From: Collinsella tanakaei
GTDB taxonomy: Bacteria > Actinomycetota > Coriobacteriia > Coriobacteriales > Coriobacteriaceae
Assembly: GCF_016900375.1 (NCBI RefSeq)
Contig: NZ_JACJKB010000004.1
Location: 62,001-126,000 of the forward strand
DNA length: 64,000 bases
Reading direction: 5' to 3'
The position numbers and the translations under genes were made by a program. The notes under the pieces were generated by a model. That model was not told the DNA's origin. It searched no databases and was given only the letters and a program-made list of their open reading frames with translations. Positions 1 through 64,000 of the stretch are shown piece after piece (positions within the stretch are counted from its first letter, which is position 1; every line of letters begins with the position of its first letter).

Positions 1-338
<338 letters not shown>

Positions 339-362
339 CCTCCGCGCTCCGCTGACCTGACC

Positions 363-448
363 GGAAGCCCCCGGAACGGATCCACGCGCGCGTCCTCGCC
401 CTACGGGCTGCGGGATTGCGCGCTTAGGATTCCGTTCCGGGGGCTTCC
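363..448. repeat. inverted repeat after pta, probable terminator
   Basis: Two perfect 18-base arms (363-380 and 431-448, starting GGAAGCCCCC) enclose a 50-base loop that is itself GC-rich. It begins 25 bases after the pta stop. No strong T-run follows, so it may act as a Rho-independent-like barrier or be one of the intergenic palindromes typical of this chromosome. Confidence 0.6.
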
Positions 449-562
449 TGCGTTTACTCGGTTGGAGCGCGGGGGCTGCTCGGCCAGCTGCGAGGGTGCG
501 GCGATGGCGCAGCGAGCTTGCTGGGAGCTTGGTTGAGGCGGTGACAGGCTGACGCAGGGCTC

Positions 563-595
563 GGTGACAAGTTGGGGCCGGGTACAACCTTGTCA
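563..595. repeat. GACAAG-family inverted repeat overlapping the malQ stop
   Basis: Imperfect palindrome with TGACAA/TTGTCA ends and a GGGCCGGGTAC centre. Related copies lie at 23191-23219 and 45068-45100. The malQ stop codon (TGA on the minus strand, 593-595) is the first three bases of the repeat, so the element fixes the end of the protein. Confidence 0.55.
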
Positions 596-2086
596 GGGCG
601 ATGGCGGCAGGCGGTGGTAGAGCTCGAGGTTGTGGCGAATGCGCGATGCGAGCTCGTCGCTGTCGAAGCCGGGCTGGGCGCGCCAGACCCAGTTTCCGCC
701 CAGCGTCGATGGGATGTTGATGCGCGCCTCGCAGCCGAGTTCCAGCAGGTCCTGCATCTGCACCACAGCGAGATCTGCTGGGCTGGCCCAGATGGCTCGC
801 ATGAAGCCCCAGCCCTCGCCTTCGACGGGGTCGAGGTGCAGGTACTCGCGGGCGGTCGCCACGTCATCGGGAAGCGCGGTCTCGAGCCAACCGAGAGCGG
901 TATCGTTGTCGTGGGTACCCACGTAGGCCACGCAGTTCGTCGGATACGAGAACGGTAGGTACGCCGCTCCGCCGCCGTCGCGCGAGTCGAAGGCGAACTC
1001 CAGAATCTTCATGCCCGGAAATCCCGTGTCGGCAAGCAGCTGGCGAACGGAGTCGGTCAGGTATCCCAGGTCCTCGGCCACGATATCGCAGGTGCCGAGG
1101 GCCTCTTTCATCATGCGGAAGAACTCGATGCCCGGACCTGGACGCCACCGGCCTCCCGCGGCGGTCTCGGACCCCGCTGGGATGGCGAAATACGAGTCGA
1201 AGCCCCGGAAGTGGTCGATGCGCACGATATCGTAGAGCTTGAACTGGGCGCGCACGCGCTCGAACCACCAGCGGTAGCCCTCTGCGCGCATGCGCTCCCA
1301 ATCGAACAGCGGGTTGCCCCACACCTGGCCGATGGCGGAAAACGCATCGGGCGGAACGCCGGCGATCTCGCGGGGCCGCAGGTTCCCGTCGAGCTCGAAC
1401 TGCTCGGGATGCGACCATACGTCAGCACTGTCACCGGCTACGTAAAACGGAAGATCGCCCATGATCCGCACGCCTGCGGTGCACGCGTATGCATGCAGGC
1501 GGTCCCATTGGCGGAAGAACAGGTACTGGACGGCCTTCCAGAACAGGACATCCTCCGCGTGCGCCGCCCGTGCCTCGGCGAGCGCGTCGGGCATGCGCAG
1601 GCGTAACCCGTCTTCCCACCTATCCCACGGCGCGCCGCCGTGCGCGTCCTTCAGCGCCATGAACAGCGCGTAATCGTCGAGCCACGCCCGCTCTTGGCTA
1701 CAGAACGCGTCGAATTCGCCGCGCTCCCCCGCCAGAAGGCACCTTACCGCCAGCCGGAGCACGCAGAAGCGTTCGCGGTAGAGCGCCCCGTAATCCACGC
1801 GCTGCGGATCTCCGCCCCACGGTCTGTTTGCGTACTCGTCGGACGCGAGCAGGCCCTCTTCTGCCAGGTCGTCCAAATCGATCAGATAGGGGTTGCCCGC
1901 GAACGTCGAGAAGCTCTGATACGGAGAATCGCCGAAACTCGTCGGCACGACCGGCAGCACCTGCCAGACTGAAACGCCCGCCGCGGCGAGAAAGTCCACG
2001 AAATGCCGGGCCGCAGCGCCCAGCGCGCCCACGCCCCACGGCGACGGCAGCGAGGTGATGGGCATCAGAACTCCGGCGCTTCTCAT
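593..2086 (-). CDS. malQ: 4-alpha-glucanotransferase (amylomaltase)
   Basis: 497-residue GH77 enzyme that transfers glucan segments between maltooligosaccharides in the cytoplasm, releasing glucose and making longer chains for phosphorylase. The sequence shows the N-terminal SPWGVGALG motif, GDLPFYV near residue 210, the nucleophile Asp291 in VRIDHFRG, the acid/base Glu338 in VAEDLG and the third acidic residue Asp393 in THDND. Length is normal for the short bacterial type. The ATG is preceded by AAGGGAGC at good spacing. It is a single gene, with a toxin-antitoxin pair upstream on the same strand. The C-terminus ends inside an intergenic repeat. Family assignment is firm; the physiological glucan is inferred. 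Confidence 0.95.
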   Translation of the reverse strand: MRSAGVLMPITSLPSPWGVGALGAAARHFVDFLAAAGVSVWQVLPVVPTSFGDSPYQSFSTFAGNPYLIDLDDLAEEGLLASDEYANRPWGGDPQRVDYGALYRERFCVLRLAVRCLLAGERGEFDAFCSQERAWLDDYALFMALKDAHGGAPWDRWEDGLRLRMPDALAEARAAHAEDVLFWKAVQYLFFRQWDRLHAYACTAGVRIMGDLPFYVAGDSADVWSHPEQFELDGNLRPREIAGVPPDAFSAIGQVWGNPLFDWERMRAEGYRWWFERVRAQFKLYDIVRIDHFRGFDSYFAIPAGSETAAGGRWRPGPGIEFFRMMKEALGTCDIVAEDLGYLTDSVRQLLADTGFPGMKILEFAFDSRDGGGAAYLPFSYPTNCVAYVGTHDNDTALGWLETALPDDVATAREYLHLDPVEGEGWGFMRAIWASPADLAVVQMQDLLELGCEARINIPSTLGGNWVWRAQPGFDSDELASRIRHNLELYHRLPPSP

Positions 2087-2180
2087 CGTTGCTCCCTTGA
2101 CGATCCGTACAGCTCAAACCATGTGGTAACACTCAGAATCTTATCCGCGCATCCTCACGCTACGCAATAGAAGCCCACGG

Positions 2181-2498
2181 CTACGCACCCAGAAGAGCGC
2201 GCCAGTTGCGTGATCGGTGGAAGATGCGCTCAATAAAGACAATTCCATGCTCGCGATCAACGGTGTAGACAGCGATATAACTCGCCACGGCAATCCACCG
2301 ATATCCAAGCGACGAAACCAAGGAATCAACCGCAAGAGGAAACCCGTCAGGCATCGTTTCGAGGGCGCTTATCGCTTTTTCGTACGCCTCGAGTACACGC
2401 GTCGGCGCGCTCTTGCCGCCCATGCTGTAGTTCAGGTATGCAAGCGCTTCCCGAAGGTCTTCAAGAGCGGCTTCGGTCCCCTGAACGTGAAACCTCAT
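2181..2498 (-). CDS. RelE/ParE-type toxin of a type II toxin-antitoxin pair
   Basis: 105-residue protein with the ParE/RelE pattern: an N-terminal helical hairpin (LEDLREALAYLNY), a central LGYRWIAVASYIAVYTVD strand region and the C-terminal IVFIERIFHRSRNWRALL typical of the fold. RelE-like members cut mRNA on ribosomes and ParE-like members block gyrase; the sequence alone does not decide which. Its ATG overlaps the antitoxin stop by four bases (ATGA), the usual translational coupling. The order antitoxin-toxin on the minus strand is standard. The overlap and small size make this call solid at family level. Confidence 0.85.
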   Translation of the reverse strand: MRFHVQGTEAALEDLREALAYLNYSMGGKSAPTRVLEAYEKAISALETMPDGFPLAVDSLVSSLGYRWIAVASYIAVYTVDREHGIVFIERIFHRSRNWRALLGA

Positions 2499-2758
2499 AG
2501 CCCAAACTCCTCACGCAACAGGCCGACGCCCTCACGCGCATCATGGGTACGACCCTCCAGGACATCGCGATGCCCTTCGGCAAGTTCTTTAAGAAGGTCG
2601 AGTCGTGCCACAAGCTGCTCGTATGTCCTGATATCCATCACCGCAAGGTCCCCGGCGCCGTTCTTGGTCACAAAGACCGGTTCCTGATGTTCACGACACC
2701 AATCAGAAACCTCGTTGTACCCGTTTCGAAGTGCGGAGCTGGAGATGATCTTCGGCAT
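2495..2758 (-). CDS. Phd/YefM-type antitoxin
   Basis: 87-residue protein starting MPKIISSSALRNGYNEV, the DNA-binding N-terminal segment of the Phd/YefM family. It continues with EPVFVTKNGAGDLAVMDIRTYEQL, the conserved strand-helix that precedes the toxin-binding tail. Such antitoxins repress their own promoter, alone or with toxin, and neutralise the partner by wrapping its active site. It is the first gene of a two-gene operon and overlaps the toxin start. A good promoter lies just upstream. This is a chromosomal TA pair with no sign of an adjacent mobile element. Confidence 0.85.
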   Translation of the reverse strand: MPKIISSSALRNGYNEVSDWCREHQEPVFVTKNGAGDLAVMDIRTYEQLVARLDLLKELAEGHRDVLEGRTHDAREGVGLLREEFGL

Positions 2759-2793
2759 TGAAGGCTCCCATCTTGTTGGAATTCTATAGATAT

Positions 2794-2822
2794 ATGGTAC
2801 GAATTTCTTTACCGTCTATCAA
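2794..2822 (-). promoter_or_regulatory. promoter of the toxin-antitoxin operon
   Basis: Reading the minus strand, TTGATA (2817-2822) and TACCAT (2794-2799) are separated by 17 bases. The region is AT-rich compared with its surroundings. A TATAGATATA-like dyad overlaps the start side and could be the antitoxin operator (inference). Confidence 0.5.
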
Positions 2823-2887
2823 GGTGTACCGCCAGTGGAAGCCGAAGTCAGCGGCGGAGAGGATGTCGACGGACAATCCGCAGCATC

Positions 2888-2918
2888 AAAAAAGACCCTG
2901 CGGAATAACCGCAGGGTC
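2888..2918 (-). terminator. intrinsic terminator of ackA
   Basis: On the minus strand, a perfect 10-bp stem (GACCCTGCGG with its complement) and a 5-base loop are followed by six T residues, 28 bases after the ackA stop. Confidence 0.9.
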
Positions 2919-2945
2919 CAAACAGGCAATCTACGCTGATCGCAC

Positions 2946-4115
2946 TTACTTGCCGAGCAGCTCCTCGACGTCGAGGGCGATCATGAGCTCCTCGTTGGTG
3001 GGGACCACGAGGACGGTGATCTTGGAGTCCGGCGTGGAGATGACGCGCGGGTCGTCGGAGCGGATCTTGTTGAGCTCGGGGTCGATCTCGACGCCCATCC
3101 ACTCGAGGCGCTTGGCCACGCCGGCGCGCATGGTGACGGAGTTCTCGCCGATGCCAGCGGTGAACGCCATGGTGTCGACGCCCTCCATGGAAGCAGCCAT
3201 CTCGCAGAACAGCTGGGAGGTGCGATAGTAGAACATGTCCATGGCCATCTGGCAGTTGGCGTCACCGTTGTTGGCGCCCTCCTCGATGTCACGGGAGTCG
3301 GAGGACACGCCGGAGACGGCCAGCAGGCCGGACTTCTTGTTCATCATGGTGTCGATGTCGTCGATGCTCATGCCGGCAACGCGGTTGAGATAGAAGACGG
3401 TGGCCGGGTCGACGGTACCGCAGCGGGTGCCCATGATCAGGCCGTCGAGCGGGGTCAGGCCCATGGTGGTGTCCATGCAGCGGCCGTCCTCGATGGCGCA
3501 CAGGGAGGCGCCGGAGCCCAGGTGGCAGGAGACGAGCTTGTGGGTCTTGCCCTCCATGAACTCGTTGACGGTGCGCCAGATGTAGCGGTGGCTCGTGCCG
3601 TGAGCGCCGTACTTGCGCACGTGATAGGTGTCGACGACGTCGCGCGGAATGGCGTAGCGCCAAGCCTGCTCGGGCATGTTGTAGTGGAAGGCGGTGTCGG
3701 GAACGATGACGTTACCCAGCTCGGGGAACATGTCGCGGCAGATCTCGATGACGTCGGCCTCGGCGTAGTTGTGCAGCGGAGCCAGCGGGGCGACCTCACG
3801 GACCCAGCCGAGGGTCTCGTCGGTCACGACGGCGGACTCGGGGAAGTACCAACCGCCCTGAACGACGCGGTGGCCGATGCCCTCGATGGGAGCGTCAACG
3901 GTCTTCAGGATGTCGAACACGTGCTTGATGGCCGTGCGGTGATCGGGCAGCGCGACCTCGAGCTTGTCCTTGACGCCGTTCTCCTCATGGCCGATGAAGG
4001 AGCCGTCGATGCCGATGCGCTCGCAGTTGCCCTTGGCGAAGACCTCGCGGGTATCGGTGTTGAGCAGCTGATACTTAAGGCTGGAGCTGCCTGCGTTGAC
4101 AACGAGAACGTTCAT
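2946..4115 (-). CDS. ackA: acetate kinase
   Basis: 389 residues, the usual length. The cytoplasmic enzyme transfers phosphate from acetyl phosphate to ADP, the main substrate-level ATP step of acetate-forming fermenters. It opens with VLVVNAGSSSLKYQLL, the ASKHA phosphate-1 signature, and contains GHRVVQGG, GTSHRYI, HLGSGASLCAI and, near residue 315, FTAGIGENS, all diagnostic for acetate kinase. The ATG follows GGGAGATCC. It stands alone with its own terminator. A near-perfect 22-base dyad sits in its 5' region. The call is certain. Confidence 0.97.
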   Translation of the reverse strand: MNVLVVNAGSSSLKYQLLNTDTREVFAKGNCERIGIDGSFIGHEENGVKDKLEVALPDHRTAIKHVFDILKTVDAPIEGIGHRVVQGGWYFPESAVVTDETLGWVREVAPLAPLHNYAEADVIEICRDMFPELGNVIVPDTAFHYNMPEQAWRYAIPRDVVDTYHVRKYGAHGTSHRYIWRTVNEFMEGKTHKLVSCHLGSGASLCAIEDGRCMDTTMGLTPLDGLIMGTRCGTVDPATVFYLNRVAGMSIDDIDTMMNKKSGLLAVSGVSSDSRDIEEGANNGDANCQMAMDMFYYRTSQLFCEMAASMEGVDTMAFTAGIGENSVTMRAGVAKRLEWMGVEIDPELNKIRSDDPRVISTPDSKITVLVVPTNEELMIALDVEELLGK

Positions 4116-4140
4116 GGATCTCCCATCTCAATCAAACCGT

Positions 4141-4162
4141 TCCGCCGAAGCGCTTCGACGGA
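4141..4162. promoter_or_regulatory. 22-base dyad upstream of ackA
   Basis: The arms TCCGCCGAAGC and GCTTCGACGGA differ from perfect symmetry at one position. The dyad lies 26-47 bases before the ackA start, just after a TATCAT-like -10 sequence read on the minus strand (top-strand 4176-4181). It could be an operator or a 5' leader hairpin; which one is not decided by sequence. Confidence 0.4.
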
Positions 4163-4304
4163 CTCACAACATTTTTATGATACGCCCAAATGGCGGGCAG
4201 GTGGTCAAAAGAAGCAACTTGAGGACACTTCGGTGCGCGAGCACATGCTGCCGCAACGCTTCGCGAAGCCCGCCGCCCTCGAGCGCCGCCCTTGCGCGGC
4301 GGGG

Positions 4305-4640
4305 CTACAGCAGGTTCTCGCCCAGATCGGTGCCGCCCAGCACGTGCATATGGAAGTGCATGACCGTCTGACCTGCCGCGGCGCCCGTGTTGGCGATCAC
4401 GCGGAAGCCGTTGTCGAGACCCTTGGCGCGGACGACCTCGCTGATCGCATGCGTCATAGCCGCCAGCACATCGCCCGGCACGCTGTCGACGATGTTCTCG
4501 TAGTGCTGCTTGGGGATGACGAGCGTGTGGACAGGGGCCTGCGGATTCAGGTCGTCAAACGCCAGAACCAGGTCGTCCTCGTACACGACGGTGGAGGGAA
4601 TCTCGTGCGCCGCGATCTTGCAGAAGATGCAATCGTCCAT
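4305..4640 (-). CDS. HIT-family nucleotide hydrolase (HinT type)
   Basis: 111-residue histidine-triad protein. It begins MDDCIFCKI, the CxxC of the HinT branch, and ends with the triad H95-x-H97-x-H99 in VMHFHMHVLGG. HinT enzymes hydrolyse AMP-linked amines such as adenosine phosphoramidates. The start was placed at the ATG preceded by GAAAGGACGC; longer upstream readings are not supported by composition. It is a single gene between ackA and a long inverted repeat. Family call is firm; the cellular substrate is unknown. Confidence 0.92.
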   Translation of the reverse strand: MDDCIFCKIAAHEIPSTVVYEDDLVLAFDDLNPQAPVHTLVIPKQHYENIVDSVPGDVLAAMTHAISEVVRAKGLDNGFRVIANTGAAAGQTVMHFHMHVLGGTDLGENLL

Positions 4641-4832
4641 GATGCGTCCTTTCGTTACGGGTTCGGTTCTCCCATTGTATCGAATCGCGGGCAGTTGCTC
4701 GGCTGCGAGCAGCCGGCGCAGCGCAGCGCCGACGCGTATCCGCGCGCGCAATGCGCGGAAACGGCGTCTCGATCGCATTCGATCGGGCCGGACCCAAGGG
4801 ATGCGGAGCGGTGCGGGAGCGCATTGACGTCC

Positions 4833-4998
4833 CCTGGCAGAAAATGCAGGTTGAGCATTTTTCAGAGCAGGGAAAGCTCCGTCGATGACCCTTTCAGGCA
4901 CCGATTCGGAAGAGTTTTGCCCCGATTCGTCCGACCAGATGCGCCGCATCGCCAAAAACAGGACCTCGAAAAATGCTCAACCTGCATTTTCTGCCAGG
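4833..4998. repeat. long inverted repeat, 31-bp perfect arms
   Basis: Arms 4833-4863 and 4968-4998 are perfect reverse complements (outer end CCTGGCAGAAAATGCAGG) around a 104-base spacer. It fills the gap between xseB and the HIT gene. The layout is REPIN- or MITE-like, but no target-site duplication was noticed and no second copy is present in the window. Confidence 0.7.
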
Positions 4999-5046
4999 CG
5001 GCCTCCGGGAATCTCCCGGAGACCGCCCGCGCCGCGATCCCGCACA

Positions 5047-5068
5047 TGAAAAAGGGCCCCGCAGGGCC
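5047..5068 (-). terminator. intrinsic terminator of the xseAB operon
   Basis: On the minus strand a GGGCCCT/GGGGCCC stem with a tiny loop is followed by a run of T, directly after the xseB stop. Confidence 0.8.
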
Positions 5069-5074
5069 CTTTCG

Positions 5075-5341
5075 CTAAAACTTCAGCTCATCCGAGGTGT
5101 CTGCCGCCTCACCGGCCACGAGCATGTCGCCGCCGTCGACGTCCTTGAGCAGGATGCTCACCTTCTGCTCGGCGTCCTCCAGGCGCGCGCGAAGGCTGCG
5201 CAGCAGCTCCACGCCGCGCGTGTAGCTCGCAAGGGAGTCCTCGAGCTCCAGATCGCCCGACTCCAGGTTGCGGATGATGAGCTCCAGCTCCGTGGAGGCC
5301 TCCTTGTAGGTGAGCTCGTCGACCTTTTTCATCTCTGCCAT
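5075..5341 (-). CDS. xseB: exodeoxyribonuclease VII small subunit
   Basis: 88 residues. The small subunit forms helical hairpins around the large subunit to make the processive nuclease that digests single-stranded DNA from both ends. The diagnostic stretch is LTYKEASTELELIIRNLESGD followed by LEDSLASYTRG and a helical ARLEDAEQKV tail. It lies 12 bases downstream of xseA, so the two are co-transcribed. A terminator follows. Firm identification. Confidence 0.95.
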   Translation of the reverse strand: MAEMKKVDELTYKEASTELELIIRNLESGDLELEDSLASYTRGVELLRSLRARLEDAEQKVSILLKDVDGGDMLVAGEAADTSDELKF

Positions 5342-5353
5342 GATGATTCTCCT

Positions 5354-6823
5354 TTATTGCACGGAACCGTCGGCGCCCTCGTGGCGCTCGACCGTCCCAA
5401 CCGTTGCATACACGTTTCCATCGACCAGCCCGATGCGGACCTCATCGCCCGAAGTCACCTGGTCGGCATGCGTCACCACGCCCGAGGGGCCGTAGGTGAT
5501 GGAGTAGCCGCGTGCCAGCACCTTGAGCGGAGAGAGCGCGTCGAGCGACGCCGCTGCCGCCGCGAGCTCGGATGCGCGCGTGGAAACCGCCGCGCGTCCC
5601 TCGTGCGCAAGTCGCGAAGCCGCGAGCTCGAGCGCATGGCTGCGTGCAGCGAAGCTCGAGGTGGTGGCGGCAAGCCGCGGCGCCGAACCGACCAGGCCCG
5701 CGCGGAAGCGCTCCTGGGACCGCGAGATCGCAGAAGTCAGACGGTCGGCGGTCTGCATGAGGTCGGCGGAGCGGCGCTCGAGCATGCCGGTCGGGCTCGA
5801 CAGGCATGGACGGCGGGCGGCGGCGTCGAGCGCGAGCGAGAGGCGCTCGAGATACGACGTGGTCGCACGCTCGATTCGCGTGCGCAGCGACGCGGCCTCG
5901 TTCTCCGCGGCATTCACGCGCGCGGTCATGGACACCGCAAGGCGGCGCTGACGTGCCTCGAGGACATCGACCAGGTCGGACATCGCCGGCGCCACCGACT
6001 CCGCCGCCGCCGTCGGCGTGGAGCAGCGCCTGTCGCTCACCATATCGCAGATCGAGGTATCGGGCTCGTGTCCGATACCCGTGACCACGGGGACGGGGCA
6101 CGCCGCCACGGCGCGCGCAAGTGCCTCGTCGTTGAAGGTCATGAGGTCCTCGAACGAGCCACCGCCGCGCACGAGCAGGATGCAGTCGGGGGCGGGCGTT
6201 ATCGCCGCAGCACGGCCCAGAGCCTCGATCAGCTCCTCGGGAGCGCCCTCGCCCTGCACCTTCGAGCCCACGCAGATGAGCTCGACCAGCGGGTTGCGCC
6301 GGCGCAGCGTGCGCTTGACGTCGTCGATCACCGCGCCCGAAAGCGAGGTGACCACCGCCACGCGCGTGCAGAACACGGGGATGCGGCGCTTGCGCGCATC
6401 GTCCATGAGACCCTCGCGGCGCAGCTTCTCGGCAAGTGCCGCCACCTGCTGGCGCAGCATGCCCTCCCCCGCCAGGGTGAACGAGCGCGCCACGAAGCTC
6501 ATGCGGCCCGTCGCCTTGTAGAGGTTGAAATTGCCCGTGAACTGGACCTGCATGCCATCGCGCAGTTCGAAGGTGCGCTTGGCGTAGCTCCCGCGCCAGA
6601 TGATGCAATCCACGGCGCAGGCGTCATCTTTTATCTGGAAGTAGCAGTGGCCGCTGCGCGCATTGGGCCCACGGAAACCCGTGACCTCGCCGAGCACGGT
6701 GAGCTGCGGCAACGCGTCGAGCGCACCGGCTGCCATATCGACCGCCTGCGACACCGACAGGGCGTCGGGGGAAGACCCATCCTTCCCGGCAGCGGAAACT
6801 CCCGTCAGATTCCAGCCTGGCAT
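5354..6823 (-). CDS. xseA: exodeoxyribonuclease VII large subunit
   Basis: 489 residues, slightly longer than the roughly 450 of model species. It has an N-terminal OB fold (LTVLGEVTGFRGP, GHCYFQIKD, CIIWRG) that binds single-stranded DNA, then the catalytic core with VARGGGS-like LLVRGGGSFEDLMTFNDE and PVVTGIGHEPDTSICDMVSD near residue 260, and a long helical C-terminal part that carries the small subunit. The ATG at 6823 was chosen because AAAGGAG precedes it; the frame is open a little further upstream. First gene of xseAB. Confidence 0.95.
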   Translation of the reverse strand: MPGWNLTGVSAAGKDGSSPDALSVSQAVDMAAGALDALPQLTVLGEVTGFRGPNARSGHCYFQIKDDACAVDCIIWRGSYAKRTFELRDGMQVQFTGNFNLYKATGRMSFVARSFTLAGEGMLRQQVAALAEKLRREGLMDDARKRRIPVFCTRVAVVTSLSGAVIDDVKRTLRRRNPLVELICVGSKVQGEGAPEELIEALGRAAAITPAPDCILLVRGGGSFEDLMTFNDEALARAVAACPVPVVTGIGHEPDTSICDMVSDRRCSTPTAAAESVAPAMSDLVDVLEARQRRLAVSMTARVNAAENEAASLRTRIERATTSYLERLSLALDAAARRPCLSSPTGMLERRSADLMQTADRLTSAISRSQERFRAGLVGSAPRLAATTSSFAARSHALELAASRLAHEGRAAVSTRASELAAAAASLDALSPLKVLARGYSITYGPSGVVTHADQVTSGDEVRIGLVDGNVYATVGTVERHEGADGSVQ

Positions 6824-6937
6824 GACACTCCTTTCCGATATCCGCATCGTTATCGGCCGCTACCCAGTCTAGCGCATCGCCCAGACACGAAGTCGCACCG
6901 CTGCGTGCCTCACGCCGGGTGCGCGGCGGCACCGCAT

Positions 6938-6977
6938 AAAACCGCGCGCCCGCAGCCTCCTGGGGCGACGGGCGCGC
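6938..6977 (-). terminator. probable terminator of the zinc-peptidase gene
   Basis: Perfect 9-bp GCGCGCCCG stem (6944-6952 with 6969-6977), followed on the minus strand by GGTTTTAT. It sits between the peptidase gene and xseA. Confidence 0.65.
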
Positions 6978-7030
6978 AATGGCATCGGCTGCTGCCGCAA
7001 TCGGACGGCAGCCGCCATGCGGCAGGCGGT

Positions 7031-7738
7031 CTAATCGCGGTTGTTGTTCGTGCGGCTGAGCAGGTACACGAGCTGCAGGATCGAGGTCAGCGCCGCCGCG
7101 ACGTAGGTGAGCGCCGCCGCCGTGAGCACCTTCTTGGCACCGCGCACGTTGATCTCGCTCATGCCGGACGCCTGGATGTAGGCCACGGCGCGACGGCTCG
7201 CGTCGATCTCGACCGGAAGGGTCACGATCTGGAACAGGACCGAGAACGCGAACAGCGCGATGGCGAGCGTCGTCAGGCCAGCGAGATTCATGGCCACGCC
7301 GAGGATGAACACGATCATCCACATGCTCTGCGACAGGTTGACCACCGGCACGAGCGCGGTGCGCACGCGCATCATGAAATAGCCCTGCGCGCGCTGCGCG
7401 GCGTGGCCCGCCTCGTGACAGGCAACAGCCACACTCGCCACCGAACCGCCCGACAGGTTGTCGTTCGACAGGTAGAGGTTGTTGTCGCGCGGATCGTAGT
7501 GGTCGGTGAGCTTGCCGGCGACGCGCTTGATGCCCACGACATCGCAGCCGTTGGCATCGAGCATGCGGCGGGCAACCTGCGCGCCCGAGGCCCCATCGCT
7601 GGGGACGCGGGACCACGTGTTGTACGTCTTGTTGATATAGGCCTGTGTGGCAAGGCCGAGCACGAGCGAGACCACCACGAGAACCAGATAGGCCGGGTCG
7701 ATTCCGAAGCCGTATCCAAAACCGTAATACGGAAGCAT
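7031..7738 (-). CDS. membrane zinc metallopeptidase, YugP family
   Basis: 235 residues. A first membrane helix (about residues 17-35) is followed by a soluble segment carrying the zinc-binding HEAGH motif (His108, Glu109, His112), then two closely spaced helices (about 130-175) and a C-terminal helix. The N-terminus is rich in Gly and Tyr. This is the domain known as Zn_peptidase_2 (YugP), a membrane-embedded gluzincin-like peptidase whose substrates are unknown. It is a single gene with its own hairpin terminator, and the next element upstream is a 104-base palindrome. Family firm, role unknown. Confidence 0.88.
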   Translation of the reverse strand: MLPYYGFGYGFGIDPAYLVLVVVSLVLGLATQAYINKTYNTWSRVPSDGASGAQVARRMLDANGCDVVGIKRVAGKLTDHYDPRDNNLYLSNDNLSGGSVASVAVACHEAGHAAQRAQGYFMMRVRTALVPVVNLSQSMWMIVFILGVAMNLAGLTTLAIALFAFSVLFQIVTLPVEIDASRRAVAYIQASGMSEINVRGAKKVLTAAALTYVAAALTSILQLVYLLSRTNNNRD

Positions 7739-7806
7739 GTTCTCTCCTTAACTGGGAGCGCCCCTCCATCGGGCGCTCATCTCACGCCCTTGTACCCACA
7801 AACCGG

Positions 7807-7910
7807 TGTGACAGTTAGGGCGGGGCCCAGTGTCATAAAAACTGAGGCGTAGTACCTACTCCTAGGTACTTCTGGTTTTTATGACACTGGGCCCCGCCCT
7901 AACTGTCACA
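7807..7910. repeat. TGACAG-family palindrome, 36-bp perfect arms
   Basis: Arms 7807-7842 and 7875-7910 match perfectly (TGTGACAGTTAGGGCGGGGC...). The 32-base centre holds a second small palindrome, AGTACCT/AGGTACT. It ends five bases before the rnd stop. Related copies lie at 16529, 18225, 23653 (half) and 29563. Confidence 0.85.
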
Positions 7911-7915
7911 CCCCG

Positions 7916-9052
7916 CTAGAGGGTCTCGACGCGGCCGTCCTTGACGGTGAGGCCCATGTTGCCCGAAAGCAGGTCGTCGAGCAGCGAGCCCACGAGCTCG
8001 AAACGCCAGCCCTCGCGCAGGGGGCTGCGCTCGGGATGGTCGATGTAGTCGTACAGGTCGTCGCGCGACGCGATGACCGACGTCGCCACGCCGGAGCGCT
8101 CAGACACCAGACGCAAGAGCGCATACATGAGGTCGCAGACGCTCTCCGCCTCGGGGCTCGGGGCATGCCGGCGAGCCGCGGTGGGGCTCGGCATGTTGTC
8201 TGCCGGGCAGCGAACGCCGTTTCCGATGGCGGTCAGCGCCGCCTCGATATCGAGGTCGGACAGGTGCTCGGTCCCCCGGATGCGACGGAAGTCACCCGCA
8301 TCGCGCGGCACGTGCTTGATGAGCGCGAGCAGGACCTCGTCGGACATGATCCACTTGCGCGGCACGTCCATGCGGTCGGCACGTCGCTCGCGCCACGCGG
8401 CGAGCTCGCGCGCGATCGCGAGCTGACGGCGCGTGCAGGAGTTGATGCGCTTGACGCGCCGGTACGCCTGACGCGGCTCGACCACGTAATGCGAGAGCTT
8501 CGAGAGCGGCCGCATCTCGTCGGCGACCCACCAGGTGCGCCCGAGTTCCTCGAGGCGCCGCTTGATCTCGGCGTAGGCGTCGATGAGATAGCGGACGTCG
8601 TCGACCGCGTAGTCGATCTGCTGGGGCGTGAGCGGGCGCCGCGACCAATCGGTCAGCGACTCGCTTTTGGGCAGCGTGACGCCGCAGAACGCATGCACGA
8701 GCCCGTTATAGGAAATCTGGACGCGCTCGCCCAGAAACGCCGCGGCGACCTGCGTATCGAAAATCGGGGTGGGAAGAACCCCGAGCGCACGATAGATGAC
8801 CTCCATATCCTGCGAGCAGGCGTGGAAGACCTTGAGGACGGACTCGTTGGTCATGAGGTCCGCAAGCGGCGTGAGATCCTCGAGAACGATGGGGTCGATG
8901 ACCACGCATTCGTCGGGAGTTGCCGCCTGAACCAGGCACAGCCGCGGATGGAACGTCTTCTCGCGCAGAAACTCGGTATCGAATGCGACCGCATCGAAGG
9001 CGGCTGCACGCGCGCAAAACGATTCCAACTCCTCGTATGTGGAGATGTACAT
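7916..9052 (-). CDS. rnd: ribonuclease D
   Basis: 378 residues. A DEDDy 3'-5' exoribonuclease that trims tRNA and other stable RNA ends. The first catalytic acids are in AFDTEF (Asp25, Glu27), then VFHACSQDMEVIYR, and the DEDDy tyrosine motif in IDYAVDDVRYLIDAY near residue 150. An HRDC domain follows (about residues 205-285, RRQLAIARELAAWRE...). Length matches the family. Single gene, divergent from the lipid-kinase-like gene. Firm call. Confidence 0.93.
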   Translation of the reverse strand: MYISTYEELESFCARAAAFDAVAFDTEFLREKTFHPRLCLVQAATPDECVVIDPIVLEDLTPLADLMTNESVLKVFHACSQDMEVIYRALGVLPTPIFDTQVAAAFLGERVQISYNGLVHAFCGVTLPKSESLTDWSRRPLTPQQIDYAVDDVRYLIDAYAEIKRRLEELGRTWWVADEMRPLSKLSHYVVEPRQAYRRVKRINSCTRRQLAIARELAAWRERRADRMDVPRKWIMSDEVLLALIKHVPRDAGDFRRIRGTEHLSDLDIEAALTAIGNGVRCPADNMPSPTAARRHAPSPEAESVCDLMYALLRLVSERSGVATSVIASRDDLYDYIDHPERSPLREGWRFELVGSLLDDLLSGNMGLTVKDGRVETL

Positions 9053-9141
9053 ACCTCACCCGTAGTTTTGGCTCAACCTCCGAACGGAGGGTAGGATAAC
9101 GACATTCACACTATACTCGGCTTCGTTTGATCGGGAAACTC

Positions 9142-10059
9142 ATGCGCTGTCTCATCATCCATAACCCAGCATCGGGCCCCAGCTCCGACGAGATATTCGC
9201 CTTCGCCCACGCCCTCAGCGTCGCGGGCGACGAGATCTGCATGCGCTTCATCGGCGCCGGCATGGAAGCCACGGATGCCACCGCCGACGCGCGCAGCTTC
9301 GACCGCATCGTGGTCTCCGGCGGCGACGGCACGGTGTCCAACGTGCTCGACTGCCTGCGCGACACGGGCGTACCCATCCTCGTGTTCCCCTCCGGCACGG
9401 CCAACCTGTTCTTCAACAACATCGGCAACGCCCCCGAGGCTGCGGCACTCGCCGCCGCCTGCCGACGCGGGCGCACGAAGAGCGTCGACATGGGCGAGCT
9501 GTACTGGACCGACGAGGCGGGCGATATCCAGCGCCACGGCTTCATCATCATCGCGGGCTCGGGCTTCGACGCCGCCATCATGCAGAAGGCCGCGCCGAGC
9601 AAGAACGAGATCGGCGAGATCGCCTATGCGCTCGCAGCGCTGTCCACCCCCGAGCCGCAGGTCGCCCATTTCACCATCGAACACGACGGCCAGGTCGATG
9701 AGCTCGACGGCATCGGCTGCATGGTGGGCAACACGGCGGTCATCCAAAACGACATCAACCTGTTCCCCGATTGCCGCATGGACGACGGCTTCATCGACAT
9801 CACGGTCATCGAGCCCGCGAAGACGGTCGAGCTCCTCCCCACCCTGCTCGCCGGCGTGCTCGACCCGACAGGCAAGGGACTCGGCAGGCCGCAGTTCAAG
9901 ATGTTCCAGGCGAAGGAGGCCAAGATCACGGCGAAACCCTCGCTCGGCATGCAGTTCGACGGCGAGGTCATCCCCAACAACGCGGGCGTCTTCGGCGCGC
10001 GCGTCCTGCCGAAATGCCTCGAGATCATCATCGACGACTTCTCGAAGCTGAACGACTAG
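9142..10059 (+). CDS. diacylglycerol kinase-family lipid kinase
   Basis: 305 residues in the DAGK/sphingosine kinase fold (YegS/DgkB type), which phosphorylates lipid diacylglycerol or related lipids. It opens with MRCLIIHNPASG, then the ATP-binding VVSGGDGTVSN and the FPSGTANLF motif; the C-terminal beta-sandwich carries MQFDGEVI, which usually contains a metal- or lipid-contact Asp. I used the ATG; a TTG five codons upstream is also possible because neither has a strong ribosome site. It stands alone and is followed directly by two giant palindromes. Lipid specificity is not readable from the sequence. Confidence 0.85.
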   Translation: MRCLIIHNPASGPSSDEIFAFAHALSVAGDEICMRFIGAGMEATDATADARSFDRIVVSGGDGTVSNVLDCLRDTGVPILVFPSGTANLFFNNIGNAPEAAALAAACRRGRTKSVDMGELYWTDEAGDIQRHGFIIIAGSGFDAAIMQKAAPSKNEIGEIAYALAALSTPEPQVAHFTIEHDGQVDELDGIGCMVGNTAVIQNDINLFPDCRMDDGFIDITVIEPAKTVELLPTLLAGVLDPTGKGLGRPQFKMFQAKEAKITAKPSLGMQFDGEVIPNNAGVFGARVLPKCLEIIIDDFSKLND

Positions 10060-10065
10060 CGACTG

Positions 10066-10163
10066 GTGACATTTAGGGGACAGGTCCCAAACTTGCAGGC
10101 GGACGGGGAGCTTTCAAGCTCCCCGTCCGCCTGCAAGTTTGGGACCTGTCCCCTAAATGTCAC
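10066..10163. repeat. 98-base palindrome with 48-bp perfect arms
   Basis: Arms 10066-10113 and 10116-10163 are exact reverse complements with only two unpaired bases between them, so the transcript can fold into one uninterrupted hairpin and the DNA can extrude a cruciform. It starts six bases after the lipid-kinase stop. A half-copy of its GCAAGTTTGGGAC part is seen at 57073-57095. Confidence 0.9.
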
Positions 10164-10175
10164 TCGGCCGCCCGC

Positions 10176-10267
10176 GGTGCCTGGCCTCTCTGGGGACGTA
10201 GCCGGAAGGCGCCAAGGGCGCGCGCCCTTGGCGCCTTCCGGCTACGTCCCCAGAGAGGCCAGGCACC
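10176..10267. repeat. 92-base perfect palindrome
   Basis: Two 46-base halves (starting GGTGCCTGGCCTCTCTGGGG) are exact complements with no loop, centred on GGGCGCGCGCCC. It lies 12 bases after the previous palindrome with unrelated sequence. Together they separate the lipid-kinase gene from the tryptophan leader promoter. Confidence 0.9.
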
Positions 10268-10320
10268 GAAACAGGTGGGAAACAATTCCCGGCGGGCTCT
10301 TCCCTGCCTGCACTTCGCTG

Positions 10321-10329
10321 TGCTATAGT
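10321..10329 (+). promoter_or_regulatory. extended -10 promoter of the tryptophan transporter operon
   Basis: TGCTATAGT matches an extended -10 (TGnTATAAT with one change). The -35 region is poor (TTCCCT about 18 bases before). Transcription would start near 10336, about 50 bases before the leader peptide. Confidence 0.5.
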
Positions 10330-10385
10330 GCAGCGCAATACGAACCAGGGTTTACCCCATCGATTACCTGAAAGGAGCCACCAGC

Positions 10386-10454
10386 ATGAAGCGCATGAAT
10401 TCCGCTCTCAACAACTGGTGGTGGCGTGATGCGATTTCGGCCGGTCAACGGTGA
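10386..10454 (+). CDS. tryptophan leader peptide, 22 residues
   Basis: A short reading frame with a strong ribosome site (AAAGGAG, 8 bases before ATG) encodes a 22-residue peptide containing NNWWWRD, three consecutive Trp codons at positions 11-13 (10416-10424). Such peptides act by making the translating ribosome pause when charged tRNA-Trp is scarce. The stop codon lies 33 bases before the attenuator hairpin. The downstream operon encodes an S component, fused ATPases and a T component of an ECF transporter, so the peptide predicts tryptophan as substrate. The combination of ribosome site, Trp triplet and terminator is unlikely by chance. Confidence 0.88.
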   Translation: MKRMNSALNNWWWRDAISAGQR

Positions 10455-10518
10455 GTCCCTCATGCGTCTCTAACACATAGCGCGCAGAAGGCCTCCGGTT
10501 TGACCGGGGGCCTTTTTT
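10441..10518 (+). promoter_or_regulatory. trp attenuator: terminator and competing antiterminator
   Basis: The terminator is a 12-bp stem (10488-10499 with 10503-10514, one G-U pair, 3-base loop) ending in six T. The segment CCGGTCAA (10441-10448, inside the last leader codons) is the exact complement of TTGACCGG (10500-10507), which is loop and 3' arm of the terminator, so the two structures exclude each other. A ribosome stalled on the Trp codons leaves 10441-10448 free, giving readthrough; one that reaches the stop codon covers it, giving termination. This is the layout of classical ribosome-mediated attenuation. Confidence 0.82.
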
Positions 10519-10588
10519 CATCGCCCCTCGCGTCACGCACCCATTGCCTACGAGAACACCCCTCCATTCAAAGAAAAGGATGATCACC

Positions 10589-11161
10589 ATGACCCAGACC
10601 ACCAACACCGCCCAGGCCCGCACCGTCTCCAGCGTCGATCGCGGCAAGCTCGACATCAAGGCCCTCGTTCTGCTCGCCGTCCTGCTCGCAGCCGGCTTCA
10701 TCCTCAACATGACCCTCGGCAAGGCCATCGGCGCCATGTCCGCCGGCATGATCCAGCCCGAGTTCATCATCTCCGCCTTCTGCATCACCATCCTCGTCGT
10801 GCGCCCGAGCATCGTGCAGGCGCTCATCATCGGCCTCATCTCCGCCGCCGTCATCCAGCTCACCACGAGCCTGCCCGGCGCCGACTTCGTCGCCGAGGGC
10901 GTCGCCGCCGTCCTCATGGCCCTCATCGTCAACGCCGGCATGAAGACCGGTGCCCGCGCCATCGTGCCCACGGTCGGCGCCTTCGTGACCACCTTCGTCT
11001 CTGGCTTCATCTTCATGTTCATCCGCATGGCCCTCATGCAGTTCGACATGAGCATCGCCGCCGCCATGCTGCCGGTCGTCGCCATCACGGCCGTCTTCAA
11101 CGCCGTGCTCGTCGGCGCCCTGTACCTGCCGATCAAGAAGGCCCTGAAGCTCAACGACTAG
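10589..11161 (+). CDS. ECF transporter S component, predicted tryptophan-specific
   Basis: 190 residues with about five or six membrane helices (from residue 30: ALVLLAVLLAAGFILN, then AGMIQPEFIISAFCITILVV and so on). This is the compact integral-membrane substrate-binding subunit of an ECF transporter, resembling the TrpP-type S components of Firmicutes. Start set at the second possible ATG because AAAAGGA precedes it by 8 bases. Tryptophan specificity is inferred from the Trp-rich leader and attenuator in front of it. It is the first gene of a set followed by fused ATPases and EcfT, so this appears to be a dedicated rather than shared ECF system. Confidence 0.8.
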   Translation: MTQTTNTAQARTVSSVDRGKLDIKALVLLAVLLAAGFILNMTLGKAIGAMSAGMIQPEFIISAFCITILVVRPSIVQALIIGLISAAVIQLTTSLPGADFVAEGVAAVLMALIVNAGMKTGARAIVPTVGAFVTTFVSGFIFMFIRMALMQFDMSIAAAMLPVVAITAVFNAVLVGALYLPIKKALKLND

Positions 11162-11217
11162 CGGTCCGAACCCCTGCACGCTGCGCCCATCGGCAGCAGC
11201 GCACGCGATATCATTGA

Positions 11218-11248
11218 AGCGGGCCGCCTGCGCGACGGCCCGCTTTCT
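11218..11248 (+). terminator. partial terminator-like hairpin between S gene and ATPase gene
   Basis: A 9-bp AGCGGGCCG stem followed by TTTCTTCT, in the 135-base gap before the ATPase gene. It could lower ATPase/T expression relative to the S component; the T-run is interrupted, so readthrough is expected. Confidence 0.45.
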
Positions 11249-11296
11249 TCTGCAACGAAACCGCCCGCAGGCGGCCATCGATACGGAAAGGCTGTT

Positions 11297-13054
11297 ATGG
11301 CAACGATCATCGAGATGGACAACGTCTCGTTCAGCTATGGCTCGGAGGCCGAGCACGCGCTGGACGACGTCTCGCTCCGCGTGGACGAGGGCGACTTCGT
11401 CGGCATCATCGGCCCCTCGGGCGCAGGCAAGTCGACGCTTGCCGCCTGCCTGTCCGGCGCCATCCCCCATCACTTCACGGGCGAGCTGTTCGGCAGCACC
11501 CGCATCGCGGGCCAGGACACCTGCGACGTCACACTCACCGACATCTCCCGTATCGTCGGGTCGGTTGCCCAGGACATCGACGCGCAGATGGTCGCGTCCG
11601 TGGTGGAAGACGAGCTTCTGTTCGGTCTCGAGAACTTCGGAATCCCCCACGACCAGATCGAGGGTCGCATCGCGCGCACGCTCGCCACGGTGGGCATCGC
11701 CGATTTGCGCGACCGCGAGATCGCCACGCTGTCGGGCGGCCAGAAGCAGAAGGTCGCCATCGCAGCCATCCTCGCCCTGGAACCGCGTGTGCTCGTGCTC
11801 GATGAGCCCACGGCAGCGCTCGACCCGGTGAGCTCGCGCGTGGTCTTCGACACCCTTGCCGACATCAACCGGCGCCTGGGCGTGACGGTGATCGTGATCG
11901 AGCAGAAGGTCGCGCTGCTTTCGAGCTACTGCAGCCACATCATGGTCATGGATCACGGGCACATCGCGCTCGCGGGCACCCCGCATGAGGTCTTCGGCCA
12001 AAGCGACCACCTGCGTGCCATCGGCGTCGACAGCCCGCGCACGGCGCGCATCTCCAACAGCCTCTTGCGCGACGGGCTGACCGCGCGCACCGAGCCCTGC
12101 CTGAACGTCACCGAGGCCGAAGCGCTCATCCGCGAGGTGCTCGCGGGCGTCCCCGGCATCGCCGACGTGGCGGCAGACGAGCCCGAGCCCTCCCCCCATG
12201 TTTCCGTGCGCCCGCGCGCCGAGGGCGCCGATCCCGTCCTCACGTTCACGAAGGTCGGCTTCACCTACCCCGGCGGCGGCGCGAGCGTGAACGACCTCGA
12301 CATGACCGTCTACCCGGGCGAGCTCGTGGGCATCGTCGGCCAAAACGGCGCCGGCAAGACCACGCTCACCAAGCTGCTGAACGGCCTGCTCAAGCCCACG
12401 CGCGGCGAGGTCCGCGTCGCCGGGCTCGATACGCGCACCACGCCCGTCTCCACCGTCGCCGCGCATGTGGCCACGCTCTTCCAGAATCCCGATCGCCAGA
12501 TCTGCAAGAACACCGTGCTCGACGAGGTCGCCTTCGGCCTCGAGCTCACCGGTATCGATCCGTCCGCCGCGCGCGAGCGGGCACGCCGGGTCATCAAGCG
12601 GTTCGGCCTGCCTGCCACCGAGGCGCCGTTCTCGCTCTCGCGCGGCCAGCGCCAGATGGTGGCGCTCGCCGGCGTCGTCGTGATGGAGCCGGACATCGTG
12701 GTGCTCGACGAGCCCACGAGCGGCCTGGACTACCGCGAGTGCATGACCGTCATGGAGACGGTGCGCGACATGGCCGATCAGGGCAGCGCCGTCATCATGG
12801 TCTGCCACGACATGGAGGTCGTGAGCGACTTCGCGGAGCGCATCGTCGTCATGGCGGACGGCCGCATCCTCGGCCGCGGCCCCGCGTCCGAGCTCTTTGC
12901 CGACGCCGCCCTCATGGACAAGGCGAGCGTGACGCCCCCGCAGGTCATCGACCTGTCGGCGCGCCTTGCGCGCGGCGTCTCGCCGGCGTTCGCCCGCATC
13001 ACCGAAGTCAGCGACGTCGTTCGCACCGTGAAGGAGCTGATGGGCCGTGCTTAA
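11297..13054 (+). CDS. fused ECF transporter ATPase (EcfA1-EcfA2 in one chain)
   Basis: 585 residues containing two complete ABC ATPase domains. Domain 1: Walker A GPSGAGKST (39-47), signature LSGGQ (145-149), Walker B VLVLDEP with Asp169/Glu170. Domain 2: Walker A GQNGAGKTT (348-356), LSRGQ (447-451), VVLDEP with Asp471/Glu472. Both lack membrane parts, as expected for the energy-coupling subunits that drive toppling of the S component. Start codon ATG follows GGAAAGG. The stop overlaps the EcfT start by eight bases. Fusion of the two ATPases is common in actinobacteria. Confidence 0.93.
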   Translation: MATIIEMDNVSFSYGSEAEHALDDVSLRVDEGDFVGIIGPSGAGKSTLAACLSGAIPHHFTGELFGSTRIAGQDTCDVTLTDISRIVGSVAQDIDAQMVASVVEDELLFGLENFGIPHDQIEGRIARTLATVGIADLRDREIATLSGGQKQKVAIAAILALEPRVLVLDEPTAALDPVSSRVVFDTLADINRRLGVTVIVIEQKVALLSSYCSHIMVMDHGHIALAGTPHEVFGQSDHLRAIGVDSPRTARISNSLLRDGLTARTEPCLNVTEAEALIREVLAGVPGIADVAADEPEPSPHVSVRPRAEGADPVLTFTKVGFTYPGGGASVNDLDMTVYPGELVGIVGQNGAGKTTLTKLLNGLLKPTRGEVRVAGLDTRTTPVSTVAAHVATLFQNPDRQICKNTVLDEVAFGLELTGIDPSAARERARRVIKRFGLPATEAPFSLSRGQRQMVALAGVVVMEPDIVVLDEPTSGLDYRECMTVMETVRDMADQGSAVIMVCHDMEVVSDFAERIVVMADGRILGRGPASELFADAALMDKASVTPPQVIDLSARLARGVSPAFARITEVSDVVRTVKELMGRA

Positions 13055-13793
13055 CGTCATCGACTACGTTCCCGGCAACACCCTGCTGCATCGCCTGAAC
13101 CCCGTGGCGAAGCTCGCGCTCGCCGCGTCCATCATCGCCGCGACGTTTTTGGCGAACACCTATGCCGCCCTCGTGGGCCTGCTGCTGTTCACGCTGCTGC
13201 TCGCCGCCTACGCCGACGTGTTCGACCGCCTGGCGCGCCTGCTCAAGCTGCTCGTGCCCATCGCCCTCATCATGCTCGTGCTGCAGCTCGCCTTCGTGCG
13301 CAGCGGCGAGCCGCTGTTCGCCTTCGTGACCGACGAGGGCCTCATCACCGGCGGCAAGGCATGCCTGCGCCTGCTCGGCGTGGCGCTGCCGCTCGTGCTC
13401 ATGCTCATGGTCACCAAGCTCACCGACCTTGCCAACGCCTGCGTCGAGAAGCTGCACATCCCCTACAAGTACGCGTTCACGTTCACGACCGCCCTGCGCT
13501 TCGTGCCCGTGTTCTCGCAGGAGATGAACGCCATCATGGAGGCGCAGACCGCCCGCGGCGTCCAGTACGACACCAAAAACCCCTTCAAGAAGATGCAGCT
13601 CATGCTGCCGCTGTGCGTGCCGCTGCTCATCTCGAGCGTGAGCAAGACCGACGCGACCGCCCTTGCCGCCGAGCAGCGCGGCTTCTACCTGCGCACGCGC
13701 GAGAGCTCCTACCGGCGCTATCCCTTCGCCGCGCGCGATATGGTAGTCTTCGCGGTCTGCATCGTCCTGATCGTCGGCGGCATCCTGCTGTAG
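13047..13793 (+). CDS. ecfT: ECF transporter T component
   Basis: 248 residues with a GTG start overlapping the ATPase gene by eight bases, indicating translational coupling. It has an N-terminal PGNTLLHRLNPVAKL segment, four to five membrane helices, and the coupling-helix region with ARG signatures: QTARGVQ (about residue 170) and the later AAEQRGFYLRTRE. EcfT is the membrane scaffold linking the ATPases to the S component. With the preceding two genes it completes a transporter predicted to import tryptophan. A GC-rich hairpin follows. Confidence 0.92.
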   Translation: MLNVIDYVPGNTLLHRLNPVAKLALAASIIAATFLANTYAALVGLLLFTLLLAAYADVFDRLARLLKLLVPIALIMLVLQLAFVRSGEPLFAFVTDEGLITGGKACLRLLGVALPLVLMLMVTKLTDLANACVEKLHIPYKYAFTFTTALRFVPVFSQEMNAIMEAQTARGVQYDTKNPFKKMQLMLPLCVPLLISSVSKTDATALAAEQRGFYLRTRESSYRRYPFAARDMVVFAVCIVLIVGGILL

Positions 13794-13812
13794 GAAACGC
13801 GTTTGCAGCACA

Positions 13813-13864
13813 AGCCCGGGCGGATGGTAAGCTTCAGACAGCTTTCCATCCGCCCGGGCTTTGC
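13813..13864 (+). terminator. hairpin terminator after the ECF operon
   Basis: Perfect 15-bp stem (13813-13827 with 13846-13860, AGCCCGGGCGGATGG) and a short TTTGCTT tail. Confidence 0.6.
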
Positions 13865-13908
13865 TTCACAATGGAGCAGACCGAATCGCAGAGCGCGCAA
13901 GGAGCATC

Positions 13909-14850
13909 ATGGCAGACTTCACCGACATCCCCGAGTTTCTCGCCCAGCGCATCGCCGACAGCTACGACAGCGATGACGCCGTGCGCATCGTCGACGGGCT
14001 TCGTGCCGCCGCCGACAGGCCGGTGACCCTGCGCGCCAACACCCTCAAGGCGACTGCCGACGATGTCGCCGCCGCGCTTGACGAGGCTGGTATCGCTTAC
14101 TCCCACGTCCCCTGGTATGGCGACGCCTTCGTGCTTGCCGGCACGCGCGAGCGCGCCGTCTGGGACCTCGATATCTACCGTGAGGGCTGCGTTTACCTGC
14201 AGAGCCTCTCGTCCATGATGCCGCCGCTCGTGCTCGATCCGAAGGCGGGCACCGACATCCTCGACATGTGCGCCGCGCCGGGCGGCAAGACGAGCCAGAT
14301 CGTGGCGCTCACCGGCGGCGAGGCGCGCGTGACCGCCTGCGAGATGAACGGTCCGCGCGCCGAGAAGCTCCAGTACAACCTCGAGAAGCTCGGCTGCAGA
14401 AACGTCCAGGTCATGCGCGTCGACGCGCGTCGCCTCGACGAGTTCTTCTCCTTCGACCAGATTCTGCTCGATGCCCCCTGCACGGGTTCGGGCACCATCT
14501 GCGCAGGCGACGAGCGCGCAGCCAAGCGCATCACCGCTCAGCTGCTTGCCAAGGTGACGCGCTCGCAGAAGGCGTTGCTCGACCGTGCGCTCACCGTGCT
14601 CAAGCCGGGCGGGACGCTCGTGTACTCGACCTGCTCGGTGCTTCCCGAGGAGAACGGGCAGCAGGTCGCCGCGGCGCTGAAGCGCCATCGCGATTGCGAG
14701 ATCGTACCCGTGGACCTGCCCGCATCCGACAGCGCGCAGGAGCTGCTCGCGCTTCCCGGCGAGCTTGAGGGCACCCTCACCATCTGCCCGACGCGCGCCT
14801 ATGAGGGGTTCTTCATCGCCAAGGTGAAGAAGGCCGCGCGCAAGCGCTAG
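13909..14850 (+). CDS. RsmB/RsmF-type RNA cytosine-C5 methyltransferase
   Basis: 313 residues. The SAM-binding motif CAAPGGKTSQ (from about residue 121), the DAPCTGSGT motif with Cys191 and the TCS motif with catalytic Cys242 define the NOL1/NOP2/Sun family that makes 5-methylcytosine in rRNA or tRNA. There is no NusB-like N-terminal domain, and no clear C-terminal PUA, so it is closer to the short RsmF/NSUN-like type than to RsmB. The ATG has AAGGAGCATC before it. Single gene. The target nucleotide cannot be read from sequence. Confidence 0.88.
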   Translation: MADFTDIPEFLAQRIADSYDSDDAVRIVDGLRAAADRPVTLRANTLKATADDVAAALDEAGIAYSHVPWYGDAFVLAGTRERAVWDLDIYREGCVYLQSLSSMMPPLVLDPKAGTDILDMCAAPGGKTSQIVALTGGEARVTACEMNGPRAEKLQYNLEKLGCRNVQVMRVDARRLDEFFSFDQILLDAPCTGSGTICAGDERAAKRITAQLLAKVTRSQKALLDRALTVLKPGGTLVYSTCSVLPEENGQQVAAALKRHRDCEIVPVDLPASDSAQELLALPGELEGTLTICPTRAYEGFFIAKVKKAARKR

Positions 14851-14957
14851 GGGCAAACGCGCCGGCATGATGCCGCGCTTCGCCATGCGCTCTTTCCGGT
14901 GCTAAAGGATGGGATTGTTCACGCAGCTTTAAAGGCGGGCTGACGTAGCCGAAGGAT

Positions 14958-15134
14958 CTACCTGCTGTGATTCGAGCGACGCGGCGCATGGGCGCGCACG
15001 TTGCGCATCGCGCGCTCTTCGCGACGGCGCTCGCTGCGCCCTTTCAACGCCGAGTAGATGCTGTACGCCACAGCCGCCGCGACGATCGCCCCGATGCAGA
15101 GGGCGACCGGAAACAGAATGTCCATGATGCCCAT
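14958..15134 (-). CDS. small single-pass membrane protein
   Basis: About 58 residues: a short N-terminus, one hydrophobic helix (ILFPVALCIGAIVAAAVAYSIYSAL) and a strongly basic tail (RSERRREERAMRN...). The start is uncertain; ATG codons at 15134 and 15125 and a TTG at 15149 are all in frame, and a GGTGGGA lies just before the first ATG. Convergent with the methyltransferase. No family recognised. A real small membrane protein is plausible because the hydrophobic-then-basic pattern is coherent. Confidence 0.5.
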   Translation of the reverse strand: MGIMDILFPVALCIGAIVAAAVAYSIYSALKGRSERRREERAMRNVRAHAPRRSNHSR

Positions 15135-15355
15135 GCATCCCACCGCCAATCATTACGCATGCGCCCATGCGTCGGGCGCATATGGTGTTCGCTAGCTTAC
15201 CAAAAACACGCATGCGGGTTCGCGGCACGCTACCGCGGCGGCAAATCAACAGGAGGACATCACGGCACCGCTCGAGACATGGCCTCCGAACGAGACTTGT
15301 TGAGTGCGCTTTTCAGCACCCCACGCAAAGCCCTTTCGTGCTCCTTGCAAGGGCT

Positions 15356-15384
15356 TTGCAAGGACCCGATGTTTGCCGTATCAT
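15356..15384 (+). promoter_or_regulatory. sigma-A-type promoter
   Basis: TTGCAA and TATCAT with exactly 17 bases between them. The start would fall near 15391, giving an 84-base leader before the gene at 15475. Confidence 0.7.
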
Positions 15385-15474
15385 GCAACGCTTCCGGGGG
15401 TACAAATCGAGCTGGCCCGCACTCCGGGCCCGACCGAGACCCCTTTGCACTGCCATCGAGAATACGAGGTCATC

Positions 15475-16521
15475 ATGAACCTTGATGATATGAACCGCAC
15501 CGACGCCACCGACGCCGAGCCGACCTTCGGCGGCGCCGCCGCCGATACCGCCGCGAGCGCAGAGCCCGTTGAACCTCCCCTGCGCGTACCCGCCGAGCTC
15601 TCCGAGGACATCGTCGCCGCCGTCGACTTCTCCGAGATCGAGCTTGCGCCCGAGCTCACCGAGTCGCCGCATGTGGTGACGCCCGTCGGCGTCCTGCCGC
15701 TCGAGCCCTCGCCCATCGAGGGAACCCTGCGCAAGGCCGCCCTGCGCGTTCCCGACGAGATCGATGAGGCGAGCGGCTTCTCGCTGTTCGGCCGCCGAAT
15801 CAAGTCGATGCTCTACTCCACCGACGTCGCCGTCATCCGCAACGCCAACGCCGACGCCGTGTTCGCCGTCTACCCCTTCACGGCGCAACCGGCGATCACC
15901 CAGGCGCTGCTCACTGCCGCCGAGTGCCCGGTCTTCGTGGGCGTGGGCGGCGGCACCACGCAGGGCAAGCGGTCCGTCCAGCTCGCCGCCGTGTCGGAGA
16001 TGCAGGGCGCCGCGGGCGTCATCGTGAACTCCCCCGCCTCCGCCGAGATGGTCTCGCAGATCGTCGGCATCGTGGACATCCCCGTCATCGCCACCGTCGT
16101 TCGGCCGGACGACGCGCACGCCAAGGTGCGCGCGGGCGCCAAGATCATCAACGTCGCCGCCGGGCGCGATACGCCTGCCGTCCTGCGCGCGCTGCGCGAG
16201 GCCTATCCCACGCTGCCGCTGATCGCCACGGGCGGCAAGTCGCACGAGAGCGTGCTGGAGACGATCCGCGCCGGCGCGAACGCCATCATCTGGACCCCGC
16301 CCTCGGCGCAGATGCTCCAGGCCGACATGATGCAGCGCTACCGCAAGCTCGAGGGTGAAGGCGAGCACCCCATGCCCTCCATCGACCCGGTCTCCGCAGG
16401 CGAGGTGAACCCGCTCGAGGCGCGTCCGGACATCCCCTTCCCCGACGACATCATCGACAACGTCGCCGTGGAGCCCGAACCCAAACCCGGCTTCCGCTTC
16501 TTCTTCCGCAAGCGCAAATAG
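15475..16521 (+). CDS. conserved protein with a TIM-barrel-like core, function unknown
   Basis: 348 residues. An acidic, Ala-rich N-terminus (about 1-100) leads into a core with alternating beta-alpha pattern: VFVGVGGGTTQGKRS, GAAGVIVNSPAS, IPVIATVVRP, GAKIINVAAGRDTP, LPLIATGGKSHES and GANAIIWTPPSA. The loops resemble phosphate-binding (beta/alpha)8 enzymes such as the KDPG aldolase or tryptophan synthase-alpha groups, but no catalytic motif is obvious. The C-terminus is acidic then basic (FRFFFRKRK), possibly membrane-contacting. Start chosen at the ATG following CGAGGT. A good promoter lies 120 bases upstream and a palindrome follows. I do not assign a reaction. Confidence 0.7.
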   Translation: MNLDDMNRTDATDAEPTFGGAAADTAASAEPVEPPLRVPAELSEDIVAAVDFSEIELAPELTESPHVVTPVGVLPLEPSPIEGTLRKAALRVPDEIDEASGFSLFGRRIKSMLYSTDVAVIRNANADAVFAVYPFTAQPAITQALLTAAECPVFVGVGGGTTQGKRSVQLAAVSEMQGAAGVIVNSPASAEMVSQIVGIVDIPVIATVVRPDDAHAKVRAGAKIINVAAGRDTPAVLRALREAYPTLPLIATGGKSHESVLETIRAGANAIIWTPPSAQMLQADMMQRYRKLEGEGEHPMPSIDPVSAGEVNPLEARPDIPFPDDIIDNVAVEPEPKPGFRFFFRKRK

Positions 16522-16528
16522 AAAACCA

Positions 16529-16588
16529 TGACAGTTAGGACGGGGCCCAGTGTCATAAACATGACACCGGGCCCCGTCCTAACTGTTA
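16529..16588. repeat. TGACAG-family palindrome
   Basis: 28-base arms (16529-16556 and 16561-16588) with two mismatches and a 4-base loop, followed by TATAAAAA. It begins seven bases after the preceding stop and probably terminates transcription. The 16589-16733 stretch beyond it shows nothing else. Confidence 0.8.
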
Positions 16589-16733
16589 TAAAAACCCTCA
16601 TAGGTCGAGTACTCAGTCAGCGAGCGGCTGGCTGGCGAGGCGAGGTGGCCTGAACGAGGAGGGCATAGGCCTTAAGGCCATGCCCGACGAGTGAAGGCCA
16701 GATCGCCCGCCAGACAGCCGCGCAGCGTCGACA

Positions 16734-16760
16734 GGGCCGGCGTTCTCCGAACGCCGGCCC
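16734..16760 (-). terminator. hairpin downstream of the DegV gene
   Basis: Perfect 12-bp stem (GGGCCGGCGTTC) with a 3-base loop, 7 bases after the stop. No T-run, so termination is uncertain. Confidence 0.45.
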
Positions 16761-16767
16761 GCAAAGG

Positions 16768-17655
16768 CTAGTCGACGCGTTTATCTCCCATAAAGAAGAG
16801 CGCGACGGTACCCGGACCGGTGTGGGCGCCGATGACGGTGCCGATGTTGCTGATCTCGACCTTGCCCTTGAGCGCGGGGATGCGCTCGCCGATGAGGCGC
16901 GCGACCTCCTGGGCATCCTCGAGGCAGTCGGAGTGAGAGATGGCGCAGCGGCCGGTGTAGGCGGCGCCGTTCTCGACATGCTCCAGCATGTTGTCGACAA
17001 CGCGCGCGATAGCCTTCTTCTTGGTGCGGATCTTCTCGCGCGGGATGAGCTTGCCCTGGTAGTCCACGTTCATGACCGGGCAGATCTTGAGCGCCGTGGC
17101 GATGAGCGCGCTGGTGGCGGACACGCGGCCGCCGCGCTTCAGACAGTCGAGATCGGTCACGAAGAACCAGTGGTTGAGGTTGAGCTTGTGCTCCTCGGTC
17201 CACTCGACGAGCTCGTCGAAGGGCATGCCGGCGTCGCGCTTGTCGGCCATGTACTCGACGAGCAGGCCGAAGCCCGCCGACGCGGCGAGCGAATCGATCA
17301 CGCGGATCTTGCGCTCCGGGTACTTGGGCGCCAGCGTCTCGGCGGCAAGGCACGCGGAGTTGTAGGTGCCCGAGATGCCCGAGGACAGGCAGACATGCAG
17401 GATGTCCATGCCCTGCTCGAGGTAAGGCTCCCAAAAGTCGACGTACTCGCCCGTGCCGACCTGGGAGGTCTTGGCCTGGGTGCCCGCCTTGAGCTTGCCG
17501 AAGAACTCTTGCGGCGAGGTGGACTGGTACAGGTCGTCGGTGTAGGTGGCGCCGTTCATCTCGTAGTGGAAGCACACGTATCCGATGTTGCGATCGCGGA
17601 AGAACTCCAGCGGCATATCCGCCGTCGATTCGCAGGAAATCAGGTAATTGCCCAT
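16768..17655 (-). CDS. DegV-family fatty-acid-binding protein
   Basis: 295 residues. DegV/FakB proteins bind a fatty acid and, with a FakA kinase, present it for phosphorylation. Visible: the N-terminal YLISCESTADMP strand, KTSQVGTGEY in place of the usual TSQPS-type lid motif, CLSSGISGTYNSA (fatty-acid carboxylate loop), VTDLDCLKRGGRVS and the C-terminal GTVIGAHTGPGTVALFF, all hallmark segments. The start is the ATG preceded by GAAGGAGTGC; an upstream ATG lacks a ribosome site. No fakA is seen nearby. The ligand is unknown. Confidence 0.9.
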   Translation of the reverse strand: MGNYLISCESTADMPLEFFRDRNIGYVCFHYEMNGATYTDDLYQSTSPQEFFGKLKAGTQAKTSQVGTGEYVDFWEPYLEQGMDILHVCLSSGISGTYNSACLAAETLAPKYPERKIRVIDSLAASAGFGLLVEYMADKRDAGMPFDELVEWTEEHKLNLNHWFFVTDLDCLKRGGRVSATSALIATALKICPVMNVDYQGKLIPREKIRTKKKAIARVVDNMLEHVENGAAYTGRCAISHSDCLEDAQEVARLIGERIPALKGKVEISNIGTVIGAHTGPGTVALFFMGDKRVD

Positions 17656-17731
17656 ACGCACTCCTTCGTGATATTGCATCAAACCCCGCAGAGGGGTCTT
17701 CCCTGCCAACTCGGCATTATCTCACGACGAC

Positions 17732-18205
17732 CTATTCCGTGGGCGCCTCAGCTTGCGCGGCGGAATCAATTCCAGAAAGGTCGACATCGAGCTTGAGCTC
17801 GGGCACGCGGGCGAGCTCCGCGAGCGTCACACCGTCCACGTAGTCGTCGATGGCTGCCTCGAGGCCCTGCCAGAAGCGGACCGTCGAGCACAGATCGGAG
17901 CGCACGCAGGAACCCTCGAGCCCCTCGCAGGCGACCGGCGCCGTCGCGCCCTCGGCGGCGCGCAGGATGTCGCCGGCACGCACCTCGTCGGCGGGGCGCG
18001 CCAGCATGTAGCCGCCGCCCTTGCCGCGCACGCTCTTGAGCAGGCCCGCCGACATCAGGGGGCGCACGAGCTGCTCGAGGTACTTAAGCGAGATGCTCTC
18101 GCGCTCGGCGACCTCGCGCAGGGCGATCTTGCCCTCCTCATCACCGAAGGCGGCGATGTAGATCATGAGACGCAGCGCGTAGCGGCCTTTGGACGATATC
18201 AGCAT
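17732..18205 (-). CDS. Rrf2-family regulator, probable iron-sulfur sensor of the suf operon
   Basis: 157 residues. An N-terminal winged helix starts MLISSKGRYALRLMIYIA, with SLKYLEQLVRPLMSAGLLKSVRG as recognition and wing. Three cysteines (Cys93, Cys100, Cys106; spacing 6 and 5) occupy the place where IscR binds its 2Fe-2S cluster. Start is the ATG after GAGGAAGG; reading further upstream would run through a palindrome. The gene is divergent from sufC with 255 bases between, so regulation of suf is the natural inference (as for IscR/SufR in other bacteria). The Cys spacing differs slightly from IscR. Confidence 0.88.
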   Translation of the reverse strand: MLISSKGRYALRLMIYIAAFGDEEGKIALREVAERESISLKYLEQLVRPLMSAGLLKSVRGKGGGYMLARPADEVRAGDILRAAEGATAPVACEGLEGSCVRSDLCSTVRFWQGLEAAIDDYVDGVTLAELARVPELKLDVDLSGIDSAAQAEAPTE

Positions 18206-18224
18206 CGCAACCTTCCTCACGACA

Positions 18225-18345
18225 TGACAGGTAGGACGGGGCCAGCTGTCATGATTTGCCCCGGGCGCGTCCCTGGCGCCGACGGCGCGGACAGCCGGGC
18301 ATCTGTACTTGAAAAACGTGACAGTGGGCCCCGTCCTACCTGTCA
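18225..18345. repeat. TGACAG-family inverted repeat between the Rrf2 gene and suf
   Basis: Outer arms of 19 bases (18225-18243 and 18327-18345, TGACAGGTAGGACGGGGCC) plus weaker inner pairing around an 80-base GC-rich spacer. It lies 34 bases before the suf -35, so it is upstream of, not within, the promoter. Confidence 0.7.
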
Positions 18346-18379
18346 CAAGCCTAATCTTAGTGAAGTACTCGGAATAAGC

Positions 18380-18407
18380 TTGACTCTTTTCCGGTTCATC
18401 TTATCCT
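18380..18407 (+). promoter_or_regulatory. suf operon promoter
   Basis: TTGACT and TATCCT spaced by 16 bases, about 55 bases before the sufC start. The surrounding sequence is AT-rich compared with the genes; Rrf2 sites would be expected here but no clear dyad stands out. Confidence 0.55.
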
Positions 18408-18460
18408 TATCCCGAGAGAATTCCTAGGGTTTACCCGAACTGTTCGAGGAAGGACATCCG

Positions 18461-19240
18461 ATGTCAACAGACGCACTCCTCAGCGTGGCCGACCTGACCG
18501 CCTCGGTCGACGAGAAAACCATCCTCCACGGCGTGAACCTGTCCGTCGCCGCCGGCGAGACCCACGTGCTCATGGGCCCCAACGGCGCGGGCAAGTCCAC
18601 CATGGGTCACGTCATCATGGGCGACCCCGTCTATACCGTGAACGAGGGCTCCATCACCTTCGATGGCGCCGACATCACCGAGCTCTCCTGCGACAAGCGC
18701 AGCCGCGCCGGCCTGTTCCTGTCGTTCCAGGCCCCGGTCGAGATCCCCGGCGTGCCGCTGTCGAGCTTCCTGCGCGCGAGCATTGCCGGCCGCCCCGGCC
18801 TCGAGATGAAGGGCAAGGAGTTCCGCCGTCGCGTGAAGGAGCTCGCCGCCCAGCTCGATATGGACACCGCCTACCTCAACCGCGAGCTCGGCGTGGGCTT
18901 CTCCGGCGGCGAGAAGAAGAAGGTCGAGATGCTGCAGCTCCTGCTGCTCCAGCCCAAGCTCGCCATCCTCGACGAGACCGACTCCGGCCTCGACGTCGAC
19001 GCCCTGTCCGTCGTGTCCCGCGGCATGGACGCCTACCGCGCCAGCTGCGACGGCTCGCTCATCATCATCACGCACAACACGCGCATCCTGGAGCACCTTT
19101 CCGTCGACCGCGTCCATGTCATGGTGGGCGGCCGCATCGTGCGCGAGGACGACGCGAGCCTCATCCCCTGGATCGATGAGCACGGCTTCGAGTCGTTCGA
19201 GCGCGAGGCCGCAGGCAGCGTCGCCGACGACGAGCGCTAA
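18461..19240 (+). CDS. sufC: SUF system ATPase SufC
   Basis: 259 residues, soluble ABC ATPase of the SufBCD scaffold complex. Walker A GPNGAGKST (39-47), the SufC-type signature FSGGEKKKVEM, and LAILDETDSGLD as Walker B. The Q-loop region LFLSFQAPVEIPGV is characteristic of SufC. First gene of sufC-sufB-sufD-sufS-sufU; GAGGAAGG precedes the ATG. ATP hydrolysis in the complex drives the conformational change needed for cluster assembly. Firm call. Confidence 0.97.
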   Translation: MSTDALLSVADLTASVDEKTILHGVNLSVAAGETHVLMGPNGAGKSTMGHVIMGDPVYTVNEGSITFDGADITELSCDKRSRAGLFLSFQAPVEIPGVPLSSFLRASIAGRPGLEMKGKEFRRRVKELAAQLDMDTAYLNRELGVGFSGGEKKKVEMLQLLLLQPKLAILDETDSGLDVDALSVVSRGMDAYRASCDGSLIIITHNTRILEHLSVDRVHVMVGGRIVREDDASLIPWIDEHGFESFEREAAGSVADDER

Positions 19241-19252
19241 GGAGGCCCGAAC

Positions 19253-20665
19253 GTGGCAAAGCAGCGCACCGAGGTCGCGGACATCGACCGCAGCCTCTAC
19301 GACTTCCGCTATGACGAGGAGGGCTTCGAGCGCCTGGACGCCGGCCTCACGCCCGAGATCGTGACCGAGATCTCGCAGCGCAAGGACGAGCCCCAGTGGA
19401 TGCTCGACTTCCGCCTGAAGTCGCTCGAGATCTACAACCGCATGCCCAACCCCACCTGGGGGCCCTCCATCGCTGGGCTGGACATGGACCATATCGTCAC
19501 CTACGTGAAGCCCAACACCGACCAGAAGGCCGATTGGGATTCCGTGCCCGACGACATCAAGAACACCTTCGAGCGTCTGGGTATCCCCGAGGCCGAGCGC
19601 AGTTATCTTGCCGGCGTGGGCGCCCAGTACGACTCCGAGCTCGTGTACCACAACATGCAGGACACGGCCTCCAAGATGGGCATCGTCTACTCCGGCATCG
19701 AGGAGGCGCTCCACGAGCCCAAGTGGGAGGCGATCATCCGCGAGAAGTTCATGACGCTCATCCCGCCCACCGACCACAAGTTCGCGGCCCTGCACGGCGC
19801 CGTGTGGTCGGGCGGCTCGTTCGTGTACGTGCCCAAGGGTGTGAAGCTCGACTTCCCGCTCCAGAGCTACTTCCGTCTGAACGCCGCCGGCGCAGGCCAG
19901 TTCGAGCACACGCTCATCATCGTCGAGGACGACGCCGACCTGCACTTCATCGAGGGCTGCTCGGCGCCCAAGTACAACGTGGCCAACCTCCACGCCGGCG
20001 CGGTGGAGCTCTTCGTGGGCAAGCGCGCGCACCTGCGCTACTCCACGATCGAGAACTGGTCCAAGAACATGTACAACCTGAACACGAAGCGCGCCCGCTG
20101 CGACGAGGAGGGCGAGATCGAGTGGATCTCGGGCTCTTTCGGCAGCCACGTGGGCTACCTCTACCCCATGAGCGTGCTCGCGGGCAGGAAGTCCAAGTCG
20201 AGCTTCACCGGCATCACCTTTGCCGGCGCGGGCCAGAACCTCGACACCGGCTGCAAGGTCGTGCTCGGCGCGCCCGACACCACGGCGACCGTCGAGACGA
20301 AGGGCATCTCCAAGGGCGGCGGCATCCAGACGTTCCGCAGCTCTATCGTGGCCACGCCTGCGGCTGAAGGCTCTGCCGCCACGGTGTCCTGCCAGTCGCT
20401 CATGCTCGACGACGAGAGCCGCTCGGACACCATCCCCTCGATGGATATCCGCGCCAAGAACGTCGACATCGGCCACGAGGCCACGATCGGCCGCATCGGC
20501 GACGACAAGATCTTCTACCTCATGAGCCGCGGCATCTCCGAGGAGGAGGCCCGCACCATGATCGTGAACGGCTTTGCGAACCCAGTTTCCAAGGAGCTGC
20601 CGCTCGAGTACGCCGTCGAGATGAACAACCTGATCAAGCTCGAGATGGAAGGGGCGATCGGTTAG
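19253..20665 (+). CDS. sufB: SUF scaffold protein SufB
   Basis: 470 residues with a GTG start 12 bases after sufC, preceded by AAGGAGG. The core is a right-handed beta-helix. Visible SufB landmarks are WGPSIAGLDMDHI, GVWSGGSFVYVPKGV-like AVWSGGSFVYVPKGV, the EGCSAPKYNVANLHAG segment with a conserved Cys, and the C-terminal SRGISEEEARTMIVNGF that contacts SufC. SufB receives sulfur from SufS/SufU and builds the Fe-S cluster at the SufB-SufD interface. Standard length and clear identity. Confidence 0.97.
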   Translation: MAKQRTEVADIDRSLYDFRYDEEGFERLDAGLTPEIVTEISQRKDEPQWMLDFRLKSLEIYNRMPNPTWGPSIAGLDMDHIVTYVKPNTDQKADWDSVPDDIKNTFERLGIPEAERSYLAGVGAQYDSELVYHNMQDTASKMGIVYSGIEEALHEPKWEAIIREKFMTLIPPTDHKFAALHGAVWSGGSFVYVPKGVKLDFPLQSYFRLNAAGAGQFEHTLIIVEDDADLHFIEGCSAPKYNVANLHAGAVELFVGKRAHLRYSTIENWSKNMYNLNTKRARCDEEGEIEWISGSFGSHVGYLYPMSVLAGRKSKSSFTGITFAGAGQNLDTGCKVVLGAPDTTATVETKGISKGGGIQTFRSSIVATPAAEGSAATVSCQSLMLDDESRSDTIPSMDIRAKNVDIGHEATIGRIGDDKIFYLMSRGISEEEARTMIVNGFANPVSKELPLEYAVEMNNLIKLEMEGAIG

Positions 20666-21940
20666 ATGGATGCCCTGACGATACGCAACGCGAGCGCCAT
20701 GCCCGCACCCACCTGGGGCTGGCTGCGCATGAACGATACGAAGATCGAGATCCCGGTCGACCTCGAGCGCATCCGCGCCGTGACCGTGGAGGCCGACGAG
20801 GACCTCACCGAGACCCACGCGAGCTTCGAGGGCGCGGTGGCCGATCTCCAGAAGCGCGTGGACGCCGCCCGCGGCGACGCCGAGGACACCCGCGCCTGCG
20901 TGCGCGCCGCCCAGCGCGAGACGGAGAGCCTCGACGACCTGGACACCCCGGCGCTGTCCGCCTACCAGCTGCGCGCCACGCGCGACGAGATCGCAAACGA
21001 CGTCGCCGCCGCCTTCGAGACCGGCGTGCATGTCGATGCGCGCTCCTACCTGAACTTCCTCGCGGGCTCGACCGTCGTGCTCGCCACCGAGTCGGGCGAC
21101 GATGAGGCCGCTGTCGTGCGCGTTGCCGGCGAGGCCGGCGGCGCTGCCGGCGCGAGCGTCGACGTCGTCGCCGCGGCCGACTCCAGCATCGACCTCACCA
21201 TCTCGCTCGACGGCAACGCTGCCGGCAGCGATGCCGCGGGCCTCATCGGCTCCGAGCTCCGCGTGTTCGCCGGTGCCCGCGCCCGGGTGAGCGTCACCGT
21301 CTACATCACCGCCGACGCCGGCTTCACCGTCATCGACGACGCCGGCTACGTGCTCGACGAGGGCGCCCGCGTGGACGTGCGCCACATCGTGCTCGGGGGC
21401 GGCCGCACCTACACCGGCCTCGCCTCCGACCTGCGCGGCGACACCGCGCGCATGGAGATCGGCACGCGCTACCTTGCCTCCGGCACCGAGCAGCGCGACT
21501 TCAACTACGTCATCCGCCATCGCGGGCGCAAGACCATCTCGAACATGGATGCCAACGGCGTGCTCACCGGCACCTCCAAGAAGGTGCTGCGCGGCACGAT
21601 CGACCTCATCCACGGCTGCAAGGGCTCCGAGGGCTCCGAGCGCGAGACCGTGCTTCTGGCCAACCAGGGCGTGGACAACAAGACCGTGCCCGTCATCCTG
21701 TGCGACGAGGACGACGTCGCCGGCAACCACGGCGCCACCATCGGTCACGTGCGCCCCGAGCAGCTGTTCTACCTGGGCTGCCGCGGCCTTTCGCAGGAGG
21801 CAGCCGAGGCGCTGTTCGTCGCCGCCAAACTCGAGGACGCCGCGCTTTCCGCCCCGGACGAGCAGATCCGCGCCAACGTGGTGCGCCTGGGCTCCGCCCT
21901 CATCGATGATTTCGCAGATTTCGAAGAGGAGATCGCATGA
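20666..21940 (+). CDS. sufD: SUF scaffold protein SufD
   Basis: 424 residues. ATG immediately follows the sufB stop with no gap, so the two are co-translated. The N-terminal half is helical and divergent; the C-terminal half is the SufBD beta-helix with FNYVIRHRGRKTISNMDANGVL, RGTIDLIHGCKGSEG, and the SufC-binding end LFYLGCRGLSQEAAEALFV. SufD pairs with SufB and SufC. The Asp/Ala-rich middle (residues about 130-210) is long-looped compared with model SufD. Firm by context and C-terminal motifs. Confidence 0.94.
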   Translation: MDALTIRNASAMPAPTWGWLRMNDTKIEIPVDLERIRAVTVEADEDLTETHASFEGAVADLQKRVDAARGDAEDTRACVRAAQRETESLDDLDTPALSAYQLRATRDEIANDVAAAFETGVHVDARSYLNFLAGSTVVLATESGDDEAAVVRVAGEAGGAAGASVDVVAAADSSIDLTISLDGNAAGSDAAGLIGSELRVFAGARARVSVTVYITADAGFTVIDDAGYVLDEGARVDVRHIVLGGGRTYTGLASDLRGDTARMEIGTRYLASGTEQRDFNYVIRHRGRKTISNMDANGVLTGTSKKVLRGTIDLIHGCKGSEGSERETVLLANQGVDNKTVPVILCDEDDVAGNHGATIGHVRPEQLFYLGCRGLSQEAAEALFVAAKLEDAALSAPDEQIRANVVRLGSALIDDFADFEEEIA

Positions 21941-23187
21941 TCGACATCGCGTCGAATCCCTATAAGGCCGACTTCCCACTGCTTGCCGGCAAGCCCGAGA
22001 TCGCGTTTCTGGACAGCGGCGCCACCGCGCAGCGCCCCGCCTGCGCCCTCGACGCGCAGCGCCGCTTCTACGAGACCATGAACGCCAACCCGCTGCGCGG
22101 CCTGTACTCGCTGTCCGTCGAGGCCACCGAGGCCATCGCGCAGGTGCGCGAGCAGATCGCCCGCCTGCTGGGCGCGGTGGACGAGCGCGGCCGCGCGACT
22201 GCGCGCGACATCGTGTTCACGCGCAACGCGAGCGAATCGCTGAACCTCGTGGCCAAGTCGTTCGCGCCATGCGTGCTCGAGCCGGGCGACGAGGTTGCCA
22301 TCACCATCATGGAGCACCACTCCAATCTCATCCCCTGGCAGCAGGCCTGCCGTGCCGCGGGCGCCACGCTCGTGTACCTCTATCCCGAGCAGGACGGCGC
22401 GATCACCGACAAGGAGATCGCCGCCAAGGTGGGCCCGCGCACCAAGATCGTGGCTGCCGGCCATGTGTCGAACGTGATGGGTGTCGAGAACCCCATCGCC
22501 AAGCTGGCCGAAGCCGTGCATGCGCAGGGCGGCTACCTGGTTGTCGACGGTGCGCAATCGGTACCCCATATGGCCGTCGACGTGCGCGCGCTCGGCGCCG
22601 ACTTCTACGTGTTCTCCGCCCACAAGGCGCTCGGCCCCATGGGCATCGGCGTGCTGTGGGGTCGCCATGAGCTGCTCGAGCAGATGCCGCCCATGCTCAC
22701 CGGCGGCGAGATGATCGACTCGGTGACCGAGCAGGATGCCGTCTGGGCGCCCGTGCCCGAGAAGTTCGAGGCCGGCACGCAGGACGCTGCCGGCATCTAC
22801 GCCACCGGCGTCGCGCTCACCTACCTGACCGAGACCGTCGGCTACGAGGCCGTGGCCGAGCGCGAGGCGGCGCTGATCGCCTACGCTATGGAGCGCATGG
22901 CCGAGCTGCCTTATGTCGACATCATCGGACCCGCTGAGGCGGCGCGCCATCACGGCGTCATCAGCTTCAACGTCCGCGGCATCCATCCGCACGACGTAGC
23001 GAGCATCCTCGACATGAGCGGCGTGTGCATCCGCGCGGGGCATCACTGCGCCCAGCCGCTGCTCACCTGGCTTGGCGTCGAGAACCTCGCCTGCTGCCGC
23101 GCGAGCCTTGCCTTCTACAACGACAAGAGCGACGTCGACCGCTTTGTCGACGGCCTCGCCACCGTCTGGTCCACCTTCAACGCGTAA
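21937..23187 (+). CDS. sufS: SufS-type cysteine desulfurase
   Basis: 416 residues, starting by a 4-base ATGA overlap with sufD. A PLP enzyme that takes sulfur from cysteine as a persulfide. The PLP lysine is Lys230 in SAHKALGP; the persulfide-forming Cys371 is in AGHHCAQPLL, the group II (SufS) context. Other anchors: FTRNASESLNLVA, EHHSNLIPW, VDGAQSVPH. It works with SufU, encoded next. An inverted repeat lies in the gap between sufS and sufU. Firm. Confidence 0.97.
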   Translation: MIDIASNPYKADFPLLAGKPEIAFLDSGATAQRPACALDAQRRFYETMNANPLRGLYSLSVEATEAIAQVREQIARLLGAVDERGRATARDIVFTRNASESLNLVAKSFAPCVLEPGDEVAITIMEHHSNLIPWQQACRAAGATLVYLYPEQDGAITDKEIAAKVGPRTKIVAAGHVSNVMGVENPIAKLAEAVHAQGGYLVVDGAQSVPHMAVDVRALGADFYVFSAHKALGPMGIGVLWGRHELLEQMPPMLTGGEMIDSVTEQDAVWAPVPEKFEAGTQDAAGIYATGVALTYLTETVGYEAVAEREAALIAYAMERMAELPYVDIIGPAEAARHHGVISFNVRGIHPHDVASILDMSGVCIRAGHHCAQPLLTWLGVENLACCRASLAFYNDKSDVDRFVDGLATVWSTFNA

Positions 23188-23190
23188 ACC

Positions 23191-23219
23191 GACAAGTTGG
23201 TGCCAGGTGCAAACTTGTC
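23191..23219. repeat. GACAAG-family inverted repeat inside the suf operon
   Basis: Hairpin with GACAAGTT/AACTTGTC arms in the 51-base sufS-sufU gap. Same family as 563-595 and 45068-45100. As RNA it could stabilise or reduce downstream message; sufU has its own ribosome site after it. Confidence 0.65.
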
Positions 23220-23238
23220 ACCAATCCGAGGAGCACTC

Positions 23239-23655
23239 ATGGGCAACCTTTACACCTCTACCACCTTCATGGAACACAACTCGCACCCCGACTACAAGTA
23301 CGAGATGGACTCCCCCACCCACGAGCACGACGGCATCAACCCCAGCTGCGGTGACGAGCTGACCCTCCAGCTGCGCGTAGAGGACGGCGTGATCGAGGAG
23401 GCGAGCTTCACCGGCCACGGCTGCGCCATCAGTCAGGCGAGCGCCGACATCATGGCCGAGCTCATCACCGGCGAGACCGTCGAGGAGGCCAAGCGCCTCT
23501 CGGGGCTGTTTTTGGCCATGATCCGCGGCGACGAGCTCACCGAGGAGGACTACGAAGACCTCGACGAGGCCGCGCAGCTGAAGGACATCTCGCACATGCC
23601 CGCCCGCGTGAAGTGCGCCGAACTCGCCTGGCGCACCCTCGACGGCATGCTGTGA
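23239..23655 (+). CDS. sufU: SufU-type zinc-dependent sulfur transfer protein
   Basis: 138 residues. SufU accepts sulfur from SufS in Gram-positive SUF systems. The zinc ligands are visible: Cys37 and Asp39 in NPSCGDELTL, Cys62 in GHGCAISQASAD and Cys126 in ARVKCAELAWRTL. The insertion between Cys62 and Cys126 is of the SufU kind, separating it from IscU. Start is the ATG after GAGGAGC. The stop TGA is the first triplet of a TGACAG repeat half-copy. Last gene of the operon, followed by a strong terminator. Confidence 0.95.
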   Translation: MGNLYTSTTFMEHNSHPDYKYEMDSPTHEHDGINPSCGDELTLQLRVEDGVIEEASFTGHGCAISQASADIMAELITGETVEEAKRLSGLFLAMIRGDELTEEDYEDLDEAAQLKDISHMPARVKCAELAWRTLDGML

Positions 23656-23691
23656 CAGTTAGGACGGTTCCCAGCGTCATGCTTTTGCGCC
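23653..23691 (+). repeat. half-copy of a TGACAG-family repeat
   Basis: The stretch TGACAGTTAGGACGGTTCCC and onward matches the left arm and start of the loop of the full palindrome at 29563-29645 almost base for base, but the right arm is missing. It contributes the sufU stop codon. Confidence 0.75.
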
Positions 23692-23692
23692 G

Positions 23693-23739
23693 AACCGGCC
23701 TCATCTCGAGCCTTGCGCCCAAGATGAGGCCGGTTTTTT
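23693..23739 (+). terminator. intrinsic terminator of the suf operon
   Basis: Perfect 14-bp stem (AACCGGCCTCATCT with its complement at 23722-23735) followed by six T. Confidence 0.93.
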
Positions 23740-23740
23740 G

Positions 23741-24781
23741 CTACTGAACGCACGGGCGCATCAGCCACACGAGACAGGCAAGCACGGCGCCAACCATCAG
23801 GGGTATGAAGAAGATGCACCAGCCGAGCGCGGCGAATACGGCTCCCACCAGCGCAAATCCGACAAGGATCGCGCCAGAGAGGACAAGCGTGCGCTTTCTT
23901 ATCCACGTCTGAGCAAGCTGGGGCATCTCGGGATTCGCCGCAATCACCGCATAGGTTGCCGGCAACTCCGTTACGGCTCTCACCGCTGCGCGCTGTTCGG
24001 ACTTCTCCCTATTGCGCTCGTTATACCGACCGATATCCATCCCTCTCACCATGAGCTCCGAGTAGATGAGCGGCCACAGCGCCGCCGCACCCCACGCGCA
24101 GAGGGAACACAGACCGCCATTTACATGGCAGAGCAGTGTCGATTTGATCGCACATGCGATGATACCGATGACGGCCGCGCCGGCAGCGAACACGCGGGCG
24201 CGGTGCATGAGCCTCTGCGCGCCAGAACGCTGCTCGTCCGTGTAGAAATCCTCGATGTAGGGAAAACGCCCTCGGAATCCCATATCCCGATACAGGGCAA
24301 CTGCCATCAAGGCGATTCCGGCAAGAGCACCCGCAACGAGCGCGGGCAGGCCAAACGGGCAACATTCAAGCAGCCGACTTGAAAACGACAGGGAAGCCCG
24401 CTCGACGCCGATGAAGTGCGACATCGGCGATGTACCGAACAATACTGCGAGCGATAGGGCGGGAATGGCGACAGCCGTGGCAACCATAAACGCATGGACG
24501 TGCACGTGCCGATCGTAGCCGCACACATCAGCCGCCCTCGACGCCATGGGAACGGTGAGCTCTCGCCGGACGGGAACGCCCGTCAGGTCGCCGCGCACCA
24601 GCTCATCGAGATCGCACTCGAAGATGTCGCTCAGCCGCACCAGCTTATCCATCTCGGGATACGCCCGCCCCGACTCCCATTTCGAGATCGCCTGTCGGCT
24701 CACCCCCATAAGCATCGCCAACTGCTCCTGCGTCATATTGCGTATCGATCGCAAGTGATGAAGATTGTCGGAAAAGCTCAT
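23741..24781 (-). CDS. XRE-family helix-turn-helix protein with C-terminal membrane domain
   Basis: 346 residues. Residues 1-64 are a Cro/CI-type HTH (LRSIRNMTQEQLAMLMGVSRQAISKWESGRAYPEMDKL). The rest is hydrophobic with about six membrane helices (around 95-115, 143-165, 195-215, 222-242, 293-313, 318-340) separated by basic loops. Such membrane-tethered XRE regulators are common in Firmicutes and actinobacteria and may sense membrane stress or control a neighbouring gene. Cytosolic-loop cysteines (LCHVNGGLCSLC) are noticeable. The ATG follows AAAGGAGCGG. Neighbours do not suggest a target. Role unknown. Confidence 0.8.
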   Translation of the reverse strand: MSFSDNLHHLRSIRNMTQEQLAMLMGVSRQAISKWESGRAYPEMDKLVRLSDIFECDLDELVRGDLTGVPVRRELTVPMASRAADVCGYDRHVHVHAFMVATAVAIPALSLAVLFGTSPMSHFIGVERASLSFSSRLLECCPFGLPALVAGALAGIALMAVALYRDMGFRGRFPYIEDFYTDEQRSGAQRLMHRARVFAAGAAVIGIIACAIKSTLLCHVNGGLCSLCAWGAAALWPLIYSELMVRGMDIGRYNERNREKSEQRAAVRAVTELPATYAVIAANPEMPQLAQTWIRKRTLVLSGAILVGFALVGAVFAALGWCIFFIPLMVGAVLACLVWLMRPCVQ

Positions 24782-24872
24782 GGTCCGCTCCTTTCGACGT
24801 CGCTTTCCTTATCCCCATCCTGCGTGCGCGTCAGCGGTTGCGCCACCACCTTCCGGTTGCGTTTGGTTGCAT

Positions 24873-24899
24873 GTGAAATTACCCTAGAGGTTTTTTCAC
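24873..24899 (-). repeat. REP element overlapping the end of the RAYT gene
   Basis: 27-base imperfect hairpin with GTGAAAT and TTTTTTCAC ends and CCTAGAGG centre. The transposase stop codon and its last six codons lie inside it. Near-identical to the copy at 25670-25696 and similar to 25831 and 25909. Confidence 0.8.
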
Positions 24900-25640
24900 G
24901 CGGGCGATGACACCACGACCGATGCCGGTCATGCGCTCAATCTGCTTGATACTCATGCCAGCGCCCCGCATCCATGCAATACCCTGGTTGCGCACAGGGG
25001 AAGCAGCTCTTTTAAGAGAATCGGGGCTCTCAACTCCCAAATCTCTCGCAACAGCATTGGCAATCTTGAGGGCTTCGGAATCTTGTAGCCGTACCGGCCC
25101 CTCGAAACCCGTCTCATACTCACAACCCCCGCAGCACAGCTCCATCAATCCGGTCGCACCGCCCAACATCGACAGGACCAAATCCGTGTCGCACATACCG
25201 GCTGCCCCTAGATACTCCCGATAACTGCTCCATGCGTACTCGTCGACGCGCGCCATGCCCGCTTTAACGGGATTGAGATGGATATAGCGCACCGTAGCGA
25301 GTAAATGCTCGTCGCTCTCGACTGGCTCGCTAAAGAACCGTTGCTGAAACACGTGTCCGACATGGCTGGTGCGAGCATTGAAATAGCACGCATATCCGGT
25401 AAGAAGACGGTGCATGGCTTCGCTCAAACGTCCGTGATCATCCTGCAAGAGCAAATGAACATGATTGTCCATCAAGCACCAAGCCAAAATCGAAACTCCA
25501 TGCTCCATCATGACGTTTCGAAGCATAGAGCAGAACCTTTGTCGGTCGTGATCATCCTCGAAGATTATCTGCCTTCCGTTTCCACGCGCGACAACATGGT
25601 ACAAACCGGTCTCTGATAGCTGGCGCGGATGACTCGTCAT
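24879..25640 (-). CDS. REP-associated tyrosine transposase (RAYT, Y1/HUH type)
   Basis: 253 residues from the ATG preceded by GAAAGGGG. This is a single-tyrosine HUH nuclease: the metal-binding HxH is His60-Val-His62 in DNHVHLLL, and the catalytic tyrosine is Tyr119 in RYIHLNPVKAG, the form used by E. coli TnpA-REP. It also has GYACYFNARTSHVGHVFQQRFF. A C-terminal helix-turn-helix-like segment (SIKQIERMTGIGRGVIARV) is typical of one RAYT group. RAYTs cut single-stranded DNA next to REP hairpins. Here REPs flank the gene on both sides at close range, so gene and repeats form one unit. Reading further upstream would translate the 5' REP, so I excluded it. Confidence 0.9.
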   Translation of the reverse strand: MTSHPRQLSETGLYHVVARGNGRQIIFEDDHDRQRFCSMLRNVMMEHGVSILAWCLMDNHVHLLLQDDHGRLSEAMHRLLTGYACYFNARTSHVGHVFQQRFFSEPVESDEHLLATVRYIHLNPVKAGMARVDEYAWSSYREYLGAAGMCDTDLVLSMLGGATGLMELCCGGCEYETGFEGPVRLQDSEALKIANAVARDLGVESPDSLKRAASPVRNQGIAWMRGAGMSIKQIERMTGIGRGVIARVKKPLG

Positions 25641-25669
25641 ATCGAACCCCTTTCGCTCCTCCCCACCAT

Positions 25670-25696
25670 GTGAAATAACGCTAGAGGTTTTTTCAC
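25670..25696 (-). repeat. REP element upstream of the RAYT gene
   Basis: 27-base hairpin sequence, same orientation as 24873-24899 and differing at only two central positions. Lies 30 bases before the transposase start. The AT-rich stretch 25741-25800 beyond it is unlike the rest of the window and may hold the transposase promoter. Confidence 0.8.
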
Positions 25697-25830
25697 GCGA
25701 CAGGTCGACGTTGTTGAGACGGAAGGTACCCAATACATCGAGATGTAGTCACAATTTATTTATTTTTTCTTCTCTGGTCTTATTCATATCAAACAAATAA
25801 CTGACAGGCAGCGAACAGAGGGCAGCGGGC

Positions 25831-25859
25831 GTGAGAAAAAACCTCAGGCCTTATTTCAC
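25831..25859 (+). repeat. REP element (opposite orientation)
   Basis: 29-base copy read as GTGAGAAAAAACCTCAGGCC and onward. Its reverse complement matches the RAYT-flanking REPs in the GTGAAATAA start and the GAGGTTTTTT end. Confidence 0.75.
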
Positions 25860-25863
25860 GCAA

Positions 25864-25899
25864 GAAAAAGCCGCCGCCCGGCACGAAACCGGACGGCGG
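25864..25899 (-). terminator. intrinsic terminator of the scaffold/GGGtGRT operon
   Basis: On the minus strand an 11-bp CCGCCGTCCGG stem with a 7-base loop is followed by CTTTTTC. It lies between two REP copies. Confidence 0.85.
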
Positions 25900-25908
25900 T
25901 GCATAGAG

Positions 25909-25935
25909 GTGAAAAAACCTCAGGCCTTATTTCAC
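25909..25935 (+). repeat. REP element next to the GGGtGRT stop
   Basis: 27-base copy nearly identical to 25831-25859 and in the same orientation; it ends one base before the stop codon of the GGGtGRT gene. Confidence 0.75.
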
Positions 25936-25936
25936 G

Positions 25937-26941
25937 CTACTCGTTGAGAGCGGCGTTGACGGCGACGGCGCACGCAACGGTGCAGCCGACCATAGGGTTG
26001 TTGCCCATGCCGATGAGGCCCATCATGTCGACGTGCGCAGGCACCGAGGAGGAGCCGGCGAACTGGGCGCTGGAGTGCATGCGGCCCATGGTGTCGGTCA
26101 TGCCGTAGGAGGCGGGGCCGGCAGCCATGTTGTCAGGGTGCAGCGTACGGCCGGTGCCGCCGCCGGAAGCGACGGAGAAGTACTTCTTGCCAGCCAGGAC
26201 GCGCTCCTTGAAGTAGGTGCCCGCAACGGGGTGCTGGAAGCGCGTGGGGTTGGTGGAGTTACCGGTGATCGAGATGTCGACGTTCTCGTGCCACATGATG
26301 GCAACGCCCTCGCGGACGTCGTCGGCGCCGTAGCAGTTGACCTCGGCGCGCGGACCATCGGAGTACGGAATCTTCTCGACGATCTTCAGCTCGCTGGTGA
26401 AGTAGTCGAACTCGGTCTTCACATAGGTGAAGCCGTTGATGCGGGCGATGATCTGGGCGGCGTCCTTGCCGAGGCCGTTCAGGATAACGCGCAGCGGCTT
26501 CTTGCGGGCCTTGTTGGCGTTCATAGCGATGCCGATGGCGCCCTCAGCGGCCGCGAAGGACTCGTGACCGGCCAGGAACGCGAAGCACTCGGTGTCGTCG
26601 CCGAGCAGCATGGCGCCCAGGTTGCCGTGACCCAGACCGACCTTGCGGTCCTCGGCGACGGAGCCGGGCACGCAGAAGGCCTGCAGGCCCTCGCCGATGA
26701 TAGCGGCGGCCTCGGAAGCGCTCTTGGCGCCCTTCTTGATGGCGAGAGCGCAGCCGAGGGTGTAGGCCCACTTGGCGTTCTCGAACGCGATGGACTGGAC
26801 GTCCTCAGTGATCGCGCGCGGATCGATGCCCTTGTCCTGGCAGATCTGCAGGGCCTCCTCGAGGGAGGAGATGCCGTTCTCGGCGAGGCACGCGTTGATC
26901 TTCTCGATGCGGCGCTCGTAACCTTCGAAGCTAACAGCCAT
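25937..26941 (-). CDS. GGGtGRT protein
   Basis: 334 residues. The name-giving motif appears near residue 260 as VASGGGTGRTLHPDNM. Other conserved-looking blocks are LGHGNLGAMLLGDDTECFAFLAGHESFAAAEGA and the Cys-containing end NNPMVGCTVACAVAVNAAL. No known enzyme signature. The family is found in anaerobes next to a NifU/IscU-like scaffold gene, exactly the arrangement here: the scaffold gene is 18 bases upstream in the same operon. A link with iron-sulfur handling is therefore likely, but the reaction is unknown. Start supported by GGGAGGG. Confidence 0.85.
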   Translation of the reverse strand: MAVSFEGYERRIEKINACLAENGISSLEEALQICQDKGIDPRAITEDVQSIAFENAKWAYTLGCALAIKKGAKSASEAAAIIGEGLQAFCVPGSVAEDRKVGLGHGNLGAMLLGDDTECFAFLAGHESFAAAEGAIGIAMNANKARKKPLRVILNGLGKDAAQIIARINGFTYVKTEFDYFTSELKIVEKIPYSDGPRAEVNCYGADDVREGVAIMWHENVDISITGNSTNPTRFQHPVAGTYFKERVLAGKKYFSVASGGGTGRTLHPDNMAAGPASYGMTDTMGRMHSSAQFAGSSSVPAHVDMMGLIGMGNNPMVGCTVACAVAVNAALNE

Positions 26942-26959
26942 TGTTCTTTCCCTCCCTTT

Positions 26960-27694
26960 CTACTCGTGAACCGGGAACACGGACTCGACGGTGTGGGTCT
27001 CCTCGTCGGTACGAGGATCGATGTACTTGGCAGCGGCCTCCCACTGACCATAGTGACCCATGGCGCCAGCGATGGCGTCCTCGGGGGTGGCACCCTTCTT
27101 GAGGGCGTCGGTGAACTTACCGAGGTTCAGGAACTCGAACGCGATGATCTCGTTCGCGTCGTTGAGGGCCATGCGGGTGACGTAGCCCTGGGAGAGCTCG
27201 AGGTAACGAGCGCCCTTGGCCTTGGTGCCGAACATGGTGCCGACCTGGGAGCGCAGGCCCTTGCCGAGGTCGTCAAGGGAGGCGCCGACGGGCAGGCCGC
27301 CCTCGGAGAACGCAGTCTGGCTGCGGCCGTACACGATCTGCAGGAAGATCTCGCGCATGGCCACGTTGATGGCGTCGCAGACGAGGTCGGTGTTCAGGGC
27401 CTCGAGGATGGTCTTGCCCGGAAGGATCTCGGAAGCCATGGCCGCGGAGTGGGTCATGCCCGAGCAACCGAGGGTCTCGACGAGGCACTCCTCGATGATG
27501 CCCTCCTTGACGTTCAGCGTGAGCTTGCAGGCGCCCTGCTGGGGAGCGCACCAACCCACACCGTGCGTGAGGCCGGAGATGTCCTTGATCTCCTTAGCCT
27601 GCACCCACTTGCCCTCCTCGGGGATGGGCGCGGGACCGTGGTATGCGCCCTTGGCGACGGGGCACATGTTCTCCACTTCTGCTGTGTACTGCAT
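26960..27694 (-). CDS. NifU/IscU-like iron-sulfur cluster scaffold protein
   Basis: 244 residues. The IscU-like part holds QGACKLTLNVKEGIIEECL and TLGCSGMTHSAAMASEIL, followed by NTDLVCDAINVAMREIF, giving three well-placed cysteines as in IscU-type scaffolds. A further N-terminal pair is seen in NMCPVAKG and GWCAP, and a C-terminal extension (about 160-244) is absent from classical IscU. It is first in a two-gene operon with the GGGtGRT gene and separate from suf. ATG preceded by GAGAGGAGAGG. It probably serves a dedicated cluster-delivery task (inference). Confidence 0.82.
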   Translation of the reverse strand: MQYTAEVENMCPVAKGAYHGPAPIPEEGKWVQAKEIKDISGLTHGVGWCAPQQGACKLTLNVKEGIIEECLVETLGCSGMTHSAAMASEILPGKTILEALNTDLVCDAINVAMREIFLQIVYGRSQTAFSEGGLPVGASLDDLGKGLRSQVGTMFGTKAKGARYLELSQGYVTRMALNDANEIIAFEFLNLGKFTDALKKGATPEDAIAGAMGHYGQWEAAAKYIDPRTDEETHTVESVFPVHE

Positions 27695-28016
27695 GCCTCT
27701 CCTCTCTTTCGTGTTCAATCCCCGCCTGCTCAAGGCAGCCTGAAGCGGACGGGGCACTGACATGCAGAATCATTTTAACGCGAAAGGGGCACAGGGAATT
27801 CGGCGAACGTAGATGATTTCTGAGGGAAAGGGCCGAATCGGCAAGCGCATTGATAAACGTCCCGGATGCCGGCGGCGCCGAGCGCGAGATGCCCGGGGCG
27901 CCGCGGCCGGCAAGCCTTGGGATTCCCGTGGTCCCCGATATCGAGTGCAATCGTCTGCGCGCTTCGGGGACAATGGGGTGGCAACGCCGCTTCGCTCTCC
28001 CAAGGAGGCTCCTCAT
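27695..28016. other. divergent intergenic region, 322 bases
   Basis: Between the scaffold operon and the flavoprotein gene. It contains several GC-rich self-complementary segments (for example GCGGCGCC with GGCGCCGC around 27868-27905, and GTCCCCGA with TCGGGGAC around 27932-27973) and must hold both promoters. I do not recognise a known riboswitch or gene. Confidence 0.5.
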
Positions 28017-29573
28017 ATGCACGGAATCGACGCTCTCTTCGACACCGACGTGCTCGTCATCGGTTCGGGCATAGCGGGGTGCTGCGCCGCGATCGAGGCC
28101 GCCCGAGCTGGAGCGCGCGTGGCGGTCGCCTGCATGGGGCGAAGGTTCTCAGGCTCGAGCTTCTTCCCTGGCACATGGGGCCTCGGCCTCATCGGACCCG
28201 AAGACGACACGGACGCCGCCGACCTTGCCGACACCATCTGCCGCGTGGGCTGCGGCGTCGCGGACCGCGCGCTCGTCGAGACGCTTGTCGAGGGCATCCG
28301 CCCCGGGATGGCCTGGCTGGAAGAGCTCGGCGTGGAGCTTGCGCGCCCCGCGAACAGCGAGTCTGCACGCGAGCAGGCGTTCATCCCCTGCTTCGACCAC
28401 AAGAACCGGCTGTGGCGCGGCCTCACGCGCCGCAGCACCGAGCAGGCCTTCGCGCGCGAGCTCGAGCGGCTCGACGTGACGGTACTTGAGCGTTGCGAGC
28501 TTATGGACCTTACCGAGTGTGATGAATCCGGGACCCGGCGCATCGTGGGCGCGGTGGTGTTCGACCACCGCGCCCAGCGCGCACTCCGCATCGATGCGCG
28601 CGCCGTGGTGATAGCCGCCGGCGGAACAGGCGGCCTGTTCGAGCGGAGCCTCACCTCGCGCGACGTTCTGAGCTCCTCTCACGGCATCGCCGGGGCGCAC
28701 GGCTGCGACCTCGTGAATATCGAGTTCATGCAGATGATGCCCGGTCTCGTCTGGCCCAAGACGGGCATCGTGTTCAACGAGAAGAGCTTCCGCTTTGCCC
28801 ATATGGAGCCCGAGCTGCCGCGCGACCTGCTCGAGATGCGCTCGGCCTATGGCCCGTTTACCTGCAGGCTCCCCTCCTATGCGATCGACCTTGCCATCGA
28901 CCGCGCGGGAGCAGACGGCCTTGCGATTCGATACCGCTTCCCCGAGCACGATGTGCCCGAGTTCGTGCAGACGTTTTGCGACTGGCTCGAGCGGGAACAA
29001 GGAATCGCTCCGACCGACGAGCTGCGCGTGGCCATGTACGCCCATGCGGCAAACGGCGGCATCCGCATCGACCAGGACGGGGCGACCGGGGTTGCGGGCC
29101 TGTTCGCCGCAGGCGAGGCCACGGGCGGCATGCACGGCGCCGACCGCATCGGCGGCTTGTCGAGCGCAAACGGGCTGGTGTTCGGCAGGCGCGCGGGACG
29201 CAGCGCCGCGGAATGGGCGCAGCAGGAACCGGCAAGGAGCGCGGAGGCTCAGGGCATCGATGCGGCCGCGATCATCTCAGACGGTATAGCTGAGCAGACG
29301 GCGCACGACCTCACCGCGCGCCTGCGCTCCACGATGAGCGCGCACTGCATGATCAACCGGACGGATACCGGGCTGACGTGCGCACTGGACGATATCGCAG
29401 CGATCCGCAGCGAGCTTCTGGAGGCATCGGAGAACGCGACCGGCTCCGACGCCAGCTGGGCACGCGCCCGCAGGCTCGAGTCGCAGCTCGCGCTCGCCGA
29501 GGCGATGGCGAGCGCCATGAAAGCCCGCCGCAAAAGCCTAGGCTCCCACTACCGCGTCGATGATGACAGTTAG
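28017..29573 (+). CDS. FAD-dependent oxidoreductase of the fumarate reductase/L-aspartate oxidase family
   Basis: 518 residues. The N-terminal dinucleotide-binding motif is VLVIGSGIAGCCAAIEAARAG. The C-terminal FAD block AAGEATGGMHGADRIGGLSSANGLVFGRRAG closely resembles NadB/SdhA. The usual substrate-pocket motif QFHPT is replaced by QMMPGLVWPK, and nadA/nadC are not nearby, so I do not call it NadB. It has no signal peptide or heme/FMN domain and would be cytoplasmic. ATG at 28017 has AAGGAGG before it. The stop TAG lies inside an inverted repeat. Substrate unknown. Confidence 0.82.
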   Translation: MHGIDALFDTDVLVIGSGIAGCCAAIEAARAGARVAVACMGRRFSGSSFFPGTWGLGLIGPEDDTDAADLADTICRVGCGVADRALVETLVEGIRPGMAWLEELGVELARPANSESAREQAFIPCFDHKNRLWRGLTRRSTEQAFARELERLDVTVLERCELMDLTECDESGTRRIVGAVVFDHRAQRALRIDARAVVIAAGGTGGLFERSLTSRDVLSSSHGIAGAHGCDLVNIEFMQMMPGLVWPKTGIVFNEKSFRFAHMEPELPRDLLEMRSAYGPFTCRLPSYAIDLAIDRAGADGLAIRYRFPEHDVPEFVQTFCDWLEREQGIAPTDELRVAMYAHAANGGIRIDQDGATGVAGLFAAGEATGGMHGADRIGGLSSANGLVFGRRAGRSAAEWAQQEPARSAEAQGIDAAAIISDGIAEQTAHDLTARLRSTMSAHCMINRTDTGLTCALDDIAAIRSELLEASENATGSDASWARARRLESQLALAEAMASAMKARRKSLGSHYRVDDDS

Positions 29574-29645
29574 GACGGTTCCCAGCGTCATGCTTTTGTG
29601 CCGTGTGCGGCAAAACATGACGCTGGGAACCGTCCTAACTGTCAT
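29563..29645. repeat. TGACAG-family palindrome, 30-bp perfect arms
   Basis: Arms 29563-29592 and 29616-29645 are exact complements; the loop pairs further (TTTTG with CAAAA). The flavoprotein stop codon is within the left arm. The left arm plus loop start reappears as a half-copy after sufU. Confidence 0.88.
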
Positions 29646-29699
29646 GAAAAAAGCCCCATTTGCTGGGGCGATCAATTAGATGGGGTGGACCGTCAGGGA
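29645..29699 (-). repeat. duplicated tRNA-Lys 3' end plus terminator
   Basis: Nearly identical to 29834-29886: it repeats the tRNA acceptor side and part of the T-arm (GGACCGTCAGGGA on the top strand) and the GCCCC/GGGGC terminator with its T-run. The rest of the tRNA is absent, so it is not a functional tRNA. Confidence 0.85.
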
Positions 29700-29833
29700 T
29701 GTCGGCCGCCGCTTTGCGGCGACCTCCCGCTGCGGAGGCCTGCGGCCTCCTTGCGACCCATGCTGGCAAATGCTCGCGCATTTGGCGCAGCATGGGGCCC
29801 TGCGGGTTCGAATCCCCTGCACGGGGCCGAATA
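29700..29833 (-). mobile_element. tRNA-end hairpin element (Lys locus)
   Basis: Gene-free module enclosed by the two copies of the tRNA-Lys 3' end. Read on the minus strand it starts with an inverted T-arm (GGGGATTCGAACCCGCAGGG) and then three hairpins in order: CAAATGC/GCATTTG, GGAGGCC-GCA-GGCCTCC and CGCCGC/GCGGCG. The same order and the same inverted T-arm occur in the two modules after tRNA-Ala (52504-52823). No coding capacity. Mobile nature is inferred from flanking direct repeats at a tRNA 3' end. Confidence 0.6.
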
Positions 29834-29835
29834 TG

Positions 29836-29856
29836 AAAAAGCCCCATTGCTGGGGC
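29836..29856 (-). terminator. terminator of the tRNA-His/Lys/Lys cluster
   Basis: GCCCCA/TGGGGC stem with 4-base loop followed on the minus strand by five T, 17 bases beyond the last tRNA-Lys. Confidence 0.85.
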
Positions 29857-29872
29857 GATCAATCAGATGGGG

Positions 29873-29946
29873 TGGACCGTCAGGGATTCGAACCCTGGAC
29901 CTTGGGATTAAGAGTCCCCTGCTCTAGCCAGCTGAGCTAACGGTCC
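29873..29946 (-). tRNA. tRNA-Lys(CTT)
   Basis: Full cloverleaf on the minus strand: acceptor GGACCGT with ACGGTCC, D-arm AGCTCAGCTGG, anticodon loop CTCTTAA (anticodon CTT), T-loop TTCGAAT. Discriminator A; the next three bases are CCC, so CCA is not encoded. Identical body to the neighbouring copy. Confidence 0.96.
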
Positions 29947-29977
29947 GTATGTGCCTCGATGTGAGGAAAAGCATGGA

Positions 29978-30054
29978 TGGTGGACCGTCAGGGATTCGAA
30001 CCCTGGACCTTGGGATTAAGAGTCCCCTGCTCTAGCCAGCTGAGCTAACGGTCC
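29978..30054 (-). tRNA. tRNA-Lys(CTT), second copy
   Basis: Same 74-base body as the previous tRNA; here the 3' CCA is encoded (29978-29980). The two copies are 31 bases apart and co-oriented. Confidence 0.96.
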
Positions 30055-30084
30055 ATGACATGCTGCATGCAAGAGAGCGGATGG

Positions 30085-30159
30085 GGTGGGTAAAGGGACT
30101 CGAACCCTCGACCTACGGGACCACAACCCGTCGCTCTAGCCAACTGAGCTACACCCACC
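30085..30159 (-). tRNA. tRNA-His(GTG)
   Basis: Acceptor GTGGGTG with TACCCAC, anticodon loop TTGTGGT (GTG), and the tRNA-His hallmark: an extra 5' G (position -1) facing discriminator C73. First gene of the cluster. Confidence 0.96.
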
Positions 30160-30189
30160 ATGTGCTGCTCCTCTTGCAAAGCGTTGATT

Positions 30190-30218
30190 ATTATGCACGG
30201 ATGCCCGGGTCTATGCAA
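30190..30218 (-). promoter_or_regulatory. promoter of the tRNA cluster
   Basis: On the minus strand, TTGCAT (30213-30218) and CATAAT (30190-30195) are 17 bases apart, 31 bases before tRNA-His. Confidence 0.65.
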
Positions 30219-30258
30219 GCACTTTTTGGAAAAAAGTGTCGGCATGATGAATACCCAG

Positions 30259-30741
30259 CTAGTCCGCTATTTTGCGCCGATCTCTCCCCCGTCGGCGCAC
30301 CACAAGCGTCCGTAGCGCAACACCCGCAGCGGCTCCGCAGCAATCCAGCAGAACGTCGGTCACCATACCGGAACGCCCCGGCACGAACAGCTGGATGCTC
30401 TCATCCAGCGAGGCGACCAGCGCCAAGACGGCACCAATCAGCAGGATGCGGCTCCTCGTGCGCCTGGCACCGGGATCGAGCGCCGACGACGCGAGCACGC
30501 CCAGCACCGCGTACTCCGTAAAGTGCGCGACCTTGCGCACGAGCAGGTTCGTGACCCAACCGCTCACCAGGCCCAAAGAATCAAGCACGAAGCGCAGCGC
30601 CTCGACTACCGATAGGCTCGCATGGCTGCTCCCCATGCCCGGTACGGTCGATGCGCCCCAGATGAGCGCGATCATGGCGCAGGAAGCGATGCAGAACGGT
30701 AGCGAGACGCCGCGCTCTTCAATCGAACGAAAGCGAGGCAA
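30259..30741 (-). CDS. VanZ-family membrane protein
   Basis: 160 residues with four predicted helices. The VanZ signatures are VRKVAHFTEYAVLG (about 68-81) and DESIQLFVPGRSGMVTDVLLDCCGA (about 113-137). Function of the family is not settled beyond a link with glycopeptide/lipoglycopeptide resistance for VanZ itself. No ATG fits; a TTG three codons after the stop of the upstream gene is used, preceded by GAGGCG, suggesting co-expression with that gene. No van cluster is present. Confidence 0.82.
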   Translation of the reverse strand: MPRFRSIEERGVSLPFCIASCAMIALIWGASTVPGMGSSHASLSVVEALRFVLDSLGLVSGWVTNLLVRKVAHFTEYAVLGVLASSALDPGARRTRSRILLIGAVLALVASLDESIQLFVPGRSGMVTDVLLDCCGAAAGVALRTLVVRRRGRDRRKIAD

Positions 30742-30747
30742 AACGGA

Positions 30748-32196
30748 TTACGCCTCGGCGGTATAGCGCGGCATGGCCACCGTGCCGCCCTGGATGACGC
30801 GCAGGTACTCGCGGCTCGTGGTGCGCACGCTCTGCGACGGGACGCGGTTGAACTCCTCGTCGATGATCTCGTTGACGCGCATGTGGACGCCCGTGTCGCG
30901 TGCGCCCTCGGCAATCGCGCTCATGCGGGCGCGGCCGACGGCATCGGTGTCCTCGAGCACCGTGTCGTAATCATCGGACCAGGGGATCTTATCGAGGCCG
31001 TCGAAGATCTTGGCGATTGGACCGTCGTCCTCGTCGAGCAGCTGGGACTCCTGGGGAGCAACCGCCGGCTGGACCGGGGAGGCCGCCTCATGCGCGCTGT
31101 CCTCCTCGGCGAGAATCGCGAGGGCCTTGGCCCACATGTCCTCGTGGCCGCTGTAATCGACCATGGGAACTTCGACCTCGGGCTTGGGCTCGGCTGCGGA
31201 ATCGGTCGCAGGGGCGCTCGCCACCTTGGCCTCCGCCGCCTGCGCGGACATGAGGGTATCGGTCGCCGCACGGGCCGCTGCGGACGCCGCGGCAAGGGCA
31301 ACCAGCACGTTGGTGTCATCGATACCGGCCATACGGAAGGCCGGGGACGCAGGAGCGGGCTGCTGCGCATCGACCGTGATGGCGGGAACCTGCGAGGCGG
31401 GAACGGCGGACGCGGGCTGCGGTGTCGCAGCAGGCGCCGCGGTCGCAACCTGAGCAGCCGGCGTCACGGGGACCACGGGGACCACGGGCACCGCCGATGC
31501 GGCGGGAACGCCCGGCGCGACGGGCGGCTGAGCCTGCGCACGGGCAACAGCCTGGATGCGCATGTAGGTCGCCGTCTCCTCGGGACCGACGGTAACGCCG
31601 CCCCACGCAGGGGCCGCCTGGGCAACCTGGGCCGTGCGGGCAGCAGGCTCGCTTTGCACCGCCTGCGTCTGCGCGGTCTGGTCGGCGCTCGGCGTCGCCT
31701 GGGCCTGAGCGGTCTGCGCGGTGCCGCGCGCCATCTCCTCGAGCGCGATCTCGTAGATGTCCTTCGACTTCAGGGGATCGCAGCTCACCGGGGAGTCGGA
31801 CGAGAGCAACGAGTCGATCTCGGCCCACGCCTCGGCCTCGGACAGCGCATCCTGAGCGCGCGCGATCACGGGAACGCCCTTGGGCGTCGCCTGGCGGGCG
31901 GTGCTGAACAGACCGTCGGCAACGCGGTTATCGGACATGCGGCGCTTCTCCGCGCGCGCCTGCTTGGCGCCGCGCCGGTCGGATGCGGCAACGTGGTCGT
32001 CGATCGCCGTCGCGATGGCATGGATGCCCACGCCCGCAAGGGAGCCGACGGCAAACGGCACGAGCGCCGTCGTGACCGTAGCGTGAATGTCATCAAATGG
32101 AATCGTCGCGGCGAATGCGGCCGCAGAAACTGCGATGCCGGCGCCGATCGAAAGCCCAGCAGTCAAAGCGCGATGCGTGTGCGTCGAAGATTCCAT
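30748..32196 (-). CDS. membrane-anchored protein with Ala/Pro/Gln-rich linker, function unknown
   Basis: 482 residues. Two hydrophobic helices near the N-terminus (about 13-33 and 42-62) are followed by a basic segment (DRRGAKQARAEKRR), then a long low-complexity Ala/Pro/Gln/Val stretch (about 160-330, with VPVVPVVPV), an Ala-rich helix and an acidic C-terminal region containing IFDGLDKIPWSDDYD. The last about 60 residues (RMSAIAEGARDTGVHMRVNEIIDEEFNRVPS...) look structured. The ATG follows GGAGGAAGC. No family recognised; it may be a cell-envelope or division-linked scaffold, which is a guess from architecture only. Confidence 0.7.
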   Translation of the reverse strand: MESSTHTHRALTAGLSIGAGIAVSAAAFAATIPFDDIHATVTTALVPFAVGSLAGVGIHAIATAIDDHVAASDRRGAKQARAEKRRMSDNRVADGLFSTARQATPKGVPVIARAQDALSEAEAWAEIDSLLSSDSPVSCDPLKSKDIYEIALEEMARGTAQTAQAQATPSADQTAQTQAVQSEPAARTAQVAQAAPAWGGVTVGPEETATYMRIQAVARAQAQPPVAPGVPAASAVPVVPVVPVTPAAQVATAAPAATPQPASAVPASQVPAITVDAQQPAPASPAFRMAGIDDTNVLVALAAASAAARAATDTLMSAQAAEAKVASAPATDSAAEPKPEVEVPMVDYSGHEDMWAKALAILAEEDSAHEAASPVQPAVAPQESQLLDEDDGPIAKIFDGLDKIPWSDDYDTVLEDTDAVGRARMSAIAEGARDTGVHMRVNEIIDEEFNRVPSQSVRTTSREYLRVIQGGTVAMPRYTAEA

Positions 32197-32535
32197 GGGG
32201 CGCTTCCTCCGTCTCAAATCCCTACCATCAAGCGGCACGCCGCCGGCAAGCCGGGGCGCGCATGCGCGCGTTCGCGGGAAACGTGGATTGTGTAGCTTAG
32301 GAAGCCTGCGCTCCAAGCAACGGATGTGGTTCGATTCATCTGCGTTTTCCGTCGCGACCGTTAGGGCTATTATGCGATAACACCTGCGCATATGCAATAT
32401 AACAACGGCGGACGTACTGCTGTTTCAATCGGCGTCGAAAGGTTGCCACATACCGGTTGCCGAAAGGCCGCGCGCGCAAGGTGTGCGATGATAAAACGAG
32501 CGCGCGAAGCGCACCCTTCGACCAAAGGAACCAGC

Positions 32536-33312
32536 ATGCCCACTATCGCCATCGTCACCGGCGCCTCCTCGGGCCTCGGCAGGGAACTCGTCCGCCGCAT
32601 CGACCATGGCGATGCGGGTGCGATCGACGAGATCTGGGTGGTGGCGCGCCGTCCCGAGCGGCTCGACGCCCTCGTGCGCACCTGCTCGAAGACCGTGCGC
32701 CCCTTCTGCCTCGACCTCACCGATCCCGATTCCTACGCCATGCTGGAGTCCGCCCTGCTCGAGACTCCGGCTGCGCGCGTGGCGCTGCTCGTCAACAACG
32801 CGGGCGCAGGATCGTTCGGCGACTTCGCGGGCATCCCGCGCGAGGAGACGGAGAACATGATCTCCCTGCTCATGCGCGCACCGGTCGAGCTCATCTACCG
32901 CACGCTGCCCTTCATGCGGCCCGGGTCGCGCATCATCAACATCGCGAGCGTCGCCGCGTTCCTCCCCCAGCCGCGCCTGGCCGTGTACTCAGCTGCCAAG
33001 CGCTTCATACTCGACCTCTCGCGCTCGCTCGACGCCGAGCTCGGCGATATCGACATCCATGTGACGGCCGTGTGCCCCAAGTTCATGAAAACCGAATTCC
33101 TCGACGCACCGGGCGATGCCGGCGCCGCGCAGCGCATGACGCGCATCGGATTCGAGAGCGTGGAGCAGGTGGCCCAGGCTGCCCTGCGCGCCGCGAAGGC
33201 GGGCCGCAGCCTGTGCATCCCCTCGGCGGATATGAAGGCGCTCTACGCCCTCACCCGCGTCGTGCCCTATCGCACCGCGCTCGCCATCGAGCGCGCGATC
33301 GGCATCCTGTAG
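32536..33312 (+). CDS. short-chain dehydrogenase/reductase
   Basis: 258 residues. Classical SDR features: GASSGLG cofactor loop (about 9-15), LVNNAGAGSFGDF, the catalytic Ser in IINIASVAA and the YSAAK motif. NADP preference is suggested by the basic residues after the second strand (VARRPERL). Substrate not predictable. Start at the ATG after AAAGGAACC; it is divergent from the membrane protein gene and shares a bidirectional terminator with rho. Confidence 0.9.
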   Translation: MPTIAIVTGASSGLGRELVRRIDHGDAGAIDEIWVVARRPERLDALVRTCSKTVRPFCLDLTDPDSYAMLESALLETPAARVALLVNNAGAGSFGDFAGIPREETENMISLLMRAPVELIYRTLPFMRPGSRIINIASVAAFLPQPRLAVYSAAKRFILDLSRSLDAELGDIDIHVTAVCPKFMKTEFLDAPGDAGAAQRMTRIGFESVEQVAQAALRAAKAGRSLCIPSADMKALYALTRVVPYRTALAIERAIGIL

Positions 33313-33333
33313 CGCGGATACCGCACGCAACGC

Positions 33334-33380
33334 AAAGGGGCCGGCACCTCACAGCGAATGCGAGGTGCCGGCCCCTTTTT
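33334..33380. terminator. bidirectional terminator between the SDR gene and rho
   Basis: 16-bp stem (AAGGGGCCGGCACCTC with its complement) flanked by A on the left and T on the right, so it can end transcription from both convergent genes. Confidence 0.9.
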
Positions 33381-33405
33381 GGCGTGATGAAAAGCGCAAG
33401 GGCGC

Positions 33406-35751
33406 CTACATGGCCTCCGGGTAGTCCGCAGCCTTCTTGGCCGTGCGAATCAGGAACTCCTCGTTGGAGTTCGTGCCCTTGAGGCCCTTGATGAACGACG
33501 CGGCGGCGCGCTCGGTATTGTTCATGCCGGCGAGCACGCGGCGGATGCCCCACACGAAGGGACGCATGTTCTCGGGGATGAGCAGGTCCTCGTTGCGCGT
33601 GCCCGAGGCGACCGGGTCGATAGCCGGGAAGATACGGCGGTCGGCAAGATCGCGGTCGAGCTTGAGCTCCATGTTGCCGGTGCCCTTGAACTCCTCGAAG
33701 ATCACCTCGTCCATCTTGGAGCCGGTGTCGATGAGCGCGGACGCGAGGATGGTGAGCGAGCCACCGTTCTCGATATTGCGCGCGGCGCCCAGGAAGCGCT
33801 TGGGCGGATAGAGCGCAGCGGAGTCGACGCCACCCGACAGGATGCGGCCCGAGGCGGGCGCGGCCAGGTTGTAGGCGCGCGCCAGGCGCGTGATCGAATC
33901 GAGCACGACCACGACGTCCCCACCCATCTCGACGATGCGCTTGGCGCGCTCGATCACGAGCTCGGAGACGCGCGTGTGGTTGTCCGCCGGCATATCGAAG
34001 GTCGACGCCACGACGTCGCCCTTGATGGAGCGCTCCATGTCGGTAACCTCCTCGGGGCGCTCGTCCACCAGCAGGCAGATCAGATGTACCTCGGGGTTGT
34101 TGACGGCGATGGACTGGCAGATATGCTTCAGGACCGTCGTCTTGCCCGCCTTGGGCGGCGAGACGATAAGGCCGCGCTGACCCTTGCCGATCGGCGAGAC
34201 GATGTCGATGGCGCGACCGGTGATCGAGTCGCGGCCATGCTCCATCTTGAGGCGCTCGTTGGGATAGATCGGCGTGAGCTCGGCGAACTTGGGTCGGGTG
34301 CGCATCTGCTCGGGATCCACGCCGTTGACGGTGTGAATCTTCGCCAGACCGGGGAACTTGTCGTTGGCGCGGCTGGGACGCAAGGTGCCCGCGATGAGGT
34401 CGCCCGCGCGCAGGCGCGCGGCACGGATGAGGTTCGCGGGAACGAAGGCGTCGTCGCGGCTGGGCATGTACCCATGGGCGCGGATGTAGCCGAAGCCCTC
34501 GTTGGTGATGTCGAGGATGCCCTCGATATCGCGGAAGCCCTCGGCGCGGGCGGCGACGGTGTAGACCTCCTCGACGAGCTCGGCCTTCTTCTTGCCGGTC
34601 ACGTCGATGTCGAGCGAGCGCGCCTTGTCGCGAAGCTCGGCCACCTTCATGGCAGAGAGCTCGTCGCGCGAAAGGCTCGGCTCGGTCGGAGCGTTGTAGC
34701 GGTCCTTGCGCTTGTTGTTGCGGCGCTCGTTGCGGTCGGCACGGTTGTTGCGACGGTCGTTGCGATCGCCGCGGTCCTTGCGGCCGTTGCGGTCGGAGCG
34801 GTCGGCGTGTTCGCCCTCGCGGCGCTGCGTATGGCTGCGGCGCTCGTGCTGAGTGCCCTCCGCCTGCGGCGCCTGCTGCTGGTCTGCAGCCTCAGCGCGC
34901 TCGCCCTCCGCCTTAGAAGGCGCGGCCTGAGCCTCGCCGGAAGCATCCTGCTGCTTCTTGCGACGGCCGCGGCCGGGACGGACGTCCGTAGCCTCGGCGG
35001 CCGGAGCTGCCTGGTCCTGAGCCTGAGCGGTACCGGCTTCGGGAGCACTCGCCTGCGGGGCATTGCCTTCTCCGGCAGATGCAGCCTGCTGCTGGGCAAG
35101 CAGCGCCGCCGCAGCGGCGGCAGCGGCGCGCTCGGCCTCCACATAGGCCTTCGGCTTGCGCCCACGGCGGTGCGGGCGAAGGGCCGGGTCGACCTGGATC
35201 GCAGCCATCATCTCGGGCGTCACGCCCTCGGGCATACCAGCCGGTGCGGTAGCCGCGGCTTCCGTGGCGGGAGCCTCCTCGGCATCGCGCTTCTTGCGGG
35301 GACGCCCGCGCTTGGGCTTTTCGGGCTTGGCTTCCGCATCCTGCTCGGCAGACGGCGCCGCCCCGAGCAGCTCTGCCGCGGCTTCTGCCTCGCGGCGCTG
35401 CTGGCGCACCAGCTTGGCCTGCGACACCTGGGCCAGGGCGCGGGCCTGGGCGACCTCGGCGGATACCTCCTCGGCTGCCGCCTCCTTTGCCGCATCGCTC
35501 TTCGTCGTGCGGCGCGTGCGGGTGCGGCGCGGCTTTTCGGCCGCAGGGTCCGCCGAAGCGGAGGCGGCATCATCCGCCTCCGCCTTCGGCTTGCGACCGC
35601 GACGGCGGGGCTTTTCCGCCTCTGCGGACGCTTCGGCAGGCGCCGGGGCCTCAGCGGTCTTCCGGCGCTTCACCTCGGTTTCCGCAGGCTCTGTCGCAGG
35701 AGCCTGGGAAACCGTCTCGTTCGAAATCGTCTCGTTGTGATCGTCTGCCAC
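33406..35751 (-). CDS. rho: transcription termination factor Rho with a long disordered N-terminal extension
   Basis: 781 residues against about 420 in E. coli. Residues 358 onward form the normal factor: Rho N-domain (SLSRDELSAMKVAELRDKA), RNA-binding cold-shock-like domain (GILDITNEGFGYIRAHG), Walker A PPKAGKTT with Lys537, VDERPEEVTDM, and the Q/R-loop region to the end. The first about 357 residues are low-complexity: Ala/Glu-rich with four basic AT-hook-like blocks (RRRGRKPK, KRGRPRKK, HRRGRKPK, RGRRKK) and then an Arg/Asn/Asp-rich stretch (NDRRNNRADRNERRNNKRK). GTG start overlaps the tal stop by one base. Extensions occur in other actinobacterial Rho proteins; this one is long. Confidence 0.96.
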   Translation of the reverse strand: MADDHNETISNETVSQAPATEPAETEVKRRKTAEAPAPAEASAEAEKPRRRGRKPKAEADDAASASADPAAEKPRRTRTRRTTKSDAAKEAAAEEVSAEVAQARALAQVSQAKLVRQQRREAEAAAELLGAAPSAEQDAEAKPEKPKRGRPRKKRDAEEAPATEAAATAPAGMPEGVTPEMMAAIQVDPALRPHRRGRKPKAYVEAERAAAAAAAALLAQQQAASAGEGNAPQASAPEAGTAQAQDQAAPAAEATDVRPGRGRRKKQQDASGEAQAAPSKAEGERAEAADQQQAPQAEGTQHERRSHTQRREGEHADRSDRNGRKDRGDRNDRRNNRADRNERRNNKRKDRYNAPTEPSLSRDELSAMKVAELRDKARSLDIDVTGKKKAELVEEVYTVAARAEGFRDIEGILDITNEGFGYIRAHGYMPSRDDAFVPANLIRAARLRAGDLIAGTLRPSRANDKFPGLAKIHTVNGVDPEQMRTRPKFAELTPIYPNERLKMEHGRDSITGRAIDIVSPIGKGQRGLIVSPPKAGKTTVLKHICQSIAVNNPEVHLICLLVDERPEEVTDMERSIKGDVVASTFDMPADNHTRVSELVIERAKRIVEMGGDVVVVLDSITRLARAYNLAAPASGRILSGGVDSAALYPPKRFLGAARNIENGGSLTILASALIDTGSKMDEVIFEEFKGTGNMELKLDRDLADRRIFPAIDPVASGTRNEDLLIPENMRPFVWGIRRVLAGMNNTERAAASFIKGLKGTNSNEEFLIRTAKKAADYPEAM

Positions 35752-36434
35752 TATGCCTGCTCAACTACTTTCTTCCAGTCGGCCTCGAAGCTGGCGAGAC
35801 CCTGATCGGTCAGAGGGTGCTTGACGCACTTCTTGAGGGCCGCGAACGGCACCGTGGCGATGTCGGCGCCCAGCAGCGCGGCCTGGGTCACGTGGTTGGG
35901 GGTACGCACCGAGGCGGTGATGATCTCGACCTTGTTGTCGACGTTCTTGCCGTGCCAGTCGTAGTTCTGGATGCAAGCGACGACATTGGCGAGCTGCGAG
36001 ATGCCGTCGTCTCCGATGTCGTCGAAGCGGCCGACGAACGGGGAGATGTAGCGGGCACCGGCGTTAGCGGCCAGCAGCGCCTGCGGGGCGGAGAAGACGA
36101 GCGTCATGTTGATGCGGACGCCCTCGTCGGCCAGCGCGCGGCAGGCGGCGAGGCCGGCCTCGCACACGGGGAGCTTCACGACGATGTTGGGAGCGAGGCC
36201 AGCAAGGCGGCGGCCCTCCTCGATCATGCCCTCAGCCGTGGTCGCGGTGGACTCGGCGGAGACGGGCAGACCCTCGCAGAGCTCGGCGATCTTGAGCATA
36301 TGCGGCTCGAAGTCGGCGAGCTTGCCACCCGTGCGGGCGTACAGCGACGGGTTGGTGGTCACGCCGGCGAGGCAGCCCCAACTCTTGGCCTCGGCGATCT
36401 CGTCTAGGTCAGCGGTGTCGATGAAGAACTTCAT
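35751..36434 (-). CDS. tal: transaldolase / fructose-6-phosphate aldolase family protein
   Basis: 227 residues, the short TalC/FSA-like class. The Schiff-base lysine is Lys87 in NIVVKLP; the N-terminal MKFFIDTADLDEI and VTTNPSL are family hallmarks, with INMTLVFSAPQALLAANAGARYISPFVGR further on. It either exchanges dihydroxyacetone units in the pentose phosphate route or cleaves fructose 6-phosphate; the short class includes both. AAGGAGGT precedes the ATG. It is cotranscribed with rho, whose start overlaps its stop. Confidence 0.93.
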   Translation of the reverse strand: MKFFIDTADLDEIAEAKSWGCLAGVTTNPSLYARTGGKLADFEPHMLKIAELCEGLPVSAESTATTAEGMIEEGRRLAGLAPNIVVKLPVCEAGLAACRALADEGVRINMTLVFSAPQALLAANAGARYISPFVGRFDDIGDDGISQLANVVACIQNYDWHGKNVDNKVEIITASVRTPNHVTQAALLGADIATVPFAALKKCVKHPLTDQGLASFEADWKKVVEQA

Positions 36435-36670
36435 TCCCAAACCTCCTTATATGTTGCCGCAATGCGGCATGTACCCATGATTGGAGAGATAACGTCAGGC
36501 AATCTATACCCGACGCACGTCGCCTGAAGACATCGGCGACTAAGGAAACGTGCATTTTGAAAACTGGATGTGCTCGGTAGCAGCAAGGCCACTATACCAC
36601 AGACAATCTTTTGTGCGAATTGCGAGTTGGTAGATATCACTCAGCGCGCAGGGCGAACCGCTCAAACGGA

Positions 36671-36708
36671 AAGCGGCGGCGATTCCACTTGGGGAACCGC
36701 CGCCGCTT
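36671..36708 (-). terminator. hairpin downstream of the broken surface-protein gene
   Basis: 10-bp AAGCGGCGGC stem (36671-36680 with 36699-36708), inner pairing GATTCC/GGAACC; on the minus strand followed by TTTCCGTTT. The rest of the 334-base gap 36435-36768 holds the tal promoter region and a small GCCGCAATGCGGC palindrome near 36453. Confidence 0.65.
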
Positions 36709-36768
36709 GGCTTATAGATGTGAGGCCACGCCGGGCTTACCAGGCTGGCTGACCGCCCTGGGCAAAGG

Positions 36769-38498
36769 CTAGCGCATGTTCGAGCGCTTGCGCTTGGCCC
36801 CGACAGCGAGGCTAGCCGCGAGAACCGCCGTGCCGCACGCCGCGATGCAGGCTACCTGCCAGGACTGGTCTCCGGACTGGGGCAGGTCGTTGCGGTTGGT
36901 GCTGCCGGCCGAGGAATCGCCCGCAGCGCCGGGACGGTCGGCGTCGGCGCCGGCATCGGGAGTGACGGAGTCATCCGGCGTGCCAGGCGTGTCCGGAGTG
37001 TCCGGACCCTCAGGTGTGTCAGGATTCTCCGACGTATCAGGCTCGTCGGGATCCGGAGTGTCCGGGTCCTCGGGATCCTCCGGCTCTTCGGGAGTATCCG
37101 GCGTGTCGGGATCGTCAGGATCCTCAGGCATGTCGGGGTCATCCGGATCGCCGCCCGGAGTAGGCGACGGCACCGGCGCGTCCACCGCAACAAGTTCGTC
37201 GCCATCACCGATCACGGCATATCCTGCAGAGAGCCACGTGCCGCTCGCATTCTGGGTCGTCGTGTTATCGACGCAGAAATCGTTCCATCGGCATTCACCG
37301 TAAACGTGAAGCTTCCCTGAATGAGCTTGTAGCCACTGGGCGCCTCGAGCTCGGAGATTTCGTAGGTCTCCCCCGCCTTCATGCGCGGCAGGCTGATCGT
37401 GCCGTCGTCTCCGACCTCGACGGTCTTGGTCGACTCAGTCGAGCCATCAGCGAATACGCCCGTGATCTCGAACGTCGCACCAGCCAGCTTCTCGCCGCGC
37501 AGGTTCACCTTATCAAGAGAGAGCTCGATAGGAGTATCGGTCACAACGATCGAGATGACGCCCGGATTGTCATCAACCACCAGATACGAGCCGCTTCCGC
37601 CCTCGCCCAGAGTAGCGGAGCCGTCTTCGGGAGCGTCAACGATGCTGATGGAGCCATCCATTTCGATCTTGAACTTCACCGTTCCAGCCAGCTCGTAGCC
37701 GGCGGGCGCGGCGTGTTCGGTCAACTCGTACGTATTACCGGCAATGAGGATGCTCGGGACGATAGCGACCTTGCCGGTTTCGCCATCCGCCTGGAACACG
37801 TCGAGCGCCTCGCCCTCTGCAAGCGCAACGCCCTCCGGCATGTCGACGGTAAAGTAATCACCCGGCTCGATGGCCAAACGGTCATCGCCCTCGTCACCGG
37901 CAGCAGGATCGAGCGTGAACTCAAGCTCAAGCTCGCCATCAACCGCCTCGGGCAGCATGCCAGCAAGACGCTCCGCCGCGCTCTCGCTCTCCCCCGCCTC
38001 GGTATCGGAGTCAGAAGCTGCAAACGCATCGACCTCAGCGTCGGCACCCGGCTCTGCCTCTTCGCCCGTAGCACCATCATGCTCGGCAACAAGAACCGCA
38101 AGCGCATCCATATCGATCTCGAGCCCATGGCTCGTCAGCACCAGGCTCTCGACATCGCCCGTCCAGTCGTACGGAAGCGTGGAATCCTCCGCACCTTCCC
38201 CCGAGCCGCTCTCCTCGGTATTCTGGTCATCGCCATCGGTCGAAGGCAGCGTCGAAGTAGCCGCATCGCCCTCGACAAGCGGGGTCACGATCGCCTTCGG
38301 CTACGTCTCCTCCACCGTCTGCGCGAACGCGACGCTCACGCCGCTACCCAGCAGCGCCTGGCTGCAGAGCGTCGCCGTCAGCACCACGCTGACCGCGCGG
38401 CGCCAGTGCGCGGCAACGCCGCTTTTCGCCGTCTCGACCGACTCCGCAAGCGCATCGCGCAGCGTGCGGCCACGGTTCTCGTCCTGAATCCATCCCAT
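36769..38498 (-). pseudogene. broken cell-wall-anchored SpaA-type surface protein (in-frame stop plus frameshift)
   Basis: Three pieces read as one protein of about 576 codons. The N-terminus (from 38498) is cytoplasmic-basic followed by a signal-peptide-like AVSVVLTATLCSQALLG...AFAQ. An in-frame TAG at 38301-38303 then interrupts, after which the same frame continues with an acidic region and two SpaA-like domains (ELTEHAAPAGYELAG and EISELEAPSGYKLIQG). About 37270-37285 the frame slips by one base: the other frame resumes with DNTTTQNASGTWLSAGYAV and runs through a Pro/Asp/Glu repeat region (DPDDPDTPDTPEEPEDPED) to a sortase signal LPQSG, a hydrophobic helix and KRKRS tail. No homopolymer lies at the slip. 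Confidence 0.85.
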
Positions 38499-38714
38499 AG
38501 CTATTTCCCCCGATATCGGGCTTGCGCCCCATCAGTTTGACTACGCATAGAACAGCCGCCATAACGGACAGCGGCATTCCAAATTACCGTAGCATCCAAC
38601 GAAGACGCCCACAATGGATTCAGACACTGATTGATACCACTACCTGCGCAAACACGGTAATTACATACATCGTTTGACACCCTGATATGCCATCGCCGCA
38701 CAGGTACTTTTCAA

Positions 38715-38744
38715 GAAAAAAGGACCCCGCAAACCGCGGGGTCC
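38715..38744 (-). terminator. intrinsic terminator of argS
   Basis: 9-bp GGACCCCGC stem and six T on the minus strand, 27 bases after the argS stop. Confidence 0.9.
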
Positions 38745-38771
38745 CCAAAACATTCGCTATGTCGCTCAGAA

Positions 38772-40616
38772 CTACATGCGCGTCGGAGCGGAAACACCGA
38801 TCAGCGACAGGCACAGCGCGATGACCGAGCGCACGGCGTCGCACGCGGCAAGACGCGCGCGGACGAGCTCGGGATCGACCGGATGGCCCTCGCTCGGCAG
38901 CACCTGGCAGGCAGCGTAGAAGCTGTGGAACGCAGAGGCGAGCTCCTCGACGTAGTGCGTGATGCGGAACGGAGCACGATCTCGGGCAGCGCCGGCGATG
39001 AGGTCCTGCAGCTCGGAGAGCTTGCGGGACAGTGCGAGCTCGGTCGGGTCGGAGAGCAACGCGTAGTTGACGTCGCCGTAGATGGCCTTGACGGCCACGT
39101 TCTCCATACCCATGAGGTCAGCCTGCTCCGGCGTGACACCGGCGGCCTTGCGCAGGATGGAGCAGATGCGGGCGTGCGCGTACTGCACGTAGTACACGGG
39201 GTTGGACTGGCTCTTCTCCTTGACGGCATCGATGTCGAAGTCGATGGTCTGGTTGGAGGAACGGGACACGAGCGTGTAGCGGGCGGCGTCGGCGCCGACC
39301 TCGTCGATGAGCTCGCGGAAGGTGATCATCGTGCCCTTGCGCTTGGACATACGGACCGGCTTGCCGGAGCGCAGCAGGTTCACGAACTGGCCCAGCGGCA
39401 CCTCGAACTGGTTGGGGTAGCCCAGAGCGTCGCAGACGGCCTTGACGCGGGCGATGTAGCCGTGATGGTCGGCACCCCAGATGTCGAGGACCAGGTCGAC
39501 GCGCTGGAACTTGTTCCAGTGGTAGGCGATGTCGGACGAGAAGTAAGTGTAGTCGCCGTTGGACTTCTTGATGACGCGGTCCTTGTCGTCGCCGAAGGCG
39601 GTGGACTTGAACCACAGCGCACCGTCATCGGTGGTGTAGAGGTAGCCCATCTCGTCGAGCTTGGCGTAGGCGCGCTCGACCGGGCTGGTGCCCGTCCAGT
39701 CCTTCTGATACATGGTGCGCTCGCTCATCCACACGTCGAAGTCGCAGCGCACGTCGTGGCAGGTCTCCTTCATGTCCTTGAGCATCTTCTGGTAGCCGCG
39801 CTCACGGAAGCTGAGCATGCGCTCCTGCGGATCGGCGTTCACCCACTTGTCGCCATCGCTCTTCCAGAAGGCAGCGGCCTCGTCGATGATGTAGGTTCCG
39901 CCGTAGGAGTCCTTGCCCAGATCGGCAGTGAACTCATCCATATAGGGATGGCTGTCGAGGTGCTCGTCGGCCTCGTCCTGCACGTAGTTGTCGCGGTCCT
40001 GAGCCAAAAAGTCGCGAGCGGCGTCGATGTCGCAGCCCTGCTTCTCCATGATGTCGGCAAGCTGCATATAGCGCTTAGAGATGGAGTTGCCGAAGGTGTT
40101 CATCTGGTTGCCGTAGTCGTTGATCCAGAACTCACGCTCGATGTTGTAGCCGGCATGCTCCATCACGCGGCACATGGAGTCGCCGAGCGCGGCCCAGCGG
40201 CCATGGCCCACGTGCATGGGGCCGACGGGGTTCGCGGACACGAACTCGACCTGGGTCTTGATGCCCTTGCCGACGTTGGACTTGGCGAAGTCCATGCCCT
40301 GCTCGCGCGCCTCGGCGAACACGGCGTTCTTGGCGGCGACGGACAGATAGAAGTTGATGAAGCCGGGGCCGGCGATCTCGACCTTCTCGATCACGGGATC
40401 GGCGGGCAGGTGAGCCGCCACGGCGTCGGCGATCTTGCGCGGCGCGCAGTGGGCAAGCTTGGCAGACTTCAGCGCCATGGTGGACGTCCACTCACCGTGA
40501 GAAGTGTCCGCCGGTCGCTCGATGCCGCAATCGTCCAGCTCGAACGCGGGAACGTCGCCCGCCTCGATCGCCGCAGCGAGGGCGGCGCGCACCAGCTCTT
40601 CGATCTTCTCAGGCAT
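38772..40616 (-). CDS. argS: arginyl-tRNA synthetase
   Basis: 614 residues, class Ia synthetase joining arginine to tRNA-Arg. N-terminal additional domain 1 (to about residue 110), the HIGH motif as HVGH (135-138) in SANPVGPMHVGHGR, the KMSKS-equivalent RMSKRKG, and the C-terminal anticodon-binding helical domain (VQYAHARICSILRKA...). The ATG is preceded by GGAGGAGGA. Single gene with its own terminator; divergent from carD. Firm. Confidence 0.97.
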   Translation of the reverse strand: MPEKIEELVRAALAAAIEAGDVPAFELDDCGIERPADTSHGEWTSTMALKSAKLAHCAPRKIADAVAAHLPADPVIEKVEIAGPGFINFYLSVAAKNAVFAEAREQGMDFAKSNVGKGIKTQVEFVSANPVGPMHVGHGRWAALGDSMCRVMEHAGYNIEREFWINDYGNQMNTFGNSISKRYMQLADIMEKQGCDIDAARDFLAQDRDNYVQDEADEHLDSHPYMDEFTADLGKDSYGGTYIIDEAAAFWKSDGDKWVNADPQERMLSFRERGYQKMLKDMKETCHDVRCDFDVWMSERTMYQKDWTGTSPVERAYAKLDEMGYLYTTDDGALWFKSTAFGDDKDRVIKKSNGDYTYFSSDIAYHWNKFQRVDLVLDIWGADHHGYIARVKAVCDALGYPNQFEVPLGQFVNLLRSGKPVRMSKRKGTMITFRELIDEVGADAARYTLVSRSSNQTIDFDIDAVKEKSQSNPVYYVQYAHARICSILRKAAGVTPEQADLMGMENVAVKAIYGDVNYALLSDPTELALSRKLSELQDLIAGAARDRAPFRITHYVEELASAFHSFYAACQVLPSEGHPVDPELVRARLAACDAVRSVIALCLSLIGVSAPTRM

Positions 40617-40725
40617 GGGTCCTCCTCCATGTAGGGCCTCGCCGCGCTCGTATCGCAGCGAGCTATAGGCTTAAACGTGCCCAATACTCTAGCACACCGC
40701 ATTGGAGTCCCCGCAATCTGCACGT

Positions 40726-40741
40726 CAATCTGCGCAGATTG
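40726..40741. promoter_or_regulatory. 16-base perfect palindrome between argS and carD
   Basis: CAATCTGCGCAGATTG, 110 bases before the argS start within the 423-base divergent gap (40617-41039). Could be a regulator site. The rest of the gap shows GC-rich partial dyads around 40790-40850 and an AT-rich stretch near 40875, but no gene. Confidence 0.35.
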
Positions 40742-40997
40742 TGCTGCTGGGAGCGGCCGTACTGTCCGCTTTGGCGTAAGATCGATATGTCGCGCGTGCG
40801 ATATGGCGCGGCACCCCGGATGCACGCTCTGAGTGCGATGCCGCCCGTAACGTCGCAAAACGGTGGCCGCCGTCGGGAAAAATTATAATTGATACCCGTT
40901 TTCCAACCGAATCCAACACTGAAGCTGACAGGGTGGACAATAACCAGCTCAATTGTGCTCATATTGTGTTGAGGTGCAGCAAAACCGCACGTAGACG

Positions 40998-41006
40998 TGC
41001 TATTCT
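40998..41006 (+). promoter_or_regulatory. extended -10 promoter of carD
   Basis: TGCTATTCT resembles an extended -10; no convincing -35 at 17 bases. Start would be near 41013, leaving a short leader. Confidence 0.4.
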
Positions 41007-41039
41007 TATACGAGCTGTAGCTTATGAGTTGGAGGAAGC

Positions 41040-41543
41040 ATGTTTCGTATCGGAGAGCACGTAGTCCACCCCGGCCAGGGCGTCTGCACCGTCGTCGACT
41101 ATGAGGATGCCCCCGCGCCGATGATCGTCTTGGAAGCCAAATCGGGGCACGCCAAGACCCGTCTTCTCTATCCCGTCGCGCAGGCCGATCGCCTGCACAC
41201 CATCATCTCCAAAGAGGAAGCCGAGGCGCTTATCGAGCGCTACGACACCCTTGAGTGCGATCCCTTCACCGAGCGCAACAGCTCGCTTGAGGAGAGCTAC
41301 TTCAAGGCGCAGATCAAGCTCGGCGCACCCGAGACGCTGCGCGTAGCCAAAACCATGCGCCGCCGCATCAACGACGCGGAGTCGCGCTCCAAGAAGCCGA
41401 GCAGCTACTACCTGCGCATCCTCAAGGAGGCGAAGCGCCGCTCCATCGAGGAGATCGCCGTCGCACTCGATGTGAGCGAGGAAGACGTCGACGCGCGCCT
41501 GCACGCAGCGGCCGTTGCCGCCGGCGAACTCTCGGAAAACTGA
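41040..41543 (+). CDS. carD: CarD-family RNA polymerase-binding regulator
   Basis: 167 residues. CarD proteins bind the beta subunit of RNA polymerase through a Tudor-like domain and the upstream edge of the open complex through a helical domain, stabilising initiation at rRNA and many other promoters. Visible: N-terminal FRIGEHVVHPGQGVCTVVDYE, the RNAP-interaction domain signature, and a C-terminal helical region (SSYYLRILKEAKRRSIEEIAVALDVSEEDVDARL). TTGGAGGAAGC precedes the ATG. Common in actinobacteria. Firm. Confidence 0.92.
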   Translation: MFRIGEHVVHPGQGVCTVVDYEDAPAPMIVLEAKSGHAKTRLLYPVAQADRLHTIISKEEAEALIERYDTLECDPFTERNSSLEESYFKAQIKLGAPETLRVAKTMRRRINDAESRSKKPSSYYLRILKEAKRRSIEEIAVALDVSEEDVDARLHAAAVAAGELSEN

Positions 41544-41604
41544 CGCGTCTTCGGGCGGCCCTGCGTGGGCCGTCTTGCAACCCGCCTTGTGGTACAGTAC
41601 GAGG

Positions 41605-41707
41605 TGTTAAGCCTCCCCCTTCACCGGATGGGGGATCAAAGGTGCCCGGTCCCAACCGTAGGTACGGCGCGCATGCGCTATAAGGGAGGGATCACGGGCA
41701 CCTTTTT
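41605..41707 (+). ncRNA. structured RNA / candidate leader regulator upstream of the HD-domain gene
   Basis: An extended -10 (TGGTACAGT, 41590-41598) starts a roughly 100-base RNA. A first hairpin has CCCCC/GGGGG arms (41615-41634). It is followed by a closing stem GGTGCCCG (41641-41648) with CGGGCACC (41695-41702), an adjoining GTCCC/GGGAT helix and two inner hairpins (CCGT-AGGT-ACGG and GCG-CATG-CGC). Five T follow the closing stem, so it doubles as a terminator. This looks like a multi-branched riboswitch- or attenuator-type leader for the gene at 41759, or an independent small RNA. I do not recognise a known class. Confidence 0.6.
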
Positions 41708-41758
41708 GCATACTCGGCTCGTGTGCGGGCCGGTGTTCAGCAACGGTTTGGAGGAACC

Positions 41759-42361
41759 ATGGCACAGACGCTTTCGGCAGGACTCACCCGCGAGCAGGCC
41801 TATGCGCTGCTCTGCGAGCACAACAAGGACCCCTTCCATATCGAGCATGGCGAGACCGTCGAGCAGACCATGCGCTACTTCGCGCGCGAGTACGACCCCG
41901 ACAACGAGGAGTTCTGGGGCATCGTCGGCCTGCTGCACGACCTCGACTGGGAGGAGCACGACGACGACCCGATGAACCACACCATCTACGCCGCCAAGGA
42001 CATCGAGGCCGCGGGCGGCACGCCCGAGCTCATCCGCGCCATCCAGAGCCACACGAGCGACTTCAACACCGCTCTTCCCCGCCCCGAGCTCATGATGGAG
42101 AAGATCCTCTTTGCCACCGAGGAGCTCACGGGCCTCATCGGCGCAGCCATCGTCATGCGCCCCTCCAAGAGCGTCATGGACTTCAACGTGAAGTCGCTCA
42201 AAAAGAAATTCAAAGATAAGCGCTTCGCCGCCGGCGTGAGCCGCGACGTGATCCGCTCCGGCGCCGAGATGCTCGGCTGGGAGCTCGACGAGCTGTTCGC
42301 CCGCACCATCGAGGCCATGCAGAGCTTCGCCCCCGACCGCGACACCTTCGGCAAGGAGTAA
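41759..42361 (+). CDS. HD-domain protein (putative metal-dependent phosphohydrolase)
   Basis: 200 residues. The HD superfamily pattern is present: EHGETVEQTMRYFA, the metal-binding GLLHDLDWEEH, and HTIYAAKDIEAAGG followed by IQSHTSD. Members hydrolyse nucleotides or cyclic nucleotides. The C-terminal part (FKDKRFAAGVSRDVIRSGAEMLGWELDEL) matches the HDIG-type hydrolase family seen in anaerobes. GGAGGAACC precedes the ATG. A structured RNA with terminator-like end lies in front, suggesting regulated expression. Substrate unknown. Confidence 0.82.
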   Translation: MAQTLSAGLTREQAYALLCEHNKDPFHIEHGETVEQTMRYFAREYDPDNEEFWGIVGLLHDLDWEEHDDDPMNHTIYAAKDIEAAGGTPELIRAIQSHTSDFNTALPRPELMMEKILFATEELTGLIGAAIVMRPSKSVMDFNVKSLKKKFKDKRFAAGVSRDVIRSGAEMLGWELDELFARTIEAMQSFAPDRDTFGKE

Positions 42362-42395
42362 CGAGGGGCGCATACGCCTGCGTCCGTGCAATCAT

Positions 42396-42434
42396 CGAGG
42401 GCCCGCGACAGCATCCGGTTGTCGCGGGCCCTCG
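42396..42434. terminator. convergent hairpin between the HD gene and the sugar-kinase gene
   Basis: Perfect 14-bp stem (CGAGGGCCCGCGAC) with an 11-base loop, without long T-runs on either side. Confidence 0.65.
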
Positions 42435-42463
42435 TCTATTCAGCAGACTTGTGTAGCCGGACG

Positions 42464-43417
42464 CTACGCCCCGAGCAGCTCCATGACCGCCTCGCGCGTG
42501 GGCATCGACGGGATGCCACCGCGACCGCGCACGCACAGCGACGCCACAGCGTTGCCCATGCGGGCAAAGCCGGCGGCATCCGCAGCCGTCACGGCATCGG
42601 GCGCAAGACCGCTCTCCACGAACGCCGCGAGGAAGCCGCCCCAGAACGAGTCGCCAGCGCCCGTGGTGTCCACGACGTCCGCCGGGAACCCGGGAACCTC
42701 CTGCATGCCGTCGGCGCAGGCCACGAGCGCGCCCGAACCTCCCAGGGTCACGGCGACGACCTTCGGCCCCTGGGCGAGCAGCGCAGCGGCGGCCTCGGCC
42801 GGATCCGCATGGCCGGTCATGAGCTCGCACTCCTCGTCGGAGATCTTCATGAGGTCCATACTCCCCACGATGGAGCGCATGTGCTCGGAGGCAACCTCGG
42901 CAGACGCCCAGAGGTTCGCGCGGTAGTTGGGGTCATACGACAGGGCGCAGCCCGCTGCACGCGCGGCTTCGAGGGCAGCAAGGGTCGCCGAGCGCGCGGG
43001 CTCGTCCGTCAGAGACAGCGATCCCACATGGAACACCTTGGAGTTCGCGATCACATCGCCCGCAAGGTCCGCAGGTGCAAGCTGGGTATCGGCACCGGGT
43101 TTGCGGGCAAACGAGAACGCGCGCTCGCCCGTGGGAGCCAGCGCCACGAAGGCCAGCGTGGTGAAGAAGTTCGGGTCGCTGATGAGACCGGTGCAGTCGA
43201 TGCCCTCCGCCTCGAGCACGCCGCGCAGGAAATCGCCGTGCATGTCGGTGCCGACCTTGCCCAGAAACGCCGTCGGATGCCCCAGGTGCTCAAGGGCGAC
43301 CAGCACGTTCGCCGGAGCGCCACCGGGGTTGCGCTCGAACAGCGACATGCCGTTTGCCGAGGTACCGGCCTCGGTGAAATCGATAAGAACCTCTCCCAAT
43401 GCCGTCACGTCAAACAT
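42464..43417 (-). CDS. PfkB-family sugar kinase, fructokinase-like
   Basis: 317 residues of the ribokinase fold. N-terminal VTALGEVLIDF and GGAPANVLVALEHLGHPTAFLGKVG, and the C-terminal PfkB signature DTTGAGDSFWGGFLAAF with the catalytic Asp. The arrangement GEVLIDF...GGAPANVA-like is that of fructokinases (ScrK), and I favour fructose as substrate, with 2-keto-3-deoxygluconate or similar sugars possible. A perfect 16-base dyad overlapping its promoter indicates a LacI-type repressor. No transporter or hydrolase gene is adjacent. Confidence 0.87.
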   Translation of the reverse strand: MFDVTALGEVLIDFTEAGTSANGMSLFERNPGGAPANVLVALEHLGHPTAFLGKVGTDMHGDFLRGVLEAEGIDCTGLISDPNFFTTLAFVALAPTGERAFSFARKPGADTQLAPADLAGDVIANSKVFHVGSLSLTDEPARSATLAALEAARAAGCALSYDPNYRANLWASAEVASEHMRSIVGSMDLMKISDEECELMTGHADPAEAAAALLAQGPKVVAVTLGGSGALVACADGMQEVPGFPADVVDTTGAGDSFWGGFLAAFVESGLAPDAVTAADAAGFARMGNAVASLCVRGRGGIPSMPTREAVMELLGA

Positions 43418-43441
43418 GGCGCCGCCTCCCGAAACGGTGAT

Positions 43442-43457
43442 GTGGTATCGATACCAC
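43442..43457. promoter_or_regulatory. LacI-type operator in front of the sugar kinase
   Basis: Perfect palindrome GTGGTATCGATACCAC, 25 bases before the start codon and just downstream of a TAAGAT -10-like sequence read on the minus strand. Position fits repression of the kinase gene by a sugar-responsive regulator encoded elsewhere. Confidence 0.65.
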
Positions 43458-43549
43458 TATCTTAGCCTTCCGGATAGGAAACAGATATGCGAGGATGCGA
43501 CATCTCTCAGGTTGAACACGGCGAGCGCGCGCCCGCGAGCGTACGAAAA

Positions 43550-43626
43550 GCGTCCATCCAGTACCGAATGGCCGCCTGTGCCCCCGAAAGAGGGCGCATT
43601 CCGGTCATCTGGTACTGGATGGACGC
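43550..43626. repeat. inverted repeat between proA and the sugar kinase
   Basis: Perfect 16-bp arms (43550-43565 and 43611-43626, GCGTCCATCCAGTACC) with inner GAATG/CATTC pairing. Singleton in this window; it lies downstream of proA. Confidence 0.75.
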
Positions 43627-43677
43627 ATGAAGGCGGCGCGACAGCAGAAGCCGCGCCGCGCCCTATCGTGCTGTACC

Positions 43678-44964
43678 CTACGGACGCACCTGGCCGGTGC
43701 CGCGGATCTCGTACTTGTAGGTGGTGAGCGCCTCGGCGGCAAACGGTCCGCGCGCGTGCAGCTTTTGGGTGGAGATGCCGATCTCGGCGCCCAAGCCGAA
43801 CTCACCGCCATCGGTAAAGCGCGTGCTCGCATTGGCGTAGACCGAGCTCGCGTCGACCTCGCGCAGGAAGCGCTCGCACGCCCGCTCGTCCTCGGCGACG
43901 ATCGCCTCGGAATGCATGGTGCCGTAGCGGTTGATGTGCGCGATCGCCTCGTCGAGGCCGCTCACGCACTTCACGGAGATCTCCATGGCCAAATACTCGC
44001 GGCCCCAGTCCTCATCCGTCGCGGGCACGAAGGCATCGCCCTCCGCCAGACCGAGCTCGCGGCAGATGCCGCAGGACGTCTCGTCGCCATGGATGAGCAC
44101 GCCGGCGTCCGCGAGCTCGCGCAGCATATCGGGCAGGAAAGCCGCGGCGACGGCACTGTCGACGAGCAGCGACTCGCAGGCGTTGCACACGCCCACGCGC
44201 TGGGTCTTGGCGTTCATGATGATGGGGCGCGCCTTGGCAAAGTCCGCGCTCTCGTGCACGTAGATATGGCAGTTGCCCGTGCCCGTCTCGATCACCGGCA
44301 CGAGCGACTCGCGCACGCAGCGCTGGATGAGGCCGGCACCGCCGCGCGGGATGAGAACATCCACGATGCCGCGTAGGCTCATGAGGGCGCCCGTGGCCTC
44401 GCGGTCGGTCGTCTCGATGATGGTCACCGCCTCGCGCGGGAAGCCGGAGGCCTCCACCGCGTCGGCGAGCGCATGCGCGATGGCCACGCAGGAGCGCTGG
44501 GCAAGCGAGCCGCCGCGCAGGATGCAGGCGTTGCCGGTGCGGATGCAGATGCCCGCGGCGTCGGCGGTCACGTTCGGGCGCGCCTCGTAGACCATGGCCA
44601 CAAGGCCGAGCGGCACGCTGACCTTCTTGAGGTCGAGGCCCTGGTCGATGGTGCGATGCTCCAGCACGCGCCCGACCGGATCGGGCAGGTCGGCGAGCTT
44701 TTCCAGACCGGCGGCCATGCCCTCGATGCGCTCCGGGGTAAGCAGCAGGCGATCGAGCAGGCCGGCATTCGTCCCCGCCGCGCGCGCGGCGTCCATGTCC
44801 TGCCCGTTGGCGGCGAGGATATCCTCCGTGCGGTCGCGCAGGGCAGCCGCCATGGCGCGCACGGCAGCCTGCCTGGTCGCATCGTCAGCGAAACCGAGAG
44901 GGCGCGACGCCTCCTTAGCGGCAATCGCCAGCTGCTCCACGTATGTCTTGATATCCTGCGCCAT
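43678..44964 (-). CDS. proA: gamma-glutamyl phosphate reductase
   Basis: 428 residues. NADPH-dependent reduction of glutamyl 5-phosphate to glutamate semialdehyde, the second step of proline synthesis. Aldehyde-dehydrogenase fold with catalytic Cys263 in NACESLLV, YEARPNVTADAAGI and RTGNACILRGG near residue 142. AAGGAGGTGC precedes the ATG. Its partner proB lies 1.6 kb away in the same orientation, but a hydrolase gene on the other strand sits between them, so they are separate transcripts. Firm. Confidence 0.97.
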   Translation of the reverse strand: MAQDIKTYVEQLAIAAKEASRPLGFADDATRQAAVRAMAAALRDRTEDILAANGQDMDAARAAGTNAGLLDRLLLTPERIEGMAAGLEKLADLPDPVGRVLEHRTIDQGLDLKKVSVPLGLVAMVYEARPNVTADAAGICIRTGNACILRGGSLAQRSCVAIAHALADAVEASGFPREAVTIIETTDREATGALMSLRGIVDVLIPRGGAGLIQRCVRESLVPVIETGTGNCHIYVHESADFAKARPIIMNAKTQRVGVCNACESLLVDSAVAAAFLPDMLRELADAGVLIHGDETSCGICRELGLAEGDAFVPATDEDWGREYLAMEISVKCVSGLDEAIAHINRYGTMHSEAIVAEDERACERFLREVDASSVYANASTRFTDGGEFGLGAEIGISTQKLHARGPFAAEALTTYKYEIRGTGQVRP

Positions 44965-45067
44965 CGGGCACCTCCTTGCGGGAATTGCGTTCGTTATCCC
45001 ATGCTACCCGATAATGTCCGCCGCATGTCCCGCGCTGCGCGACGTTGCCGTTCGGCAATCTTCCGGC

Positions 45068-45100
45068 AGCGACAAGTTTGTACCTGGCAAACTTGTCGCT
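45068..45100. repeat. GACAAG-family palindrome
   Basis: Perfect 13-bp arms (AGCGACAAGTTTG) with a 7-base loop in the proA/hydrolase divergent gap. Same family as 563-595 and 23191-23219. Confidence 0.8.
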
Positions 45101-45152
45101 ACTCTGTTGTCATACGAAAGCCGCGCAGCGCAAAGATCGCAAAGGAGCAGCC

Positions 45153-46562
45153 ATGACCAAGCTCGCAAGCTACCATGTCCCCGGACTGTACGTCGAGGAC
45201 CACAGCATCGACGTTCCGCTCGACTGGCGCGGCCTCGAGCCCGCGCTGCTCGCCATGGGCCTCACCATGCGCGCCGGGGCGTTTCCCGACCCCATCGCCG
45301 GGGCACCCGAGTCGATCAAGCTGTTCTACCGCGTGGTCTGCGCGCCCGAGCATGCAGATGACGACCTGCCGTTGCTCGTCTATTACCAGGGTGGCCCCGG
45401 CGGCGCCTGCCCGCGCCCGCTCTCGCCGACAAGCGATGGCTGGATCGCCGAGGCCGTGAAGCACTACCGCGTCATCCTGCCCGACCAGCGCGGCGTCGGC
45501 CGCAGCTCGCGCGTGAGCGGTCGCACCATCTCCGAACTTGGAGTCCGCGCCCAGGCAGCGGGAGCCGATCCTGTTCGGGCGCAAGCGGACTTCCTCAAGC
45601 GCCTGCTCGCCCCCTCGATCGTGCGCGACTTCGAGTACCTGCGCCTCACGCAATTCGAAGGTAAGCCCTGGACCACACTCGGGCAAAGCTACGGCGGCTT
45701 CATCACCCTCGCCTACCTCTCGCTGTTCCCCGAGGCGATCAGCACGAGCTTTACCTGCGGCGGCATCCCCCATGTTCCCGCAAGCGCCTCGGAGGTCTAC
45801 GCGCACACCTTCCCGCGCATGGAGCGCAAGACCCGCCAGTTCTACGAGCGCTACCCGGGCGACGTCGAGCGCGTCGCCGCCATCGCCGATCTTGCCGATG
45901 CGGGCGGCATCGTCCTGCCCGACGGCAGCCCGCTCACCGTCGAGCGCCTGCAGCTGCTGGGCAGCGACTTCGGCATGAAGCCGAGCTTCGAGCGCATGCA
46001 CTGGCTGCTCGACACCGCCTTCGAGGACGGCAACGGCGCGCTTGCCGGCGACGAGCCGATCCTGAGCGATGCCTTCCTCATGGGCGTCCTCGAGCGCACG
46101 ACCACGCGCGCGAACCCGCTGTACTGGACGCTTCAGGAATTCATCTACGCCGATGGCCATTGCACCCCCATCGGCTGGGCCGCAGCGAACGAGAAGGCGC
46201 ATCGACCCGAATTCGACAGCCTTGCGCGGCCGCTCATGCTCACCGGCGAGGCGTGCTTCCCCTGGATGTTCGAGCAGATGCCCGAGCTTGTGCCCTTCGC
46301 CGACGCCGTCTCCCTCCTCATGGAGGACACGGATTTCGACCGCGTGTACGACCCGGTCCGCCTGGCGGCAAACGAGGTTCCGCTCTACGCGGCGGTGTAT
46401 TTCGACGATATGTATGTCGACTCCGGCCTGCAGCTCGACACGCTCTCACACGTGGGCAACGCGCACCCCTGGATCACGAACGAGTTCGAGCACGACGGCG
46501 TCCACGGCGGCACCGTGTTCCGCCATCTGTTTGAAGAGGCACGCTCGCTGGGCAACGCGTAG
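45153..46562 (+). CDS. alpha/beta hydrolase of the proline iminopeptidase (S33) type
   Basis: 469 residues. The oxyanion motif GGPGGACPRP (YYQGGPGG, near residue 78) and the nucleophile elbow GQSYGG with Ser179 mark the S33 prolyl aminopeptidase branch, which removes N-terminal proline or similar residues from peptides. VILPDQRGVGRSS is the matching helix entry. The cap domain is long. A late DxxV/H pair (MYVDSGLQ...SHVGNAHPW) probably supplies the remaining triad. Starts at ATG after AAAGGAGC. Its position between proA and proB suggests proline supply from peptides (inference). Confidence 0.83.
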   Translation: MTKLASYHVPGLYVEDHSIDVPLDWRGLEPALLAMGLTMRAGAFPDPIAGAPESIKLFYRVVCAPEHADDDLPLLVYYQGGPGGACPRPLSPTSDGWIAEAVKHYRVILPDQRGVGRSSRVSGRTISELGVRAQAAGADPVRAQADFLKRLLAPSIVRDFEYLRLTQFEGKPWTTLGQSYGGFITLAYLSLFPEAISTSFTCGGIPHVPASASEVYAHTFPRMERKTRQFYERYPGDVERVAAIADLADAGGIVLPDGSPLTVERLQLLGSDFGMKPSFERMHWLLDTAFEDGNGALAGDEPILSDAFLMGVLERTTTRANPLYWTLQEFIYADGHCTPIGWAAANEKAHRPEFDSLARPLMLTGEACFPWMFEQMPELVPFADAVSLLMEDTDFDRVYDPVRLAANEVPLYAAVYFDDMYVDSGLQLDTLSHVGNAHPWITNEFEHDGVHGGTVFRHLFEEARSLGNA

Positions 46563-46580
46563 CGGCTCGCCTGGGAAAGA

Positions 46581-47705
46581 TCAGGCAAAAACGATGAGCT
46601 CGTCGCGGTGGATCGCGGGCTTGCCGGCAAGGGCGGCAAGCAGGCGGTTCGCCGCGATCTCATCCTGATGGCGACCGGCGGCGAGCTTGAGCTCGTCGGA
46701 GCCCGCCTGCGCGAGGCCGCGGGCAATGGTCAGGCCGTCCTGGTTGCGCACATCGAGCGTGGCGCCGGCGTCAAAATCCCCCTCGACCTGCGTGATGCCG
46801 ACCGGCAGCAGCGACGATCCGCGGCGCACGAGCGCGTCGGCCGCGCCTGCGTCCACCGTCACCGCGCCATGGGCCGAATCGCCCAGCGCGATCCAGAGCT
46901 TTCGCGGCGCGATCTCGCAACGGCCCGTCGGAGGAACGAACAGCGTGCCCACCGGCTCGCCCTTCGCCAAGCGCACGAGCGCATCGCCCTCAGCGCCGCT
47001 GCAGATCACGCTCGCGATGCCCGCCGTCATGAGGATGCGGCTCGCCCGGATCTTGGTGATCATGCCGCCCGTGCCAACCGACGACGACGAATCGCCCGCC
47101 GAGGCGATGATGGTGGCATCGATCTTCTCGACGCGCGGGATGAACTGCGCGCTCGGGTCCTCCATGGGGTTTGCCGTGTACAGGCCGTCGATATCCGACA
47201 GCGTGACGCACAGGTCGGCCGCAACAAGGCAGCTCACCAGCGCGGCGAGCGTGTCGTTATCGCCGAAGCGGATCTCGTCGACGGTAACCGTGTCGTTCTC
47301 GTTGACGATGGGGACCACGCCGAGCTCGACGAGGCGCGTGAGCGTATCGCGCGCGTGCAGATAGGAATTCCGGCGCGCCGTGTCGTGACGCGTGAGCAGG
47401 ACGAGCGAGGTCAGCAGGTCGCGAGCGCGAAACTCCTCGTCGTAGGCGGCCGAGAGCACGCACTGTCCCACCGATGCGCAGGCCTGAAGGCTTGGCATGT
47501 CGGTCGGGCGCGCGTCGAACCCGAGCACCGGCGCGCCGCACGCGATGGCGCCCGAGCTCACGACCACGAGACGCCAGCCCAGCTCGCGCAAACGGGCGGC
47601 CTGGTCGGCGAGGCCGGCGATGAAGTCGCGCCTCAGCGCGCGATCGGGTCCCACGAGCGTCGAGGAGCCGATCTTCACGACCATGGTTTTGTACGCGGTG
47701 GCCAT
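46581..47705 (-). CDS. proB: glutamate 5-kinase
   Basis: 374 residues. Phosphorylates glutamate in the first step of proline synthesis and is normally feedback-inhibited by proline. Amino-acid-kinase core: MVVKIGSSTLVG, VVVSSGAIACGAPVLG, IVNENDTVTVDEIRFGDNDTLAALVS, and SVGTGGMITKIRAS. A C-terminal PUA domain follows (from about 280: RKLWIALGDSAHGAVTVDAGA). The ATG was chosen because GAAAGG precedes it; the frame is open upstream but not gene-like. Single gene. Confidence 0.95.
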   Translation of the reverse strand: MATAYKTMVVKIGSSTLVGPDRALRRDFIAGLADQAARLRELGWRLVVVSSGAIACGAPVLGFDARPTDMPSLQACASVGQCVLSAAYDEEFRARDLLTSLVLLTRHDTARRNSYLHARDTLTRLVELGVVPIVNENDTVTVDEIRFGDNDTLAALVSCLVAADLCVTLSDIDGLYTANPMEDPSAQFIPRVEKIDATIIASAGDSSSSVGTGGMITKIRASRILMTAGIASVICSGAEGDALVRLAKGEPVGTLFVPPTGRCEIAPRKLWIALGDSAHGAVTVDAGAADALVRRGSSLLPVGITQVEGDFDAGATLDVRNQDGLTIARGLAQAGSDELKLAAGRHQDEIAANRLLAALAGKPAIHRDELIVFA

Positions 47706-47898
47706 CGTTTGCCTTTCTTGCTGGTATCCATGAGCAGCTGCGTCGAGCACGTCACAGCCCGCATATCGTAGCACGCAAATCGCTACCGCGCCGTCGAGGC
47801 AGCAAAAGCGCGTCCGCGCCCGAGCATATTCCTGCGCGATGAGCTGTTTTCGGCTGCTGGGCACCGCGCTCCGGCCTTTTTCAGTCAAGCTGGCAGAT

Positions 47899-48049
47899 TA
47901 TGAAGTCGGTTTTCGGTGTATCTTTTCCGACCCGTCGAGTAGAAGCACGAAAACGGCCCTTCGCCCACAACAAAAGCCCAGTTAGGAGACGGTCATCGAT
48001 TCGGCATACCGAGGCCCCTCGTCGAGATACACCGAAAACCGACTTCATA
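47899..48049. repeat. REPIN-like inverted repeat, first of a homologous pair
   Basis: Perfect 25-bp arms (47899-47923 and 48025-48049, TATGAAGTCGGTTTTCGG...) around a 101-base spacer containing ACAAAAGCCCAGTT. The 675-base gap 47706-48380 contains only this and the next element; no gene is seen. Confidence 0.8.
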
Positions 48050-48104
48050 CGGCCGGCAATCAAGGCAGGCCAGGGGTTGCAACGCCGAAACACTACCCGC
48101 CCTC

Positions 48105-48263
48105 AAGTTATGAAGGCCGTTTTCAGCGAATCTTTCGCGGCTCCCTGAGTAGATGCATCCGAAAAGCGTTCTGCCGCCGACAAAAGCCCAGTTGAGCGGC
48201 TCGCACGCATGCGGTCTACTCGGGGCATGCAACGAGATTCGCTGAAAACGGCCTTCATAACTT
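48105..48263. repeat. REPIN-like inverted repeat, second of the pair
   Basis: Perfect 29-bp arms (48105-48133 and 48235-48263, AAGTTATGAAGGCCGTTTTC...) around a 101-base spacer that again has ACAAAAGCCCAGTT. The arms differ from the first element at several positions but each arm still matches its partner, so the changes are paired. Confidence 0.8.
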
Positions 48264-48380
48264 GGAGAGCCCTCCGAAATGGAGTGCGCTAGGTGCGATA
48301 AGGCGCCCGCACGCCTCGGAATCTACTCCGTGGCATACGGACGCCCCGCAAATGATCAAACTGCGCTTCGAACCGAAGCT

Positions 48381-49892
48381 TTAGATCCGCTTCCAGGGGA
48401 TAGCGGAGCTTGCCTGCGCCATGCGCTCGCGCACGAGCTCGTCGCGCACGCGGGAAAGGCCGATCTCCATGCCGACCATATAGGTCTGCGGGTACAGGAA
48501 GCGCTTGTAGGCGGAATCGAGCGCCGCAAGCGCCGCCGAGCAGCGATCGCGCGCGGCCTCGATCGTCTCGCGCGGCGCACAGGCCTTGCCGTCGCGCACG
48601 ACGGGCGCGAGCAGCTCTCGGTACTCAAGACCGGCAACGCTGGCAACGAGCGCCGCATCGTTCACGGCAACGAGCGTCGTACCGCGGCTTGCGCCCTCGC
48701 CCTCGAGATAGGTCTCGTCGTAGATCATGTCGCACACCGGGCTGCCGGCCTCGTTCATGTAGCGACGCACCTTCTGGATGCCCGGAATCGTGCGCTTGTA
48801 GGGCTGCTCGGACAGCTTGAGCACGGGAGTCCAGGCCTCGTCGGCCGACGCGCGATGCGCAGCAAGCTTGTACACGCAGCCGAGCGCCGGCTGGTCGTAG
48901 CAGGTAGCGAGCTTCGTGCCGACGCCGAAGCTGTCGACGGGAGCCCCCTGGTTGAGCAGCGACTGGATGGTGTACTCGTCGAGATCGTTCGACACGACGA
49001 TCTTCACGTAGTCGAGCCCCTCCTCATCGAAGCGACCGCGCACGTAGGTCGACAGCTTGGCAAGGTCGCCGGAGTCGATGCGGATGCCCGCCAGGCGCTC
49101 ACCGCGCTCCTCCATCTCCTTCGCCACGATGATGGCGTTCTCGACGCCCTCGCGCACGTCGTACGTATCGATGAGCAGCACGCAGTTCTTGGGGCTGCTC
49201 TGGGCAAAGGCGCGGAAGGCCTCAAGCTCGGAGTCGAACGACATGACCCAGCTGTGGGCGTGCGTACCCGACACGGGAATGCCGTACTTGCGACCGGCGA
49301 GCACATTGGACGTCGAGGCGCAGCCCGCAACGTAGCTCGCGCGCGCCACCGCCATACCGCCGTCGGGACCCTGCGCACGGCGCAGGCCGAACTCCGCCAC
49401 CGGACGCCCCTTGGCGGCCGCCACGACACGTGCCGTCTTGGTAGCCACAAGCGTCTCGAAGCCGATAGCGTTGAGCAGGGCCGTCTCGAGCAGCTGGCAC
49501 TCGAGGATGGAGCCCGTCACGCGCACCATGGGCTCGCGCGGGAACACAAGCTCGCCCTCGGGCACGGCGTCGATATCCACATGCGGGCGGAACTCGCGCA
49601 GGTACTCGAGGAAGTCGGGGTTAAACATCTTGCCGCCGGCAGGCGCAGACAGGCTCGCCAGGTAGTCGATGTCCTCGTCGGTAAAGCGAAGGTTCTCCAC
49701 CAGTTCGGGAAGCTCGGCGCTGCCGCACATGACGGCGTACTCGCTTCCGAAGGGGTGATCGCGGTAGAACGCCGTGAAGCACGCCTGATCGTCCTGCTTG
49801 CCGTTCTCCCACAGGCCCTGGGCCATCGTCAGCTCGTACAGGTCCGTGAGCATGGCGATATCGGTCGGGCGCGAGACATCTGTCAAAGCCAT
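48381..49892 (-). CDS. pncB: nicotinate phosphoribosyltransferase
   Basis: 503 residues, the longer Gram-positive form. Joins nicotinate to PRPP for NAD salvage in the cytoplasm. The N-terminus LTDLYELTMAQGLW, the FGLRRAQGPDGG block near residue 168, the phosphorylated-His region GTHAHSWVMSF (about 208) and RIDSGDLAKLS are standard. AAGGAGC precedes the ATG. Single gene with the tail-anchored protein gene upstream on the same strand and a hairpin between them. Confidence 0.95.
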   Translation of the reverse strand: MALTDVSRPTDIAMLTDLYELTMAQGLWENGKQDDQACFTAFYRDHPFGSEYAVMCGSAELPELVENLRFTDEDIDYLASLSAPAGGKMFNPDFLEYLREFRPHVDIDAVPEGELVFPREPMVRVTGSILECQLLETALLNAIGFETLVATKTARVVAAAKGRPVAEFGLRRAQGPDGGMAVARASYVAGCASTSNVLAGRKYGIPVSGTHAHSWVMSFDSELEAFRAFAQSSPKNCVLLIDTYDVREGVENAIIVAKEMEERGERLAGIRIDSGDLAKLSTYVRGRFDEEGLDYVKIVVSNDLDEYTIQSLLNQGAPVDSFGVGTKLATCYDQPALGCVYKLAAHRASADEAWTPVLKLSEQPYKRTIPGIQKVRRYMNEAGSPVCDMIYDETYLEGEGASRGTTLVAVNDAALVASVAGLEYRELLAPVVRDGKACAPRETIEAARDRCSAALAALDSAYKRFLYPQTYMVGMEIGLSRVRDELVRERMAQASSAIPWKRI

Positions 49893-49916
49893 GGTTGCTC
49901 CTTACCGAATGAACAA

Positions 49917-49940
49917 GGCGCCGGGCATGATGCCGGCGCC
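49917..49940 (-). terminator. hairpin between the tail-anchored gene and pncB
   Basis: GGCGCCGGCAT/ATGCCCGGCGCC-type stem of about 11 bp with CTTGTTC after it on the minus strand; weak T-run. Confidence 0.5.
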
Positions 49941-49964
49941 GCACTTCCTATTGATAGACCGGAA

Positions 49965-50366
49965 CTATACGATTCCGGCATTTGAGAGGGCGATCCACGC
50001 GCCGCCCGCGATCACGACCACCAGCAGGACGGCGATGATGATCTTCTGCGCCGGGGGCATCCCGGGGATGTCATCGGGGTCGTCCGTCTCGGGCGTCATG
50101 ACCATGCGCTGGCCGAACGTGAGGTTGTCCGGGTCGACAACCGGCGGGCGGTCGTCGACGCGACGGCGGGCAGCGGGGGCCTGCGCCGGCGACGCGGAGG
50201 CCTTCTTCGGCTCCTGTGCCGCCTTGGACTCAGCGCGCAGGGCCTCGAGCTCGGCGCGCTCCTTGCGCGCACGCTCGGCCTCCTCGCGAGCGGCCTTCTC
50301 GGCACGCAGGGCCTCGAGCTCGGCACGCTCCTCATCCGTGAGCGGCGTGGCCTCCTGATCGGCCAT
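49965..50366 (-). CDS. small tail-anchored protein with N-terminal coiled coil, function unknown
   Basis: 133 residues. Residues 1-50 are charged and helical with a repeated ERAELEALRAE unit (twice), a likely coiled coil; a Pro/Ala/Arg-rich linker follows; the only membrane helix is at the C-terminus (about 107-127, KIIIAVLLVVVIAGGAWIAL), leaving a few residues outside. GGAGGTCCG precedes the ATG. No family recognised. The bulk would be cytoplasmic. Confidence 0.72.
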   Translation of the reverse strand: MADQEATPLTDEERAELEALRAEKAAREEAERARKERAELEALRAESKAAQEPKKASASPAQAPAARRRVDDRPPVVDPDNLTFGQRMVMTPETDDPDDIPGMPPAQKIIIAVLLVVVIAGGAWIALSNAGIV

Positions 50367-50471
50367 CGCGGACCTCCGATCTATCGCGCCGGGTGAACCC
50401 GGCGGGTGTCGATTTCATATGTGCAGCAGTATACCCGTTTAACCGCGGGATACGGGCACGGAACCGTTTCG

Positions 50472-52019
50472 TTACTTGCGAGGCGCGATGGGGCCCTCGG
50501 CGGCGCGCAGCACGCCCGACGTGTCGAACGCCGGCGTGAAGCTCTCGCTGACGGCGCCGCCCTCCTGCCAGAACATCTGCGAAAAACCGAGCTCGTCGGC
50601 ATGGTCGAGCACGAGCTCGTACTCCTCGTCGGTCACCGGGCGCGAAAGCTCGCCGCCCGCGGCGCGCATGGCGTCGTTGGGCGTGTACTGGTTCATGACC
50701 GAGATAGGCACGTCTCCCGCCACCTGCCAGATGGCATCGAGCACGCGACACGAGTCGTCCGCGTGGCCGGGCAGCACCAGATGCCGCACGATCAGGCCCT
50801 GTTGCATGATGCCCCCATCGTCGCATTCGATGCCTCCGCGTGCGTCGACCTGGCGCACCATCTGCGCCAGGGCGCGTGCGGCACGCTCGGGATAATCCGG
50901 CACGTGCGATAACCCGCGCGCAAGACCCGCATCGGCATACTTGAAGTCCGTAAGCCAGATATCGACGATACCATCGAGCTCGCGCACGGCGCTCACGCGC
51001 TCGTAGCCGCTCGTGTTGTACACGATGGGGATCTTCAGGCCCAGGCGGCGCGCCTCGGCAACCGCGTGCGGAAGCAGGTACGCATAGTGCGTCGCGGTGA
51101 CGAGATTGATGTTCAGAGCGCCCTGGTCCTGCAGCTCGAGCATGATCTCGACCAGGCGCTCAGGCGGAACCTCGATACCGAAGTTACCGGTCGAGATCTC
51201 GTGGTTCTGGCAGTAGACGCATTTGAGCGGGCATCCGCTGAAGAAGATCGTCCCCGACCCCGCGTCGCCCGAGATGGGAGGCTCCTCCCACATGTGGAGC
51301 GCCGCGCGCGCGAGCTTAAGCTCATCGGCAGCCCCGCACACGCCCGCCTCGCCCTTGGCGCGCGCGGCGCGACAGCGGCGAGGACAGAGCTCGCAGGCGT
51401 CAAGCGATGCCGGGTCGAGCAAGGGGTGGAGATGCGGGATTTCCAACGCGGCAGGCTGTTCCGCGGGAGCTGCAGGCTCTTCCGAACCGGCAAGGTCGTA
51501 CTCCATCAGATGTGCCGTAACGGCGAAATCCCCGTCGTAGATCAAGGGAAAGGTGCCGAAATCGGTGAAGCCGCCCCGGCGGTACAGGGCGATTGCAGGA
51601 GCGTTTTCCGCCAGCACGTCAAGTCTGAGGGAGCGCACGCCGCGCGACCGCGCAGCGGCTACCGCGCCCGCGACGAGTGCGTCGCCCACGCCCCTCCCCC
51701 GCGCTTCGGGATCCACCGCGAGAAGGTGGACGACGGCTATCTCGCTGGCGGCAGCGTCGACGCGCCATGCGGCCTGTTCGTACCCGGCACATTGCTCGGC
51801 ATCGAGCACGAACGCACCCAGAGGTTGAGCGCTGTCCGCATGGTCGAACACGGCGAACAGATCGCCCGATGCGAGCGACGCGCGAAGCGCTTGCTCGGTC
51901 GGGTGGTAGCCCATGTCCCAGTGCGCATCGTAGGGCGAGCCCTGCATGGCATCGACGACGTGTTCGTATAGGGTTACGATCCGTTCGAAATCTGCCTCCA
52001 AGGCGGGACGGACAATCAT
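50472..52019 (-). CDS. GNAT acetyltransferase fused to a PflX-like radical SAM enzyme
   Basis: 515 residues with two domains. Residues 1-175: GNAT acetyltransferase (VVHLLAVDPEARGRGVGDALVAGAV is the acetyl-CoA loop). Residues 200-515: radical SAM of the PFL-activating-enzyme-related PflX type. A preceding cysteine set (Cys209, 212, 216, 228 in CELCPRRC...VCG) leads to the cluster motif CPLKCVYC (Cys263, 267, 270). A glycyl-radical-activating or peptide/protein-modifying role is possible. The ATG at 52019 follows AGAGGG; an in-frame ATG farther up (at about 52100) would translate through a terminator-like hairpin, so it is less likely. Activity unknown. Confidence 0.85.
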   Translation of the reverse strand: MIVRPALEADFERIVTLYEHVVDAMQGSPYDAHWDMGYHPTEQALRASLASGDLFAVFDHADSAQPLGAFVLDAEQCAGYEQAAWRVDAAASEIAVVHLLAVDPEARGRGVGDALVAGAVAAARSRGVRSLRLDVLAENAPAIALYRRGGFTDFGTFPLIYDGDFAVTAHLMEYDLAGSEEPAAPAEQPAALEIPHLHPLLDPASLDACELCPRRCRAARAKGEAGVCGAADELKLARAALHMWEEPPISGDAGSGTIFFSGCPLKCVYCQNHEISTGNFGIEVPPERLVEIMLELQDQGALNINLVTATHYAYLLPHAVAEARRLGLKIPIVYNTSGYERVSAVRELDGIVDIWLTDFKYADAGLARGLSHVPDYPERAARALAQMVRQVDARGGIECDDGGIMQQGLIVRHLVLPGHADDSCRVLDAIWQVAGDVPISVMNQYTPNDAMRAAGGELSRPVTDEEYELVLDHADELGFSQMFWQEGGAVSESFTPAFDTSGVLRAAEGPIAPRK

Positions 52020-52039
52020 GCGGACACCCTCTTCATATG

Positions 52040-52061
52040 AAAAAAGCGCCGGTAGGGCGCT
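52040..52061 (-). terminator. terminator-like hairpin in the leader of the GNAT-radical SAM gene
   Basis: On the minus strand AGCGCC/GGCGCT arms with a 4-base loop and five T, only 20 bases before the start codon. A position so close to the gene suggests an attenuator or the end of an upstream leader transcript. Confidence 0.5.
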
Positions 52062-52157
52062 CAAAAACCTTACAAACGACAGGCGTGTGCCTCCATCTTC
52101 CATCACACTTTTGCACAAGTCAAGACTGGTAATGCAAACGGCGTGCCGTATGATGAA

Positions 52158-52305
52158 GGTGTTCCGCCCCACGCGGAGCAACTGGGTGAACCGTCGCGTT
52201 TATTTAGGGAGCCCACACAGTCGATCCTGGTACAGGTATCCTTCGTTGTTAAGGACGCTGGAGAGGACGATGAGGGCACCCACCTTGTTGAGGTGGGTTC
52301 ATTTT
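52158..52305 (+). ncRNA. candidate independent small RNA upstream of tRNA-Ala
   Basis: A TATGAT -10-like sequence (52149-52154) predicts a start near 52160. GGTGTTC (52158-52164) can pair along its whole length with GGGCACC (52274-52280), and inner hairpins exist (CCGC/GCGG; TCCTT/AAGGA). The RNA ends at a CCCACCTT/AGGTGGG hairpin with TTCATTTT. About 140 bases. It lacks SRP and tmRNA hallmarks; 6S RNA is possible but I cannot demonstrate it. Confidence 0.5.
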
Positions 52306-52344
52306 CGTGAAGCGTGGGGCGGCCCATTTTTGACAAGTTTTTCG

Positions 52345-52372
52345 TTGACAGCACGCGTAAGCTTGCTATCAT
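52345..52372 (+). promoter_or_regulatory. promoter of tRNA-Ala
   Basis: TTGACA and TATCAT spaced by 16 bases, 13 bases before the tRNA. One of the best consensus matches in the window, as expected for a stable-RNA gene. Confidence 0.75.
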
Positions 52373-52385
52373 AATCACTTGTCCT

Positions 52386-52461
52386 GGGGACGTAGCTCAG
52401 CTGGGAGAGCGCTGCCGTCGCATGGCAGAGGCCGAGGGTTCGATTCCCTTCGTCTCCACCA
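52386..52461 (+). tRNA. tRNA-Ala(CGC)
   Basis: Cloverleaf with acceptor GGGGACG/CGTCTCC including the G3-U70 wobble that identifies alanine tRNAs, anticodon loop GTCGCAT (anticodon CGC), T-loop TTCGATT, and an encoded CCA. Confidence 0.95.
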
Positions 52462-52921
52462 CAGGATTTGATAAGGGTATCTACCTCGGTAGATACCCTT
52501 TTTGTTATCAGTGCGGGGAATCGAACCCGCAGGGCGCGAAGCTGAGGAAATGCGTTGAGCATTTCCCAGCGAAGCGCGCGAGGAGGCCGCAGGCCTCCGA
52601 AGCGACCCCGGACGCCGCAGGCGGCCGGGGACTTCCCTTCGTCTCCACCACAGGATTTGATAAGGGTATCTACCTCGGTAGATACCCTTTTTGTTAACCA
52701 TGCGGGGAATCGAACCCCGTTCGGGGCGCGAGGCTGCGGAAACGCGCCAAGCGTTTCCCAGCGAGCGGGCAAGGGCGGCGCAGCCGCCCGCAGCCCACGC
52801 AGGAGGCGCCAGCCTCCTGCGGATTCCCTTCGTCTCCACCACAGGAACTGATAAGGGTATCTACCTCGGTAGATACCCTTTTTCGTTATAAGCGCGGGGA
52901 ATCGAACTCGTCGAACTCCCC
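52444..52921 (+). mobile_element. tandem array of tRNA-end hairpin elements after tRNA-Ala
   Basis: The tRNA 3' end (TTCCCTTCGTCTCCACCA) plus its terminator occurs three times, starting at 52444, 52633 and 52824 (periods 189 and 191). The first two 65-base copies are identical. After each terminator comes a module: an inverted T-arm (GGGGAATCGAACCC) and three hairpins, ending where the next tRNA 3' end begins. The third module is cut off after about 25 bases. No reading frame in it is credible. The architecture equals that at tRNA-Lys (29645-29886). I infer repeated insertion at, or duplication of, the tRNA T-loop/3' end. Confidence 0.65.
52473..52503 (+). terminator. tRNA-Ala terminator, first of three copies
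   Basis: 13-bp stem AAGGGTATCTACC with a 2-base loop and T-run. Repeated at about 52662-52692 and 52853-52883 as part of the tandem element array. Confidence 0.9.
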
Positions 52922-52922
52922 C

Positions 52923-52984
52923 ATTGTGTCCGTGGGTTTGGCACGCTTGGCGGTCTGCAAGCGGACCAAACCCACGGACACAAT
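52923..52984. repeat. inverted repeat, 18-bp perfect arms
   Basis: ATTGTGTCCGTGGGTTTG with its complement, inner GCTTG/CAAGC stem. Lies between the tRNA-element array and the LOG gene; singleton in this window. Confidence 0.8.
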
Positions 52985-53009
52985 TCTGAGCGCGTCAGCG
53001 CAGATCGAC

Positions 53010-53822
53010 CTACCGGCGCACAATACCCGAAAGCGCCACGGCGACGGCTTCCTCTACGTCGTCGGTAATCTGCACGAGCGCCGGATCGAGTGGCGAGATG
53101 TTGCCGCTGTCGAGAACCGTGCTCCCCACCCAGTCGAACAGCCCCTGCCAGTAGTCGCTCCCCATAAGCGCCACGGGCATGCGCTTGACCTTATGCGTCT
53201 GGACGAGCGTCAGCAGCTCGAACAGCTCGTCGAGCGTCCCGAAGCCGCCGGGGAACACGATGGCACCCGATGAGTACTTGACGAACATCGTCTTGCGCAC
53301 GAAGAAGTACCTGAACGTCATGCCCAAATTGACCCAAGCATTCAACTCCTGCTCATGCGGAAGTTCGATGCCCAGACCAACCGATGTGCCGCCTGCGACC
53401 GCAGCGCCGCGGTTTGCCGCCTCCATGATGCCCGGACCGCCGCCCGTGATGACCGCCACGTTGTTCGCCGCGATCATCTTTCCCACCTGGCGCGCCGCGC
53501 GATACATGGGGTCGTGCCGCTTCGTGCGCGCCGAGCCGAAGATCGAAACCGCCGGCCCGAGCTCCGCCAAGGCTCCGAAGCCGTCGACGAACTCGGCCTG
53601 GATGCGCATCACGCGCCAGGGGTCCATATGCAGCCAGTCGGTGGAATCCTCCGTGGCGAGTAGGTTGCCCGTCGTCGTCTGCTCGGGAATCATCGATCCG
53701 CGCAGGATCACCGGGCCCTTGTGGTAGGTATTGCCCAACGGGGCATCGTCGCCCGCCTCGTGATTCTCCGGAATCTCACGCGGAGCCTCATCCACGCGGT
53801 CAGGGTCTATCTCGTTTGCCAT
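53010..53822 (-). CDS. LOG-family protein
   Basis: 270 residues. The defining motif PGGFGTLDELFE is present (about residue 195), as is VITGGGPGIMEAANRGA, the nucleotide-binding Rossmann-like loop. LOG proteins release cytokinin base from nucleotide 5'-monophosphates in plants; many bacterial members hydrolyse AMP or have unknown roles. N-terminal about 60 residues (GNTYHKGPVILRGSMIPEQTTT) are of the longer TIGR00730-type seen in actinobacteria. ATG preceded by CGAGGTG. Single gene. Confidence 0.88.
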   Translation of the reverse strand: MANEIDPDRVDEAPREIPENHEAGDDAPLGNTYHKGPVILRGSMIPEQTTTGNLLATEDSTDWLHMDPWRVMRIQAEFVDGFGALAELGPAVSIFGSARTKRHDPMYRAARQVGKMIAANNVAVITGGGPGIMEAANRGAAVAGGTSVGLGIELPHEQELNAWVNLGMTFRYFFVRKTMFVKYSSGAIVFPGGFGTLDELFELLTLVQTHKVKRMPVALMGSDYWQGLFDWVGSTVLDSGNISPLDPALVQITDDVEEAVAVALSGIVRR

Positions 53823-53862
53823 CACATCACCTCGTTTGATTTTCGCATCGTCTATCCACAGT

Positions 53863-53902
53863 ATGACCCGGGCGCATCAGCTCTCACGCGCACCCGGGTC
53901 AT
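53863..53902. terminator. hairpin downstream of the rubredoxin-glutamate synthase gene
   Basis: Perfect 10-bp ATGACCCGGG stem with a 20-base loop. No clear T-run, so it may rather protect RNA ends. Confidence 0.45.
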
Positions 53903-53981
53903 CGTTACGTAAGGAGCCGTGCGGACAAGTTGCCATCACGACCGTTATACCCAGTGAGCAGACGGGTATCCCGATTCCGCC

Positions 53982-55415
53982 TTACGCGCGGGGGATGCCG
54001 CACCGCTCCGCCAGAACGACGTCACAGGTCACCAGGTCATCCAGACCAAGTCCACCGATGCTGCGATGCCCCATCACGCGGCAGAACATGCGCAGGTCGT
54101 CGAAGGTTGCACGGTAGAAGTTCTCGACGCGCTTCGCTCCGCACTCGATATCAAGCCGCGCACGGAGCTCGGGATCCTGCGTGGCGATGCCCATGGGACA
54201 CATGCCGCTTCCGCAGATGCGGTACTGCTGACAGCCGAGCGCCATGAGCGACGCACTCGCCAATGCGACGGCGTCGGCGCCCATGGCGAGGGCCTTCACG
54301 ATATCGGAGGCGACGCGCAGCCCGCCGGTGATGATGAGGCTCGCGGGCGAGCCCAGGTCATCGAGCGCCCGACGCGCCCGCGCGAGCGCGAAGATCGTGG
54401 GCACGGAGCTCGCGTCGCGCAGCATCACGGGCGAGGCACCGGTTGCGCCCCCGCGTCCGTCGATGGTGATGAAGTCCGCTCCGGCCTCCACCGCGACGGC
54501 GATGTCGCGCTCGATATGCCCCGCAGCGAGCTTGATGCCGATGGGCGCGCCAAGGCTCCGCTCGCGCAGCTCGTCCACGAGCGCCGTCAGGTCGTCGACG
54601 CCCTCCACACCTGGAATGGTCGAGGGCGAGATGATGTCCTCCCCCGGCTGGCGGCCGCGGATGCGCGCGATCTCGTCGGTGACCTTCTCGCCGGGAAGAT
54701 GGCCGCCCATGCCGGGCTTCGTTCCCTGGCCGATCTTGATCTCGATGGCTGCGGCGGCACGCAGGTTCTCGTCGGTCACCGAATAGCGCAGCGGTGCGAA
54801 CTCGAAGATATAGCGGCTGCCGGCGGCCTCGAGCTCTTCGGGCAGGATGCCGCCCTCGCCCGAGCACATCGCCGTACCCGCCGCCGCGGCACCGCGCGCA
54901 AGGGCGATCTTAGCCTCGCGCGACAGGGCGCCGAACGACATGTGGGACACGAACGCCGGCCCCTCGAGCACGAGGGGGCGGACGGCCTGCGCACCGATGG
55001 TCACGGAGATATCCGGCACGTCCTCCTCTTGCAGCGGCATGGGGTCGAGCTGCGCGCCGAGCACCAGGATATCCTCCCACTTTGGCAAAGGAAGCGTGGT
55101 CGCCATCGCGCCGTCGGCAAGCTTGCCATGCTCCGCGAGCGCGTGGATGGTGTCCATGTGGCGGATGGAGGGATCGGCCCGGCGCAGCTCAGCGGGAACG
55201 GCAAGGGACTCTCCGCCCCCGGTATCGACGGGTGCGGCAAGGGGCTCGGGGTCACTCGGCGCGTCCGGCACCGGCGTCACGCCGTCATCCTCCACCCGGT
55301 AGAACTCCGAGGCGGCGGCACCGCACATCGGGCAGCGCTCGAGCGTCGAAAACGGAGCGCACTCCGCATCCTCATCGTAGACCCAACCGCACAGCGGGCA
55401 CCGGTACTTCGCCAT
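53982..55415 (-). CDS. rubredoxin domain fused to a glutamate-synthase-type FMN/iron-sulfur domain
   Basis: 477 residues. Residues 1-40 are rubredoxin-like: CPLCGWVYDE and CPMCGA supply the four iron-binding cysteines. Residues about 120-470 are the FMN-binding glutamate synthase (GltB central/archaeal type) domain: PAFVSHMSFGALSREAKIAL, GEGG, IEIKIGQGTKPGMGGHLPG, DGRGGATGASP and the 3Fe-4S cysteines in CQQYRICGSGMCPMG. No glutaminase domain is present, so ammonia or another donor/acceptor is likely. GGGGAGGAGG precedes the ATG. The rubredoxin probably feeds electrons to FMN (inference). Confidence 0.87.
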   Translation of the reverse strand: MAKYRCPLCGWVYDEDAECAPFSTLERCPMCGAAASEFYRVEDDGVTPVPDAPSDPEPLAAPVDTGGGESLAVPAELRRADPSIRHMDTIHALAEHGKLADGAMATTLPLPKWEDILVLGAQLDPMPLQEEDVPDISVTIGAQAVRPLVLEGPAFVSHMSFGALSREAKIALARGAAAAGTAMCSGEGGILPEELEAAGSRYIFEFAPLRYSVTDENLRAAAAIEIKIGQGTKPGMGGHLPGEKVTDEIARIRGRQPGEDIISPSTIPGVEGVDDLTALVDELRERSLGAPIGIKLAAGHIERDIAVAVEAGADFITIDGRGGATGASPVMLRDASSVPTIFALARARRALDDLGSPASLIITGGLRVASDIVKALAMGADAVALASASLMALGCQQYRICGSGMCPMGIATQDPELRARLDIECGAKRVENFYRATFDDLRMFCRVMGHRSIGGLGLDDLVTCDVVLAERCGIPRA

Positions 55416-55640
55416 GGCGCCTCCTCCCCTCGCTGGGATGACTATCGAGGTCATCGTACCCAGCAGGGCAACGGCGACGAAGACAGGCGAAAGCCACGCG
55501 CCGCGAACGGTCGGCTTCAGGTCGCAGGCGAGACCTCCTGGACGAAGCGTGCGGCCACCGATGCGCGGACTATGGCACAATCGGATGCAAGCGCCGCGGT
55601 CGGGTCCGCGGCAAGCGGATCCGTTCCACCTGGAGGCCCC

Positions 55641-57071
55641 ATGCCGAAAGACACCCAAGGCAAGCACCTGTCTACGCCCGATCGCCGCCACCGCGGCGAC
55701 GTCGATGCGCGGCGGCAGCGCGGCAAGCAGGCGCGCGAGGCATGCCCGCGCAGCTCCCACGGCATCTGGGAGGTTCACGAGGGTCGCGAGGACGCCATCG
55801 GGCTGCTCGTCGAGCAGAACGCGACCCGTGTTCCCGACCTCATCGGCCTTCGCCACGAGCGCATGTGCGTCTCTCCCTTCACGTTCTATCGCGGCACGGC
55901 GATCATCATGGCGCGCGACCTTGCCACCACGCCGACAACCGGCATCGAGGTCCAGTGCGTGGGCGACGCGCATATCGGCAACTTCGGCATCTTCGCGAGC
56001 CATACGCGCCACCTGGTGTTCGACATCAACGACTTCGATGAAACGGCGCCCGGCCCGTGGGAATGGGACATCAAGCGGCTGATCGCGAGTGTCGAGATCT
56101 GCGGCCGCGACCGAGGCTTCGGCAAATCGGACCGGAAGGCCGCCGTGCGCGCATGCGCGAAGGCGTACCGCCATGCCATGGCGCGCTTCGCCGAGATGCG
56201 CGAGCTCGACATCTGGCATGCGCATCTGGACCTCGAAAGCACCGTCGCGCGTTTTGAGGACGAACTCAGCGGCAAGCAGAGCCGCACCCTGCGCCGCGCG
56301 ATGGAAAAGGCAGCGGCGAAGGACAGCGTTCGTGCCGCCGACAAGCTCGCCCACATCGGCGAAGACGGACACCTCCGCTTCAATGTGGAGCCCCCGGCGC
56401 TGGTACCGCTCAGCGAGCTTGGCGGCTTCGAGGGAGCCGGCGCTGACGAGCTTTCACAGCGCATCGCGGAGCTGTACGCCCGCTATCTCGATAACATCTC
56501 GTACGACGTGCGCTGCCTAGTCAACCGCTACACGCCGGTCGATATCGCGCGCAAGGTCGTGGGCGTGGGCAGCGTGGGTACACGCGCCTGGATCGCGCTC
56601 ATGGAGGGCCGCGATGTCGATGACCCGCTTGTGCTGCAGATGAAGGAGGCGCAGCAGTCGGTGATCGAGCGCTTCTATGGCAGCGCGCCCTTTACCAGCC
56701 ATGGCGAGCGCGTGGTGCAGGGGCAGCGGCTCATCCAGTCCACGAGCGACATGCTGCTCGGCTGGACCAGCATCGAGCTGCCCGGCACCGGCACGCGCGA
56801 CTACTACGTGCGCCAGCTGTGGAACGGCAAGGGGTCGATCGACCTGGAGGGCATCGGCACCGAAGGCCTTGCCAGCACGAGCCGGCTGTGCGCCTGGTCG
56901 CTCGCGCATGCGCACGCGCGCACCGGCGACGGCATCGCCATTGCGGCCTACCTGGGCGACGGCGACGCCTTCGACGACGCGCTGTGGGATTTCGCGCAGG
57001 CCTACGCCGACCAGAACGAGGCCGACTACGACCTGTTTTGCACCAAGATCGAACGCGGCGAGCTCGCGTAG
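55641..57071 (+). CDS. DUF2252-domain protein
   Basis: 476 residues. Matches the DUF2252 pattern of kinase-like folds: FTFYRGTAIIMARDLA, VQCVGDAHIGNFGIFAS, FDINDFDETAPGPWEWDIKRLIAS, and YYVRQLWNGKGSIDLEGI. The HxxNFG and DxxDFDE motifs resemble aminoglycoside-phosphotransferase catalytic and metal loops, so phosphotransfer is conceivable. The ATG follows TGGAGG. A much longer frame runs upstream but overlaps the opposite-strand gene and is not gene-like. No operon partner except the small gene downstream. Function unknown. Confidence 0.85.
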   Translation: MPKDTQGKHLSTPDRRHRGDVDARRQRGKQAREACPRSSHGIWEVHEGREDAIGLLVEQNATRVPDLIGLRHERMCVSPFTFYRGTAIIMARDLATTPTTGIEVQCVGDAHIGNFGIFASHTRHLVFDINDFDETAPGPWEWDIKRLIASVEICGRDRGFGKSDRKAAVRACAKAYRHAMARFAEMRELDIWHAHLDLESTVARFEDELSGKQSRTLRRAMEKAAAKDSVRAADKLAHIGEDGHLRFNVEPPALVPLSELGGFEGAGADELSQRIAELYARYLDNISYDVRCLVNRYTPVDIARKVVGVGSVGTRAWIALMEGRDVDDPLVLQMKEAQQSVIERFYGSAPFTSHGERVVQGQRLIQSTSDMLLGWTSIELPGTGTRDYYVRQLWNGKGSIDLEGIGTEGLASTSRLCAWSLAHAHARTGDGIAIAAYLGDGDAFDDALWDFAQAYADQNEADYDLFCTKIERGELA

Positions 57072-57072
57072 C

Positions 57073-57095
57073 TGCAAGTTTGGGGACGGGTCCCG
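57073..57095 (+). repeat. half-copy of the 10066-10163 repeat
   Basis: TGCAAGTTTGGGGACGGGTC resembles the TGCAAGTTTGGGACCTGTCC arm of the large palindrome at 10066, without a mate. Confidence 0.5.
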
Positions 57096-57116
57096 ATCTT
57101 TCATCGAGGAGGAACC

Positions 57117-57311
57117 ATGTACCGCACCGTCGTCATAGAGAACAAGATGACCGCCGGCCGAATCGCCGAGGCGATCGACACCGAGGCCAACCGCATGGAA
57201 GCCCAAGGGTGGGAGCTCAAGGCAAGCGCCCAAACGCTCTACGGCAAGACGCTGCTGACGTTTTGGAGGCCCAATGAACCGGATGCCGACCTTTCGGACG
57301 GATCGGAGTGA
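57117..57311 (+). CDS. small DUF4177-like protein
   Basis: 64 residues: YRTVVIENKM at the N-terminus, EANRMEAQGWELKAS and TLLTFWRP, the strand-helix-strand layout of DUF4177 proteins. GAGGAGGAACC precedes the ATG, so it is almost surely translated. Lies 45 bases after the DUF2252 gene. Function unknown. Confidence 0.72.
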   Translation: MYRTVVIENKMTAGRIAEAIDTEANRMEAQGWELKASAQTLYGKTLLTFWRPNEPDADLSDGSE

Positions 57312-57365
57312 CGGAAAGTCCCGCGCCCGCCAGCTGAGCGCTTCCGCATCCCCCGCAGCACAATG

Positions 57366-57419
57366 ACTGTGCGCTATGGGAACACCTTGAGGCCTCAAGG
57401 TGTTCCCATAGCGCACAGT
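57366..57419. repeat. 54-base perfect palindrome, GTGCGCT family
   Basis: Two 27-base halves (ACTGTGCGCTATGGGAACAC...) without loop. A degenerate extra half (TGTTCCGATAGCGCTCAG) follows at about 57433. The relative at 63640-63694 shares GTGCGCT and TGGGAACAC. Confidence 0.88.
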
Positions 57420-57491
57420 TTTGCTTCGACGATGTTCCGATAGCGCTCAGTCGTCCTTGGCGTCGCCGCAGCGCGGCGTGGCACGCGCTAC

Positions 57492-58631
57492 CTAGTAGTC
57501 CTTCGCGGCAGGGCTGTCCATCCAGCGCTGCTGGAACTCGGCGTAGCGACCTTCGATGATGGCGGCGCGCGCCTGGCGCATGAGGTCGAGCAGGAAGTAG
57601 ATGTTATGCATGGACAGCAGGATGCCGCCGAGCATCTCCTTCTGCGTGACCATGTGGCGGATGAGTGCACGGCTGTAGCCGCCCGTGCATACCGGGCAGG
57701 TGCACTGCGGATCGATGGGGCCGGCGTCGCGTGCGAAGCGGGCGTTGCGGAAGTTCAGGCGCCCCTCGTGGGAGAACGCCGTTCCCATGCGGCCGGTGCG
57801 CGTCGGCAGCACGCAGTCGAACATGTCGATACCGATGCCCACGCCGCGCACGAGCGTCGTGGGGTTGCCCACGCCCATGAGGTAGCGGGGCTTGGTCCGC
57901 GGCATGTGCTCGGACACGAGCGGGGTCAGCGACTCGAACATCGTCTCGTGGTCCTCGCCCACCGAGTAGCCGCCGATGCCGTAGCCCGGGAAGTCGCCGC
58001 ATTCCTCCAGGTGACGCAGGCTGCGCAGGCGCAAATCGAGGTGCATGCCGCCCTGCACGATGCCGAACAGCGCCTGGTCGGGACGCGTATGCGCCACGTA
58101 GCAGCGCTCGGCCCACATGCTGGAGAGCTCGACGGCGCGCTCCACATAGGCGCGCGTCGCCGGATAGCCCGGGCACTGATCGAGCTGCATGCAGATGTCG
58201 GAACCCAGCTTCTGCGCGATGGCCATGTTGTCCTCGGGAGTCCAGAACACGTGGCTGCCATCGTAATCGGTTGCGATGAAGCGGACGCCCTCGTCGGTGA
58301 GCTTGACGGCATCGCCATGGGAGAAGACCTGGAAACCGCCCGAATCGGTAAGGATGGGACCGTGCCAGTTCATGAAGTTGTGCAGGCCGCCGAGCTCATC
58401 GATAAGGTCCTCGCCCGGGCGCATGGCCAGGTGATAGGTATTGGCGAGCACGATCTGGGCACCGAGCTCCTTCACAGTCTCGGTCGGAATGCCCTTCACG
58501 TTGGCCTTCGTGCCCACCGGCATGAAGATGGGCGTCTCGATGTCGCCGTGCGGAGTGTGGAGGATACCCGCGCGCGCATGCGTTTTGGGGTCCTCGGCGA
58601 CGATGTCGTAGGTGAAGAGCTTCTGGTCCAT
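57492..58631 (-). CDS. tgt: queuine tRNA-ribosyltransferase
   Basis: 379 residues. Exchanges guanine 34 of GUN-anticodon tRNAs for a queuine precursor. Asp96 in TDSGGFQVFS, the nucleophile Asp272 in DMFDCVLPTRTGR, and the zinc site Cys310, Cys312, Cys315 (CTCPVC) with His342. The substrate tRNAs include tRNA-His(GTG), encoded in this window. Start at the ATG at 58631; the ribosome site is weak. Single gene. Whether the cell makes preQ1 or salvages queuine cannot be told here. Confidence 0.96.
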   Translation of the reverse strand: MDQKLFTYDIVAEDPKTHARAGILHTPHGDIETPIFMPVGTKANVKGIPTETVKELGAQIVLANTYHLAMRPGEDLIDELGGLHNFMNWHGPILTDSGGFQVFSHGDAVKLTDEGVRFIATDYDGSHVFWTPEDNMAIAQKLGSDICMQLDQCPGYPATRAYVERAVELSSMWAERCYVAHTRPDQALFGIVQGGMHLDLRLRSLRHLEECGDFPGYGIGGYSVGEDHETMFESLTPLVSEHMPRTKPRYLMGVGNPTTLVRGVGIGIDMFDCVLPTRTGRMGTAFSHEGRLNFRNARFARDAGPIDPQCTCPVCTGGYSRALIRHMVTQKEMLGGILLSMHNIYFLLDLMRQARAAIIEGRYAEFQQRWMDSPAAKDY

Positions 58632-58869
58632 GGGGCATCCGTTCTTGCGCGCCTCCGGGCGGCGCGACGTCGTGGTTTTTCAGCCACCCAGTATACCGGC
58701 CGCATGCCGTATGCGCGGGAAAAGCAAAACTGGGGCGGTTCGGGGGCTTTCGGGATTGCAGAGCGGAGGCCGGCGAGCGATCGGAAACGGTACAGGGAGT
58801 GCGTCGACCCCGTTCGGCCCTCGCGCGAAGGGTATTTTGAGCTCTAATGGGGCCTGCTCAACAGGTCGC

Positions 58870-59053
58870 GGTACCAAATTTGCGACTTTTGAGAGGGTTT
58901 CAGATAAGTGACGCTGTATCGCTTATGGAAATGTATCAACTGAGCTCGCCGTGCTGCGGAATTCTAACTTGAGTGCATAAAACCAAACCTGCTTCGCGCT
59001 TAGATCAGCCCATCATTTTGGTGAGATATCTCAAAAGTCGCAGATTTGGTACC
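58870..59053. repeat. long inverted repeat with 24-bp arms
   Basis: GGTACCAAATTTGCGACTTT at 58870 and its complement at 59030-59053 (one mismatch in 24) enclose 136 bases of lower GC. The gap 58632-59391 otherwise holds only AT-richer sequence and the promoter region of the next gene; no gene is credible there. Confidence 0.7.
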
Positions 59054-59391
59054 GGGGGTCTTTTTGTTCTTGATCGAGAGCGCTGCCGCCGCCCAACTGA
59101 GCGAATAAGCGACGCGCCGTCTATTATTGCGTGGCATTACCTCTGCAGCCCACCCCAGTAGAAACCGAAAACTGGAATACCCGCGCCCCCTATGGTCGAC
59201 AGCAGTCCGGGCTGCGACCGCAGGCGCCGCAAAAACAGATCCTCCGCCGCCGGCAAAGGACCCCAACCCGAACACGATTTAAACGTAGCGTGACCATGGG
59301 CCAAAACCCTCCTACCTGTCTGCCCAAGGGTATATCATGGACGGGTGAACCGAGGCGCGGACAGCGGCCCGCGCATATGAATGGAGCCACC

Positions 59392-61122
59392 ATGAGCGAC
59401 GAGCGAATCGAGAAAAAGCCCGGCGTCCAGGACGAGGATACAGCGATAGCAAGCGAAACGGAGCCCAAGGAGCTCACCGAGCAGAACGAGAGCGCGGAGT
59501 CGGAGGGCGATATCGCAGCGACGCCCGAGCCCGAACCGGAGCCCGAGGCTGCCGATCTCGAGTCCGCTGCCGATGAGGTCATCGAGGCAGACGATGCCGG
59601 CGCGGACGAGGAGGCCCCGCTGGAGGCAGCCGACGAGAAAACCAACCTCGAGAGCGCCGATGTCGAGCCCACGGCCGACATTCTCGGCGCGGAGGAGCTG
59701 GAACCCGTCGCGGAGACTCTAGAAAGCGCCGACCCTGAGGTTACCGCCGAAGATCAACCCTACGAGGGCGTCCTGCCCGAGTTCCTCGCGCGCGACGAAA
59801 ACGGCAACTTCGGAGACGACCCCGAGCCTCTGCCCGAGGGCTTTGAGGTGATCGACGGGGGCGTCCCGGCAAACGGCAGCCTTGTCGCCGAGCCGCAGTC
59901 CGATACCGCACCCGCTCCCACCGAGCCCAAGGGCCCCTCTGCCGCCGAGACCTTCGCGCACAATGCAGCCGAGGCCGCCAGCACGGTGGGAACCTACATC
60001 CAGCAGGGCGTCGGCGCCGTGCGCGAGATGCGCCACGCCAAGCGCGCCCACGCCGAGGCGCGCGACATGCTCGAGGAGCTCGAGGAGCGCATCGCCAGCC
60101 AGACCGAGGAGCTTGCCTACCGCCGCGACGTCACCGAGCGCTATCCGGAGATCGTAAACGAGCAGACCACGCGCAAGAAGGGCGCGCAGGCAGCCGCAAA
60201 CGCCGCCATCGCGCTCCAGAAGACCATCGCCAGCCAGATCGAAACGCTGAAAAAGCAGCTCGACGACATGAAGGCGAGCGATGCCGCCACCGAGAAGCGC
60301 CTAAAGTCGGCCCTCGAGGCTGCCGAGCGCAAGGAGGAGGAGGCGCGCGAGTCCGCCAACCGCATGAAGCGCCGCCTGACCGATGCCCAGCGCGGCGTCG
60401 AGAAGGCTCGCGAGGCGGGCGCGTCGAGCGTCGAGACCGCCCAGCACGCCGTCGAGGCCGCGACCGCGCGCCTCAACACGCTGCGCGAGGAATACGCCGA
60501 GATCCAGCGCAACCCGTCGGCGAACTCCGCCGCCTACAGCATCCGCGACAACGAGCTTGCCGCCGAGATCGCCGATGCCACCGAGGAGCTGCGCCGCGCG
60601 AACGAGGAGCTTCCCCGTGTGCAGGCAGATGCGGAGGCGTCGCTTGCGGCGGCGCAGGAGGCCGTCGCCGAATCCGAGCGCCCCATCGCCGAGGCGAAGG
60701 AGGCGTTCCGCGCCGTAACCGACCAGACCGCCGCCGCGCGCGAGGCGCTCGACGCCGCCCGCAAGGATGCCTCGAGCCGCCAGAAGGCCCTCAAGTCCAA
60801 GATCTCCGACCAGGAGCACGACCTCAAGGAGCAGCAGGAGGCCCAGGCTTCCGCCGAGGCCGAGATCGCCGAGGCGGACCGCATCATCGCCGACGCGGCG
60901 AGCATCCATGACAACCCCGACGTTACCGAGCGCATCGCCTCCGCCCTTGCCGCCGACACCGCCGAGCACGACGATCAGCTCCAGCAGGTGCAGTCCCTCG
61001 CCGCAGCCGAGGCGTCGGTCCGCGAGCTCACGCGCGAGTCGCGCATGCGCTTCATCGGCATCATCGCCGTCGCGATCGTCATCATCCTCATCATCGTAGC
61101 GATCGCGCTGTTCATTCTGTAA
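59392..61122 (+). CDS. coiled-coil tail-anchored membrane protein, function unknown
   Basis: 576 residues. Residues 1-190 are very acidic and low in complexity (ESEGDIAATPEPEPEPEAADLES...). Residues about 200-540 are an almost continuous coiled coil rich in Ala/Glu/Arg. The last 25 residues are a pure hydrophobic helix (IGIIAVAIVIILIIVAIALF) ending at the C-terminus, so the protein is tail-anchored with a long cytoplasmic rod. ATG preceded by TGGAGCC. The layout is like cell-shape or chromosome-organisation scaffolds, but no family is recognised; role open. Confidence 0.78.
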   Translation: MSDERIEKKPGVQDEDTAIASETEPKELTEQNESAESEGDIAATPEPEPEPEAADLESAADEVIEADDAGADEEAPLEAADEKTNLESADVEPTADILGAEELEPVAETLESADPEVTAEDQPYEGVLPEFLARDENGNFGDDPEPLPEGFEVIDGGVPANGSLVAEPQSDTAPAPTEPKGPSAAETFAHNAAEAASTVGTYIQQGVGAVREMRHAKRAHAEARDMLEELEERIASQTEELAYRRDVTERYPEIVNEQTTRKKGAQAAANAAIALQKTIASQIETLKKQLDDMKASDAATEKRLKSALEAAERKEEEARESANRMKRRLTDAQRGVEKAREAGASSVETAQHAVEAATARLNTLREEYAEIQRNPSANSAAYSIRDNELAAEIADATEELRRANEELPRVQADAEASLAAAQEAVAESERPIAEAKEAFRAVTDQTAAAREALDAARKDASSRQKALKSKISDQEHDLKEQQEAQASAEAEIAEADRIIADAASIHDNPDVTERIASALAADTAEHDDQLQQVQSLAAAEASVRELTRESRMRFIGIIAVAIVIILIIVAIALFIL

Positions 61123-61209
61123 CCTCGCACGTCGCGGGCGGTCATGCGGGCACGTTCGTCCCGCCTCCGCCCGCGACTTATGCGCATCCCTCATCGAAAG
61201 GACCCGGCT

Positions 61210-62535
61210 TTGCTCTCAGAACGCATGCTCACCGGCGTCATCAAGACCATGACCAAGCACGAACTCCAGATGGAGCCCGTCACCGAGAAGATGATGCCCG
61301 GCCCCAAGCCCGGCATGCACTACATGCTCTACATGCATATTCCCTTCTGCCAGCGGCTCTGCCCCTATTGCAGCTTCAACCGCTACCCCTTCCGCAAGGA
61401 GATCGCGCGGCCCTACTTCAAGAACCTGCGCCGCGAGATGCTCATGCTGAAGGACCTGGGCTATGACTTCGAGAGCATCTACTGCGGCGGCGGCACGCCG
61501 ACCATCATGATCGACGAGCTCTGCGAGACGCTCGACCTCGCGCGCGACCTGTTTTCGATCCAGGAGGTCTCGAGCGAGACGAACCCCAACCACCTCACCC
61601 GCCCGTATCTGGAAAAGCTCAAGGGCCGTGTGCAGCGCCTGTCCGTCGGCGTGCAGAGCTTCAACGACGACCTGCTGCGCCAGATGGACCGCTACGAGAA
61701 ATACGGCAGTGGCGCCGAAATCTTCGAGCGCATCGGCGAGGCCAAAGATTACTTCGACATCCTGAACGTCGATATGATCTTCAACTTCCCCTCGCAGACG
61801 CCCGAGGTGCTCATGCACGACGTCGAGATGATCCGCGCCTGCGGCTGCCAGCAGACCACGTTCTCGCCGCTGTACTTCTCGCGCGCGACGACCAAGAAGA
61901 TGCTCGACACGCTGGGAAGCCCGGCCTACGCGCGCGAGTACGAGTACTACCTCATGCTCGACGAGGCGCTTGCCGAGGGTCCGGACGCGGCGTTCGACCG
62001 ACGCACGGTGTGGACGTTCAACCGTCGCGGACACGATCTGCACGCATGCGGTGAGGTTCCGGTCGACGAGTTCGGCGTGACCTACGAGGAATACCCCGCC
62101 ATCGGCAGCGGCGCGGTCACGCACCTGAACGGCACCATCTACGTGAACACGTTCTCGCTCAAGCAGTACAACGAGGACATCGAGGCCGGCCACATGTCGC
62201 TCATGGGCAAGACGAAGATGAGCAAGCGCGACCTCATGCGCTACCGCTTCATGCAGGATCTGTATTCGCTGCGGCTCGACAAAAAGCGCTTCGAGGCCGA
62301 TTTCGGCGAGACCGTCGAGCGCGGCCTGCCTGTTGAGATGGCCTTCATGCGCGCGAACGGCGCCTTTGCGACCGACACCCCCGAAGAGCTCACCCTGACG
62401 CCCAAGGGCCGCTACTATGCCCTCGTGATGCAGCGACAGTTCCTCTCGGGCCTGAACGAGCTGCGCGACCAAGCGCGCGCCGCGCTCACCGGCCCCGAGC
62501 ACGAGCTGCTGTTCGGCGACGGCACGCCCGCGTAA
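61210..62535 (+). CDS. HemN/HemW-like radical SAM protein
   Basis: 441 residues. The extended HemN-type cluster motif is HIPFCQRLCPYCSFNRY (CxxxCxxC), followed by IYCGGGTPTI, SSETNPNHL and SVGVQSFNDDLLRQMDR. The C-terminal HemN-like domain is present (FGVTYEEYPAIGSGAVTHLNGTIYVNTF). It could be an oxygen-independent coproporphyrinogen dehydrogenase relative, a heme chaperone, or a heme-degrading ChuW/HutW-like methyltransferase. A TTG start is proposed because AAAGGA lies 7 bases before it; an ATG is available five codons in. No other heme genes are nearby. Confidence 0.85.
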   Translation: MLSERMLTGVIKTMTKHELQMEPVTEKMMPGPKPGMHYMLYMHIPFCQRLCPYCSFNRYPFRKEIARPYFKNLRREMLMLKDLGYDFESIYCGGGTPTIMIDELCETLDLARDLFSIQEVSSETNPNHLTRPYLEKLKGRVQRLSVGVQSFNDDLLRQMDRYEKYGSGAEIFERIGEAKDYFDILNVDMIFNFPSQTPEVLMHDVEMIRACGCQQTTFSPLYFSRATTKKMLDTLGSPAYAREYEYYLMLDEALAEGPDAAFDRRTVWTFNRRGHDLHACGEVPVDEFGVTYEEYPAIGSGAVTHLNGTIYVNTFSLKQYNEDIEAGHMSLMGKTKMSKRDLMRYRFMQDLYSLRLDKKRFEADFGETVERGLPVEMAFMRANGAFATDTPEELTLTPKGRYYALVMQRQFLSGLNELRDQARAALTGPEHELLFGDGTPA

Positions 62536-62565
62536 GATACGGCATCTCGGACGGACCCCAGCGCG

Positions 62566-62635
62566 TGACAGCCCCGGCTGTCGCCCCCGGCCCCGCCCTG
62601 GCTGTCGCCCCCTGGGACCTGACCTGGTTGTCACG
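62566..62635. repeat. short GC-rich tandem/inverted repeat
   Basis: GGCTGTCGCCCC appears twice in a row between GTGACAG and TTGTCAC ends, a degenerate relative in style of the other intergenic repeats. Confidence 0.5.
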
Positions 62636-62650
62636 AAGAAAGGAATGGTT

Positions 62651-63580
62651 ATGCGTTGGCTTGGCGTCGATGGCGGTGGGACCAAGACCGCGTTCACGGT
62701 GTATGACGAGCGACTCGTCGCGGCAGATCGGCTCGTGCTGCCCACCTGCCATTACGCGCAGGCGGGCATCGACGGTATGCGCGACGTGTTGGCGCAGGGT
62801 ACCGCCTGGGCGCACGACGCAGGCCTGCTAGGCGCTCCGTACGGTATCGGCTATTCCATCTGCGGCTACGGAGAGAACGCCGAAGCGGACGCAGCGATTG
62901 CCGACACCGCGCGCGATCTTGCAGACGGCCATCCCTTCGCGCTGGTAAACGATGTCGAGGCCGCTTGGGCGGCAGGACTCGACATGGCGGACGGCATCGC
63001 CCTGATCGCCGGCACCGGATCGATCGCTCTCGGCGTGCGCGGCGAGCGCCGCCAGCGCTGCGGCGGTTGGGACTACGAGATCGGCGACGAGGGAAGCGGT
63101 GGCTGGATGGGGCGCGAGCTGCTGCGCGCCTTCACCCGTCAGGCCGATGGGCGCGACGAGCGCGGACCGCTCTACGACCTCGTGCGCGAGGAGCTCGCCC
63201 TTGCCGATGACTTCGACATCATCGCCTTCGCGCAGGCGCACATCGCCGACCGCACGCGCATCGCCGCGCTGTCCCAGCTGGTAAGCCGCGCTGCAGAAGC
63301 TGGAGACGCCAGTGCCCTCGGCATATTCCGCCGCGCCGCGCACGAGGAGGCGGATATGGTCGCCGCACTCGTGCGCTCCCTGTTCGGCGATCTTGCCGAC
63401 ACGCCCGGGTCGGTCCCCGTGACCTACATCGGCGGAACATTTCGGGCGGGGCGGCTCATCCTGGAGCCGCTCGCAGCCGCACTCCCCTCCTGCTGCCGGC
63501 TCGTCGCCCCCGCACATGAACCGGACCTGGGCGCCGTCCTCATCCTGAAAGATCGTCTGTCCAGCGACCCTCGCCTTTAG
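62651..63580 (+). CDS. BadF/BadG-type ATPase, N-acetylglucosamine kinase-like
   Basis: 309 residues of the ASKHA fold. Phosphate-1 motif WLGVDGGGTKTAFTV (residues about 3-17), NDVEAAW, phosphate-2 LIAGTGSIALG, and GGWDYEIGDEGSGGWMGRELL, the pattern of N-acetylglucosamine/glucosamine kinases in the BadF family. A benzoyl-CoA reductase activator would need a CxxC cluster site, which is missing. AAAGGA is 7 bases before the ATG at 62651. Probably phosphorylates an amino sugar from host glycans or cell-wall recycling (inference). Confidence 0.85.
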   Translation: MRWLGVDGGGTKTAFTVYDERLVAADRLVLPTCHYAQAGIDGMRDVLAQGTAWAHDAGLLGAPYGIGYSICGYGENAEADAAIADTARDLADGHPFALVNDVEAAWAAGLDMADGIALIAGTGSIALGVRGERRQRCGGWDYEIGDEGSGGWMGRELLRAFTRQADGRDERGPLYDLVREELALADDFDIIAFAQAHIADRTRIAALSQLVSRAAEAGDASALGIFRRAAHEEADMVAALVRSLFGDLADTPGSVPVTYIGGTFRAGRLILEPLAAALPSCCRLVAPAHEPDLGAVLILKDRLSSDPRL

Positions 63581-63639
63581 CCTCTGCGCCTCCGCCCCTC
63601 CTCAAGCGGCTGAGCGCAAAGGGAACATCCATACGAAAC

Positions 63640-63694
63640 GGCTGTGCGCTTTGGGAACACATCTCGGCGAAATATGTTCCCAAAGCGCACAGCC
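63640..63694. repeat. GTGCGCT-family inverted repeat
   Basis: 20-bp perfect arms (GGCTGTGCGCTTTGGGAACA) with a 15-base loop; degenerate extra halves flank it at about 63611-63630 and 63705-63725. Related to 57366-57419. Confidence 0.82.
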
Positions 63695-63771
63695 ATAGCT
63701 CAACGGGTGTTCCGAAGGCGCACATCGGAGCGTGCCAGAGCCGCTAAGCCCCAGAGCGCCCGTGCTGCCCC

Positions 63772-64000
63772 TTACTCGATCGCGGTCACCGGGCGCACAA
63801 GCGCCTCGCTGCCGGCAGCATCCGCGTCGACATCCTCCTCGGACTCAGCCACTGCCTCCTCCGCCGTGCATGTGAAGCTGATCGCATCGCCCACGCGGTA
63901 GCGCACAATCGCAAGCATCTCGGGCAGGGCGAAATCGTAGATCTCGCTCGAACCCTCGAGCGTCACGTAGAAGTGCGAATTGCCGTCGATGACCGCCTGC
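63772..64000 (-). CDS. unknown protein, C-terminal part (5' end outside window)
   Basis: About 75 residues visible, reading in from the right edge: IDGNSHFYVTLEGSSEIYDF, then LPEMLAIVRYRVGDAISFTC and an acidic end (ESEEDVDADAAGSEAL). Strand-rich first, then disordered. No family recognised. The stop lies 78 bases from the palindrome at 63640. Confidence 0.65.
   Translation of the reverse strand, partial: QAVIDGNSHFYVTLEGSSEIYDFALPEMLAIVRYRVGDAISFTCTAEEAVAESEEDVDADAAGSEALVRPVTAIE

Follow-up and report, generated by a model that had tools for sequence, protein, structure and literature searches.

Gene-free hairpin modules behind tRNA genes of Collinsella and other Coriobacteriales are probably a family of mobile elements

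The short repeats behind two tRNA genes in a 64,000-nucleotide stretch of the Collinsella tanakaei genome (the window) probably belong to a family of mobile hairpin elements, non-autonomous and free of genes, whose insertion sites lie behind tRNA and tmRNA genes. The argument for this is drawn from sequence comparison, and at the level of the family the claim of a mobile element is well supported. If true, very small selfish elements are abundant in common human gut bacteria, and the family would have been overlooked because its members encode nothing and lie behind tRNA genes. It would also provide an example of an element with target-copied ends; to our knowledge, no known class of mobile element copies its own ends from the target. 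For annotation, the modules account for the incomplete 3′ ends of tRNAs and the recurring terminators that are found behind tRNA genes in Coriobacteriales.

The larger of the two window loci is an array on the + strand. It starts with tRNA-Ala(CGC) (52386-52461; ARAGORN, Rfam tRNA and sequence), with the T-loop TTCGATT at 52439-52445 and the 3′-terminal 18-mer TTCCCTTCGTCTCCACCA, which runs from position 59 in the T-loop to the last A, at 52444-52461. Trailer 1 (52462-52507) includes a rho-independent terminator hairpin (52473-52500) with a T run. Next come module 1 (52508-52632), consisting of an inverted T-arm (~52515-52530) and a hairpin core, and a first copy of the tRNA-Ala 3′ end (52633-52650) with its trailer and terminator, ending at 52696. 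Module 2 has the same composition (52697-52823, inverted T-arm ~52704-52718) and is followed by a second copy of the 3′ end (52824-52841) with a diverged trailer and terminator, ending at 52888. The 18-mer thus starts at 52444, 52633 and 52824, with the periods of 189 and 191 that the first-pass annotation had noted. That annotation also described two identical copies of 65 bases; they are identical, over 64 nt (52444-52507 and 52633-52696, 3′ end plus terminator), and the third copy differs. At ~52896-52908 the sequence contains a bare inverted T-arm, GGGGAATCGAACT, which we read as the relic of a truncated older unit, and similar terminal relics are present at other loci. Directly 3′ of the array is a palindrome with 27-nt arms (ATTGTGTCCGTGGGTTTGG...CCAAACCCACGGACACAAT, 52923-52984).

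Each module of the Ala array is ~125 nt long and has 13-nt perfect inverse repeats (GGGTTCGATTCCC/GGGAATCGAACCC) that constitute the inverted T-arm. The covariance-model matches score 114 bits for module 1 (52511-52645) and 100 bits for module 2 (52700-52837), and folding relative to shuffled sequences gave z values of -5.3 and -6.1. The modules begin with an inverted T-arm as first described, and the three hairpins reported for them become four stem-loops plus a closing stem.

We identified a second instance in the window, not previously noted, behind tRNA-Lys(CTT) (29871-29946, minus strand; ARAGORN and Rfam tRNA). The whole unit spans ~29822-29643 on the minus strand. Its module (29688-29821, 75 bits) comprises the hairpin core, the inverted T-arm GGGGATTCGAACCC and the start of the 3′-end copy, and the copy itself, ATCCCTGACGGTCCACC, is followed by the Lys trailer and terminator (29643-29700). 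The inverted arm of the Lys type (GGGGATTCGAACCC) differs from that of the Ala type (GGGGAATCGAACCC), and each complements its own host tRNA.

The window also carries REPIN-like palindromes with GTTAGGACGG...CCGTCCTAAC arms (16534-16583, 23658-23679 and 29569-29639), one of which directly adjoins the end of the Lys unit. A gene for a Y1 (TnpA/RAYT-like) transposase of 284 aa (24879-25733, minus strand) lies ~4 kb from the Lys module, and in many genomes of the C. aerofaciens clade a Y1 gene is likewise found ~4-6 kb from a Lys-type module. The window Y1 gene is probably the partner of the separate REPIN-like palindromes. On both strands, another palindrome (10175-10268) scores just over the threshold for MIR7486, a microRNA family; this is surely an accidental match to an inverted repeat.

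A search of relatives with the window locus found the module dispersed through the genus, in nearly all congeneric genomes tested, and the window array is therefore not a product of chance. Units follow one plan throughout: a tRNA, a trailer (usually with a terminator), an inverted T-arm, a hairpin core, and the repeated host 3′ end with its trailer. They measure ~190 nt, including a structured core of ~95 nt. We scanned ~85,000 species genomes with a pattern of the core only, without any tRNA sequence. The matches listed came from Collinsella, Enorma and other Coriobacteriaceae, plus one, rejected as a chance match, in tRNA-free DNA from Planctomycetaceae (L151). Among these listed matches, 108 of 127 modules lie 70-100 nt behind a tRNA on the same strand, a placement with a chance expectation of ~0.3% per position; eight more are later units of arrays and none is antisense. 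The remainder comprise modules whose tRNA is present as a 3′ fragment severed by another insertion, modules at contig ends, and the chance match. A copy of the host's own 3′ end is present downstream at no fewer than 131 tRNA loci (at least 131, representing at least 21 isoacceptors). The window's own genome has 13 covariance-model matches, and there the tmRNA is also a host, a case that the first-pass annotation did not include. No locus examined has a gene inside the unit or an autonomous, gene-bearing version, in agreement with the original observation that nothing is encoded. At five loci, tRNA 3′ fragments with a displaced 5′ part are each followed by a module (L157, ~6000-6350; L072; L080; L121; L132), and in L157 the 5′ part is displaced by the end of a tyrosine-recombinase gene.

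Building a covariance model of the module and scanning related genomes had been suggested at the outset. Our model, R1, built from 34 modules, matched 80 of 301 genomes of the order Coriobacteriales, in 21 genera. Most Coriobacteriaceae genomes were matched, as were, more weakly, genomes of three further families; two high-completeness Collinsella genomes had no R1 match. Nearly all the weaker matches are behind tRNAs (Ala, Arg, Gly, Leu, Lys, Phe, Ser, Thr and Trp), and these have host-matched inverted arms and copied 3′ ends. Some of these loci, such as Leu(TAA) ahead of Glu, have no terminator between the tRNA and the module; the duplication thus starts in the T-loop and its far end differs from locus to locus. 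A phylum-wide search with a strict pattern (inverted arm plus direct copy), which is very restrictive and thus does not prove absence, was positive in 4 of 297 genomes: three Coriobacteriales and one uninformative match without a tRNA.

Both ends of the module are specific to the host. When the inverted arm was placed by an anchor blind to positions 59-60, its dinucleotide at these positions was that of the host in 115 of 117 modules, against a mean of 39 and a maximum of 54 in shuffles, and the whole T-loop matched the host in 118 of 130. This host specificity of the arm goes beyond the first description. Complementarity is 93-100% over positions 51-62 and drops at 63-65. The direct copy of the tRNA 3′ end begins at T-loop position 56-59, and in 72 of 118 modules it extends 2-4 nt beyond position 59. 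Both core boundaries fall within the conserved GGTTCGA T-loop motif (TCGAACC on the left, CGA on the right).

Cores, on the other hand, are shared between hosts. An Arg(CCT) core (L069) and a Gly(CCC) core (L092) have 96.8% identity, and Leu(CAG) and Arg(CCT) cores 92.6%, with the ends matching each host in both comparisons. Since cores that are nearly identical occur at different tRNAs, each with both ends fitted to its host, we infer that cores move and that their ends are rewritten. For the same reason replication slippage, one of the two routes first offered for these repeats, is insufficient alone, although tandem copy number can be a matter of slippage. Within the C. aerofaciens clade, cores are 94% alike at the same tRNA and 78% alike at different tRNAs, indicating that recent jumps from tRNA to tRNA are infrequent. 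Between species, core likeness is 0.723 for the same tRNA and 0.720 for different tRNAs. Lineages are thus stable within a species group and over the long term are not bound to a tRNA. Some of the apparent jumps could instead reflect gene conversion between the cores of modules already in place. One locus (L009:1501-1900) is a chimera with tRNA-Ala and its inverted arm on the left and the tRNA-Leu(CAG) 3′ end and trailer on the right, arising from recombination between modules or from misassembly.

Comparison of relatives, as first proposed, revealed both occupied and empty sites. In all C. aerofaciens genomes examined tRNA-Ala(CGC) is empty, the tRNA and terminator being followed by a gene. 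At tRNA-Phe in the C. aerofaciens clade, seven genomes are empty and most others occupied, with clean junctions on shared flanks. Occupied sites read ...TTTTCTTTTAT-module-TTCCCTTCCCCGCCACC-trailer-TTTTCTTTTAT/TGAGGGCTC and empty sites ...TTTTCTTTTAT/TGAGGGCTC. On a tree of the flanking DNA, based on two loci in which recombination is possible, occupancy of tRNA-Phe changed seven times, which is the maximum for seven empty tips and is as expected at random. Two genomes (G003 and G007) differ by 0-0.5% in the flanks and by 10.4% in the cores. Since direct repeats allow easy and precise loss, we make no claim that all empty sites are ancestral; such loss could have produced the empty sites, and gain is not proven for each event. 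In tRNA-Val arrays the trailer types vary in order and number between strains, and this shuffling suits cassette exchange better than strict local copying of the target. These natural empty and occupied sites can be used for testing.

The fold of the core is conserved, on one strand in particular, which again adds to the first account. Among 77 distinct aligned modules, 29 pairs have two-sided changes. Double-changed cells number 392, compared with 109 in shuffles (0 of 500 as high) and at most 82 in slid controls, and the covariation score is 0.325 against 0.103. The alignment was model-fitted, which favours structure; the margin is large, and the support for covariation survives as strong. 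In closing helix 1, 89.8% of cells are paired and five pairs have two-sided changes. The core stems include 44 G-T and 8 A-C cells (23 and 8 without the richest pair), an excess indicating that selection acts on a single strand of the tRNA sense, be it RNA or ssDNA.

The way in which insertion could happen is a more tentative matter. In one joint reading, a structured short RNA or ssDNA, which would make up a new class of mobile nucleic acid, targets the universal T-loop of tRNA and tmRNA genes, its ends are rewritten by target-primed fold-back copying, and the E. coli tyrT (RtT) repeats, though familiar for a long time, are an unrecognised relative by convergence or deep descent; we consider this combination possible, though short of probable. 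The insertion chemistry taken separately (target-primed, with T-arm fold-back) is likewise a tentative proposal, to which we would give about a third of our belief. The mobile form would be a folded single strand of the tRNA sense (RNA or ssDNA). Because the boundaries abut the universal GGTTCGA motif, any T-arm might be usable as a target. The inverted and direct flanking copies would be templated from the target at insertion, for example by a target-primed copy of the core folding back on the T-arm stem. As a complete 3′ end and terminator remain upstream, the tRNA gene would be undisturbed. The repeats may then permit tandem growth, shuffling of units and precise loss, and the putative enzyme is presumably provided in trans. 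Cassette-like exchange within one tRNA might also be combined with core conversion between tRNAs. We rejected a retroviral-type primer-binding site (18 nt, stop at position 58), since the CCA end is outside the inverted arm and the 72 extended direct copies also run past position 59.

An account without any enzyme is unlikely. Template switching or slippage, provoked by the T-arm palindrome and the hairpins, would duplicate the 3′ end, invert the arm and swap cores through T-loop microhomology. Both core boundaries are indeed in GGTTCGA, hairpin-rich DNA and 60-nt direct repeats promote slippage, tandem copy number varies, and the L009 chimera suits recombination between modules, or misassembly. 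However, a covarying fold conserved across an order is not explained in this way, nor are the constant spacing and orientation, and each new site would require several switches per event.

Rather unlikely, in our estimate, is a functional small RNA of the RtT type, for which read-through from the promoter of the tRNA would supply the transcript, the repeated CCA the processing point and regulation the selective benefit, with the variation due to repeat turnover. The conserved fold and its bias to the transcript strand would fit, as would the plan shared with the E. coli tyrT repeats, where the CCA in the downstream copy marks the end of the annotated RtT RNA; RtT RNAs were reported to be expressed in Actinobacillus (PMC4986893). 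Against this, the tRNA and the module usually have a strong terminator between them, close relatives differ erratically in occupancy, none of the tRNAs is occupied in every case, truncated relics occur often, and the two high-completeness Collinsella genomes mentioned above gave no match.

We doubt somewhat more an integron-like system, in which a circle made of T-loop position 59 to CCA, trailer, inverted T-arm and core would enter the T-arm (as an attI-like site) through a tyrosine recombinase; equally doubtful is the equation of the folded module with an attC site and of the inverted T-arm with the inverse core site. tRNA T-loops are known integrase targets, the polarity and boundaries of the unit are those of a cassette with a T-loop crossover, units and trailers at tRNA-Val are reordered between strains with apparent tRNA-proximal additions, and truncated relics are frequent among distal units. 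However, a circle from one tRNA would destroy the acceptor stem of another, so circles leave cores with matched ends at different tRNAs unexplained. The T-arm sequence GTTCGAA also departs from the attC R-box consensus GTTRRRY, the arrays have no recombinase linked to them, and no cassette contains a gene.

An ordinary fossil duplication confined to tRNA-Ala, which the window array alone resembles in its decay, can be dismissed, as nearly all congeners have the module, many different tRNAs host it, and it is polymorphic among close relatives. The first-pass annotation had reserved this interpretation for an array identical in all strains and a module found nowhere else, which is clearly not the case given the empty sites, copy-number variation and occurrence elsewhere. 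Its proposal of a tRNA-targeting, non-autonomous element is supported in part, with regard to gene-free units linked to the 3′ end, occupied and empty sites, variable copy number and wide dispersal.

We compared the mobile family, our preferred reading, with known systems. Rfam at gathering and permissive thresholds returned nothing relevant but tRNA for the window, and the literature searched gave no account of such elements, the RtT paper alone being useful. REP/REPIN sequences with RAYT and MITE-like palindromes are also short, gene-free hairpins with many copies and presumed mobilisation in trans; unlike them, the modules have a strict tRNA 3′ target and host-copied ends, and Collinsella has separate REPIN-type palindromes. 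A RAYT/Y1 transposase was rejected as the mobiliser: it occurs in 39 of 45 Collinsella genomes and is missing from some module-rich ones (no match in G035, with 10 modules, or G027, with 5). Classical transposons and MITEs have element-specific terminal inverted repeats and target duplications of fixed length, whereas here the ends are host-specific and the end point varies by locus. Phages were rejected as vehicle, with 0 matches among 50,697 phages and only one IMG/VR contig. On that contig (L319:5602-7281, 6990-7300), which has a prophage-like end, the gene for a large serine recombinase directly borders the 3′ end of a tRNA-Lys, and this 3′ end is followed by a module.

Integron cassettes and attC sites share a folded single-strand site with complementary ends, arrays, shuffled order and apparent tRNA-proximal addition. 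They differ in that the ends here depend on the host, there is no coding cargo and no integron integrase was seen; the attC ends GTTRRRY and RYYYAAC are not present, the fourth base of the T-arm core being C. Integrative elements that target tRNAs include prophages, ICEs and IMEs with a tyrosine integrase. Like these, the Collinsella units recreate the tRNA 3′ end, have a crossover-like boundary in the T-loop and flanking direct repeats, and show empty and occupied sites (tRNA-Phe, tRNA-Ala). In contrast, they are ~190 nt long without an integrase or any gene, carry an inverted T-arm, and place one core at many tRNAs with ends matched to each.

The best architectural precedent, not considered in the first-pass annotation, is the 178-nt repeats of E. 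coli tyrT/tyrV with the RtT (rttR) RNA (Rfam RF00391). There too, gene-free tandem units lie behind a tRNA, a copy of the tRNA 3′ end closes each, and an inverted end copy (GGGGAAGGAT versus ATCCTTCCCC) closes a stem around several hairpins. The E. coli unit consists of GGGGAAGGAT, hairpins and ATCCTTCCCCCACCACCA, folds with a closing stem of 11 bp, and the annotated RttR RNA ends at ATCCTTCCCCCACCACCA CCA. The RtT form of a ~180-nt tandem unit that includes the final 18-20 nt of the preceding tRNA is found family-wide in our modules. Of 5426 E. coli genomes, 4708 have RtT sequence, in 1-10 copies, and 718 lack it, and in strain SK1144 only 33 nt separate the two tRNA-Tyr genes. The RF00391 model had no match in the window at the gathering threshold or at E ≤ 10, and R1 had none in E. 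coli tyrT; the likeness is thus one of plan rather than of demonstrated homology. E. coli tyrT inverts only the T-stem/acceptor strand, whereas the Collinsella module inverts the whole T-arm, and no terminator hairpin of the Collinsella kind was seen between tRNA and repeat in E. coli K-12. The E. coli matches listed are RtT repeats, whereas the Collinsella family has at least 21 tRNAs and tmRNA as hosts. If our reading is right, it offers a possible explanation for the tyrT repeats, a puzzle of several decades, and opens that puzzle to testing.
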